This document shows, piece by piece, positions 1-41,208 of a stretch of DNA of 41,208 nucleotides. The translations under genes and the position numbers were made by a program. A model generated the notes under the pieces. The model worked only from the letters and a program-made list of their open reading frames with translations, had not been told where the DNA came from and did no database searches. The DNA comes from Nitrosopumilales archaeon (GTDB lineage: Archaea; Thermoproteota; Nitrososphaeria; Nitrososphaerales; Nitrosopumilaceae), in NCBI GenBank assembly GCA_900299125.1, contig OMIR01000078.1, positions 1 through 41,208 on the forward strand, written 5' to 3'. Positions within the stretch are counted from its first letter, which is position 1, and every line of letters begins with the position of its first letter.

Positions 1-119
1 CCTAACTCTTTTACAAATGCAGTTGCTGCGCGACCACTACCTAATCCTAAAACAGAATTATTTTTTACAAATTTTAATGCGTCCTTGGATAATGCCTCAA
101 TGGCATCATCATATGACAA
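1..119 (-). CDS. rpiA: Ribose-5-phosphate isomerase A, N-terminal part (cut by window start)
   Basis: The minus frame reads from a TTG at 119 through base 1 without a stop, giving 39 residues. Residues 25-32 read GLGSGRAA, the phosphate-binding loop at the N-terminus of RpiA, and the helix before it (DDAIEALSKDALKFV) is also typical. The enzyme interconverts ribose-5-phosphate and ribulose-5-phosphate for nucleotide precursor supply. The TTG directly follows the TAA stop (122-120) of the upstream coiled-coil gene, so the two are probably co-transcribed. An ATG at 112 lies in another frame and is not the start. The rest of the gene lies outside the window. Confidence 0.85.
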   Translation of the reverse strand, partial: MSYDDAIEALSKDALKFVKNNSVLGLGSGRAATAFVKEL

Positions 120-1076
120 TTACTCTACCTCGGCCTGCTCTAATTTTGATAGCGTCTTCATAATTTCGCGTTTGATAGAATCTAAATCATCACCATCATC
201 TTCGATTTCTTCAGACTCTGGAAGGTTTACTCTGGATTTTTTTTTCTCATCTTCTTTGAATTCAAGCTTTGGTGGTTCTGACTTGATTTGTTGTTCTAGA
301 TTGATTGGTTCTGTAAGAACTGGTTTGATAATTTCTGGCTGGACTGTCTGAGAAATTGCTTGAGTAATTTCTTGTTTTGTTTGCATTACTGGAACCATTT
401 CCGGTGCATGAATAATTTCTGCAACTGTCTGAATCTGAATTTCTGGTGTATCGACTGGTTTTTCAACTCTAGTCTCAACTTCAACTGGTGGTACGTCTGG
501 AATTTCAGTTAGTGTTGTAAATTCAATTCTTTTACCAGGTTTTGCAAATGACTTGATGAGTTCTTCAATATCTGGAGATGTGGTAATTTCTGACTTGACA
601 CTAACTAAGGGTTTTTCAATCTTTGATTCCTCTTTCTTTGTTTCTTTTACCTGTGGTTTTTCAATCTGAACTGTTTGAACCGTTTGTATCTTTGATGAAA
701 TATCAGCTAATCTCTTGTCTAGTGCAGATAGTTTTTGATCCATCAGAGTCATCAGGCCGTCTCCTAATGGTCCTAGGTCTGGATACTTTGATGCTGCCTC
801 TAACTTTTCAATTTTAGCTAAAATGACACCCAACTGATATTGATATTTTGATAATAACTTGTCAACTTGTACTTTGGTTAGAGTTGTAGGTTCACCATAT
901 AATCGAGAAATTGTTTTCTGTAGGATTTCTTTTTCAATTCTTAGTGTGTCGATTTGTGTGCGTATGTGAGAGTTTGCACCCATGAGCGGAATCTTGTTTT
1001 TACCTTTAGGAAATTTGTTAATTGTAGCAGCTGTAGCTGCACCAGCAAGAGAACTAATGACTAGTGCAAGTTCCAT
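120..1076 (-). CDS. Membrane-anchored coiled-coil protein of unknown function
   Basis: This 318-residue protein belongs to no family I recognise. Residues 3-18 form one short hydrophobic segment rich in Ala, Leu and Ser that could be an N-terminal anchor or signal. Residues about 38-115 are heptad-like and charged, probably a coiled coil. Residues about 140-290 are low complexity, rich in Glu, Lys, Pro, Val, Ile and Thr, and look disordered. The C-terminus is acidic (SEEIEDDGDDLDS) followed by a short helix. The ATG at 1076 directly follows the L37e stop codon, and rpiA begins right after its own stop, so it sits inside a translation-linked operon. A scaffold role is only a guess from composition. 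Confidence 0.8.
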   Translation of the reverse strand: MELALVISSLAGAATAATINKFPKGKNKIPLMGANSHIRTQIDTLRIEKEILQKTISRLYGEPTTLTKVQVDKLLSKYQYQLGVILAKIEKLEAASKYPDLGPLGDGLMTLMDQKLSALDKRLADISSKIQTVQTVQIEKPQVKETKKEESKIEKPLVSVKSEITTSPDIEELIKSFAKPGKRIEFTTLTEIPDVPPVEVETRVEKPVDTPEIQIQTVAEIIHAPEMVPVMQTKQEITQAISQTVQPEIIKPVLTEPINLEQQIKSEPPKLEFKEDEKKKSRVNLPESEEIEDDGDDLDSIKREIMKTLSKLEQAEVE

Positions 1077-1244
1077 TTAGGCGTACCATTTGATCCAAGA
1101 ATATTTTCTAATCTTTGCATCTGGGAAACCACAGCTAGAGCATCGGTGCTGTCTTTTATGATAAGAGTTCTTACCGCATCTTCTACATCTGATGTGAGGT
1201 TTCTTTCTAGAGAAAAGTCCCATCGAGGGAGTTCCACGACCCAT
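1077..1244 (-). CDS. rpl37e: 50S ribosomal protein L37e
   Basis: A 55-residue minus-strand frame starts at the ATG at 1244. It begins [15 protein letters not shown] and carries CRRC (residues 20-23) and CSSC (residues 35-38), the four-cysteine zinc ribbon of L37e, then a basic Trp-rich tail ending WIKWYA. L37e binds 23S rRNA in the large subunit. Length and composition match the family. It starts 15 nt after the LSm stop and ends directly before the next gene; LSm-L37e adjacency is a known archaeal arrangement. A 65-codon open frame covering the same bases in another phase (1061-1258) is a shadow without the zinc-ribbon pattern. Confidence 0.97.
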
Positions 1245-1258
1245 AAATCAGACACCAC

Positions 1259-1489
1259 TTATGCTGGTGGGGGAGATATCATTACTACGTTATCTCCACG
1301 CACAACTATGGTCCCAATGCTTTTTGCCTCGCCTTCAGAAGGGATCTCTTCTGAGCTTTCGAGTAGCAGATTCATGTGTTGATCAAAACCTCTAAGGTTG
1401 CCACGGATAGTTTTGCCGCCTTTGAGCTTGATTAGAACTACCTTGTCTATGCTTTCGTCCAGTACTTTTACTGCCATGTCTACTGACAT
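1259..1489 (-). CDS. Sm-like (LSm) RNA-binding protein
   Basis: This 76-residue protein has both Sm motifs. Sm1 spans about residues 14-48 and includes [19 protein letters not shown]. Sm2 spans about residues 59-72 ([14 protein letters not shown]). Archaeal LSm proteins form heptameric rings that bind U-rich RNA. The ATG at 1489 gives MSVDMAVK; an internal ATG four codons in is possible. A TATA-like box at 1519-1532, centred about 37 nt upstream, implies a leader of roughly 10 nt. It is the first gene of the operon leading to L37e, the coiled-coil protein and rpiA. Confidence 0.95.
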
Positions 1490-1518
1490 TTATTTCACTT
1501 ATTGACATCCCTATTCTG

Positions 1519-1532
1519 TTAATATATTAAAG
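1519..1532 (-). promoter_or_regulatory. TATA box of the LSm operon
   Basis: On the minus strand TTTAATATATTAA-like sequence lies 37 nt (centre) before the LSm ATG. It is the only strong TATA-like match in the short gap between this operon and the creatininase gene. Confidence 0.6.
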
Positions 1533-1559
1533 TTTCAGTGGTAAACAATAGAGTTTTAG

Positions 1560-2261
1560 TCAGTGTATCAACTTTGACACTGTTTTTGTCAAGTTTTCAA
1601 TAATTTCGCAAAAAATTTCTTGTCCCGCTTTCTTGTTAGCTGTAGTTGGATCTCCCCAAATCCCGTTTTTTGTAGCTTTGATGAATTTTTTTGTCGCCAA
1701 CTCTGAAATTTTCTGTTTCTGACTGGCTGTCATGTTGCTTGTGGAGAGGCCCCTTTTTGCAAGCTTCATTTTTGTCTTATTTGTTAGTGCAAGCATCAAT
1801 GAAGTCTCTACAAACCCGGCATGATCAAACTCCCTATCCATAAACCTCCAATAGGAAAATACGAAAACATTGGTCTTGCCCTTTGTGGCTTTAGTTACTT
1901 TTTTGGAAATCGACCTTATCGAATTCTGGTTTCCGTGATGCCCATTTAAGATCACTATTTTGCCAATGTTGTTTTGGCCTAATGATATGCAGATATCCAT
2001 TAGATAATTTTCGAGCGTCTTGTCTTTAATGCTAAAATTGACAAATGGAGCGTGCTCAAAAGAAACACCATATTCTATTGTGGGACAGAGTAGCATCTTG
2101 CATTTTTTAGCCAAACCTTTTGCTACTTCTCTCACAATGTCAGAATCTGTAGAAATTGGAAGGTGAGGACCGTGCTGCTCAAGTGAGCCTATTGGAATCA
2201 CGGCTGACTTGAAGCGAATTTTACGAATTACTGGATCTGATAGTTCTCTAATCTCTGTCAT
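1560..2261 (-). CDS. Creatininase-family amidohydrolase, probable ArfB-like deformylase
   Basis: From the ATG at 2261 the protein has 233 residues. It has the three creatininase-family metal-site blocks: GSLEQHGPHLPISTD (25-39), NGHHGN (106-111) and HAGFVETS (147-154). These supply the Glu, His and Asp ligands of the dinuclear site. In archaea a member of this family, ArfB, removes formate from the formamidopyrimidine made from GTP on the way to riboflavin and F420; that assignment here is inference. The 2261 start overlaps the purU stop as ATGA. An in-frame ATG at 2282 would add seven residues inside purU and is less likely. Confidence 0.85.
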   Translation of the reverse strand: MTEIRELSDPVIRKIRFKSAVIPIGSLEQHGPHLPISTDSDIVREVAKGLAKKCKMLLCPTIEYGVSFEHAPFVNFSIKDKTLENYLMDICISLGQNNIGKIVILNGHHGNQNSIRSISKKVTKATKGKTNVFVFSYWRFMDREFDHAGFVETSLMLALTNKTKMKLAKRGLSTSNMTASQKQKISELATKKFIKATKNGIWGDPTTANKKAGQEIFCEIIENLTKTVSKLIH

Positions 2262-3094
2262 TTTGTGTAGACTTTTCTCCAAGAGACCTCTAGTTTTCCT
2301 TCTAGGTGCATCTTGACTGCCTTTAGAAGAGTCTGTGCTTCTAGTTCCTGACCCTTTGTCTTGATGGTCTCTAGAGTATCTGCAGAGTCAACCTTGAAAG
2401 AATCTTGGAAAATAATCGGTCCTTGGTCAAGCTCCTCTGTGACATAATGTGCTGTGACACCGACAATTTTTGCTCCACGTTCATAGGCCTGTGCATATGC
2501 AAATGCGCCCGGAAATGCCGGAAGTAAAGATGGATGAATATTGATAATTCGATGAGGATACCTCCAGACAAAATTTGGCGTCATTATTCTCATGTATCTT
2601 GCAAGTACTACCAAATCAATATCGTATTTTTTTGTAACATCGATTAGATGGTTCTCTGCTTTTTGCTGGTCTTTTTCATCAACTAGTACGAATGGAATAC
2701 CGGCCTTTTTTGCAATATGCTCTAGAGTTTTCTCAGTACCGATAATAACACTAATCTTTCCTTTAAGCTGGCTTTTGGCAGAAATAAGTGAGTCCAGACA
2801 GTGCGGTTCCTTTGTGACAAATATTGCTATGTTTTTGTCAGAGTTAATTTCATGATACACGCTAACTTCCATTACAAGTTGCTTTCCAAGATTCTGAAGC
2901 TCCACGTCAAATTTTTTCACATCGATTTCTTTTGAAAACGATGCCTCCAAATGCATACCAAAGAGACCCTTGATGACATTCTGGTTGATCTTTTCAATAT
3001 TGCCTTGTTTTTGAAAAATTAAATTTGTAAAAGCAGCAACAACACCTTCACGGTCTTTGCCAACTACCGTGATTCCTATTCTGATTTTTTTCAT
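2258..3094 (-). CDS. purU: Formyltetrahydrofolate deformylase
   Basis: The 278-residue protein has an N-terminal ACT domain (about residues 4-85, starting KIRIGITVVGKDREGVVAAF). A formyltransferase-fold domain follows (about 90-270), with INIHPSLLPAFPG and the downstream LDQGPI segment that carry the catalytic Asn, His and Asp of the family. PurU hydrolyses 10-formyl-THF to THF and formate, balancing one-carbon units and feeding formate to purine synthesis. It starts with ATG and overlaps the following creatininase-family gene by 4 nt. A TATA-like TTAATAAA sequence lies about 25 nt upstream. Confidence 0.93.
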   Translation of the reverse strand: MKKIRIGITVVGKDREGVVAAFTNLIFQKQGNIEKINQNVIKGLFGMHLEASFSKEIDVKKFDVELQNLGKQLVMEVSVYHEINSDKNIAIFVTKEPHCLDSLISAKSQLKGKISVIIGTEKTLEHIAKKAGIPFVLVDEKDQQKAENHLIDVTKKYDIDLVVLARYMRIMTPNFVWRYPHRIINIHPSLLPAFPGAFAYAQAYERGAKIVGVTAHYVTEELDQGPIIFQDSFKVDSADTLETIKTKGQELEAQTLLKAVKMHLEGKLEVSWRKVYTK

Positions 3095-3151
3095 GGATTT
3101 TACTTACAAATTCACTTTATTAACTTAGGTTTAGCCTAGTAATCAAAATGG

Positions 3152-3236
3152 TGCGGGAGGTGGGATTTGAACCCACGAACTCCTAAGAGATAAGGGCCTA
3201 AACCTTACGCCGTTGACCGGGCTTGGCGACCCCCGC
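3152..3236 (-). tRNA. tRNA-Leu (anticodon TAG)
   Basis: On the minus strand an 85-nt class II tRNA folds with acceptor GCGGGGG / CTCCCGC. The anticodon loop TTTAGGC sits in the stem TAAGG / CCTTA, followed by a long variable arm and T-loop TTCAAAT. The discriminator is A. The next three bases (3151-3149) read CCA, so the 3' end appears encoded, unlike the other six tRNAs here. No intron is apparent. Confidence 0.96.
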
Positions 3237-3444
3237 AGGTTTGCTCAAATTTCACACAAACTTATTGCTTACCATTTATCAAAAATAGGCACATTTCACA
3301 GTAGATTCTAAAATTCAGTGTTCATAAGTTATGAATAAAATTTAGAAAAATTATATTTTCAGCTCTGTTATTGATTGTACCTATTATTTTCCAAAAAAAA
3401 AAAATTCAACAAGGCACAAATCTAACCCTACAATTCCCAAGTTA

Positions 3445-4791
3445 ATGGGCAAACTTTTTGGCACAAACGGTGTTAGGGGAGTTTTTGGCAAAGAGTTTAC
3501 GCTCGAATTTGTCCATGATCTGACTTTGTCATTGGCTGTCTATTTCAAAAATGGACCAATTCTGGTTGGATATGATGGTCGAGAATCAAGCGTCTTAATA
3601 GCCAAAGTAGTATGCGCTGCACTCAATTATTCTGGCTTGGATTGTAATCTTGGGGGACTAGTTCCAACCCCTGCTCTAGAGTATGCGACAAAAAAATTGG
3701 TTTATTCCGGAGGAATCATGATCACTGCCTCACACAATCCACCACAATACAATGGAATCAAACCTGTGGCCAAAGACGGTGTAGAAATATCTCGAGAGGA
3801 CGAGTCCAAAATTGAGAAAATCTACTTTGCAAAAAAGTGGCCGAAATTCTCCAAAATAGGCAAAACAGGTAAAGAATCAAGGATTATTGTAACATATGTT
3901 TCTGGTATAAAATCACAAGTAAATTGGAAAAAAATCAAATCAAAAAAATTCAAAGTTGCTCTAGACCTTGGAAATGGAGCTCAGGCAGTCTCAGCACCAA
4001 TCTTATGCAGAGAATTGGGCTGTAAAACATTTCTAATCAATGAAAAAATAGATGGACAATTTCCTGGGCGAGGATCAGAGCCGACTCCGGAAAATCTATA
4101 CAATCTAACTAGACTGGTTCGCAAAAACAAGGCAACACTAGGAATTGCATTTGATGGCGATGGCGATAGAAGTATATTTTCTGACAATGGCGGAAAAATT
4201 CTTACAGGTGACAAATCCGCCTTGTTATTGTCTGGTCATCTTCTTAAAAAATTCCCAAGATCAAAAATAGTGACATGTCTTAATTCAAGTTCTGCAATTG
4301 AAACACTGGCATCTAGAACAAAATCCTCCGTCATACGTACAAAGGTTGGAAGTGTTGAAGTATCAAGAAAAATGATTCCACAAAAAGCGTTAATTGGCTT
4401 TGAAGAAAATGGCGGATTTATGTATGGAAAACACAACCAAGTTCGAGATGGCTGTATGACTTTGGCTCTGGCATTAGACATGCTTGCAAGCAACAACTCT
4501 ACTATCACAGATGAGCTTGAAAAAATTCCCAAAACCTTCACATCAAAAGATAAAATCTCTTGCAATAGGGAGCAAGCAAAAAAAATTATCAATATGCTAA
4601 AAAGACAAAACAAAAACTATGACCTGGCAGATGGTATCAAAATAACTTTTGATGAAAAAAACTGGGTAATGATAAGACCAAGTGGAACAGAACCAATTGC
4701 CAGAATCTATGCAGAGGCTGACTCTGAATTAAGACTAAAACAAACAATGTCACAATATCTAAAAAAAGTAAAGTCCATGCTTGGCAGCTGA
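3445..4791 (+). CDS. Phosphohexomutase (phosphoglucosamine / phosphomannomutase family)
   Basis: The 448-residue protein is an alpha-D-phosphohexomutase. It starts with MGKLFGTNGVRG, has the active-site loop TASHNPP (94-100, phospho-acceptor Ser96), the metal loop DGDGDR (about 236-241) and the phosphate-binding loop RPSGTEP (about 411). Such enzymes move phosphate between C1 and C6 of glucosamine, mannose or glucose. The N-terminus is typical of archaeal GlmM-type members, so a role in UDP-GlcNAc supply fits the GlcNAc-1-phosphate transferase at 17329. Sugar specificity cannot be settled by eye. It starts with ATG after a 208-nt gap with no other gene. Confidence 0.92.
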   Translation: MGKLFGTNGVRGVFGKEFTLEFVHDLTLSLAVYFKNGPILVGYDGRESSVLIAKVVCAALNYSGLDCNLGGLVPTPALEYATKKLVYSGGIMITASHNPPQYNGIKPVAKDGVEISREDESKIEKIYFAKKWPKFSKIGKTGKESRIIVTYVSGIKSQVNWKKIKSKKFKVALDLGNGAQAVSAPILCRELGCKTFLINEKIDGQFPGRGSEPTPENLYNLTRLVRKNKATLGIAFDGDGDRSIFSDNGGKILTGDKSALLLSGHLLKKFPRSKIVTCLNSSSAIETLASRTKSSVIRTKVGSVEVSRKMIPQKALIGFEENGGFMYGKHNQVRDGCMTLALALDMLASNNSTITDELEKIPKTFTSKDKISCNREQAKKIINMLKRQNKNYDLADGIKITFDEKNWVMIRPSGTEPIARIYAEADSELRLKQTMSQYLKKVKSMLGS

Positions 4792-4827
4792 TAACACTAA
4801 TAAGGCGATTCTAATCGACTGAAGGAA

Positions 4828-4853
4828 TGGAGATGATCCCTACGGGTGATTTA
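4828..4853 (+). promoter_or_regulatory. Kink-turn over the L7Ae Shine-Dalgarno, probable L7Ae autoregulatory site
   Basis: The leader just before the L7Ae start folds as a canonical k-turn. The C-stem is 4828-4831 with 4850-4853 (U-A, G-U, G-U, A-U). The three-base bulge is GAU (4832-4834). Tandem sheared pairs are G4835-A4849 and A4836-G4848, then U4837-U4847. The NC-stem is CCC (4838-4840) with GGG (4844-4846), closed by a UAC loop. The 3' strand contains the Shine-Dalgarno GGTGA (4845-4849), 5 nt before the TTG start. L7Ae is the archaeal k-turn binder, so binding would hide the ribosome site. Feedback control is inferred from this geometry. Confidence 0.7.
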
Positions 4854-4854
4854 A

Positions 4855-5232
4855 TTGGGTAAAGCTTACTATGTTCAATTCGAGACACCAGCTGATCTTG
4901 TTAATCCAATTCTAGAAGCAGTTAGAGTTGCATCAAGCAGTGGTAAAGTCAGAAAAGGCACCAATGAAGCAACAAAGGCAATTGAGCGTGGTATTAGCAA
5001 ACTCATAGTTATTGCAGAAGATGTAGAGCCACCAGAAGTGGTTGCACACCTTCCAATTATCTGTGAAGAGCAAAATGCTGCTTATGCATTTGTACCATCA
5101 AAACAAGAACTAGGAAAAGCACTAGGAATTGATGTTACATCAGCAGCCGCTGCAATTCTTGATGCCGGTGACGCAAACCACATTGTCGAAGAAGTAGTAG
5201 CTTCAATTAAGAAACTTAAAGGTGGCAATTAG
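4855..5232 (+). CDS. rpl7ae: 50S ribosomal protein L7Ae
   Basis: The 125-residue protein is a full-length L7Ae. It has the RNA-contacting segment [16 protein letters not shown] (about residues 31-46), the strand [21 protein letters not shown] and the conserved LGKALGIDV motif. L7Ae binds kink-turns in 23S rRNA, box C/D and H/ACA guide RNAs and RNase P. The start is TTG (4855), supported by GGTGA 5 nt upstream. It heads a tight plus-strand operon with S28e, L24e, Ndk and aIF5B. Its leader contains a k-turn. Confidence 0.97.
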
Positions 5233-5447
5233 TGAGTACTCCCCAAGTTGATGAGGTAGTGCCAGCCGAAGTAATACAAATTGTTGGCAAGACTGGTATT
5301 GCGGGGGAAATCACTCAAGTGCGCGTTAAGGTTCTTGGAGGTCGCGACAAGGGTAGAGTTTTGACAAGAAACGTCAAAGGCTCAGTTAGAATGTCTGATG
5401 TTTTAATGCTCAGAGAAACAGAACGCGAGGCCAAAAAAATTAGGTGA
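5232..5447 (+). CDS. rps28e: 30S ribosomal protein S28e
   Basis: The 71-residue protein carries the S28e core, including [20 protein letters not shown] and the C-terminal block [20 protein letters not shown], which is nearly invariant in archaea. It has an OB-fold and sits near the mRNA exit of the small subunit. The GTG start at 5232 shares one base with the L7Ae TAG stop, so translation is coupled. L24e follows after 4 nt. Confidence 0.97.
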
Positions 5448-5451
5448 TTAA

Positions 5452-5652
5452 ATGAGTCTAATAGTTAAACCATGCAGTTTTTGTGACAGACCAGTAGCCA
5501 AGGGCTCTGGAACTATGCTAGTCAAAAATGACGGTACAGTGTTGTGGTTCTGCTCACCAAAGTGCAAAAAGAACATGCTGGTATTGAAGCGAGACCCAAG
5601 AACCCTCAAGTGGACCAAAAAATACCAAAAGGGCGGAATTATCAAGAAATAA
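5452..5652 (+). CDS. rpl24e: 50S ribosomal protein L24e
   Basis: This 66-residue zinc-ribbon protein has CSFC (residues 8-11) and a second pair in CSPKC (about 34-38). It also has the L24e pattern GSGTMLVKNDGTVLWFC and a basic C-terminus. It belongs to the large subunit. An ATG start lies 4 nt after S28e. Its length is usual for archaeal L24e. Confidence 0.97.
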   Translation: MSLIVKPCSFCDRPVAKGSGTMLVKNDGTVLWFCSPKCKKNMLVLKRDPRTLKWTKKYQKGGIIKK

Positions 5653-5665
5653 TTTCTGAATCAAA

Positions 5666-6067
5666 TTGACAGAACAAACATTATTCATTGTAAAACCAGA
5701 CGCAGTAGCTAGACATCTAGTAGGACAAATAATTGCACGATTTGAGACAAAGGGGTTCAAATTAATCAAACTCAAAATGTTCACATTCACAAAATCCCAG
5801 GCTCAGGAATTTTATTCTGTACACAGCTCCAAGCCGTTCTTTGGCGAGTTAGTTGATTTTATCACATCAGGACCTGTAGTAGTAGCAATAATTGAAGGAA
5901 ACAATGCAGTTGCCACAACTAGAATTTTGGTAGGTGCTACCAAATCATACGAAGCAGCGCCTGGCTCCATTAGAGGAGATTTTGGTCTAGGAATTTCAGA
6001 TAATATCATTCATGCATCTGACTCGAAGGACAATTTTGAAAAAGAAGCAAAGGTAGTGTTCGAGTGA
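5666..6067 (+). CDS. ndk: Nucleoside diphosphate kinase
   Basis: The 133-residue protein begins TEQTLFIVKPDAVARHLVG and ends with the active-site block NIIHASDS, whose His116 is the phospho-histidine. The nucleotide-binding segment PGSIRGDFGLGI is also present. Ndk transfers the gamma-phosphate from ATP to other nucleoside diphosphates, here probably supporting GTP supply for the adjacent aIF5B. It starts with TTG 13 nt after L24e. It is slightly shorter than the common 140-150 residues but complete. Confidence 0.96.
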   Translation: MTEQTLFIVKPDAVARHLVGQIIARFETKGFKLIKLKMFTFTKSQAQEFYSVHSSKPFFGELVDFITSGPVVVAIIEGNNAVATTRILVGATKSYEAAPGSIRGDFGLGISDNIIHASDSKDNFEKEAKVVFE

Positions 6068-6074
6068 TCGGACA

Positions 6075-7859
6075 GTGCGAATTCGACAGCCAATTGTGGC
6101 AGTTTTAGGACACGTAGATTCTGGGAAGACCTCATTACTAGATAAAATCCGTGGCACAGGGGTGCAAGGCAGGGAAGCGGGTGGTATCACACAGCACATT
6201 GGTGCAAGCTTTCTACCATCAGATACCATAAAACAAATGTGCGGCCAGCTTGCCGTTAAACTCTCAAAAACAGAAAGTGATGTACCTGGTCTTTTGGTAA
6301 TTGATACTCCTGGACACGAAGTCTTTACAAATCTTAGAACGCGTGGAGGTTCTGCTGCTGATATAGCCATACTAGTAGTTGATACAAATCGCGGATTCCA
6401 GCCACAGACAAATGAATCACTCAAAATTCTCCAAGCTCGTAAAGTTCCATTCGTTGTAGCTTTGAACAAAGTCGACATGATATCGGGCTGGAGGCCAGCA
6501 GATACACCGTATATCTCTCAAGCAATAAAAAAACAAGATCAGTTCATCCAGACCACACTTGATGAGCAAATCTATAATGTTGTGGGTACTCTTTCCATCC
6601 TTGGATTCCAATCAGAGGCATTCTACCGAGTAAAGGATTTTGGAAAAGAAGTATCAATAGTACCAGTCAGTGCAAGAAGCGGCGTTGGCATTCCAGAATT
6701 ACTAACAGTTCTGGTAGGTCTAACACAACAATACATGCAAAAAAGACTATCCCAAGAAGAAAAACAAAATCGCGGTATAATTTTAGAGGTAAATGATGAG
6801 ATAGGACTTGGAACTACTGCAAATATGATCCTAATTGATGGGCAAATAAAAAAAGGCGATTCAGTTGTTGTAGCAAAACGAGATTCAGTTATTGTGATAA
6901 AACCAAAGGCACTCTTGTTACCAAAACCACTCGATGAAATGCGCGACCCTAGAGACAAATTCAAACCAGTTGACGAAGTAATTGCAGCAGCTGGAATCAA
7001 AATTGCATCACCTGACCTAGAAGGAGTACTTCCTGGAAGTACGGTCTATGTAACTAGCAAGGAATCACAGATAGATGAATTCAAAAAAATAATAGAGTCA
7101 GAAATGAAATCTGTTTTTATTGATACTCAGACAAACGGTGTAATTCTAAAATGTGATACAATTGGTTCCCTAGAGGCAATTACAGAGATGCTCAGGCGCC
7201 AACAAATTCCAGTAGCAAAGGCCGACATTGGACACGTAAATAGACGTGATATAATGGAGGCTATGGCAATCAAAGAAAATGACAGGCATTTAGGTGTAAT
7301 ACTTGCATTCAATGTAAGAACTCTTCCAGATGCAGAAGAAGAAGCTGATAATCATCATATCAAAATATTCAACGACCAAGTAATCTATAGTCTCATTGAT
7401 AACTACACATTATGGGTTGATGATGACAAGGCAAATGAGGAAAATGCTGTTTTCTCAGAGATTACACCGATTTGCAAGTTCACATTTCTCAAGGGATTCA
7501 TATTTAGAAATAGCAATCCTGCCGTATTTGGAATTAGAGTTGATGCTGGTACAGTAAAGCAAAAAATCCAAATCATGAAAAGTGACGGCAAAAAAGTCGG
7601 TAAAATTCATCAGCTACAAGATGGAAAAAAATCAATTAGCACTGCAACACAAGGACAAGAAATTGCCTGCTCTATTCAAGATGTGACAATAGGACGCCAA
7701 GTTTCAGAAGAGGACGTGTTTTATTCCATGCCAAATTCTCGTGAGGCAAAACTCATCTTGGACCAATTCATGCATAAACTAAATCCTGAACAACAAAAAG
7801 TATTCAATGAAATAGTTGCACTTTTGCGAGCAAAAGATGCATCATATGGTTACATCTGA
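6075..7859 (+). CDS. infB: Translation initiation factor aIF5B
   Basis: The 594-residue GTPase has G1 GHVDSGKT (12-19), the G3 box DTPGHE (about 77-82) and G4 NKVDM (about 131). Beta-barrel domains and the C-terminal domain that contacts aIF1A and tRNA follow. aIF5B promotes subunit joining and initiator tRNA positioning. The length matches archaeal aIF5B, with no N-terminal extension. The GTG start at 6075 lies 7 nt after ndk. The last 10 bases overlap the convergent thioredoxin gene. No intein interrupts the G1 region. Confidence 0.97.
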   Translation: MRIRQPIVAVLGHVDSGKTSLLDKIRGTGVQGREAGGITQHIGASFLPSDTIKQMCGQLAVKLSKTESDVPGLLVIDTPGHEVFTNLRTRGGSAADIAILVVDTNRGFQPQTNESLKILQARKVPFVVALNKVDMISGWRPADTPYISQAIKKQDQFIQTTLDEQIYNVVGTLSILGFQSEAFYRVKDFGKEVSIVPVSARSGVGIPELLTVLVGLTQQYMQKRLSQEEKQNRGIILEVNDEIGLGTTANMILIDGQIKKGDSVVVAKRDSVIVIKPKALLLPKPLDEMRDPRDKFKPVDEVIAAAGIKIASPDLEGVLPGSTVYVTSKESQIDEFKKIIESEMKSVFIDTQTNGVILKCDTIGSLEAITEMLRRQQIPVAKADIGHVNRRDIMEAMAIKENDRHLGVILAFNVRTLPDAEEEADNHHIKIFNDQVIYSLIDNYTLWVDDDKANEENAVFSEITPICKFTFLKGFIFRNSNPAVFGIRVDAGTVKQKIQIMKSDGKKVGKIHQLQDGKKSISTATQGQEIACSIQDVTIGRQVSEEDVFYSMPNSREAKLILDQFMHKLNPEQQKVFNEIVALLRAKDASYGYI

Positions 7860-8251
7860 TACTTTTTTGCAATCATGTGAATTCCGGGCTCGCCCACTGC
7901 ACCAATCATTCTGTCTACTTGATTTCCATCCTTGAACATGATAAAAGTAGGAATGGATTGGACTCCGTATTTCATTGAAATATCTTGGTTATGATCAACA
8001 TTCACTCTGGCAAACTTGATGTGTCGGTATTTTTTTGCCATTCTATCAAAAACAGGATGCATCATTTTGCATGGACCGCACCATTCCGCCCAAAAGTCTA
8101 CTAATACTAATCCGTGGGATGTAGTGGAATCAAAGTTTTCAGAATTGAGTTCTACTACTTGGACTTGGCTCTGTGCAATAGATTCTTGCTGTTGAGCTAT
8201 CATTTCGGCGAGTTTTTTTTGTTTAATCTTTTCTAATTCTGGATCGTCCAC
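7850..8251 (-). CDS. Thioredoxin with N-terminal helical extension
   Basis: The 133-residue protein carries a full thioredoxin fold from about residue 32, with the WCGPCK active site (Cys58 and Cys61), the strand ARVNVDHN and the cis-proline block QSIPTFIMFKDG. It reduces disulfides of target proteins. The first 30 residues are an extra charged, Gln-rich helix beginning MDDPELEKIKQKKLAEM, which resembles the start of archaeal PDCD5/TFAR19 proteins. Its 3' end overlaps aIF5B by 10 nt. The ATG start at 8251 is the only good start before the extension. Confidence 0.93.
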   Translation of the reverse strand: MDDPELEKIKQKKLAEMIAQQQESIAQSQVQVVELNSENFDSTTSHGLVLVDFWAEWCGPCKMMHPVFDRMAKKYRHIKFARVNVDHNQDISMKYGVQSIPTFIMFKDGNQVDRMIGAVGEPGIHMIAKKYQM

Positions 8252-8281
8252 AATCTGATAAAAATTTTGAAATATTAATTT

Positions 8282-8698
8282 CTACAGGTCAAGTAAATAT
8301 CGCATATACACAGAACCGTTTTGTGTTATTTCCATCTCGTGAAACGTAGGTGCCTTGATCTCTACTTTAAAGTGATGCTTTTTTATGTCAATTTTTTCAC
8401 CCCTGAATTTTGCAACTATGTGATATTCCGAGTTTTTTTCAATCATTACTGACATGGTTTTTGCAGCAAAACCGTCAGTTATTGTCAAAATTATTATTTC
8501 TTCTAGCCAGTTATACAGCAAATATCGAAGGTCTTTACCCGCAACAGTGAGGGACTTCTCATCGCGCTCTTCTATTGTTGTAGAGTCCAAAATTGTCTCT
8601 ATAACAGATTTTGCTGCTGCAATAAATGCATCTTCCAAGTTTTCGGCATTTACCTCAAAAATTGCATCTGTTGCATGCTCTAAACTCTTGTAGCTCAA
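8282..8698 (-). CDS. Archease (RtcB RNA-ligase activator)
   Basis: The protein matches archease: SYKSLEHATDAIFEV at the N-terminus corresponds to the family HTAD-type start, and the strands KDLRYLLYNWLEEIII and IDIKKHHFKVEIKAPTFHEM are typical. Archease speeds the guanylylation cycle of RtcB in tRNA splicing and repair. I prefer the TTG at 8698 (138 residues, the usual size) because a TATA-like TTTTAATA lies about 27 nt before it. An ATG at 8749 would add a 17-residue segment with no family match. It is divergent from hisS. Confidence 0.85.
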   Translation of the reverse strand: MSYKSLEHATDAIFEVNAENLEDAFIAAAKSVIETILDSTTIEERDEKSLTVAGKDLRYLLYNWLEEIIILTITDGFAAKTMSVMIEKNSEYHIVAKFRGEKIDIKKHHFKVEIKAPTFHEMEITQNGSVYMRYLLDL

Positions 8699-8780
8699 CT
8701 GGTTAAAATCCCGCTCTCTGTTATTAAAAGTAAGACAAAACAATAACATCTAAATCCATTAACATGAAAGTTTTTCCAAG

Positions 8781-10055
8781 TTGAATCTACCACGGGGAAT
8801 GAAAGATTTTGATTCTATTGAACAGTCTAAAATTGAATTTGTCCGAGAAAAATTTCTAGATACATCAAAACTCTTTGGATTTAATTTCATGGCACCCTCA
8901 CCACTAGAGCTAGTCTCCGTAATAGAGGCAAAATCAGGACAGGCAATCCGAGATGAGATCTATTTTTTCAAAGACAAGGGAGATCGAGAAATTGCACTAC
9001 GATTTGATTTTACCGTTGGCCTGACTAGATATGTTGTTGAACAAAAGTCAATGAAATTGCCTGCCAAAATTTGCGCATTTGGTGGTGTATGGCGATATGA
9101 CGAGCCACAAAAAGGTCGATATCGCTATTTTCACCAGTGGGATCTAGAAATCTATGGCAAGCCTAGCTTAGAATCAGATGCCGAGATAATTGAATTTACA
9201 TCAAAATTTTTCTCTAAACTGGAACTCAAAAATATTACAATAGATGTTTCACATAGAAAGCTAGTCGAGTCGGTAGTTGGTAAAATTTTTGGAAATACCG
9301 ACAATCAAACCATTGGTGATATTTTTCGAGCAATTGATAAAATTCAAAAAAAGAATAAAGATGAAATAATATCTGAATACTTGCAAAAAGGCTATTCTAA
9401 AGAAAATTTGGAGAAAATCCTTGAATTTTCCAAAATCAAAGGACAACCAGAACAAGTCGAATCACTCTTTAATGTATCTGGAATTCCAGCCTGGGACGAA
9501 CTAAAGGAACTATTTTCAGCCCTTAAAAATAGGGGCGTTACAAATATTCGTATCAACTTTGGAATTGTTCGAGGACTGGATTATTATTCTGGAATTGTAT
9601 TTGAGGCATTTGATAGCTCGACTAACTATGGTGCTCTAGTTGGAGGGGGCCGATACGATAGTTTGCCCAAAGTCTTTGGTCGAGATGATATGGGTGCAAC
9701 CGGAGTTGCAGGAGGAGTAGAGAGAATAATTTTATCCCTTGAATCCCAGGGATTGCAATCATCTGAACCAACTAGTAAAATATCAGTATTGTTTGTCAAC
9801 GATGAAATGTCAAGACCTGCCATGAATGTCGCATCTCTACTTAGAGATAAAGGGATCCAAATAGAAATTGATCTATTGGGAAGACCTTTCAAAAAGCAAA
9901 TAGAAAATGCATCAAATTCTAAATTTGCAATAATTTTAGCTCCAAAAGAGTTTTCACAAAATCAAGTCATAATAAAAAACATGTCCGACGGTAAAGAAGC
10001 AATCACACCAATGGACTCACTATTATCTAATCCTAAATCTCTATTTACTCTGTAA
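8781..10055 (+). CDS. hisS: Histidyl-tRNA synthetase
   Basis: This 424-residue class II synthetase has motif 1 near the N-terminus (NLPRGMKDF), then LRFDFTVGLTRY. Motif 2 is WRYDEPQKGRYRYFHQWDLE. The histidine-binding boxes are GLDYYSGIVFEAF and GGGRYDSL, and motif 3 is GVAGGVERIIL. An anticodon-binding domain follows from about residue 335. It charges tRNA-His, whose gene lies at 35847. The start is TTG. Its last 11 bases overlap the convergent aIF6 gene. Confidence 0.96.
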   Translation: MNLPRGMKDFDSIEQSKIEFVREKFLDTSKLFGFNFMAPSPLELVSVIEAKSGQAIRDEIYFFKDKGDREIALRFDFTVGLTRYVVEQKSMKLPAKICAFGGVWRYDEPQKGRYRYFHQWDLEIYGKPSLESDAEIIEFTSKFFSKLELKNITIDVSHRKLVESVVGKIFGNTDNQTIGDIFRAIDKIQKKNKDEIISEYLQKGYSKENLEKILEFSKIKGQPEQVESLFNVSGIPAWDELKELFSALKNRGVTNIRINFGIVRGLDYYSGIVFEAFDSSTNYGALVGGGRYDSLPKVFGRDDMGATGVAGGVERIILSLESQGLQSSEPTSKISVLFVNDEMSRPAMNVASLLRDKGIQIEIDLLGRPFKKQIENASNSKFAIILAPKEFSQNQVIIKNMSDGKEAITPMDSLLSNPKSLFTL

Positions 10056-10710
10056 AAGCTCGAGTTAGCATCATTATTTCAGGACCATTAGTCATATTTC
10101 CTACCACCACTGCTTTGTTATTTGCAAGTATGCCTGATGAAATGTATGGGATACCTCCGTTTATTGTGGCTGGCTCTAACTTTACCTTCAAGACATCTGA
10201 TATTGATTTAATGTCATCTTCATCGGTTTCTGGATGTATGATTCCGCCAATGTTATTTGCACTGATCATTACTCCTGCCTGATGATAGCCTGCAACTTTT
10301 TTCTGAATTGTTTCAACTCCAAGTGTATCTCTGATTGTTTTGATTGCCTCACTGGGTATTTTTGGTGATACTATTCCACCTTTGTCATTAGCTGCAATTA
10401 GATTTCCTAGTGCATTATGTTTAGTATCTAGAATTCCTACGTTGAGCTTTGTTGTTTTTTTCATGTGGTCTATTTCCCACTGTGAGCAAAGACTTGGTAA
10501 TAATATTCCATTATTGTTAATTACCATCATTGTGCCTAAAACTCGAGTATTAGCAACTGATGCAAATACAAATTCTGTTTTAAGATATGATGCCAATGTC
10601 TTTGCCTTGGTATCAGCAAATCCGTTCGGCACAAAAACAAAATCATCATTAGTCTTTGTGTAAATACCAATGTTTGGTCCACGATACACATCATACTTGT
10701 AAATATCCAA
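10045..10710 (-). CDS. eif6: Translation initiation factor aIF6
   Basis: The 221-residue protein shows the five-fold repeated alpha-beta architecture of IF6, visible as recurring strand segments such as NNNGILLPSLCS, NDKGGIVSP, NNIGGIIHPE and NNKAVVVGN. aIF6 binds the large subunit through L14 and L24e and prevents premature subunit joining. The start is TTG at 10710, beginning MDIYKYDVYRGPNIGIY. It converges on hisS with an 11-nt overlap and has a 146-nt upstream gap shared with the ferredoxin gene. Confidence 0.95.
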   Translation of the reverse strand: MDIYKYDVYRGPNIGIYTKTNDDFVFVPNGFADTKAKTLASYLKTEFVFASVANTRVLGTMMVINNNGILLPSLCSQWEIDHMKKTTKLNVGILDTKHNALGNLIAANDKGGIVSPKIPSEAIKTIRDTLGVETIQKKVAGYHQAGVMISANNIGGIIHPETDEDDIKSISDVLKVKLEPATINGGIPYISSGILANNKAVVVGNMTNGPEIMMLTRAFTE

Positions 10711-10827
10711 CTATCAATTTTGTAAACAAAAAGATATGAACGTAAAGGTGCGATCAGATTCAAACGGTGTTATAATTTGCTTTAATTTTACAAAAATGAA
10801 GTTTAGTTAACACTAATTTTGTTTAGA

Positions 10828-10837
10828 TTTAAATAAC
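10828..10837 (+). promoter_or_regulatory. TATA box of the ferredoxin gene
   Basis: TTTAAATAAC is centred about 25 nt before the ferredoxin ATG (10857), which predicts a leaderless or nearly leaderless mRNA. Confidence 0.65.
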
Positions 10838-10856
10838 ATTTCACTGAAGCATTCCT

Positions 10857-11390
10857 ATGCCAATAGATGAGCATTTCCCACAGGGACTAAAACCAATCGG
10901 CAAAATTATGCACTCAGATGGTGAACACTTTCACTTTATGTGGGGACCAGGAAGAAGCGATGCAGAATGCTTTAGTGACGAAGCTGTCATTTCAGCATAC
11001 AAAGCACGCGGAGAAACTCAGGTTCCATTAGGTGTCAGTGGTACAATGGTCGCAGTCGACTGGGATTCTTGTGTAGCAGATGGCGCATGCATTGAAGCTT
11101 GCCCAGTACAAGTATTCCAGTGGTACAGAACTGAAATGGACATTCCAGCCAAAGATGTTGTTGGAAAGACATTTGCAGGTACAGGTTCTTCAGTAAAAGA
11201 AGAGCGAAAAGACAAAACCGACAAGGCAGATCCAATCAGAGAACATGATTGCATTTGGTGCATGGCTTGCGTTTCAGTTTGCCCACCTCTAGCTATCAAG
11301 GTTGACCAATCAAACTTGGAGCACCACGAGAAAGCAGCAGGAACATATGTCAAGCTTGAAGGTGGAGAAAATCCACACGCACACGATTAA
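10857..11390 (+). CDS. Zinc-type dicluster ferredoxin
   Basis: The 177-residue protein has two cluster sites. The first is C72-xx-D75-xx-C78-xxx-C82-P, where Asp replaces the second Cys as in [3Fe-4S]-type sites. The second is C132-xx-C135-xx-C138-xxx-C142-P. The N-terminal region contains His6, His19, His24 and His26, and with Asp75 recalls the zinc site of Sulfolobus-type zinc ferredoxins. It carries electrons for oxidoreductases. The length exceeds the roughly 103 residues of Sulfolobus ferredoxin, because of an insert of about 35 charged residues between the clusters and a longer tail. Confidence 0.92.
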
Positions 11391-11401
11391 AGAAAAATAA
11401 C

Positions 11402-11424
11402 TTTTTCTTTTCTTTTTGATTTTT
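11402..11424 (+). terminator. Poly-T terminator after the ferredoxin gene
   Basis: Four T-runs of 4-5 bases in 23 nt start 12 nt after the ferredoxin stop. This matches archaeal U-rich termination. There is no hairpin. Confidence 0.5.
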
Positions 11425-11463
11425 ACTTAAACAAATTTTAATCAGTTCTTTTCATCGAACTAT

Positions 11464-11547
11464 GCAGAGGTCGCCTAGCTCGGTAGGGCGCGGGCCTTGA
11501 GAGCCTGTGTGAGCAATCACTCGGGGGTTCAAATCCCTCTCTCTGCG
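11464..11547 (+). tRNA. tRNA-Ser (anticodon TGA)
   Basis: An 84-nt class II tRNA with acceptor GCAGAGG / TCTCTGC, anticodon stem CGGGC / GCCTG around loop CTTGAGA, a variable arm and T-loop TTCAAAT. The discriminator is G and CCA is not encoded. It ends 1 nt before the convergent rfcS stop codon. Confidence 0.96.
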
Positions 11548-11548
11548 T

Positions 11549-12502
11549 TTATTTTCCGAATTTGCTTAGCTCGGCAAGTAATGCTGAAAGCTGAATTTCA
11601 GGATTTGCCCCTGACAAGATTCTATAATCGTATTTTGCTAAAATCTCTGAGATTTCTACCAGATTAGGCTGTTTAGTTTTGTATATTGCCTCATTGATGT
11701 ATTTTAGAAAATCCGACTCTGACATTCCGTAGACTTTGATTAATTCAATCATCTTTGATCTCGCATCTGTGATTTTACCAGCTATTGCCAATTTTAGAAC
11801 ACTTTCTACATCGGTAGTCTTTGTCAAGCCTGCAGAAGATTTTACATTTTCTTCAGTTATTGCTCCAAGACTAGCTGTAGCCTGCATTAGATTAATTGCA
11901 TGTCTGAGGTCTCCTTCAGTATATTCATAAATTGCCTTCAGACCATCTTCGTCAGTTTTTACTTTTTCCTTCTTGGCAATCTCTTTTATGTGGGCAATTA
12001 CCTCTTTTTCAGAAATTGTTGTAAACTTGAATACTGCACACCTGCTTTGAATAGGTTCTATTATCTTGGAAATATTATTGGCAATCATTATGAATCTGCA
12101 AGATTTTGATGCATCTTCTATAATCCTACGCAAGGCAGTCTGTGCATCTGATGTCATTTCATCAGCTTCATCCAAAATTATGATCTTAAATGGAATATTG
12201 GTATCCAATCCAGCAAATTTTGAGAATTTTTTTACTCTTTCACGTACCATATTGATTCCACGTTCATCTGAAGCATTGAGTTCTAGAGTGTACTCTTTCC
12301 AGCCATCTCCTAAAATTTCCCTACAAAGACACAGTGCAAGTGTTGTTTTACCTACTCCTGCAGAACCTGAAAACAAAAGATGTGGAATTTCTGAGACATT
12401 TTTTAATAAAGCAACCAGACTACCGACGATTTCTTTTTGATTTACTAAGTCAGAAATCTTCTGTGGGCGATATTTCTCAACCCACATGATGGAATCAGTC
12501 AT
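11549..12502 (-). CDS. rfcS: Replication factor C small subunit
   Basis: This 317-residue AAA+ clamp-loader subunit has Walker A SGSAGVGKTT (45-54), Walker B LDEAD (about 111), the arginine-finger motif QSRC (about 150-155) and C-terminal collar helices. With RfcL it loads PCNA onto primed DNA. It opens MTDSIMWVEKYRPQKISDL, the conserved RFC box II. It is divergent from the GINS-mcm-hel308 operon, and a TATA-like TTTATTAATAA at 12521-12532 lies 24 nt before its ATG. Confidence 0.96.
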   Translation of the reverse strand: MTDSIMWVEKYRPQKISDLVNQKEIVGSLVALLKNVSEIPHLLFSGSAGVGKTTLALCLCREILGDGWKEYTLELNASDERGINMVRERVKKFSKFAGLDTNIPFKIIILDEADEMTSDAQTALRRIIEDASKSCRFIMIANNISKIIEPIQSRCAVFKFTTISEKEVIAHIKEIAKKEKVKTDEDGLKAIYEYTEGDLRHAINLMQATASLGAITEENVKSSAGLTKTTDVESVLKLAIAGKITDARSKMIELIKVYGMSESDFLKYINEAIYKTKQPNLVEISEILAKYDYRILSGANPEIQLSALLAELSKFGK

Positions 12503-12520
12503 GATGAACTCTGGATTGCA

Positions 12521-12532
12521 TTATTAATAAAT
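12521..12532 (-). promoter_or_regulatory. TATA box of rfcS
   Basis: Minus-strand ATTTATTAATAA is centred 24 nt before the rfcS ATG, implying a leaderless transcript. The opposite-strand GINS gene has its own ATTAAATCC (12591-12599) about 26 nt before its TTG. Confidence 0.6.
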
Positions 12533-12620
12533 CACGCCTGAGGATCAAATGATCAAAGCTATTTGTAAACACAATTGATCGATCGTATCCATTAAATCCT
12601 TGAATCAAGTTTGATAACCA

Positions 12621-13130
12621 TTGAAAATAAATGAACTATTGCAGGTATACACAATAGGATATCAGACTGAGGATGTCAAGACTGTAATTAATCATGATTT
12701 TAAAATTGACGTATCTGGAGTAACTATCTCTGGTAAACAGGGTGAAGTAATCAACATGCCTAGATGGATTGCACAAACCTTAGAGTCAGAAACACATGCA
12801 GAAATTCAAGAATCTGACATGGGAATTGAGCTTACACAATCAATATCTAAAGAAAATTTTCAGGGAGAAGAGTTATCTCACTTGGAGCCAGACTTTTACA
12901 TCAAAGTCAGAGGTTTCATGGCAAGACAGTCAGATAAAGATCGTGACAAACTAGAATCACTACTAAATACTCTTGTGAGAAAAAGACTAGGTAAATTAAT
13001 TCCTCGAGCTAATTCAATGGAACTCTCAGCTGATTTGGCAAAAAAACTCTCAATTGAAGAAAGAACACTCTATAATATTGTTCATGATAATAGTGCAGAA
13101 TTCATGACACAAATTTTTGGTGAAAAATAA
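12621..13130 (+). CDS. GINS complex subunit (Gins15/51 type)
   Basis: The 169-residue protein has the GINS helical A-domain, with LEPDFYIKVRGFMARQSDKD (about residues 90-109) and the following LLNTLVRKRLGKLIPRA. A small B-domain segment lies near the N-terminus (EVINMPRWIAQTL). GINS bridges MCM and the GAN/Cdc45-like protein in the replicative helicase. The assignment is strengthened by the one-base overlap with mcm. The start is TTG. Whether it is the 15/51 or 23 paralogue is inferred from the domain order only. Confidence 0.85.
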   Translation: MKINELLQVYTIGYQTEDVKTVINHDFKIDVSGVTISGKQGEVINMPRWIAQTLESETHAEIQESDMGIELTQSISKENFQGEELSHLEPDFYIKVRGFMARQSDKDRDKLESLLNTLVRKRLGKLIPRANSMELSADLAKKLSIEERTLYNIVHDNSAEFMTQIFGEK

Positions 13131-15205
13131 TGACACTAGAAACACAATCCCGCAGTGCTACTATAGATCAGGTACAGCATTTTCTTTCTTCGTTTAAAGA
13201 CAAGTCCGGATTGTTTCACTATGTAGAAGAAATCGATCAAATGATGGCAAAGCAAGCCAAGTTTATAGTAGTTGATTATAATGATATTGTCTCATTTAAG
13301 GAAATTGAAGTTAAATTCAACACTGAACCCGATGAGATACTTTACGCGTTTTCTCGTGCAATCAAAAATATTCTCGAAGAGAGATTTCCTGATTATGCCT
13401 CCAAAATCTCAGATGGTATTAGAGTAAGAATAGCAAATTATCCAATCCAAAGAAGCCTCAGACAAATCAATGCCGAGGTAATTGGAAAAATGACTAGTGT
13501 ATCTGGAATGGTAGTGCGCGCATCTGAAGTAAAACCTCTTGCCAGAAATGTAGTATACAAATGTCCTGAAGGACATGTTACAGAAGTACCATTAGAGCGA
13601 GGACTCAGTATTTACACTCCAAGTAAATGTTCCTCAGAAAAATGTTCCCATAGGGACATTAGAATTGATCCGGAAAATAGTAAATTCATTGACTTTCAAA
13701 TTGTCAGATTACAAGAGCTTCCTGAAGACCTACCTCCTGGACAATTACCTCACTACATTGATGTTACAATAAAACAAGATTTAGTTGATAATGCACGTCC
13801 GGGAGATAGAATCATACTTACTGGAATTGTAAGAATAGAACAAGAACAAATCACAGGAACTAGGGTCAACAGTGGACTGCACAGACTACGAATTGAGGGA
13901 AATAATATTGAATTTCTTGGTGGAAGAGGAGGTAAAAATTCAAGACGCTCTGAAAGAGAAGAAATCTCCCCTGAAGAGGAAAAAATAATCAAATCCTTGG
14001 GTCAAAATGCGGATGTTTATGAGAGATTAATCAATTCATTTGCTCCTCACATACAAGGACATGCAATTATTAAAGAATCAATTCTACTCTTAATGGTAGG
14101 TTCTACCCAAAGAATCATGGGTGATGGAACCAAGATACGAGGAGACATTAACGTATTTTTGGTTGGAGATCCAGGTACTGCAAAATCTGAAATGCTTAAG
14201 TTTTGTGCAAGACTTGCACCTAGAGGTCTTTATACTTCTGGTAGAGGGTCAACAGCTGCCGGACTCACAGCTGCAGTTGTTCGAGATAAAACTGGAATTA
14301 TGATGCTCGAAGCTGGCGCAGTTGTATTGGGTGATCAAGGACTAGTATGTATTGACGAATTTGACAAAATGAAACCTGAAGATAGAAGTGCACTGCACGA
14401 AGTAATGGAACAACAATCTGCTAGCATTGCAAAGGGAGGAATAGTAGCTACATTGAATGCTAGAACCTCTATTTTGGCTGCGGCAAACCCGATGTATGGT
14501 AAATATGATCCATTCAAAAATATCACTGAAAACGTTGCTTTACCAATTCCATTATTGACCAGATTTGATTTGATATTTGTTGTTCGAGATATTCCGTCTA
14601 AGGAAAAAGACAGAACCATAGCTCAGCACATCATAGGACTACACAAAAAATCTGCAACCGATACCAGATCCCTAATTGATGCGGATATTTTCACCAAATA
14701 TCTCGCATATTGTAAAAGATCTGATCCAATATTGACTCCGGATGCAGAGGAAAAAATACTCGATTATTATCTAAAGATGAGAAATGTGGAATCTGAGGAA
14801 ATGATCACTGTAACTCCAAGACAGCTTGGTGGTTTGATCAGACTTGCAACTGCTAGGGCGAGACTTCTCATGAAGGACCAAGTTGAGGCTGAAGATGCAG
14901 AGAGAGCAATATTTCTAATTCAAAGTATGTTGGAGGATGCTGGAGTGGATGTAAACACTGGTAAGGTGGATCTTGGTGTCTTACAAGGTAGGCCACATAG
15001 CGAGGTTTCAAAATTACAATTATTCATGGATGTTCTTAAGTCATTGGAAGGGGATAGTAAAACTCCAGTAGAAGAAAAACTGTTTATCAAAGAGTTAGCA
15101 AAAACTGGAAAATTCACAGAAGAAGAGGCAAGGAACTTTATTCGTAGAATGTTACGTGAAGCATCAATTTATGAATCCAAGATTGGTCACTATAATCGTG
15201 TATGA
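13130..15205 (+). CDS. mcm: Replicative DNA helicase MCM
   Basis: The 691-residue protein has an N-terminal domain with a zinc site (CPEGH about residue 144, then C..C in KCSSEKCSH). The AAA+ core has Walker A GDPGTAKS (about 346-353), Walker B CIDEFDK (about 406) and the arginine-finger region LTRFDLIF. A C-terminal winged helix follows. It is the hexameric helicase that unwinds the fork with GINS. ATG at 13130 shares one base with the GINS stop, and its end overlaps hel308 by 4 nt. Confidence 0.97.
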   Translation: MTLETQSRSATIDQVQHFLSSFKDKSGLFHYVEEIDQMMAKQAKFIVVDYNDIVSFKEIEVKFNTEPDEILYAFSRAIKNILEERFPDYASKISDGIRVRIANYPIQRSLRQINAEVIGKMTSVSGMVVRASEVKPLARNVVYKCPEGHVTEVPLERGLSIYTPSKCSSEKCSHRDIRIDPENSKFIDFQIVRLQELPEDLPPGQLPHYIDVTIKQDLVDNARPGDRIILTGIVRIEQEQITGTRVNSGLHRLRIEGNNIEFLGGRGGKNSRRSEREEISPEEEKIIKSLGQNADVYERLINSFAPHIQGHAIIKESILLLMVGSTQRIMGDGTKIRGDINVFLVGDPGTAKSEMLKFCARLAPRGLYTSGRGSTAAGLTAAVVRDKTGIMMLEAGAVVLGDQGLVCIDEFDKMKPEDRSALHEVMEQQSASIAKGGIVATLNARTSILAAANPMYGKYDPFKNITENVALPIPLLTRFDLIFVVRDIPSKEKDRTIAQHIIGLHKKSATDTRSLIDADIFTKYLAYCKRSDPILTPDAEEKILDYYLKMRNVESEEMITVTPRQLGGLIRLATARARLLMKDQVEAEDAERAIFLIQSMLEDAGVDVNTGKVDLGVLQGRPHSEVSKLQLFMDVLKSLEGDSKTPVEEKLFIKELAKTGKFTEEEARNFIRRMLREASIYESKIGHYNRV

Positions 15206-17328
15206 GAATAGATGAACTTGGACTAAATCCTTCGATAACGCAATTTCTATCTGAGCAAAAAATTACAAAACTCTATCCACCACAAGCAGATGCCGTAAAA
15301 GCAGGATTACTTGAAGGACAAAAAATACTTGTTGCAGCTCCTACTGCTAGTGGAAAAACTCTGATTGCCATGCTGTCTATGATTAGATTTCTTAGCAACA
15401 ACTGTGGTAAGATTGTCTATTTGACTCCACTCAGGGCATTGGCCTCAGAAAAATATGCAGAATTCAAAAAAATGGAAAAACTAAATTTTGGTCGCAAAAT
15501 CAGTACAGCAATATCGACTGGCGACTTTGATTCAGTGGATAAAGAATCTGAAAATGCAGACATTATAGTACTTACCAATGAGAAAATGGATTCGTTAATT
15601 CGTCACGGTGTAGAATGGATAGAAAAAATTGGACTAGTAATTGCAGATGAAGTTCATCTAATTGGAGACAAGGATCGTGGACCTACATTAGAAGTCGTAT
15701 TGACAAAGCTAAAAGAACTCGAATCCAATCCACAGATTGTAGGATTATCTGCAACTATTACCAATTCTGATGATATTGCAAAATGGCTAGGGTGTAAACT
15801 AGTCTTGAGTGATTGGCGTCCAGTTCCTTTAACTGAGGGAGTCTTTGACAGTGGAACAATTATTTGGAATAATGGTAATTCTGATGAAATTGAATCAAGC
15901 ATTAGAGGACCTCCAATTGATCTCTGTTTAGATACAATAAAAAAAGGAGGGCAATCACTAGTTTTTGCAGAGACTCGTACGCGTTCAGCATCTCTGGCAG
16001 CTAAAGGTTCTGACGCCGTTCTAAAATTTCTAACTGAATCCGAGAAAAAATATCTAGAAAAACTATCTCAAAAAATTCTAGATGGTAATGAAAATACTGA
16101 ACTAATCAAAACACTCTCTTCCTTACTAAAAAAAGGAGTCGGATTTCATCATGCTGGGTTAAACCAAAATTGTCGAGAAATTGTAGAAACAGAGTTTAGG
16201 AATGGTAACATCAAACTTTTAGCATCTACTCCTACACTTGCCGCTGGTGTTAATTTGCCTGCTAGAAGAGTTGTCATATCTAGTATTGTTAGATATGATG
16301 TCAAGGCAGGTGCAAATAAGCCAATCAGCGTTTTAGAATACAAACAACTTTGTGGAAGGGCTGGTAGACCTCAATACGATAAATTCGGTGAAGCAATTAT
16401 AGTTGGTAATGCAAGCTCTTCTGATCTAACTGAATATTATATCAATGGAATACCAGAACCAATAGAATCTCAACTCTCAGATGACAAGTCACTTCGAATT
16501 CACATTCTTAGTCATATTGTCTCAAATCCTGGAATTAAAGGTGATCAGATATTAGAATTTTTTCAAAAAACACTTGCAGGATTACAAATACGAAAAAGTA
16601 CACTCTCATTTTCAATAGAAATTGCAAAGAAATTCCTCATTAGAGAAGGCCTAATTGTTCAGAAAGTCGAACGTTTTGCAGCTACAGAATTTGGAAAAAA
16701 AGTATCAATGCTTTACATAGATCCAATAACAGCGATTTATTTTAAACGAGGATTACAAACTGTATCGGAAAATAATACACATACTCTTGGTTTCTTACAT
16801 TTAATATCGAACTGCGAGGAATTTTTTCCCAAGTTCTCATTGCGCAATAAAGACTACGAAATAATCAGCACACTAATTGAGAACAAATCATCTCAATTAA
16901 TAGAATCTACATCGGAATATGATTGTAACAGAAGTCTTTTAGCATTATATTCTTGGATTTCTGAATCTTCAGAGATACATCTATCAGATAATCTTGGAAT
17001 AGAATCTGGCGATATGCATAGAATGGTTGAAACTGCCGATTGGTTATTGTATTGTCTTTACGAGCTTGCAAAGCTTGCTGAAAGAGCAGATCTTCTTGAA
17101 GAGCTACTAATTCTAAGAAAAAGAATATCGTATGGAATTAAAGAAGAACTAGTAGAACTCGTCCAAGTCCGTGGAATTGGACGAGTGAGAGCACGTAGAC
17201 TGTACGATCATGGAATCAAAACAATTTCCGATTTGCAGCAAATACCTGCTAATAAGCTAGCAGAAATTGATAAAATCGGACCAACACTTGCAGATAATAT
17301 TAAATCTCAACTAAAAAAACTGAGATAG
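15202..17328 (+). CDS. hel308: Ski2-type DNA helicase Hel308
   Basis: The 708-residue SF2 helicase has motif I APTASGKT (46-53), motif II DEVH (about 149), motif III LSATI, motif IV-V STPTLAAGVNLPARRVV and motif VI QLCGRAGRPQYD. A winged-helix and ratchet domain follow, then a C-terminal helix-hairpin-helix (RGIGRVRARRLYDHGI). Hel308 unwinds lagging strands at stalled forks. Its 4-nt overlap with mcm indicates coupled translation, placing fork repair with the replicative helicase. Confidence 0.96.
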   Translation: MRIDELGLNPSITQFLSEQKITKLYPPQADAVKAGLLEGQKILVAAPTASGKTLIAMLSMIRFLSNNCGKIVYLTPLRALASEKYAEFKKMEKLNFGRKISTAISTGDFDSVDKESENADIIVLTNEKMDSLIRHGVEWIEKIGLVIADEVHLIGDKDRGPTLEVVLTKLKELESNPQIVGLSATITNSDDIAKWLGCKLVLSDWRPVPLTEGVFDSGTIIWNNGNSDEIESSIRGPPIDLCLDTIKKGGQSLVFAETRTRSASLAAKGSDAVLKFLTESEKKYLEKLSQKILDGNENTELIKTLSSLLKKGVGFHHAGLNQNCREIVETEFRNGNIKLLASTPTLAAGVNLPARRVVISSIVRYDVKAGANKPISVLEYKQLCGRAGRPQYDKFGEAIIVGNASSSDLTEYYINGIPEPIESQLSDDKSLRIHILSHIVSNPGIKGDQILEFFQKTLAGLQIRKSTLSFSIEIAKKFLIREGLIVQKVERFAATEFGKKVSMLYIDPITAIYFKRGLQTVSENNTHTLGFLHLISNCEEFFPKFSLRNKDYEIISTLIENKSSQLIESTSEYDCNRSLLALYSWISESSEIHLSDNLGIESGDMHRMVETADWLLYCLYELAKLAERADLLEELLILRKRISYGIKEELVELVQVRGIGRVRARRLYDHGIKTISDLQQIPANKLAEIDKIGPTLADNIKSQLKKLR

Positions 17329-18345
17329 TTGCAAGAATATGTTATCGCACTAGTAATCTCATCACTGATTTCTTTTTTTCTAGTTTTTGGAATAACTTCA
17401 CCACTCATAAAAATTCTTAACAAGAAAAGTTGGACAGTCAAAGATGTAAATAGAATTGGTGGTGCCCAAATACCTAGGCCGGGTGGACCTGCAATTCTGG
17501 CAGGTATATTATGTGCAGAAATAACACTGTATTTTCTATTACCTCATGAAATAATTATTACAAAAGGAATAATCGCACTATTACTAACCACCTCAATAGC
17601 ATTTGTCATTGGTTTTATCGATGACAGGCGTATTATGGGTGGCTGGTTTAAACCAATTACATTAGTGGTCGCAGCAGTTCCTATAATAGCGATGGGTGCA
17701 TATGAACCAAATCTAACATTTCCAATTTTTGGTGAAGTAAAAATTCCAGCACTTTATGTGGGTCTGATTTTAGTCATGATACCAATTACTGGTAATACGA
17801 TAAACTCTATTGATGTAATGAATGGAATTGCAAGTGGATTTGTCATGATTGCATCTTTCTCTTTGGCTATAGCTCTCTTTATCTTGCAAAATTATTCTGT
17901 AGCTATAATGACATTGCCAATTGCATTTGCTTCTCTAGCATTTTTTAGATATCACAAGTTTCCAGCTAAAATATTTCCAGGAGATTCTGGTGCATTGACG
18001 CTTGGAGCTGCATATGGAGTAATTGCAATTATTGGTAAAGTGGAGGTAATTGCAGCTATTGCTCTTTTACCTGCAATAATCAACTCTTTTCTGTTTTTAT
18101 CTAGTGTAAAGAGGATTGTTGAACATAGGCAAATCAAAGGACCTACTATACATACAGAAGATCATAAAATATCCACAACAAAGGAATCTGGCGCTCCTGT
18201 CACACTTGTACGAATAATTGTCGCTGCAAAACCCTTGACTGAAAAAGAAATTGGAATTGTAATTTTTAGATTGGGCATATTTTCTGGAATCTTGGCAATA
18301 CTTACTGCATTATTATCAGGAGTTATTGTTTGGCCAATTTCTTAA
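17329..18345 (+). CDS. UDP-GlcNAc:polyprenyl-phosphate GlcNAc-1-phosphate transferase family protein
   Basis: This 338-residue integral membrane protein has about ten hydrophobic segments and belongs to the MraY/WecA/Alg7 superfamily. The cytoplasmic loop motifs are IGFIDDRR (about residue 97), NSIDVMNG (about 160) and FPGDSGALTLGA (about 215), which hold the catalytic Asp and Mg2+ residues. It probably attaches GlcNAc-1-phosphate or a related sugar phosphate to dolichyl phosphate, the first step of N-glycan or surface glycan assembly. The TTG start abuts the hel308 stop. The exact sugar is not visible from sequence. Confidence 0.88.
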   Translation: MQEYVIALVISSLISFFLVFGITSPLIKILNKKSWTVKDVNRIGGAQIPRPGGPAILAGILCAEITLYFLLPHEIIITKGIIALLLTTSIAFVIGFIDDRRIMGGWFKPITLVVAAVPIIAMGAYEPNLTFPIFGEVKIPALYVGLILVMIPITGNTINSIDVMNGIASGFVMIASFSLAIALFILQNYSVAIMTLPIAFASLAFFRYHKFPAKIFPGDSGALTLGAAYGVIAIIGKVEVIAAIALLPAIINSFLFLSSVKRIVEHRQIKGPTIHTEDHKISTTKESGAPVTLVRIIVAAKPLTEKEIGIVIFRLGIFSGILAILTALLSGVIVWPIS

Positions 18346-18566
18346 TTTTTGCATTCATTGCAATAATGTGGATCTTGATACTTGCTGGTGGAGGTATTTT
18401 AGTTACTGTGGTATCAAAAATTTCAATTTCTGGATATGGACAGCAAATGGACTTTTTTATTGCATCTATAATTAAAGCGACAATAGCGTTAGTCCTTGTC
18501 ATAATTTGGATTCTTCTTCTATCAAAGCTAAAGAATAAACTATTTCAAAGACAGCTCAAAGCTTAG
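18330..18566 (+). CDS. Small two-helix membrane protein
   Basis: This 78-residue protein has two hydrophobic helices (about residues 3-27 and 43-64) separated by a short polar loop. It ends in a Lys/Gln/Arg-rich tail (KLKNKLFQRQ), predicting a cytoplasmic C-terminus. I recognise no family. The TTG at 18330 overlaps the transferase gene by 16 nt. An ATG at 18366 would give a 66-residue version and is equally possible. Its position suggests a partner or accessory subunit of the glycan transferase, which is inference. Its end overlaps the convergent acyltransferase by 4 nt. Confidence 0.65.
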   Translation: MANFLIFAFIAIMWILILAGGGILVTVVSKISISGYGQQMDFFIASIIKATIALVLVIIWILLLSKLKNKLFQRQLKA

Positions 18567-19036
18567 GCCTTCCAGAGAGACTGTTTTTTATCATATTCAG
18601 ATCTACTGTATTTCACTCGTGCTGGAATACCAACTACAACTGTGTTATCTGGGACATCTTTTGTGACAACTGCACCCATTGCAACAACACTGTTGTTTCC
18701 AATTGTAACTCCGGCTTTTATGACTGCCCGGGAACCTATGACTGCACCATCTCTGATGGTGACACCAATTATTTTTTGGCTTGGAGGGTATGGATCGTTA
18801 GTCAATACAGCCGCAGGTCCGATGAAGACATTTTTTCCGATTCTGGATAGTGGAGGAATGTATACTTGGCCTTCAATCATAGTATTCTCTCCAATTACAA
18901 CATTGTAATCTACATGTGCAAGAGAACCAATTTTGACATTATCACCAATTATGGTATCATCACCAACATATGCAAAATGCCAAATTTTGACGTTTTTACC
19001 TATCTTTGCCTTTTGGGAAACAAAATTGGTCACCAA
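18563..19036 (-). CDS. Hexapeptide-repeat acyltransferase, WbbJ/WlbB-like sugar N-acetyltransferase
   Basis: The 157-residue protein is built of left-handed beta-helix hexapeptide repeats, visible as a recurring [IV]-G-x4 pattern (IGKNVKI, IGDNVKI, IGENTMI, IGKNVFI, IGNNSVV). It ends with GIPARVKY, typical of these transferases. Homologues N-acetylate UDP-amino sugars, for example the 3-amino group of UDP-2,3-diamino sugars. The neighbouring Gfo/Idh oxidoreductase supports a sugar-modification role. The start is TTG 19036 or GTG 19033, directly after the Trm112-like gene. Substrate is inferred. Confidence 0.88.
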   Translation of the reverse strand: MVTNFVSQKAKIGKNVKIWHFAYVGDDTIIGDNVKIGSLAHVDYNVVIGENTMIEGQVYIPPLSRIGKNVFIGPAAVLTNDPYPPSQKIIGVTIRDGAVIGSRAVIKAGVTIGNNSVVAMGAVVTKDVPDNTVVVGIPARVKYSRSEYDKKQSLWKA

Positions 19037-19037
19037 A

Positions 19038-19307
19038 CTATAGGTGCCATGGTTTTGCGTCTTTAATTATTTTTTGAGGAAGATCTCGTTCATATTTTTT
19101 CAAAAAATCCACGTCTTGCTTTTTATCACGAAGCTCATCAGGCAGCATTATTGGTATTTCTTCTATAATTGGATAGAATCTAGAGCATTTTATGCACAAT
19201 AAAGCCCCTTCTACAATAACTTCGTTTTTTGATTTGATTTCAAATAATTCCAAAGGAAAATGCTTGTCAATAGGACACACTAACATATCCATCATTTTTT
19301 TGTTCAT
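19038..19307 (-). CDS. Trm112-like zinc-ribbon protein
   Basis: The 89-residue protein fits the Trm112/YcaR family. It has LVCPIDKHFPLELFEI at residues 9-24 and LLCIKCSRFYPIIEEIPIML at 36-55. Cys11, Cys38 and Cys41 are present, but the fourth position is Asp14 instead of Cys, a variant seen in archaeal members. Trm112 activates several tRNA, rRNA and release-factor methyltransferases. Its presence between two sugar-modification genes is odd. It overlaps the Gfo/Idh gene by 4 nt. Confidence 0.88.
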   Translation of the reverse strand: MNKKMMDMLVCPIDKHFPLELFEIKSKNEVIVEGALLCIKCSRFYPIIEEIPIMLPDELRDKKQDVDFLKKYERDLPQKIIKDAKPWHL

Positions 19308-20239
19308 TTTAGATCTATGTACACTGGTACTCCTTTTTGACTAGATAATAATGCTGCCTCTGCAATTTTTGTCACATTGACTGCTTCTTCTGCTTTGACT
19401 CTGGGATTATTTTTGGATTCAAGACTATCTATGAAGCTCTTAATCTCAAGCGTAAGAGGCTCTTGTTTTTCTTTTCTTGGAGTTTCCGAACCTTGATCTT
19501 TTTCTATTTTAACTTCTTGGGTAATAAAATCACCAGAAATAATACCATCTGTACAAACTGCGTTAAAATGTCTTACACGCGAAGGAGTAATCCAGTTTGA
19601 TGATATTATTGCTACTTTGTTTTCCTTGAAGCCTAGCATTATCGTTGCAAAATCCTCATGTTCATGCCGTATCTTACCTGATCTGGCAAATACTACCTGA
19701 GGTACATCGTCAAACAAATACATGGCAGTATCGATATCGTGAACTGCGGTATCATAAATTATTCCTACGTCTTTGATGTGCAGAGGCATTCTGTTCTCTC
19801 TATGGAACTCTAACATGATGAGTTCGCCATATTTTTTTGATTTTACAAATTCTTTAACGGTTTCTACAGCTGGATTGAATCGTTCGATATAACCGCAAGT
19901 GAGAATAACACCGTTTTTTTTGGCAAGCTCAGTTAATTTGACACCTTCTTCTGATTTGTATGTCATGGGTTTTTCGACAAACACTGATTTTTTACTTTGA
20001 ATGATCTTCGAGGCTATGTCAAAATGCGTAATCGTTGGCGTGCAAACAAAAACCGCATCAATTTGTTCAGAATTCAGCATTTTATCTAGAGATGAATAAT
20101 TTTTGACATTGTATTTTTGGGCAGTTTCTTTCGCTTTCACATCGTCTGCATCACATACTGCTACTAGAACTCCGAGTTGGGATAATATTCTAACGTGATT
20201 TTTGCCCCAACCGCCTACTCCAATTTGTGCTATTTTCAA
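19304..20239 (-). CDS. Gfo/Idh/MocA-family NAD(P)-dependent oxidoreductase
   Basis: From the TTG at 20239 the protein has 311 residues. The Rossmann motif is GVGGWG (residues 7-12), the catalytic Lys motif is FVEKPM (about 88-93), and the C-terminal alpha/beta domain includes YDTAVHDIDTAMYLF. Members oxidise or reduce sugars, and WlbA-type enzymes oxidise C3 of UDP-GlcNAcA. The neighbouring hexapeptide acyltransferase fits such a pathway, but no DegT aminotransferase is seen here. The chosen TTG lies one base after the aminotransferase stop. An upstream in-frame start at 20293 would overlap that gene by 53 nt. Confidence 0.88.
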   Translation of the reverse strand: MKIAQIGVGGWGKNHVRILSQLGVLVAVCDADDVKAKETAQKYNVKNYSSLDKMLNSEQIDAVFVCTPTITHFDIASKIIQSKKSVFVEKPMTYKSEEGVKLTELAKKNGVILTCGYIERFNPAVETVKEFVKSKKYGELIMLEFHRENRMPLHIKDVGIIYDTAVHDIDTAMYLFDDVPQVVFARSGKIRHEHEDFATIMLGFKENKVAIISSNWITPSRVRHFNAVCTDGIISGDFITQEVKIEKDQGSETPRKEKQEPLTLEIKSFIDSLESKNNPRVKAEEAVNVTKIAEAALLSSQKGVPVYIDLK

Positions 20240-20240
20240 G

Positions 20241-21158
20241 TTAATACACTGGACTAAGCCAACTAGAATATTTGTCGTTTTTTGATAATACAACGTCTGA
20301 ATAAGATTTTATGATATGGTCTGTGATATCTCCCAGTTTCCCATTACCAATTTTTTTACCGTCAATACTGATGACTGGAGTAATCTCCGCTGCGGTTCCT
20401 GTTAGAAATATCTCATCTGCCAAATATCCTTCACTTCGAGTTATTACCTTCTCCATGACTTCATAGCCAAGGTCTTGAGCGATTTTGATTACTGAATCTC
20501 TTGTAATTCCTTCTAGTGCAGAAGAATTTAGGGGTGGTGTAATCAATGTATCATTTTTTATAATGAAAATGTTCTCGCCCGGAGCCTCACTCAAATTTGC
20601 ACTAGAGTCAAGTAAGAGCGCTTCGTCATATCCGTTTCTTTTACATTCCTGCGTTGCTAGAATTGAATTGAGATAATTTCCACCCATTTTTGCTAATGGG
20701 GGAGTTGATTGGTCACTGAATTTTCGCCAAGAGGAAATTCCAACACTTATTCCCGTTTTATCAAATAGATCTCCAAATGGAAACATGAATGCAGCAACAT
20801 GAGTTGGAGCATTCTCATTTACGTGTAGATTAATTCCATATTGACCTACAAAATAGAAAGGTCGAATATAACAAGAATTTTTCATTTTATTTTTTTTACA
20901 TAGGAGAATTAATGCTTCTATTATTTCTTCGTTAGAGAATTTTAAAGATATGGAATAGAAATTTCCTGATTGTCTGAACCTTTTGATATGATCTTCTAAT
21001 CTAAAAATATACAAATTTTTAGAATTCCAATATGCTCTGATTCCTTCAAAAATTGATGTCCCGTAATGTATAGCATGAGTCGTAATTGGGACGTTTGCCT
21101 TGCTTAGAGGAATAATCCTACCGTCAAACCAAACATATTTTGAAATATTAAATTTCAC
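20241..21158 (-). CDS. ilvE: Branched-chain amino acid aminotransferase (class IV)
   Basis: The 305-residue PLP enzyme has YVWFDGRIIPLSKA at the start, HYGTSIFEGIRAY (residues 31-43), the PLP lysine in PPLAKMGGNYLNS (Lys157), the phosphate-binding LSEAPGENIFI and FLTGTAAEITPV. It transfers amino groups between glutamate and branched-chain 2-oxo acids. D-amino acid aminotransferase and ADC lyase share the fold, but the EGIRAY and GTAAEITPV motifs favour BCAT. The start is GTG at 21158. It is followed after one base by the Gfo/Idh gene. Confidence 0.93.
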   Translation of the reverse strand: MKFNISKYVWFDGRIIPLSKANVPITTHAIHYGTSIFEGIRAYWNSKNLYIFRLEDHIKRFRQSGNFYSISLKFSNEEIIEALILLCKKNKMKNSCYIRPFYFVGQYGINLHVNENAPTHVAAFMFPFGDLFDKTGISVGISSWRKFSDQSTPPLAKMGGNYLNSILATQECKRNGYDEALLLDSSANLSEAPGENIFIIKNDTLITPPLNSSALEGITRDSVIKIAQDLGYEVMEKVITRSEGYLADEIFLTGTAAEITPVISIDGKKIGNGKLGDITDHIIKSYSDVVLSKNDKYSSWLSPVY

Positions 21159-21184
21159 ATTATGAGTTTTTTGTCGACATTAAT

Positions 21185-21787
21185 CTATCTTGTCTTAAGG
21201 CTAGCCTTTGGGAATTTCATTCCTGCAATTCTTGTAGTCATGTCTTTTGAATTGGCGAATTTTTTAATAATTTCCCAGTTATCTTCAATTATTTTTGCAA
21301 CAGAACTTGGAACATCGGATTTCCAGTCTGTTATTTCACCATTTGCCTCTCTGTATAATTTGTCTTTGACAGAAGAGGCTGATAATGGACGTCTAAAACT
21401 AACTCTTGGTTTCAACCTGTATACTTTAAGCATTAATCCTTCGGTTTTATCACCTGTATAAGTGTAAAAATTACCTTCAATTCCATCTAATATCTGAGCA
21501 CGTAACTTCCACGAATAAGGCGATAAAATTGGAGGAAAATATCTGTAAAATGGTCTGTGAAAAGTATAGTTTGAGGAAACTGAAATAGACTCACCGAATA
21601 CTGAACTCAGCATTTTTTTACGTATCTCATAACTGAACGGGAAACTCTTACTGTTAATTTCAATTCCTTCATCTACAAAGATAACTGGCATAACGACTAC
21701 ACTATCTTCTTTTTTTAGGTCGTTGATGATTTCGACATGAGCGTTTGTTAATGGATTTAGATGTGCAAGATAAATTGCAACAGTCAA
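21185..21787 (-). CDS. HIGH-type nucleotidyltransferase, NMN adenylyltransferase-like
   Basis: The 200-residue protein opens IYLAHLNPLTNAHVEIIN, the [T/H]xGH nucleotidyltransferase loop in the form HLNPLTNAH. It has SASSVKDKLYRE at about 138-149, corresponding to the ISSTxxR motif of nicotinamide-nucleotide and pantetheine-phosphate adenylyltransferases. The central part (RPFYRYFPPILSPYSWK) is unlike standard NadM, and the protein is longer than the usual 170-180 residues. It probably transfers a nucleotidyl group, but the substrate is unknown. The start is TTG at 21787. Confidence 0.75.
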   Translation of the reverse strand: MTVAIYLAHLNPLTNAHVEIINDLKKEDSVVVMPVIFVDEGIEINSKSFPFSYEIRKKMLSSVFGESISVSSNYTFHRPFYRYFPPILSPYSWKLRAQILDGIEGNFYTYTGDKTEGLMLKVYRLKPRVSFRRPLSASSVKDKLYREANGEITDWKSDVPSSVAKIIEDNWEIIKKFANSKDMTTRIAGMKFPKASLKTR

Positions 21788-21824
21788 GCGAATTAGGTTT
21801 TTTTTGCTACTATTTCAATTAATG

Positions 21825-21898
21825 TGGGGACGATGGGACTTGAACCCATGATCTCCAGCGCCCGAGGCTGGCAGTATACCAAGCTAACCTACGTCCCC
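21825..21898 (-). tRNA. tRNA-Pro (anticodon CGG)
   Basis: A 74-nt cloverleaf on the minus strand with acceptor GGGGACG / CGTCCCC, anticodon stem CCAGC / GCTGG, loop CTCGGGC and T-arm ATGGG TTCAAGT CCCAT. The discriminator is A and CCA is not encoded. Confidence 0.97.
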
Positions 21899-21934
21899 GA
21901 ATTTGGCTCTGAAACAAACAATATTACCTTTGAG

Positions 21935-22789
21935 TTATCCGTATGACTCGTACTTTACGTCAAAGCTTCCGTCTGGGCGCTTGTTTCGTTCTGTGACAAA
22001 TCCTTTTGCCTCCAGATAGTCCATACAACCATCAATTGTTCCCTGCCAACCGCAAATATAGAATGCTGTATTCTGTGGGGTGACTTTTTCACCAATCATT
22101 TGTTCTAATGGAGATGGTGAACCGTCCTTAGTTCTAAGAAATGTTTCAACTCTTCCAGTTTGACCGCTCCAAGAGCGATTAAACCATTCTTGTGGACGAC
22201 TAATTGCAGCTCGATACCTAAAGTTCCATTTGTCGCGTCCTTTCTCTACGCTTTCCATTTCTAGATCAGTAAAGAGTTCTTTGTAGCTTAATTCATCTAT
22301 GTAACTAGCACCGTGAAGAATTACTATTTCCCGTTTGTCTCCGATTGCATGAAGATGTTGAGCAAAACTCACAAACGGCGCAATTCCAGTTCCTCCACCT
22401 AAACAAACTATTCTTCTCTCATCTTTTTGCCCGTTGGGTAAAGCTTCTTGGATTTGAAGAGCAGCACCTGTAGGTTTAATCCATGAAACTTCGTCACCTT
22501 CTTTAGCATTGAATAATTGTGTAGTCAGCCTTCCAGGTAGTGGTTTTCTTACCCATCGTATTACTAATTCGATGTATTTTTTATTTTCTGGATGTGAAGC
22601 AATCGAATAAGCTCTTCGAATGACCTTTCCCTCACTTGGTACATTCATCCCAATTGTTAAGAATTGCCCTGCTTTGTAATCTGGGATAATTCCGTCATTT
22701 GGAACTAGGCGAAATATTGCTAAATCCTCTTTTAATAATTGAATATAGGTTATGGTTGCTTTATTTTCTACTACCACAGCAAAACCCAT
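21935..22789 (-). CDS. Ferredoxin-NADP+ reductase family flavoprotein
   Basis: The 284-residue protein has the FAD-binding motif RRAYSIAS (about residues 58-65), the NAD(P)-binding motif GGGTGIAPFVSFA (about 128-140) and the C-terminal FYICGWQGTIDGCMDYL block. It belongs to the plant/bacterial FNR superfamily and probably passes electrons between NAD(P)H and ferredoxin. The 4Fe-4S ferredoxin at 10857 is a possible partner, by inference only. The ATG at 22789 follows an AT-rich TATA-like AATATTTAA about 20 nt upstream. Confidence 0.9.
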   Translation of the reverse strand: MGFAVVVENKATITYIQLLKEDLAIFRLVPNDGIIPDYKAGQFLTIGMNVPSEGKVIRRAYSIASHPENKKYIELVIRWVRKPLPGRLTTQLFNAKEGDEVSWIKPTGAALQIQEALPNGQKDERRIVCLGGGTGIAPFVSFAQHLHAIGDKREIVILHGASYIDELSYKELFTDLEMESVEKGRDKWNFRYRAAISRPQEWFNRSWSGQTGRVETFLRTKDGSPSPLEQMIGEKVTPQNTAFYICGWQGTIDGCMDYLEAKGFVTERNKRPDGSFDVKYESYG

Positions 22790-22896
22790 CTTCTGATGGT
22801 TAAATATTTTATGTTAAATGATAATCAATTTTCATTTTCCAGCTAAACGTTAATAATTGATCTGAAAACTTGAAAGGCGAACCAGTTTGGTTTTGT

Positions 22897-22970
22897 GGGC
22901 CGGTCGTCTAGACTGGTAGGATACGCCCTTGGCATGGGTGAGATCGAGGGTTCAAATCCCTCCCGGTCCA
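22897..22970 (+). tRNA. tRNA-Ala (anticodon GGC)
   Basis: A 74-nt cloverleaf with acceptor GGGCCGG / CCGGTCC, anticodon stem CGCCC / GGGTG around loop TTGGCAT and T-arm GAGGG TTCAAAT CCCTC. The discriminator is A and no CCA is encoded. The G3-U70 pair, the alanine identity element, is present. It ends 1 nt before the convergent HEAT-repeat gene. Confidence 0.97.
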
Positions 22971-22971
22971 C

Positions 22972-23523
22972 TTACAAATTTTTTCTGGCAAGAACAATTA
23001 AACTCTTGATTTCTGGATCTGAGATATCTTTCAGAATATCCAGGCTTGACAGCAAGTCCTTATCTTTAATATCGATAGCAGATTTAATTGCACTTTTTTT
23101 TACTTCCAAATTAGGATCATTGAGGCATTTACGAATTACAGACGCCGCTTCGGATGCTTTGAGATGACCTAATGCACCTATTGCACACGATCGTACCATT
23201 GCACTCTCGTCATCTGTTAGTTGAATAATTTTTGGTATTGCAACTAGATCTTTTCTATTTGCCAATACCAAGGCACAGTATCCGCGGATATTTTTACTTG
23301 GTTTAGTTAGATTCTTAATCAAAATATCAGCAATGTTATTATGGTTTAGTAAAAGGGAGCTAAATGCCTCACCTCTTAGCTCAATATCGTTATCATCAAA
23401 AATGGAAATTATAAACTCTAAAATTTCAATATCTGTTGTATTTGATAATAACTCGACGGACTTAATTTTCTCTTCTTTTGAACCAGATTCAAAGATATTT
23501 TTGAAATACATCATATCTGTCAT
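22972..23523 (-). CDS. HEAT-repeat protein
   Basis: The 183-residue protein is a string of about five HEAT or PBS-lyase-type helical repeats, with recurring units such as IELRGEAFSSLL, NIRGYCALVLANR, MVRSCAIGALGHL and EVKKSAIKSAI. Such solenoids are protein-binding scaffolds. No catalytic motif is visible, so the partner is unknown. It starts MTDMMYFKNIF at the ATG at 23523 and is divergent from alba with a 94-nt gap. Confidence 0.82.
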   Translation of the reverse strand: MTDMMYFKNIFESGSKEEKIKSVELLSNTTDIEILEFIISIFDDNDIELRGEAFSSLLLNHNNIADILIKNLTKPSKNIRGYCALVLANRKDLVAIPKIIQLTDDESAMVRSCAIGALGHLKASEAASVIRKCLNDPNLEVKKSAIKSAIDIKDKDLLSSLDILKDISDPEIKSLIVLARKNL

Positions 23524-23588
23524 TAAGATATTTCATATCATAACAAATAAGAAATTTTTGAATTCAAAGCAAAAATTTTGTTTTTAGC

Positions 23589-23598
23589 TTTAAATTAT
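23589..23598 (+). promoter_or_regulatory. TATA box of alba
   Basis: TTTAAATTAT is centred about 24 nt before the alba ATG at 23618, typical of a leaderless archaeal promoter. Confidence 0.65.
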
Positions 23599-23617
23599 CG
23601 TAATATGAGAACACATT

Positions 23618-23902
23618 ATGTCCGAAAACAGAGACGTAATTTTCATCGGCAAAAAGCCATTAATGGCGTATGTAACATCTACGCTAATTCAGTTGGCTAA
23701 TCAGCCATCAGTGCATATCAAGGCTAGAGGACTAAGTATTGGACGAGCAGTGGATGTCGCACAAATCATCTCAAGAAAAACTGAAAATGCTGGATACTCC
23801 ATTGGCCAAATCAAGATAGGCTCTGAACAACTAGAATCCAAAGACGGCAAGTCCCGAAACGTATCGACAATAGAAATCGAAGTAAAGAGAAATACATCTT
23901 AA
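23618..23902 (+). CDS. albA: DNA/RNA-binding protein Alba
   Basis: The 94-residue protein matches Alba along its length. DVIFIGKKPLMAYVTSTLIQ includes the central lysine (the acetylated Lys16 equivalent), followed by VHIKARGLSIGRAVDVAQII and the beta-hairpin IGQIKIGSEQLE. Alba is an abundant chromatin and RNA-binding dimer. It is a single-gene unit with its own TATA box and a T-rich tail. Confidence 0.96.
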   Translation: MSENRDVIFIGKKPLMAYVTSTLIQLANQPSVHIKARGLSIGRAVDVAQIISRKTENAGYSIGQIKIGSEQLESKDGKSRNVSTIEIEVKRNTS

Positions 23903-23918
23903 TAATTTCTTTACTTGA

Positions 23919-23938
23919 ACTTTTTTATTTATAATTTT
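23919..23938 (+). terminator. T-rich terminator region after alba
   Basis: A run of six T at 23921-23926 and further T-rich sequence start 17 nt after the alba stop. The region also covers the 3' end of the convergent lyase gene. Confidence 0.4.
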
Positions 23939-24792
23939 TTATAGCGATTTTCCATTTTTCTAAACTTAGCTAATTCCACAATATCGTTGAATTGATCAAA
24001 TGTGACAACTTCTTTTGACAGTTTTTTAGTTGTGCCTGATTTTCTCAACTCTCTTAAAATTGTCAGAGTAGCAAATGTATTGGCATATAGAACTGAAAGA
24101 GGATACAAAATTATCTTAAAGCCCATCCTGTGTAACTCTTTAGCTGACAGAATTGGTGTCGCACCGCCTTCTATCATATTTGCTACAAGCGGCCCACTGA
24201 TCTCTTTGCCAATTTTTTTCATTTCTTCAATTGATCTAGGTGCCTCAACAAATACAACATCCGCTCCAATTTTTTTGTATAATTTTGCTCGCTCTATTGC
24301 TTCATCTAGTCCTCTAGTAGCTCTAGCATCAGTTCTTGCTACAATAATGAAATCTTTGCTTTGTTTAGCATCTACAGCAGCCTGAAGCTTTTCGACGTAT
24401 TCTTCAGTTTCAACCACCTCTTTTCCTGCCATATGGCCACATCGCTTTGGCCATCTTTGATCTTCTAAAAACATCCCAGCAGCACCTGAGGCTTGTAATT
24501 CATTCACAAGCTTCCATACTGATAACGCATTTCCATAACCCGTATCAGAGTCAACAATAACTGGAACTGATACTGAACTACAAATTCTTCTTGCATTTTC
24601 TATTGTTTCAGTTGCCCCTATGAAACCATAATCTGGCATGCCAAATAATGTGGCCGATGTACCATATCCAGTTTGAAACATGGCCTCAAAACCTACTTTT
24701 TGTGCAATTTTTGCACCAATCGCATCATAAACTCCAGGAATAACTAGTGGTTTAGTTGAATCATTGATTAATCGCTTTAGGTTTTTCAACAT
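23929..24792 (-). CDS. Isocitrate lyase / methylisocitrate lyase superfamily protein
   Basis: The 287-residue TIM-barrel protein begins with the substrate-binding stretch PGVYDAIGAKIAQKVGFEAM. It has the metal ligands in VIVDSDTGYGNA and LEDQ, and the active-site KRCGH (about residue 113-117), which matches the K-K/R-CGH signature of isocitrate and 2-methylisocitrate lyases. This loop excludes a classic PEP mutase, which has EDKxxxxxNS. Related small members include methylisocitrate lyase, oxaloacetate decarboxylase and 2,3-dimethylmalate lyase. Substrate is not decided. The start is ATG at 24792. Confidence 0.85.
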   Translation of the reverse strand: MLKNLKRLINDSTKPLVIPGVYDAIGAKIAQKVGFEAMFQTGYGTSATLFGMPDYGFIGATETIENARRICSSVSVPVIVDSDTGYGNALSVWKLVNELQASGAAGMFLEDQRWPKRCGHMAGKEVVETEEYVEKLQAAVDAKQSKDFIIVARTDARATRGLDEAIERAKLYKKIGADVVFVEAPRSIEEMKKIGKEISGPLVANMIEGGATPILSAKELHRMGFKIILYPLSVLYANTFATLTILRELRKSGTTKKLSKEVVTFDQFNDIVELAKFRKMENRYKKL

Positions 24793-24861
24793 AAAATTTT
24801 ATTGAATTTATTATTTATGATTACCTAAAACTGGCAAAAATTATGAACTTATTATGTCGAT

Positions 24862-25640
24862 CTATGGGATTAGTTTTCTTTTCAAGAGCAATTCAATTAA
24901 AAGCACACTCAAAATGATGCTAATCATAGCAACTTTGACTTGAATTAAATTACTTACCGCAAATATTTGTGCGATATGGGATGTAAAGGGTCAAACTTCC
25001 AATTAGCTGTACTGTCATACACAAATAATAATTCTAATGAAATTAGATAGAGCACTATGTTTTATGTCGATAATAGATAAAATCTCCAAAACAATTGTAA
25101 AAAGCCAGCGTAAAACCCATCACCTATGAAAACAACGCTGTAGAATATTTTAATCCGGTCTCACTATCTGTTATTAAATATTGTATGATATGAATATCTA
25201 AATTTACTACTGATAATCCGAGTGATATTTTGATGCAACTTTAGGCCAAATATTAACAGGATACACTGTAATCTCAACATCAATGATAACTGATACGCTG
25301 AATTCTTAAATTTGTCACTAAAATACCTTAGGCGGATTCCTATATTCTCACCATAGAAAAATCATTTAATCTCACAAAATTTCTAGATTTATCTAAACTA
25401 TCTTAATACAATCAATATCAAAAGAAATAATCTGACAAATGTGTTCTTTAATGGAATCAAGATAAATCGAAAAGAAACTTTGAGACATGGAGTTGAACAA
25501 ATCAGTAACTCAACACTAACATAATTCAAGAATGTAATTTCTTTTAAAAATATAGAATCCCAAGATAGTTATGAGAAAACAAAACATCGAACGAGAAAAT
25601 TTACTGTGTTTCTCAGTATACGGTACAATTACTAAAATTA
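24862..25640 (-). pseudogene. Possible decayed gene for a C-terminally anchored secreted protein (weak)
   Basis: The 866-nt stretch 24793-25658 has no intact gene. On the minus strand protein-like fragments follow in order, in different frames. They are a basic plus hydrophobic segment (SKFSRSMFCFLITILGFYIF, about 25600-25530); a beta-rich piece (SVSVIIDVEITVYPVNIWPK, ending 25207); VNLDIHIIQYLITDSETG (25207-25124); DSTANWKFDPLHP (25061-24954); and a hydrophobic helix ending LLIELLLKRKLIP before a stop at 24862. The order resembles signal peptide, ectodomain, C-terminal anchor. AT-rich random sequence could mimic this, and no family is recognised. Confidence 0.3.
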
Positions 25641-25658
25641 TGGGATAGTCATCTATTT

Positions 25659-26165
25659 TTAATCTATTTTAATTTCTTTTCCTAATTTTGTTTCTTCTTT
25701 ATCGAGCTTTCGCATCTCGCTTTGAAGGAATCTTCGATATCTGACCATTTCCTCTTTTGTCATTGTAGCGATATTAGATGAAAGCATTGAACCAATAATT
25801 TTCATTCTCTCAATAAGGTCCGATACCACAAAATTTCCAACATTTTTGATTCTCATTATAACATCTAGTTGATTTTTAATTATCTGATTGATCTTTTCAA
25901 GATCTTCAGATGTTGATTTACCTTTCTTAGTAATCTGATATTTCCCATCTTGCGTCTCTTCAATTAGGCCTTCATCTAGAAGTCTTCCTAAGAGAGGATA
26001 GATTAAACCAGGTGATGGTTTCCATATTCCATGACTTTGTATTTCCGCCGTATCAATAATCTCTTTACCAGTATGCGGTTTTGATAATAACAAATTTAGA
26101 ATAAAGTATCTTGAAAAGCCTCTAGGTATTGAGCTGCCTACTCTTTGAAACCAATCATTAGACAT
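25659..26165 (-). CDS. PadR-family transcriptional regulator
   Basis: The 168-residue protein has a PadR winged helix at about residues 14-90. Key stretches are FSRYFILNLLLSKPHTGKEI, then SPGLIYPLLGRLLDEGLIEE and KYQITKKGK, followed by a C-terminal helical dimerisation region (about 100-168). PadR proteins are usually ligand-responsive repressors. It is divergent from the sdh operon with a 100-nt gap. A palindrome overlaps its own promoter, which suggests autoregulation. The effector is unknown. Confidence 0.9.
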   Translation of the reverse strand: MSNDWFQRVGSSIPRGFSRYFILNLLLSKPHTGKEIIDTAEIQSHGIWKPSPGLIYPLLGRLLDEGLIEETQDGKYQITKKGKSTSEDLEKINQIIKNQLDVIMRIKNVGNFVVSDLIERMKIIGSMLSSNIATMTKEEMVRYRRFLQSEMRKLDKEETKLGKEIKID

Positions 26166-26173
26166 TTCTAAAA

Positions 26174-26193
26174 TATCACTAGCGATAAATATA
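26174..26193 (-). promoter_or_regulatory. PadR-gene TATA box overlapped by a palindromic operator candidate
   Basis: The TATA-like TATATTTA (26186-26193, minus strand) is centred about 25 nt before the PadR ATG. The 14-nt imperfect palindrome TATC-A-CTAG-C-GATA (26174-26187) overlaps the box and the predicted start-site region. Confidence 0.5.
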
Positions 26194-26265
26194 ATGTTTT
26201 TTCAAAAATTTCTTCGTTTTCACTTTGAATACGTATTTATCCAATTTTCCGGGTCTTCATTATAG

Positions 26266-27978
26266 ATGGTAGATTCAGTCGAATATGATATGATTATTGT
26301 CGGTTCTGGACTTGCAGGTCTTCGCGCAGCGATCGAAGCGGCCAAGACAAGCTCCAGTCTGAAAATAGGAGTCATATCTAAAGTACAAGTCATGCGCTCT
26401 CATTCAGTATCTGCAGAGGGAGGAACAGCCGCTGTATTATTTGAAGAAGAAGGAGACAGCATAGAATCTCATATCTATGATACTGTAAAAGGTAGTGACT
26501 TTTTAGCAGATCAAGATGTTGCCGAGCGACTATGTAAAGAAATGCCACGAGAAGTATACCAATTAGAACATTGGGGAATGCCTTGGTCCAGAAGAAAAGA
26601 TGGAAGAATAGGACAGAGATATTTTGGTGGTTATAGCTATCCACGTGCCACATATGCATCTGACAAAGTTGGATTCTTTGAAATGCAAACACTTTATGAC
26701 ACATGCTTAAAGTTTGAGAATATTTCATTTCTCAATGAGTGGTTTGTTACTTCCATTATTCATGATGGTCAACAATTCATGGGCGTCACAGCAATAGAGC
26801 TATCAACTGGTACGTTCTATACCATCAAAGCTAAATCAATGATAATTGCAACTGGTGGAGCAGGAAGAATTTACTCATTTTCTACTTATGCATTATCTTC
26901 AACGCCGGATGGTCTTGATATGGCATATCGTGCTGGAATGGCTCTCAAAGATATGGAATTTGTTCAATTTCATCCTACTGGAATACTTCCCTCGGGAATT
27001 TTAATTACTGAGGGGGCTAGAGGTGAAGGAGGCTATCTTCTAAATAAAGATGGTGAGCGTTTTATGAAAGACTATGCCCCATCAAAGATGGAGCTCGCCC
27101 CGCGTGATATTGTCTCTCGAGCCATAATGAGTGAAATTCGTGCAGGACGTGGATTCAAACATGAAACTGGGGTTGATTGTATGAAACTTGATCTCAGACA
27201 CGTAGGTGACGCGATAATTAGAGAAAAACTAGGAGCAATTCGAGAAATCTCTATCAAATTTTCAGGAATTGATCCATCCCAAGAACCTCTCGACATTAGA
27301 CCTGTATGTCACTATATGATGGGTGGCATTCATACCAACATTGACGGTGCTACAGAACTAAAGGGAGTATGGGCTGCAGGAGAAGCAGCATGTAATTCCG
27401 TTCATGGTGCAAATAGATTAGGAGCAAATTCTACTTCAGAATGTATTGTTTGGGGAAAAGTTACTGGAAAGATGGCAGCTGAATACGCTCTTAATGCAAA
27501 GACTGGCGTACAATTTCCTCATCATCTAGTTACTTTAGAGGAAAAAAGAATCTATGACGGAATTTTTAGAGGACAGGGCGAATACAATCCATACGAAATC
27601 CGCCAAGAATTAACAGATATCATGAATGATAAGGCATACGTATACAGAACAGAATCTGATCTTGTAGATGGTTTGAAGAAACTTCGAGAAATACGAATGC
27701 GAACTTGGAAACACGTTGATGATAAGGCAAAGGAGTACAATACCAACTTTTCAAATGTTATGGAACTAGATTCAATGTTCCGTGTGGCTGAGGTTGTACT
27801 AGTTGGTGCGATTAATAGACGTGAATCTCGTGGTGCACATTCAAGATTAGATTATCCAAATCGGGATGATGCAAACTTTTTACACCATACATTAGCTTAC
27901 TATGATCCAAAAGAACCATTAATGAAAAAACACCCAGTAACAATAACAAGATATCAACCCGTGGAGAGAAAATACTGA
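26266..27978 (+). CDS. sdhA: Succinate dehydrogenase flavoprotein subunit
   Basis: The 570-residue protein has the FAD dinucleotide fold MIIVGSGLAGLRAAIEA (about 9-25) and the RSHSVSAEGG segment, where the His is the expected covalent FAD attachment. It also has the capping-domain substrate motif HPTG, EGARGEGG with the catalytic Arg region and the C-terminal HGANRLGANS. With SdhB and two membrane subunits it oxidises succinate in the TCA cycle and feeds the quinone pool. A TATA-like TATTTAT at 26234-26240 lies 29 nt upstream. It heads an A-C-D-B operon. Confidence 0.97.
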   Translation: MVDSVEYDMIIVGSGLAGLRAAIEAAKTSSSLKIGVISKVQVMRSHSVSAEGGTAAVLFEEEGDSIESHIYDTVKGSDFLADQDVAERLCKEMPREVYQLEHWGMPWSRRKDGRIGQRYFGGYSYPRATYASDKVGFFEMQTLYDTCLKFENISFLNEWFVTSIIHDGQQFMGVTAIELSTGTFYTIKAKSMIIATGGAGRIYSFSTYALSSTPDGLDMAYRAGMALKDMEFVQFHPTGILPSGILITEGARGEGGYLLNKDGERFMKDYAPSKMELAPRDIVSRAIMSEIRAGRGFKHETGVDCMKLDLRHVGDAIIREKLGAIREISIKFSGIDPSQEPLDIRPVCHYMMGGIHTNIDGATELKGVWAAGEAACNSVHGANRLGANSTSECIVWGKVTGKMAAEYALNAKTGVQFPHHLVTLEEKRIYDGIFRGQGEYNPYEIRQELTDIMNDKAYVYRTESDLVDGLKKLREIRMRTWKHVDDKAKEYNTNFSNVMELDSMFRVAEVVLVGAINRRESRGAHSRLDYPNRDDANFLHHTLAYYDPKEPLMKKHPVTITRYQPVERKY

Positions 27979-28409
27979 TGAAAAGAAGCGATAATCGTGA
28001 AGGAATCAAGGGAATGGCCAACCCTAGTCGATATGGAATAGAGCGAATAGCCTATTGGCTAATGAGAATTTCTGGTCTTGGCCTGCTGGCGTATCTTATA
28101 GGACATGTTTATGAAACTAGCAATATTGTTAATGGAAAGAGTGCATGGGAAAACATGCTTAGTTCCACTCAGACAACTGAAGGACATATCTTTTTGACTT
28201 TGATAATAGGAATGTGTGTTTTTCACACTGCAAATGGAATTCGCGTCATGCTTGGTCATGGTGGATATGGAGTAGGAAAACCAGCAAGGCCTGATTATCC
28301 TTACAAACCTGCTTCCCAAAACAACATGCACAAGCTTTGCATTTATGCATCAATTGGACTTGCAGCATTAGCAATGATGTATGGGCTTTCAGTATTATTA
28401 GGTGAATGA
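27978..28409 (+). CDS. sdhC: Succinate dehydrogenase membrane anchor subunit (SdhC-like)
   Basis: The 143-residue protein has three membrane helices (about residues 27-48, 70-90 and 120-141). It contains His in LIGHVYETS and in FHTANGIRVML, the pattern of haem b and quinone-site histidines in SdhC/cytochrome b556-type subunits. ATG at 27978 shares a base with the sdhA stop. An internal ATG at 28014 (MANPSRYG) is an alternative. The family match is by architecture and operon position. Confidence 0.9.
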   Translation: MKRSDNREGIKGMANPSRYGIERIAYWLMRISGLGLLAYLIGHVYETSNIVNGKSAWENMLSSTQTTEGHIFLTLIIGMCVFHTANGIRVMLGHGGYGVGKPARPDYPYKPASQNNMHKLCIYASIGLAALAMMYGLSVLLGE

Positions 28410-28410
28410 A

Positions 28411-28758
28411 ATGCGTGAAAGCACAATCATGAAAATTCATTATGTAACAGCTCTTGCAGCAGTAGTTCTAGTTGCTGTACATGTCTTGTTTAGAATTACT
28501 ATGATGAATTATGAAGATTCACTTGCATATGAAAACGTACTTGCAAACTACAAGTTTGTTCCTTATGCAATCATGCTGGAATTGATTTTGGTATTATTGT
28601 CAGTACATGGATTTAATGGACTCAGAGTAATTCTTGTCGAATTAAAACAAGGAAAAATCTACGAAAAGACCGTCACCTATGGCTGTATCGCAGGAATGGC
28701 AGGTCTAATAGCATACGGTTCAAGAACTATATTGATGGCAAGCATGGGGATTACGTAA
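28411..28758 (+). CDS. sdhD: Succinate dehydrogenase membrane anchor subunit (SdhD-like)
   Basis: A 115-residue protein with three predicted helices (about residues 8-28, 50-70 and 85-108). The histidines in AVHVLFRI and SVHGFNGLRVIL are in positions typical of the second anchor subunit. ATG at 28411 is preferred because AGGTGA lies 5 nt upstream and the sdhC stop is at 28407-28409. A GTG at 28402 would add three residues. It is followed immediately by sdhB. Confidence 0.88.
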   Translation: MRESTIMKIHYVTALAAVVLVAVHVLFRITMMNYEDSLAYENVLANYKFVPYAIMLELILVLLSVHGFNGLRVILVELKQGKIYEKTVTYGCIAGMAGLIAYGSRTILMASMGIT

Positions 28759-29523
28759 ATGAGTGGAACAACACTAGCTGAAGAAAGATCTTCGCTTGAC
28801 ACATCATCTTCAAAGATTGTAACATTACGAATTGCTAAATTTAATCCAGAAAAAGATTCTAACCAACAATTTGTTGATTTCAAAGTATCATATGAGAGAT
28901 GGACTACAGTCCTCGATGCAGTACTTGATGTCAAAAAGTATCTAGATCATTCGGTTGCCGTTAGATATTCTTGCAGACAAGCTTCATGTGGTTCTTGTGG
29001 AATGAAAATTAATGGAAGGCCTAGATTAGCATGTTTTACCAAAATTTCAGAGCTTAACTCTGACGTTATTACTGTTGAGCCTATGAGCAACTATCCAATT
29101 ATTCGTGATCTAGTGGTTAAATTAGACAAAATGTTTGAAAATCACAAAAAAATGCAACCTTATGTTATTCGAGAGGATTCGGAAATTACCGCACCTACAA
29201 AAGAATTCAATCAAACACCTGAACAACTAGAAGAATTCATACAATTTGCAAATTGCATTAAATGCGGTCTTTGCAATTCTGCTTGTCCGACCATGGCAAC
29301 AGATACTTCATTTCTAGGCCCACAAGCACTAGGTCAGGCATATCGTTACGTGGCTGATAATCGTGATAAAGGAAAGAATTCAAGACTCAAAATTATTGAT
29401 GAAACTCACGGAATTTGGAGATGTCATTTTGCGGGTTCATGTAGTCAAGTATGTCCAAAAGGAGTTGATCCTGCAATGGGCATTCAACTATTACGTGGAT
29501 ATCTATTAGGATTTAGAAAGTAA
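28759..29523 (+). CDS. sdhB: Succinate dehydrogenase iron-sulfur subunit
   Basis: The 254-residue protein has the [2Fe-2S] ligands C72, C77, C80 and C92 in CRQASCGSCGMKINGRPRLAC. It has the [4Fe-4S] motif CIKCGLCNSACP (about 168-179) and CHFAGSCSQVCPKGVDP for the third centre and the last ligand. It passes electrons from SdhA to the anchors. No Cys-rich CCG domain of SdhE type occurs in this operon, so the complex uses the two-anchor form. It starts right after sdhD and ends 1 nt before the convergent MIP18-like gene. Confidence 0.96.
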   Translation: MSGTTLAEERSSLDTSSSKIVTLRIAKFNPEKDSNQQFVDFKVSYERWTTVLDAVLDVKKYLDHSVAVRYSCRQASCGSCGMKINGRPRLACFTKISELNSDVITVEPMSNYPIIRDLVVKLDKMFENHKKMQPYVIREDSEITAPTKEFNQTPEQLEEFIQFANCIKCGLCNSACPTMATDTSFLGPQALGQAYRYVADNRDKGKNSRLKIIDETHGIWRCHFAGSCSQVCPKGVDPAMGIQLLRGYLLGFRK

Positions 29524-29524
29524 T

Positions 29525-29848
29525 CTACGCTGATTTTTTTGGATTAGGGCTATTGTTTACCTGGTTGTTTATTGCCTCTGCCATAAAGTGGTTTGAAACA
29601 TTAACTTTGACGTCGTTTACACCATCAATCTTTAACAAATGATCATGAATATCTTGACAAATTTTGAACCCAAACACAGCTGGACAAAACGGACTGGTCA
29701 GATGCAAATCTACTTTTACCGAAGAATTAGAAATATCAACATTATCAACAAGCTCGAGATCAGTTATCGATGTATTAATTTCTGGATCAACTATTCCTGA
29801 TAATTCGTCAAAGATTTTTCTTCTGAGATCTTGAATATCTTGTGACAT
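29525..29848 (-). CDS. MIP18-family (DUF59) Fe-S assembly protein
   Basis: From the ATG at 29848 the protein has 107 residues. IVDPEINTSITDLELV and the conserved Cys loop LTSPFCPAVFGF (about 60-71) define the MIP18/SufT/PaaD-like family, which acts in Fe-S cluster assembly or delivery. The start is supported by a TATATATA box 25 nt upstream, inside the longer frame that could begin at 29881. Proximity to sdhB is consistent with Fe-S maturation but does not prove partnership. Confidence 0.88.
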   Translation of the reverse strand: MSQDIQDLRRKIFDELSGIVDPEINTSITDLELVDNVDISNSSVKVDLHLTSPFCPAVFGFKICQDIHDHLLKIDGVNDVKVNVSNHFMAEAINNQVNNSPNPKKSA

Positions 29849-29867
29849 AAACGGAAAATCATCTATG

Positions 29868-29879
29868 CTATATATAACC
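29868..29879. promoter_or_regulatory. Shared, nearly symmetrical TATA box between DUF59 gene and argH
   Basis: CTATATATAACC lies about 25 nt from the DUF59 ATG (29848) on one side and about 28 nt from the argH ATG (29901) on the other. It fits both leaderless promoters. Confidence 0.55.
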
Positions 29880-29900
29880 ATTATAACCTTCTAGTTGGGA

Positions 29901-31361
29901 ATGTATAGGTCAAGACTTGAGAAGAATTTAGACAAGCATACTCTTGATTATGTATCATCAATTTCTGATGATGAAGAAATTACAATTTATGACATCATTG
30001 GAAGTCAAGCTCACTCTATCATGTTGTATGAAAATAAAATTCTTAGCAAGAATGAACTAAAAAAAATTTTGAGCACGCTTGAAAAAATAAAAAAGGAAAA
30101 ACTCACCTCCAAATCTTCTGCAGAAGATATTCATGAACTCATTGAAACTCTAGTCATACAAAGAGCCGGAATAGCAGTAGGAGGAAAAATGCATACTGCT
30201 CGTTCTCGTAACGACCAAGTTGCATTGGATTTACGCATGAAAATTCGTGATGATATTAACACTATATGTAATTGTATTTTGGATATGGTGGAAACACTTG
30301 TCACTTTGGCAGAAAAACATACTGCAACTGCAATGCCTCTTTATACTCACTTACAACAGGCTCAAATTGGTACTTTTTCACACTTTTTAATTTCGTATGT
30401 TGATGCATTACTTCGTGACTTTAAAAGATTCTTTGATACATTTGATAGAGTCAATCACTCACCTCTCGGAGCAGGGCCAATTGGTGGTACATCATTACCA
30501 ATTAATCGAAATAGTACTGCAAAAATGCTTGGATTTTCTGGAGTCGTTGAAAACTCTATTGATGCGACATCAAACAGGGATGTTGTTGCTGAATATGTTG
30601 CCGCAATTGCAATATTGATGACAAATCTTTCAAGAATGGCAGAAGATTTAGTGATTTGGTCAACATCAGAATTTTCTTTTGTTGAACTATCAGATCAATT
30701 TTCATCTCCTTCAAGTGTAATGCCTCAAAAGAAAAATCCAGATATTCTGGAGCTTACGAGAGGTAAAACAGCACGAGTTATTGGAAATCTTGTCGCAATA
30801 CTCTCTAATCTAAAAGGACTAGCATCTGGATATGGAAGAGATCTTCAAGAAATTAAACCATCTGTATTTTTGAGTTCTCGAACAGCCATATCAGCACTAA
30901 TTGTGCTAAATTCAATGTTTGCAACTTTAAAGGTTAACAAACAGAAAATGAACCAGATTGCAGATTCTGGATATCTAGTCGCTTTAGATATTGCTGAGAC
31001 ATTGGTAAAGGAAGGACTACCGTTTAGAACTGCACATAAGATTGTCGGAAAACTAGTTCAAATTGCACATGAAAATAAAATATCGTTATCAGAATTAGAT
31101 GCAACTGAAGTAGCAAAATCTGTATCTGATAAAGAATTCGATGCTAAAAAACTAGGAGAAATCATATCGTCGATTAATGCTCTCTCTTCTCTTCAGAATA
31201 GGTCCTCACTTGGCTCCTCAGGTATTTCAGAACAAAAACGTCAAATCATAAAACGAAAATCGATGATTTCACAATATGATAAGAAATTGAAAAACCGTAA
31301 CACTCTGATCAATTCTGCAATAGATAATCTCTTCAAAAAGGTCAGATTGTTAAGTAGATAG
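29901..31361 (+). CDS. argH: Argininosuccinate lyase
   Basis: The protein of about 486 residues has the opening MYRSRLEKNLDKHTLDYVSS, the substrate segment AGGKMHTARSRNDQV-like (GGKMHTARSRNDQVALD), HLQQAQIGTFSHF and the fumarase/aspartase signature SSVMPQKKNPD (about 274-284). It cleaves argininosuccinate to arginine and fumarate. ATG at 29901 is preferred, being 28 nt from the shared TATA. TTG at 29895 is the alternative. The length is near the usual 450-500. No other arg gene is adjacent. Confidence 0.96.
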   Translation: MYRSRLEKNLDKHTLDYVSSISDDEEITIYDIIGSQAHSIMLYENKILSKNELKKILSTLEKIKKEKLTSKSSAEDIHELIETLVIQRAGIAVGGKMHTARSRNDQVALDLRMKIRDDINTICNCILDMVETLVTLAEKHTATAMPLYTHLQQAQIGTFSHFLISYVDALLRDFKRFFDTFDRVNHSPLGAGPIGGTSLPINRNSTAKMLGFSGVVENSIDATSNRDVVAEYVAAIAILMTNLSRMAEDLVIWSTSEFSFVELSDQFSSPSSVMPQKKNPDILELTRGKTARVIGNLVAILSNLKGLASGYGRDLQEIKPSVFLSSRTAISALIVLNSMFATLKVNKQKMNQIADSGYLVALDIAETLVKEGLPFRTAHKIVGKLVQIAHENKISLSELDATEVAKSVSDKEFDAKKLGEIISSINALSSLQNRSSLGSSGISEQKRQIIKRKSMISQYDKKLKNRNTLINSAIDNLFKKVRLLSR

Positions 31362-31435
31362 CGGGTTCGCGGGGATTCGGACCCCGGACAGCCGGATTAA
31401 AAGTCCGGTACTCTACCTGGCTGAGCTACGAACCC
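31362..31435 (-). tRNA. tRNA-Lys (anticodon TTT)
   Basis: A 74-nt cloverleaf on the minus strand with acceptor GGGTTCG / CGAACCC, anticodon stem CCGGA / TCCGG around CTTTTAA and T-arm CGGGG TCCGAAT CCCCG. The discriminator is G. The T-loop starts TCC instead of the usual TTC. It ends directly after argH. Confidence 0.96.
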
Positions 31436-31532
31436 TTCGCAAATTCTCAAAACTGTGTATAATTTAGTCTTTGGTTGAAGTAATCTTCTTGATGATAACT
31501 TTAAAAAAGGAAATTCTTTGAACAGAATTCAA

Positions 31533-31607
31533 GCCCTTGTAGTATAGCCCGGTCTAGAATTCGGCCCTGTCACGGCTGAGACGCGTGTTCAAATCCCGCC
31601 AAGGGCG
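31533..31607 (+). tRNA. tRNA-Asp (anticodon GTC) with imperfect stems
   Basis: A 75-nt cloverleaf with acceptor GCCCTTG / CAAGGGC, anticodon stem CGGCC / GGCTG around loop CTGTCAC and discriminator G. The T-stem GCGTG / CCCGC contains a U-C mismatch next to the last pair, and the D-stem (GTAT against GAAT) contains an A-A mismatch. Confidence 0.9.
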
Positions 31608-31658
31608 CTTACACTTTTCTTTTAAACTGCGTCAAAAATTTATTGAAATTAAACTTGA

Positions 31659-32066
31659 TTATGGTTTACTAAATAAACTACTAATGGCATCATCTAGGAT
31701 CTTTTTGTCCAAATTCTGGATTTTTTTTGCAAGTTGAGAAATTCTTTCAGGACCAACATTTTTGTCAAGGGTAAGATAAACAGTTAACATTGGTATGTAC
31801 AAAATGAGCTGTTGCATTTTTTCTCTGACAATGTGAACATATTGAGTAATCCCATATTCTTCGTTAAAGTGTTCCCTCCTACTTCTTCTAAGGCCAACTT
31901 GATAATAGAAAAGCATTCTATCCTTGTCTAATTCATGTGGTTCTGAAGAAGACGATGCCTGATCGATTAGAACGTGACCCTCCAAGTCTATGAGGCCTAA
32001 ATGAATAATCTGTGGATCTGTTCTAAAAATTTCACTAGCTAGATTTCTTATCTCTGTGGAAACCAT
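31659..32066 (-). CDS. Conserved-looking protein of unknown function, possible roadblock-like fold
   Basis: The 135-residue protein has two beta-rich blocks separated by helices. IIHLGLIDLEGHVLIDQ (about residues 20-36) and the later YIPMLTVYLTLDKN (about 89-102) resemble the strand pairs of roadblock/LC7 or profilin-like folds. The C-terminal 30 residues are helical (PERISQLAKKIQNLDKKI). There is no catalytic motif and no membrane segment. Proteins of this pattern act as small regulatory or signalling modules, but that is speculation. The ATG at 32066 is close to a TATA-like AATATTAATTA. It is divergent from bud32. Confidence 0.7.
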   Translation of the reverse strand: MVSTEIRNLASEIFRTDPQIIHLGLIDLEGHVLIDQASSSSEPHELDKDRMLFYYQVGLRRSRREHFNEEYGITQYVHIVREKMQQLILYIPMLTVYLTLDKNVGPERISQLAKKIQNLDKKILDDAISSLFSKP

Positions 32067-32122
32067 ATAATATTAAGAAAGTCGTAATTAATATTATTTA
32101 TCTATCATCCAATATTCTATAA

Positions 32123-32743
32123 ATGAAATTAATCAAAAAAGGTGCCGAAGGAGATATTTTCATTAAAAAATTATACAATGAAGATGTAATTCTTAAAACA
32201 CGCAAAGTAAAATCATATCGACACAATGTTCTCGATAGTAAAATAAGAAAACAAAGAACAATTCGAGAGGCCACCATTCTTTCAGAGATAAAATCTCATG
32301 GCGTCAGAACACCATTACTGTATCAAGTAAATACAGAAAAATGCACTATACTGATGCAGAAAATTGATGGAGTCTTAGTTAAAGATCTAGGTGGCATCAA
32401 ATTAAGATTGGCATGCGCCGAAATTGGAAAAATCACTGCAATTTTGCACAAAAATGGAATCATGCATGGCGATCTTACAACCTCGAATTTCATTTCTAAA
32501 AATAACCAAATATACGCAATTGATTTTGGCTTGGCACAAAAATCAATTCGAATCGAAGATCATGCAGTTGATCTAAGATTGTTCAAAGAAATTCTGAGCA
32601 GTCAGCATGTAGAAGTACTAAACTCACTTTGGAAAGTGTTTCTCAAAGAATACAAGTCAATAGTTGGCCTGGAGAGATTTAACAAAGTAATAACTCAACT
32701 GGGTATAATTGAAGGAAGGGGCCGTTATGCAAGAATGGAATAA
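32123..32743 (+). CDS. bud32: KEOPS-associated kinase/ATPase Bud32
   Basis: The 206-residue minimal kinase begins LIKKGAEGDIF. It has Lys in VILKTRKVKSYRHNVLD and the catalytic loop HGDLTTSNF (about residue 115). The metal motif is DFGLA (about 134), and the family tail is GRGRYARM. Bud32 supports Kae1 in making the t6A tRNA modification. Kae1 is not in this window, though the two genes are fused or adjacent in some archaea. Its last 17 bases overlap rdgB. Confidence 0.95.
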   Translation: MKLIKKGAEGDIFIKKLYNEDVILKTRKVKSYRHNVLDSKIRKQRTIREATILSEIKSHGVRTPLLYQVNTEKCTILMQKIDGVLVKDLGGIKLRLACAEIGKITAILHKNGIMHGDLTTSNFISKNNQIYAIDFGLAQKSIRIEDHAVDLRLFKEILSSQHVEVLNSLWKVFLKEYKSIVGLERFNKVITQLGIIEGRGRYARME

Positions 32744-33284
32744 AGTTTTTTTTGTTTCTTCAAACAAACACAAATATCTGGAAGCAAAGCAAATTTTAAA
32801 GAAATTTGGTATTGATCTGACATTTTTTCAGGCTAATTTGATGGAGATCCAATCTGATTCTCTTTCAGAAATCGCCAAGCAAAAATCGCTAGATGCTTTT
32901 TCGAAATGTAATAAACCCTTAATCATTGAAGATGATGCCCTTGCAATTCCTTCAATTGGTGGTTTTCCTGGTCCTTATTCATCATACGTCTTTGGAACCA
33001 TTGGTAACAAAGGTGTGATCTCTTTAGTCAAGGGAAAAAGAATTGCAAAATTTCATGCAAACATTACTTATTGTGATGAAAAAAGGAAACCTGTAATTTT
33101 TGAAGGAGTGATTCATGGTAAAATTGCAAACAAAGTATCTGGTAATGGATGGGGCTATGATCCAATTTTCATACCTAAAGGAAAAACTAAAACCTTTGCA
33201 CAAATATCTAATAAAAACACAATATCTCATAGGTATCTGGCATTAGCTAAATTTGCTAAATGGTTTACGCATATGCAGAAATAA
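32727..33284 (+). CDS. rdgB: XTP/dITP pyrophosphatase (Ham1/RdgB)
   Basis: The protein (185 residues from the ATG at 32727) has VFFVSSNKHKYLEAKQIL, the Lys/Asp block LIIEDDALAIPSIGGFPGPYSS and the C-terminal GNGWGYDPIFIPKG and SHRYLAL signatures. It hydrolyses non-canonical purine triphosphates. The chosen ATG has GGAAGGGG about 5 nt upstream. A TTG at 32709 is possible but would overlap bud32 more. The 3' end overlaps the convergent taw1 by 20 nt. Confidence 0.95.
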   Translation: MQEWNKVFFVSSNKHKYLEAKQILKKFGIDLTFFQANLMEIQSDSLSEIAKQKSLDAFSKCNKPLIIEDDALAIPSIGGFPGPYSSYVFGTIGNKGVISLVKGKRIAKFHANITYCDEKRKPVIFEGVIHGKIANKVSGNGWGYDPIFIPKGKTKTFAQISNKNTISHRYLALAKFAKWFTHMQK

Positions 33285-34281
33285 ATGGATTGATTTTTCT
33301 TTGTTGGTTTTGCAATAAGACTATTCTTGATGGAATGCTTTCATCAATAACAGAATAAATCTGACTTTTTTTTGCTAATATCTCTGAAAAGTGGCTGACT
33401 TCTTCAAATTCAAGCATGTCTGATCTTGCGAGTCTATTTGTAGAGCGACCAATATGCATATACGATTTAATCTCGATAAAATGAGCATTTGAGCGTTTGA
33501 TCATTTCGGCAAATGCTGGAATCATTCCTTCAAAATCATTATGATTTCTAATCATGGTCATTCTAAGGACTGTTCTAGTCTTCATTATTTCTAGTAATTC
33601 TAATGACTGATTCCACCTCTCCCATGAATCAGCATATCGAGGCTTGTTGATTTTCATAAAAGAATCACAGTTTGGTGCATTTGTAGATAAATAGATCTGA
33701 GTAGGCAATGCATCTTCGTCAATAAGACGTTGGAGCATTAGGGGTTCTTGTCCATTCGTGACTAGAAATACTGATTTTGTTTGTGGCAAAGTTCTAAGAT
33801 ATTTTATCAAATCTGGAAGCTTTGGATACATTGTAGGTTCGCCCGAAAGCGATATTGCATAATGAGCTGGCAATAAAGACTCGTCTAACTTTTTATGAAT
33901 GGATTTAGGATCACCATAATGCCCCATGATGAGTTTTTCACGTTCAGCCATGAGCTTGATTACGATGTCTTTTGGTTCTGCTACATTTTGAGAGTTCATC
34001 TCTAACGAGTCATAAAATTCCATGGGGCGCCAACAATAGATACATCTGTTCTCACAATACATTCCAGCAGGTGAAAATTCCATACATTGATGGGTTGATA
34101 TTCCATAGAACTTGTGTTTGTAACAACTTTCTTCTCCTTTGAAAGATTTTTTTGTCCAATGGCATAACTCGACTGTAGAATGATCCGAAACGCCATACTT
34201 TGCCTTCTTTAGCTGTTGTTGAATTGATGATTTGATTTGGATAATTTCATCATGTTCGACATACTCTCCTGAGCAACTCAT
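33265..34281 (-). CDS. taw1: tRNA 4-demethylwyosine synthase (radical SAM)
   Basis: The 338-residue protein has the radical SAM motif C76-xxx-C80-xx-C83 (CENRCIYC). Three N-terminal cysteines (Cys40, Cys53, Cys66) match those that bind the second [4Fe-4S] cluster in TYW1. SLSGEPTMYPKLPDL is the conserved GEP motif. It condenses N1-methylguanosine-37 of tRNA-Phe with pyruvate to form the wyosine ring. It is divergent from the unassigned RNA and corA. A TATA-like AAATTAAGTAAAA lies about 26 nt upstream. Confidence 0.95.
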   Translation of the reverse strand: MSCSGEYVEHDEIIQIKSSIQQQLKKAKYGVSDHSTVELCHWTKKSFKGEESCYKHKFYGISTHQCMEFSPAGMYCENRCIYCWRPMEFYDSLEMNSQNVAEPKDIVIKLMAEREKLIMGHYGDPKSIHKKLDESLLPAHYAISLSGEPTMYPKLPDLIKYLRTLPQTKSVFLVTNGQEPLMLQRLIDEDALPTQIYLSTNAPNCDSFMKINKPRYADSWERWNQSLELLEIMKTRTVLRMTMIRNHNDFEGMIPAFAEMIKRSNAHFIEIKSYMHIGRSTNRLARSDMLEFEEVSHFSEILAKKSQIYSVIDESIPSRIVLLQNQQRKINPFISAYA

Positions 34282-34414
34282 ATTGTTAATTGGAGTTGGT
34301 TTTACTTAATTTTTCATTTAAGAGTTTAAGTTTATCAAGGTAATAGAAATTATCGTATGAAATCTAGTGTTTTATTGTAAAAAATCACATATAATTTTAA
34401 ATATAAAAAATTCG

Positions 34415-34427
34415 TTTTAATATTAAT
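34415..34427 (+). promoter_or_regulatory. TATA box for the unassigned structured RNA
   Basis: TTTTAATATTAAT is centred near 34421, about 26 nt before a predicted start near 34447, which precedes the RNA fold at 34461. A second TATA-like run occurs at 34395-34410. Confidence 0.5.
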
Positions 34428-34460
34428 GCGGAAAGTTGTAAAATCCAACAAATAATCCGC

Positions 34461-34549
34461 GCGTGGCTCAGTAGAACTTTGGTGTATATGAACGAATTTT
34501 CGTTATAAATTGAGAGGTTTTCTCTCACGTTCTACGTCTGGGGCCACGC
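34461..34549 (+). ncRNA. Candidate structured non-coding RNA of unknown family
   Basis: This GC-rich island stands in a very AT-rich gap. Bases 34461-34469 pair with 34541-34549 (9 bp, including one U-G that favours the plus strand). Bases 34471-34477 pair with 34529-34535 (GTAGAAC / GTTCTAC). The internal loop is one base against five. Two hairpins fill the apex: AACGA / TCGTT (34491-34504) and TGAGAG / CTCTCA (34511-34527). There is no T-arm or anticodon, so it is not a tRNA. A TATA box lies upstream and TTTT follows at about 34559-34563. Nothing else is seen in the flanking gap 34282-34646 except promoters. Confidence 0.65.
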
Positions 34550-34615
34550 CTAGAATTAATTTTAGAAAAATTATGTTATTTGTGTAATGTTTGTCTCCAA
34601 AACGATAATCAAAAC

Positions 34616-34626
34616 TTAAATTAAAA
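34616..34626 (+). promoter_or_regulatory. TATA box of corA
   Basis: TTAAATTAAAA is centred about 26 nt before the corA TTG (34647). This implies that corA has its own leaderless start, separate from the upstream RNA. Confidence 0.55.
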
Positions 34627-34646
34627 TTCATTCAGGTTAAGCTGAT

Positions 34647-35669
34647 TTGAAAAAAGAATTATTCCTTTCAAGATTGTCACATTTGAGAAGAAATCCTCAA
34701 CCTACAGATATTCTTCAAAGTAAAATTGAAACTGTCCAAGGAAATGGATTTACTTGGACAGATATTCAAAATCCTGATAGGAAAGAAATTGATAAACTAG
34801 GACAAATGTATAATTTCAACTCCTTGAATTTGGATGATTCAATTTCAAAGATTCAACTCGCAAAAATTGACAACTATGACGATCACTCTTTTATTATTTT
34901 ACACTTTCCTCCACTAGCCCTCAAGCGCGGAATGTCACGATTTAATCAGTTATCTGTATTCATTGGAAAAGATTATTTGGTCACAATACATTATGGAGAA
35001 TTAAAACCACTAGTCGAAATGGTGAATCACTGTAAAAATGACTCTCAATATCGTAACGACTTTCTTGGTAAATCTTCTGGTTTTCTATTGTACAAAATTG
35101 TTGATACTCTGGTTGATGATTTATTGCATACCTTACGCAGAATTGTAGAGAATCTAGATGAAATAGAAGATGATGTTTTTGATGAAAATAAATCTACACC
35201 AAAAAAGATCTCATTACTAAGACGCGAAATTACCATACTCCGAAGAATAGTTCATCCACTTCGAAAAACAGTTTTGGAAACTTCAAAGAATACACAACGA
35301 TTTTCTAATCCTGATGAAGATTTAGTAATTCATTTTGATGATGTAATTGATCATATTGACAAAGTGGCTGAAACATTAGATGAAGCAAAAGAAACAATGG
35401 AAATTTACAAAGATACTGATTTCATGCTTTCAACTGAAAAATCTAATAAAATACTGGCAACCCTTACCATAATATTCACTCTTACAATCCCTCCAACTGT
35501 AGTTGGAGCAATCTATGGAATGAATGTCAATCTTCCTGGGGGAATAATAACTGGAAATTGGAGTTTTCTTGGAGAATATACTACACTGATAGTCATGATA
35601 ATCATATCCTTATTGCCCTCTGCTTTGATGTTTCTATACTTCTACAAGAAAAAATGGTTAGCTGACTAG
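34647..35669 (+). CDS. corA: CorA-family Mg2+/divalent cation channel
   Basis: The 340-residue protein has the soluble alpha/beta N-terminal domain, a long stalk helix (about 150-270, rich in Glu, Asp and Lys) and two C-terminal membrane helices. The first ends in the pore signature YGMN (about residue 290-293). CorA pentamers admit Mg2+. The start is TTG with GGTTAAG-like sequence upstream. The stop overlaps by 4 nt a small convergent gene. The C-terminus FYKKKWLAD is basic, as usual. Confidence 0.94.
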   Translation: MKKELFLSRLSHLRRNPQPTDILQSKIETVQGNGFTWTDIQNPDRKEIDKLGQMYNFNSLNLDDSISKIQLAKIDNYDDHSFIILHFPPLALKRGMSRFNQLSVFIGKDYLVTIHYGELKPLVEMVNHCKNDSQYRNDFLGKSSGFLLYKIVDTLVDDLLHTLRRIVENLDEIEDDVFDENKSTPKKISLLRREITILRRIVHPLRKTVLETSKNTQRFSNPDEDLVIHFDDVIDHIDKVAETLDEAKETMEIYKDTDFMLSTEKSNKILATLTIIFTLTIPPTVVGAIYGMNVNLPGGIITGNWSFLGEYTTLIVMIIISLLPSALMFLYFYKKKWLAD

Positions 35670-35794
35670 TGTGCCCAGGGGAACAGATAGTTAACTCCCC
35701 ACCATACGACGGCAACAGTAATTGCCATTGCTATGAACCAACCTTTTCCATTCATAATGAATCTCTTCAAGAGGTAATAATAAAATTTATCCAT
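35666..35794 (-). CDS. Small single-span membrane protein, 42 residues
   Basis: A 43-codon frame runs from ATG at 35794 to TAG at 35668-35666. The product begins MDKFYYYLLKRF. It has a basic stretch (KRFIMNGKG), then a hydrophobic helix (GWFIAMAITVAVVWWGVNYL, about residues 18-37) and ends FPWAH. Positive residues before the helix predict a cytoplasmic N-terminus. Its stop overlaps the corA stop on the other strand by 4 nt. Amino acid use is far from random (three Trp within the helix region), supporting a real gene. No family is recognised; small subunits of membrane complexes look like this. Confidence 0.65.
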   Translation of the reverse strand: MDKFYYYLLKRFIMNGKGWFIAMAITVAVVWWGVNYLFPWAH

Positions 35795-35846
35795 AATTTT
35801 CTGCTGTAGTTAGGTTAATAGTAGATCTTTAATCTTCAATTTTTGC

Positions 35847-35919
35847 GGCCTTCGTAGTACAGTGGCTAGTATAGGGGACTGTGGATCCCCGGACAGGGGT
35901 TCGATTCCCCTCGAGGGCC
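35847..35919 (+). tRNA. tRNA-His (anticodon GTG)
   Basis: A 73-nt cloverleaf. G-1 (35847) pairs with C73 (35919), the histidine identity pair, and the acceptor continues GCCTTCG / CGAGGGC. The anticodon stem is GGGGA / TCCCC with loop CTGTGGA and T-arm AGGGG TTCGATT CCCCT. No CCA is encoded. Confidence 0.96.
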
Positions 35920-35961
35920 TACACTTTATTTACATACAATCAACTTGAAATTTAGATAATT

Positions 35962-36303
35962 CTAAAAAATTCCGTATTTACTTGATTCCATCTCTTCTTT
36001 TATGGCAAATTTGACTCTGAGATCAGTTTTCTCAATTTTTTGACCCAGCCATGATAAGAATTTCTTTACATTGCCCTTACCTTTGAGATTTTCAAAATCT
36101 GAACCCATCTGATCAGCCAGTTTTTCCACTAATTCTTCTCGGACTGAAACTACATAGAAATACCAACCGAATGCAAATTCAGAATCAGTCACGGTGAAAG
36201 CATCTTTCTCGTGAACCATTTGCTCAAGACCTGTTAATATCCTAGTTAACTCCTTACTAGACTTGTCATAATCAGTTGCAGAAACGTTGATGCGAATATT
36301 CAT
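35962..36303 (-). CDS. Protein of unknown function
   Basis: The 113-residue protein is soluble and mixed alpha/beta. The N-terminal half begins MNIRINVSATDYDKSSKEL and has strand-like FAFGWYFYVVSV (about residues 44-55). The C-terminal half is helical and basic (FLSWLGQKIEKTDLRVKFAIKEE). There is no signal peptide, membrane segment or metal motif. Codon use and base composition match the neighbours. The ATG at 36303 is clear, 34 nt after the methyltransferase gene on the same strand side. I do not recognise the family. Confidence 0.75.
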   Translation of the reverse strand: MNIRINVSATDYDKSSKELTRILTGLEQMVHEKDAFTVTDSEFAFGWYFYVVSVREELVEKLADQMGSDFENLKGKGNVKKFLSWLGQKIEKTDLRVKFAIKEEMESSKYGIF

Positions 36304-36337
36304 AAGACTTGTTAGCCGTTCAAAAATAAAAGGGTCA

Positions 36338-37078
36338 CTATTTTATTAGATGCTTTACCTCTATGTTGAAAAAATTATCCAAAATTTCGATATACGCCTT
36401 TATGGGAGCGGGGATTTCCTGTGTGCATGACAATCCTAGATTCTTTGCATTGATCCAAATCATTACTGTCTGTAAAATTGTAAGAAATCTATCATTCCCT
36501 GCTTCTGGTGAGCCTATTGCTTTTGTATATCTCTCTGCATGTTCCCAAGACGTTGTAAAGTCTATGCATTCAGTACCAAAGATGGTGATGATCTGTTCTT
36601 TGAAATTTTTTGCTGGATTAAACGGTGTCTTATGCAAAAGATATGGAAATCTGACTAGATTAGGGAGAGCTCCTGGTAATGGGTCAAAAATAGTAATTAT
36701 TTTACAGCCAGGCCTTAGGCAAGAAAACTTTTCATACATTTTTCTGATAATCTCTTCATCAGAGAACCAAAACAGAATTACCGTAGCCTCTGCCAAATTT
36801 GAATCTACTATGTTCTGATTTAATGCAATAATGTTTTGTTCTTTTTCACAAAGTCTTATTTTTTCAATATTGTTATCTATTCCGACAGCTTTGGCCCCAA
36901 ATTCCTTTGAAGCAATTCTTAAACTATTTCCAGTCCCGCATCCAAGATGAAAAAATACATCTTTTGTACCAAGCTGCACTAGTCTAAAAATCTCACGAAT
37001 AGATTCATCTAGGAGTTGAACTTCTTGACCTGATATTATTGAACTTGGTAAAGAGGAAATGTATTCTTCTATTTTCAC
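36338..37078 (-). CDS. SAM-dependent methyltransferase, substrate unknown
   Basis: The 246-residue class I methyltransferase has motif I FHLGCGTGNSL (about 43-53), an acidic motif II GIDNN (about 66-70) and LRPGCKIITIFDP (about 125-137). Residues 1-40 form a helical cap, as in DOT1-like and small-molecule methyltransferases. The C-terminal half (FPYLLHKTPFNPAKNF onward) gives no clear substrate motif. The start is GTG at 37078. UPF0147 lies 24 nt upstream on the same strand and may be co-transcribed. Confidence 0.82.
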   Translation of the reverse strand: MKIEEYISSLPSSIISGQEVQLLDESIREIFRLVQLGTKDVFFHLGCGTGNSLRIASKEFGAKAVGIDNNIEKIRLCEKEQNIIALNQNIVDSNLAEATVILFWFSDEEIIRKMYEKFSCLRPGCKIITIFDPLPGALPNLVRFPYLLHKTPFNPAKNFKEQIITIFGTECIDFTTSWEHAERYTKAIGSPEAGNDRFLTILQTVMIWINAKNLGLSCTQEIPAPIKAYIEILDNFFNIEVKHLIK

Positions 37079-37102
37079 AATAGCGATATGTATAGGAGAA
37101 AT

Positions 37103-37375
37103 TTAATCTCTAATGCTTTCTAGGGTTGATACTGCCTGCCACAATGTCACTCTGACATATGATGGGAGATTTGGGTCTTGAGTCACGTCATCTATTTGTG
37201 AGATTGCGTTTGCAGCTCTAATGGAAACAGGATCTTGTCCAGATTTTAGGTTAGTTATTAAATCCGTCAAATTCTTTTTAATATTTTTTGGTGTAGTTGG
37301 ACTAGCAGCCACTTGGGTTAATGTCTGTATTGCCATTTCAAGTGATTTTTGATTTTGAGCCTTCTTATCTACCAT
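37103..37375 (-). CDS. UPF0147 family protein
   Basis: This 90-residue all-helical protein matches the archaeal UPF0147 family. Typical stretches are LTQVAASPTTPKNIKKNLTD (about residues 19-38), PVSIRAANAISQIDDVTQDP and the C-terminal PSYVRVTLWQAVSTLESI. Function is unknown. The family is short and widespread in archaea. The ATG at 37375 is clear. A methyltransferase gene follows on the same strand. Confidence 0.9.
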   Translation of the reverse strand: MVDKKAQNQKSLEMAIQTLTQVAASPTTPKNIKKNLTDLITNLKSGQDPVSIRAANAISQIDDVTQDPNLPSYVRVTLWQAVSTLESIRD

Positions 37376-37422
37376 GTCTGATCAATTTTTTTATAATTTT
37401 ACTAGTTTTAAAAATCTACACC

Positions 37423-37731
37423 TTAAAATTCCACAAAAATATTGCCTGCTTCTATTATGGTGTGATAAGATTTTAGATCCTTAATCTTTGCCGGGAATTT
37501 GTCAAGCTTCCCATTAACGCAATTAAATTTGGCACCGTGCCATCCACATGTGACAATTTCTCCTTCCAGAACTCCTTGTGAAAGACTAGCTCCTGCATGA
37601 GTACAGGAGTCATCACATGCAAAATAATTCCCATCAATATTCGCAATTAGAATTTCTCGGCCATCTGCATTAATCTTAATCATTTTTCCCGGAGTAATTT
37701 CTGACGTTTTACCAGCTATAATTTTTCCCAT
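37423..37731 (-). CDS. Rieske-type [2Fe-2S] ferredoxin
   Basis: The 102-residue protein binds a Rieske cluster through C43-x-H45 (CTHAGA) and C62-xx-H65 (CGWHGAKF). The disulfide-forming cysteines of high-potential Rieske proteins are absent, so it resembles NirD or dioxygenase-type soluble ferredoxins. It probably carries electrons to an oxygenase or reductase not visible here. The ATG start is at 37731, 31 nt downstream of the FAH-family gene on the same strand. Confidence 0.93.
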   Translation of the reverse strand: MGKIIAGKTSEITPGKMIKINADGREILIANIDGNYFACDDSCTHAGASLSQGVLEGEIVTCGWHGAKFNCVNGKLDKFPAKIKDLKSYHTIIEAGNIFVEF

Positions 37732-37762
37732 TAATAATCAAATTTTGATATTTCTTAAAAAT

Positions 37763-38626
37763 CTAATGCACAAACCGAACTGTATTTTCTAGCTTTCCTA
37801 TATTTTCGATTTCCATTTCGATTTTATCTCCATCCTTGAGAAATATGGCATCTGGCTTGTTTAGCATCACTCCTGCTGGAGTCCCTGTAGATATTATGTC
37901 TCCTTTCTCTAATGTCATAACTTTGCTTAACTTTGCAATAATTGATGGGATTTTTATGGACATGTTTGTAGTGTTAGAATTCTGACGTAAAGATCCATTA
38001 ATTTTTGTAGTCATCTTGAGATTCTGAGGTTCAGAAATCTCATCCGAAGTTGTTATCCATGGACCACAAGGTGCAAATGTGTCAAATCCTTTTGCACGTC
38101 CAAACTGTTTGTCCTGTGCTTGAATATCTCTAGCTGAAACATCGTTGAAAACCATATAACCAAAAATTGAATCCATTGCATCTTTTTCTTGGACATTTTT
38201 ACAGTCTTTTGAAATGATTATTGCAAGTTCTACTTCATAATCTAATTGCTTTACAAAATTTGGACAAATGATCTCTGAATTTGTACCATTCAAAGTTGTT
38301 CTAGGAATGATAACGATTGCAGGATCTGTTGGAGGAATTAGATTCTGTTCTTTTGCATGATCGATATAGTTGAAAGCCAAACAAATCACCTTAGGTGGAT
38401 TTGGAATTGGCGCTAAAATTTTTGCATCCGAGAGATTTACTGCATAATCAAGCTTGGGATTCTGTGATATGACCTCTTTATACCAACCATCAAACAAAAA
38501 CTCCTTAATTGATAATGGAATGGGAATACCTGTCTTTGATATGATCTCCTCTTTTGTTGCAATTTTTCCGTCATTGATAAATCCATAAGTTTCCTTACCA
38601 TTAATCAAAAATCTGCCTATCTTCAT
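37763..38626 (-). CDS. Fumarylacetoacetate hydrolase (FAH) family protein
   Basis: The 287-residue protein has the FAH core. It includes the metal ligands in LDYEVELAIII (about residues 123-133), NDVSARDIQAQDKQFGRAKGFDTFAPCGPW (shown in part as FGRAKGFDTFAPCGPW, about 168-183) and ISTGTPAGV near 255. Relatives are acylpyruvases, oxaloacetate decarboxylases and 2-hydroxyhepta-2,4-diene-1,7-dioate isomerases. The substrate cannot be chosen. The ATG start is at 38626, 6 nt after the gltX end on the same strand. Confidence 0.9.
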   Translation of the reverse strand: MKIGRFLINGKETYGFINDGKIATKEEIISKTGIPIPLSIKEFLFDGWYKEVISQNPKLDYAVNLSDAKILAPIPNPPKVICLAFNYIDHAKEQNLIPPTDPAIVIIPRTTLNGTNSEIICPNFVKQLDYEVELAIIISKDCKNVQEKDAMDSIFGYMVFNDVSARDIQAQDKQFGRAKGFDTFAPCGPWITTSDEISEPQNLKMTTKINGSLRQNSNTTNMSIKIPSIIAKLSKVMTLEKGDIISTGTPAGVMLNKPDAIFLKDGDKIEMEIENIGKLENTVRFVH

Positions 38627-38632
38627 ATCTAA

Positions 38633-40336
38633 TCACTTGTGTGTGTAAATTGCCTGCAACATCGAATCCTTTCTGCAGTAACCAAATCTGACAAATTGTA
38701 TTTCCCTTCCCTCTTTAAGTTCATTATAGTAAGGCTCTGTAAAAACGTTAATCTCCTCTAGACTAGAGGGGTTGAATTCTTCTCCATTAAATGGTTGACT
38801 GGGAATCAATATCTTGATTTTTTGAGCAGATTTTTGTGAAACCCAATGAGCCTTAGGAATGCTAGTGCCCATTTCATCTCCAATATAACGTGCCTCTAAA
38901 GGTGATTTATTTGTAATTTTGATATTACCTAAACCAATGAGGCGAATTGCTTCATCAGGTTTGAGATTTTCTATGTCTTCGGATTCCAGGAATAATTCAT
39001 CCCCGATCTCAACTTCGCGATTTCCAATGTCTTTAGTAGGATGATTTGCCATTGTAATGGAATCTGAAGGCAAACTTTTGATTCTAATTGATACGGGATT
39101 CTTTATCATATGTAATCTGATGCTAGTCGGGTCTACGATTTTGCGGTTAAATGATTCTAGAGATTCGAATGGTGCTAGTGTGTCAGCCTTTGTAAATCCT
39201 AGAGACATGACAAACTTTCTAATTGCCTCTGGCACAATACCTCTCCTTTTTAATGCCTCAAGAGTAGGTAATCTAGGATCATCATATCCTGAGACTTTAC
39301 CATCTTCTATGAGTGGGCGTAAAATTCTTTTTGATACTGGCATTCCTTCAAATCCAAGTCTTGAGAATTCGATGACTTGTGGTTTTCGCATTTTTAGTAA
39401 ATCTAGTATGGTGTAGTATAACTCATTTCTTAATTCATATTCTTTTGTTCTAAATGCATGAGTAATTCCATCAATACTATCTTCAATGGCCACTGCAAAA
39501 TCATAACTAGGCCATACTCTGTATTTATCACCAAGTAACGGATGCTTTGTCTCAATGATTCTAAATAATACTGGATCACGCATCACGGTATTATTAGAAT
39601 TCATATCTCCACGGAATCGAACTATTGCGTCACCTTGTCCAAATTTTGAAAACATCTTATCCCACCTTTCTCTACTCTGTTCCATTTCTAATGATCTGCA
39701 CTTACATGCCTTCATCTCACGTCTGTTTGCAGAAATTGTTTCTTGTTTACATGTACAAACATAAGCATAATTTCCATCAAGCATTTCTTGGCATTTTTTG
39801 TAAAGTAATTCAATATCATCGGATGTGTTCTTTATTTTGTCGTATTTGATCTCGAGCCAGTCAAGACCTACCTTGATTGCAGCATAATATTCAAGACGTT
39901 CTGCTTCTGGATTAGTATCATCAAATCGTAAGATTAATTTGCCGTCGTACATTTTAGCATATTCTTCATCAATGATGGCAGCCTTAGCATGACCAATATG
40001 GGGATAACCATTGGGTTCTGGTGGAAAACGTGTGACTACTCTACCACGCTCTGCTCCTTCTAGAGGAGGAAGTCCTTCACGCTCATCTTGCTTTTTTGGT
40101 TTTTCTACAAGCAAATCGGGAAATTTATCTTGAATCTGTTGTCGAATTTGGTCTTGTGAAATTTGATTAACAAAGGTTACGATTTCTTTAATCTCTGGCA
40201 TGATCTCTTTAATCTGATTTCTAAGAGATGCTTCTGTTCCAAGAATTTTACCGAGAATTATTTTTTCGTTAGTCTTCCCATGTTCTAATGCGTTTTGAAG
40301 TGCTACTCTGAGTATTTTGTCTTTGATTTCACTCAA
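38633..40336 (-). CDS. gltX: Glutamyl-tRNA synthetase
   Basis: The 567-residue class I synthetase is of the archaeal/eukaryal GluRS-GlnRS type. An N-terminal helical domain (about 1-95) precedes the HIGH motif PPEPNGYPHIGHAKA (about 105-119). The KMSKS equivalent is MPVSKR, and an all-beta anticodon-binding domain forms the C-terminal third. It charges tRNA-Glu and, in archaea lacking GlnRS, also tRNA-Gln for amidation; the second role is inference. The TTG start at 40336 overlaps or abuts the prenyl synthase stop. Confidence 0.96.
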   Translation of the reverse strand: MSEIKDKILRVALQNALEHGKTNEKIILGKILGTEASLRNQIKEIMPEIKEIVTFVNQISQDQIRQQIQDKFPDLLVEKPKKQDEREGLPPLEGAERGRVVTRFPPEPNGYPHIGHAKAAIIDEEYAKMYDGKLILRFDDTNPEAERLEYYAAIKVGLDWLEIKYDKIKNTSDDIELLYKKCQEMLDGNYAYVCTCKQETISANRREMKACKCRSLEMEQSRERWDKMFSKFGQGDAIVRFRGDMNSNNTVMRDPVLFRIIETKHPLLGDKYRVWPSYDFAVAIEDSIDGITHAFRTKEYELRNELYYTILDLLKMRKPQVIEFSRLGFEGMPVSKRILRPLIEDGKVSGYDDPRLPTLEALKRRGIVPEAIRKFVMSLGFTKADTLAPFESLESFNRKIVDPTSIRLHMIKNPVSIRIKSLPSDSITMANHPTKDIGNREVEIGDELFLESEDIENLKPDEAIRLIGLGNIKITNKSPLEARYIGDEMGTSIPKAHWVSQKSAQKIKILIPSQPFNGEEFNPSSLEEINVFTEPYYNELKEGREIQFVRFGYCRKDSMLQAIYTHK

Positions 40337-40337
40337 A

Positions 40338-41208
40338 CTATAGGCTCCTAGTTACAACAAAATCTAAGAGATCAATCATTTCTAACTTTGCAGAACCAGA
40401 GTAACTCGCTAATGAGTTTTTAGCCTTCTGCGCATAATCTAATGCAGCTTTTCTTACCTGACTTTCTATTTGTAGTTCTCTTAACACATTTACTGCTTTT
40501 GTAATATCTGATTTCGTTGCTTTTGAATTTCCAAAAACACCAAGAATGATTTTCTTAGATTTTGGATCTGCTTTTTTCATCGCAAGCAAAATGGGCAGGG
40601 ATTTTTTACCTTCACGTAAATCATTGCCTACAGGTTTTTTCGTGATTTTTGGATCGCCCAAAACTCCGATATAATCGTCAGTAATTTGGAATGAAACTCC
40701 AAGGTTCTTTCCAAATGAAGCCAGATTCTCAACTTCATGAGGTTTATTAGCACAAATTGCCCCCATTGCACAAGAAACCTCAAAAAGCGCTGATGTCTTT
40801 TTTTCTACCATGGTGATGTAATCTGACTCGGTGGGAATTTTTTTTGCTTCAGCCATCTTTATGTCTAAAACTTGACCCTCACAAACTTCTACACAAGCTT
40901 TTGCAAGTCTTGCTACTAGTCCAGATGATATCTTTGAATCTCGCACTGTTTCAACTGAAACCATCTCAAATGCCTTCGAGAAAAGAACATCACCAGCAAG
41001 TATTGCTAGAGGAATTCCGAATTTTGTGTGAACCGTTGATACCCCATGTCTAATTTCGTCATTATCCATAATATCGTCATGAACAAGTGTAAAATTGTGT
41101 ACCATTTCGATGGCAGCTGCAGCAGGCAATGCATCACTTAGTGAGCCTCCGAGCATTTGACAACTCTTCATAACCAAGAATGGTCTGAGTCTTTTGCCAC
41201 CATTAACA
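40338..41208 (-). CDS. idsA: Polyprenyl (geranylgeranyl) diphosphate synthase, cut by window end
   Basis: The frame runs to base 41208, so the N-terminus lies outside. The visible part begins NGGKRLRPFLVM, then has the first Asp-rich motif HDDIMDND and the second DDYIGVLGDP. It also has GKKSLPILLAM and a helical C-terminus. Such enzymes add isopentenyl diphosphate to allylic diphosphates, making the C20 chains of archaeal lipids. Chain-length control residues before the first motif (AAAAIEMVHNFTLVHDD) favour C20 without proof. An internal ATG at 41171 is not the start, because the GGKRLRP motif lies upstream of it. Confidence 0.94.
   Translation of the reverse strand, partial: VNGGKRLRPFLVMKSCQMLGGSLSDALPAAAAIEMVHNFTLVHDDIMDNDEIRHGVSTVHTKFGIPLAILAGDVLFSKAFEMVSVETVRDSKISSGLVARLAKACVEVCEGQVLDIKMAEAKKIPTESDYITMVEKKTSALFEVSCAMGAICANKPHEVENLASFGKNLGVSFQITDDYIGVLGDPKITKKPVGNDLREGKKSLPILLAMKKADPKSKKIILGVFGNSKATKSDITKAVNVLRELQIESQVRKAALDYAQKAKNSLASYSGSAKLEMIDLLDFVVTRSL

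Follow-up and report, generated by a model that had tools for sequence, protein, structure and literature searches.

Among the literature excerpts available to us, the nearest published case to the RNA described here is sRNA154 of Methanosarcina mazei, a proposed dual-function sRNA with a leaderless 20-aa sORF, whose small protein is reported as highly conserved in Methanosarcina and whose RNA regulates nitrogen genes (PMC11456600). From what those excerpts report, the likeness lies in an archaeal small RNA with a leaderless small ORF (here a predicted one) as its 5' end, but the present RNA has 8–10 codons specifying an unconserved peptide, followed by a covarying three-way junction. Another structured marine-archaeal RNA without assignment is Tan1, a 229-nt non-coding RNA of marine group II Euryarchaeota (PMC5069720). 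As far as its description was available, Tan1 differs in stemming from other archaea and in that no ORF is mentioned, the two being compared by description and not by sequence.

Two further kinds of RNA combine a short reading frame with structure. In leader-peptide attenuators, which include leaderless short ORFs of mycobacteria, the act of translation may outweigh the product, and structured RNA directly follows a short ORF as it does here; in contrast to such leaders, the next ORF at the present loci is mostly convergent (53 of 71) and no amino acid is common to all ORFs after position 1. The structured tmRNA likewise contains a frame some ten codons long, whereas the RNA studied here has an AUG at its inferred 5' end, an unconserved peptide and no tmRNA or other Rfam match. 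Leaderless ORFs, dual-function RNAs and leader peptides are thus known components; to our knowledge, no known system joins an autonomous structured RNA with an ORF that is conserved in length and free in content. Searches of an open-licence library listed no report of this RNA, and little on regulatory RNAs of Nitrosopumilaceae.

A structured RNA with covarying stems

The window, a 41,208-nt stretch of a Nitrosopumilales genome, carries between taw1 and corA a structured core at positions 34461–34549, preceded by a promoter and a short ORF. The features of the locus are as follows.

34397..34403, + strand: TATA box TTAAATA of the RNA gene, from sequence, 29 nt upstream of the ATG
34425..34425, + strand: inferred transcription start, the purine before the ATG, from TATA spacing (leaderless or 1-nt leader)
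34426..34455, + strand: nine-codon ORF ATG CGG AAA GTT GTA AAA TCC AAC AAA TAA (MRKVVKSNK*), overlapping hairpin P0
34456..34460, + strand: spacer linking the stop codon to P1; its length is 5 nt in the window and 3–5 nt in 127 of 128 copies
34461..34469, + strand: P1 5' strand (9-bp stem), from fold and covariation
34471..34477, + strand: P2 5' strand (7-bp stem), from fold and covariation
34491..34504, + strand: P3 hairpin, from fold; variable, with strong covariation among relatives
34512..34526, + strand: P4 hairpin, from alignment; pentaloop here G-U-U-U-U
34529..34535, + strand: P2 3' strand, from fold and covariation
34536..34540, + strand: 3' side of the P1/P2 internal loop (1x5), from fold
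34541..34550, + strand: P1 3' strand and the next C, which is present in all 99 rows of alignment A6

The core has a minimum free energy of −32.4 kcal/mol (z −4.9), with none of 200 shuffles equally stable, confirming the 9-bp stem, 1x5 loop, 7-bp stem and two apical hairpins proposed by an earlier sequence-only reading of this DNA. Unusual stability extends to the inferred transcript at 34425–34560 (z −4.84). Among copies, the P1/P2 loop has one base on its 5' side and usually five on its 3' side. P4 is the most conserved hairpin of the core, its pentaloop being G-N-A-A-U in most relatives with the G and the U present in 99 of 99 copies.

In alignment A7, comprising 89 distinct copies, both-sided changes were found in 26 of 30 pairs (17.3 in shuffles, 6–14 in slid controls), and double-change cells numbered 337 as against 22–77 in slid controls and a mean of 70.9 in 500 shuffles, all of which stayed lower than the real alignment; 96.0% of the cells were paired. 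The other alignments gave both-sided changes in 6 of 30 pairs (A3, 17 rows; shuffles 2.0, slid 1–2), 23 of 30 (A4, 71 rows; shuffles 12.5, slid 5–13) and 22 of 30 (A6, 99 rows; shuffles 12.6, slid 5–15). Further pair types lay above shuffles in A4, A6 and A7 (0 of 500 shuffles as high) and showed no excess in A3, the first small alignment (15 vs 14.8). A4, A6 and A7 were aligned to a covariance model and so lean towards structure; the slid controls were computed on those alignments as well. Both long stems thus show compensatory changes across relatives, a check that the sequence-only reading had named, and with covariation at 26 of 30 pairs among 89 distinct copies the fold is not a chance one; that this is a real structured-RNA gene is close to certain.

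The RNA was not assignable to any family searched for. Rfam 15 at the gathering threshold returned only tRNAs across the whole window and none on the core; at E ≤ 10 the core region gave two chance matches elsewhere and none on the core, and 11 divergent relatives at E ≤ 3 likewise gave two chance matches elsewhere and none on the core. The impression that no recognised RNA family is present here was therefore borne out by the covariance search. ARAGORN made no tRNA or tmRNA call at 34461–34549, in agreement with the reported absence of tRNA arms, and Rfam gave no match to either on the core (window only). RNase P RNA was rejected since RF00373 has no match in the window and the same genome carries it on contig C82. 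Archaeal H/ACA guide RNAs resemble the core in having a long stem with an internal loop; here, by contrast, the loop is 1x5, a conserved ANA is absent and there is an extra junction. The hint of such a guide that had been seen in an AGA was not upheld, as 11 of 128 copies have an ANA within the 7 nt that follow the core, where shuffling predicts about 48, and the pocket has a single base on its 5' side and so is not two-sided.

Distribution within Nitrosopumilaceae

In a blastn search of 61 genomes, 15 of the 16 further members of the source genome's genus gave strong matches (E ≤ 3.8e-10), the best match outside the genus having an E of 0.017. Covariance model R1, built from 17 distinct copies, matched at E ≤ 1 in 199 of 250 genomes of Nitrosopumilaceae, spanning 16 of 22 genera and often matching a genome twice, with every listed match of full length; conservation in relatives, another of the checks named beforehand, is thereby established. 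The matches included genome G012, which blastn had missed, and a second copy in the genome of the window itself (contig C95:30630–30726 of G000). Genome G135 likewise has two copies, both on contig C1 (cores at 22432–22527 and 690204–690297). Model R2, built from 99 copies, matched at E ≤ 0.1 in 208 of 400 genomes of the order (18 of 66 genera), all 208 of them in Nitrosopumilaceae; as the family search comprised 250 genomes, at least 150 of these 400 came from other families. At E ≤ 0.01 the same model matched 159 of 300 genomes of the class, every one in Nitrosopumilaceae, and model R3 at E ≤ 1 matched none of 25 genomes from 16 other families. These searches indicate an RNA gene that is confined to one archaeal family, Nitrosopumilaceae.

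Within the family, searches with R2 or R3 gave no match in G020 (genus g5), G023 (g8), G029 (g14) and G017 (g2), and genus g11 gave weak matches only (E 0.0017 and 0.92, R3). Viral contigs had no matches to one exact pattern. Of the 80 pattern-scan loci listed, 77 match the model, the three without model support (L161, L170 and L179) coming from unrelated MAGs. Tandem copies of the gene, about 300 nt apart and each with its own TATA box and ORF (9 and 8 codons), occur in genus g16 (genome G271, L249:1501–1584 and 1807–1892). The RNA is also carried by MAGs named Nitrososphaeraceae (L111, L137); the ORF peptide of L137 is identical to that of copies in Nitrosarchaeum MAGs, and the Nitrososphaeraceae names may therefore be wrong.

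A promoter-proximal ORF of fixed length

The sequence-only reading missed the 5' part of the gene, an ORF with a hairpin at 34426–34455. In the upstream DNA of 71 copies a TATA box is followed about 29 nt on by an ATG, then by a stop codon just 5' of the core. A script run on 128 distinct copies (after removal of exact duplicates and of 4 copies close to a contig end), which sought start codons 27–31 nt after the TATA 7-mer without selection on ORF length, found TTAAATA, ATAAATA or TTATATA 28–30 nt upstream of the start codon in all 128, and A or G directly before it in 119. The promoter TATA box of the window is accordingly TTAAATA at 34397–34403, further upstream than the box earlier placed at 34415–34427. 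Protein ORFs of these genomes likewise have a TATA-to-start peak at 28–30 nt; upstream of 752 ORFs of at least 120 aa, TATA 7-mers occurred 31 times at 27–31 nt and 18 times at 32–59 nt. Judging from this spacing, the transcript would begin at the AUG or one base before it, i.e., it would be leaderless.

The ORF has 9 codons in 119 copies, 8 in eight and 12 in one (L060), starting with ATG in 126 and with GTG and TTG in one each, and ending in TAA (77), TAG (33) or TGA (18), these counts not being independent of discovery since the ORF was first noticed in copies of the 128-copy set. Internal in-frame stops are absent from all 70 unique 9-codon ORFs, of which 56 and 19 contain stops in the other two frames. 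New copies came from 27 matches, of which 3 were cut by contig ends and 24 read; three of the latter (L236, L237 and L238) had been used before, leaving 21; among these, L241 repeats an earlier ORF exactly. All 21 carry an ORF of 8–10 codons (9 codons in 16, 8 in three, 10 in two) when a TATA-to-start distance of 26–32 nt is allowed and, among several starts, one giving 8–10 codons is taken. Starts lie 26–29 nt after the TATA box and include GTG and TTG, the ORF ends 0–4 nt before the core, and the copies cover genera g2, g7, g10, g16 and g17, which were absent from the coded genomes used earlier. Under dinucleotide shuffling the chance of such a stop is about 0.12 (mean over all 24 copies); the per-copy chances were not multiplied because the copies are related. 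On a quick tree of the core only (about 95 columns, 3 duplicate rows left out), the minimum number of changes is 23 for the stop codon, 9 for ORF length and 4 for the start codon.

The 12-codon ORF belongs to L060:1501–1593, where the stop apparently became TAT and the frame runs into P1; four copies are present in its genome, G086. Two g11 relatives, L263 and L264, have no proper stop or proper 9-codon ORF, carry TTGCAAAAATC 5' of the core in both cases and have P4 loops GCAAU and GCAGU. The ORF may have been lost or replaced in g11. Stop-codon readthrough was rejected as an explanation, since the stop lies 3, 4 or 5 nt from the core in different copies, so that the core falls in every reading frame.

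The bases of the ORF also form hairpin P0, with a mean z of −2.76 over 76 distinct ORFs compared with −0.02 over 126 downstream control segments, and this hairpin is under selection. Among the 77 unique ORFs of the discovery set there are 68 peptides, and 85 distinct peptides are known once the others are added. Between nearest pairs with at most 3 differences, 15 of 77 changed codons were synonymous (0.19), against a neutral 0.24 (0.15–0.34) obtained by placing the same changes at random; with at most 5 differences the figure was 15 of 96, just below the neutral range (0.23; 0.16–0.31). As the synonymous fraction is not above neutral, there is no purifying selection on the amino acids, if anything the reverse. 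After position 1 no residue is common to all 85 peptides, which retain some bias in the form of a C-terminal Asp in 47 and a second residue that is Ser, Pro or Arg in 66. The peptide conservation expected of a dual-function sRNA was hence not found among the 85 distinct peptides, a comparison that concerns conservation and not function. Attenuation by one amino acid was also rejected, the commonest residue, Lys, being present in 64 of 85 peptides and none in all after position 1. Taken together, these comparisons show conservation of start, frame, length, stop and hairpin, with a free peptide.

Genomic context

By mechanical ORF calls at 71 loci, the next downstream ORF is convergent at 53 and shares the strand of the RNA gene at 17; one locus has none. 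At 34 loci this neighbour encodes a protein of some 145 aa that has no Pfam match and looks secreted by eye; at 12 it is corA on the same strand, including the window, where corA lies 97 nt downstream, and at 8 a DUF1246/DUF1297 protein, with others in the remaining loci. Where the neighbour is the ~145-aa protein, an SDR dehydrogenase gene is often found upstream on the opposite strand and a TFB gene is often near. At L064 and 33 other loci the end of this convergent gene falls anywhere from 26 nt within the core to 15 nt past its end, so the 3' ends of both transcripts probably overlap.

Because the downstream gene varies, the RNA gene is not the leader of one fixed gene; no single downstream gene on the same strand, as a riboswitch or attenuator would have, was found across the 71 loci. 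A cis-regulatory leader of corA could draw on the 12 loci with corA next on the same strand. However, it is largely refuted by context and has almost no probability left, given the 53 convergent neighbours, the unrelated ~145-aa protein in 34 loci and the DUF1246/DUF1297 protein in 8, and given that corA has a TTAAAT box of its own, 31 nt upstream of a presumed TTG start (region 34616–34647 of the window). This box matches the TATA box previously noted at 34616, and its distance suggests that corA too may be leaderless. The related proposal of a free RNA rather than a corA riboswitch holds as regards a gene of its own and a variable context, but the free transcript is still a prediction from the DNA. 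A downstream T-run, also proposed, is real as T-richness but, across relatives, hardly commoner than in the AT-rich sequence 5' of the promoter (95 vs 85 of 128 copies); an intrinsic terminator formed by the T-run was dropped on these counts.

Proposed function and alternative explanations

We tentatively favour a trans-acting RNA gated by the passage of a ribosome over a content-free ORF, a reading to which we give somewhat less than even chances. A fuller version, in which an autonomous archaeal RNA has its fold switched by a ribosome on a fixed-length, content-free ORF and serves as a trans-acting translation sensor, is possible though doubtful. Transcription, action in trans, gating and output are what we infer from genome sequence, and their parts differ in strength: the ORF is probably translated and, if it is, gating would be nearly an even call. 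The free-standing gene would be transcribed from its own TATA promoter into an RNA of about 125–135 nt, having an AUG at or one base from its 5' end, then 8–10 codons and a stop that can also fold as P0, and, 0–5 nt after the stop, the 95-nt three-way junction (P1, the 1x5 loop, P2 and hairpins P3 and P4), which would be the effector acting in trans. A ribosome initiating at the 5' AUG would melt P0. Once at the stop codon, its leading edge would lie over most of the P1 5' strand, which starts 0–5 nt downstream, so that P1 and the junction could not close meanwhile. Ribosomes cover about 9–11 nt beyond the A-site codon, and it is this footprint, together with a fold starting 0–5 nt after the stop, from which the gated fold is proposed. 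The RNA would thus be folded when free and open when translated, and would thereby report, or respond to, the state of translation.

Several observations speak against gating. P0 constrains the same bases and could account for part of the regularity of the ORF, the peptides are not wholly random (C-terminal Asp and the position-2 bias), the weak g11 relatives lack a proper stop, L060 has a 12-codon ORF, and the further pair types in A3 did not exceed shuffles. Selection on P0, the lack of selection on amino acids, a variability by codon position that is not coding-like and the g11 relatives without an ORF would all fit an ordinary structured non-coding RNA in which the AUG is part of a start motif, the stop part of a hairpin domain, and nothing is translated. 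Such an RNA is nevertheless improbable, since GTG and TTG substitute for ATG, the three stops interchange, length changes by whole codons, and none of 70 unique ORFs has an in-frame stop where the other frames have many. Conservation of the ORF, with subgroup motifs that recur (MPKDIIPID, MSLV-KS--), could instead point to a micropeptide gene whose product is the 8–10-aa peptide and whose junction is a stabilising 3' UTR, yet 85 distinct peptides and the absence of purifying selection on amino acids make this very unlikely.

The main rival to gating that also accounts for a conserved ORF with a free peptide is translation-coupled protection, in which a ribosome on the mini-ORF shields the RNA from FttA termination or 5' decay and the junction is an ordinary trans RNA. 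Ribosomes counter FttA-dependent termination. FttA itself is described as the factor of factor-dependent termination in archaea (PMC11616081). The position of the ORF at the inferred 5' end would suit protection, but P0 near that end might already shield the RNA and the narrow 0–5 nt between stop and P1 would not be needed; we regard protection as unlikely. Conservation of the promoter and of a minimal ORF, often in two copies, would also be expected of an abundant leaderless mini-mRNA acting as a decoy that ties up initiator tRNA or ribosomes when energy is limiting; it would leave the detailed conservation of the three-way junction unexplained, and we give it very little weight.

The RNA is present in 199 of 250 genomes of the family, often in two copies, and is therefore likely to be important to the cell. 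Under the gating reading, an ORF kept in length and free in product, joined to a conserved fold and to no fixed downstream gene, points to an RNA that reads the ribosome. Major ammonia oxidisers of the ocean belong to the Nitrosopumilaceae. If true, the gating reading would thus give the family of the marine ammonia-oxidising archaea a regulatory RNA of a new kind.
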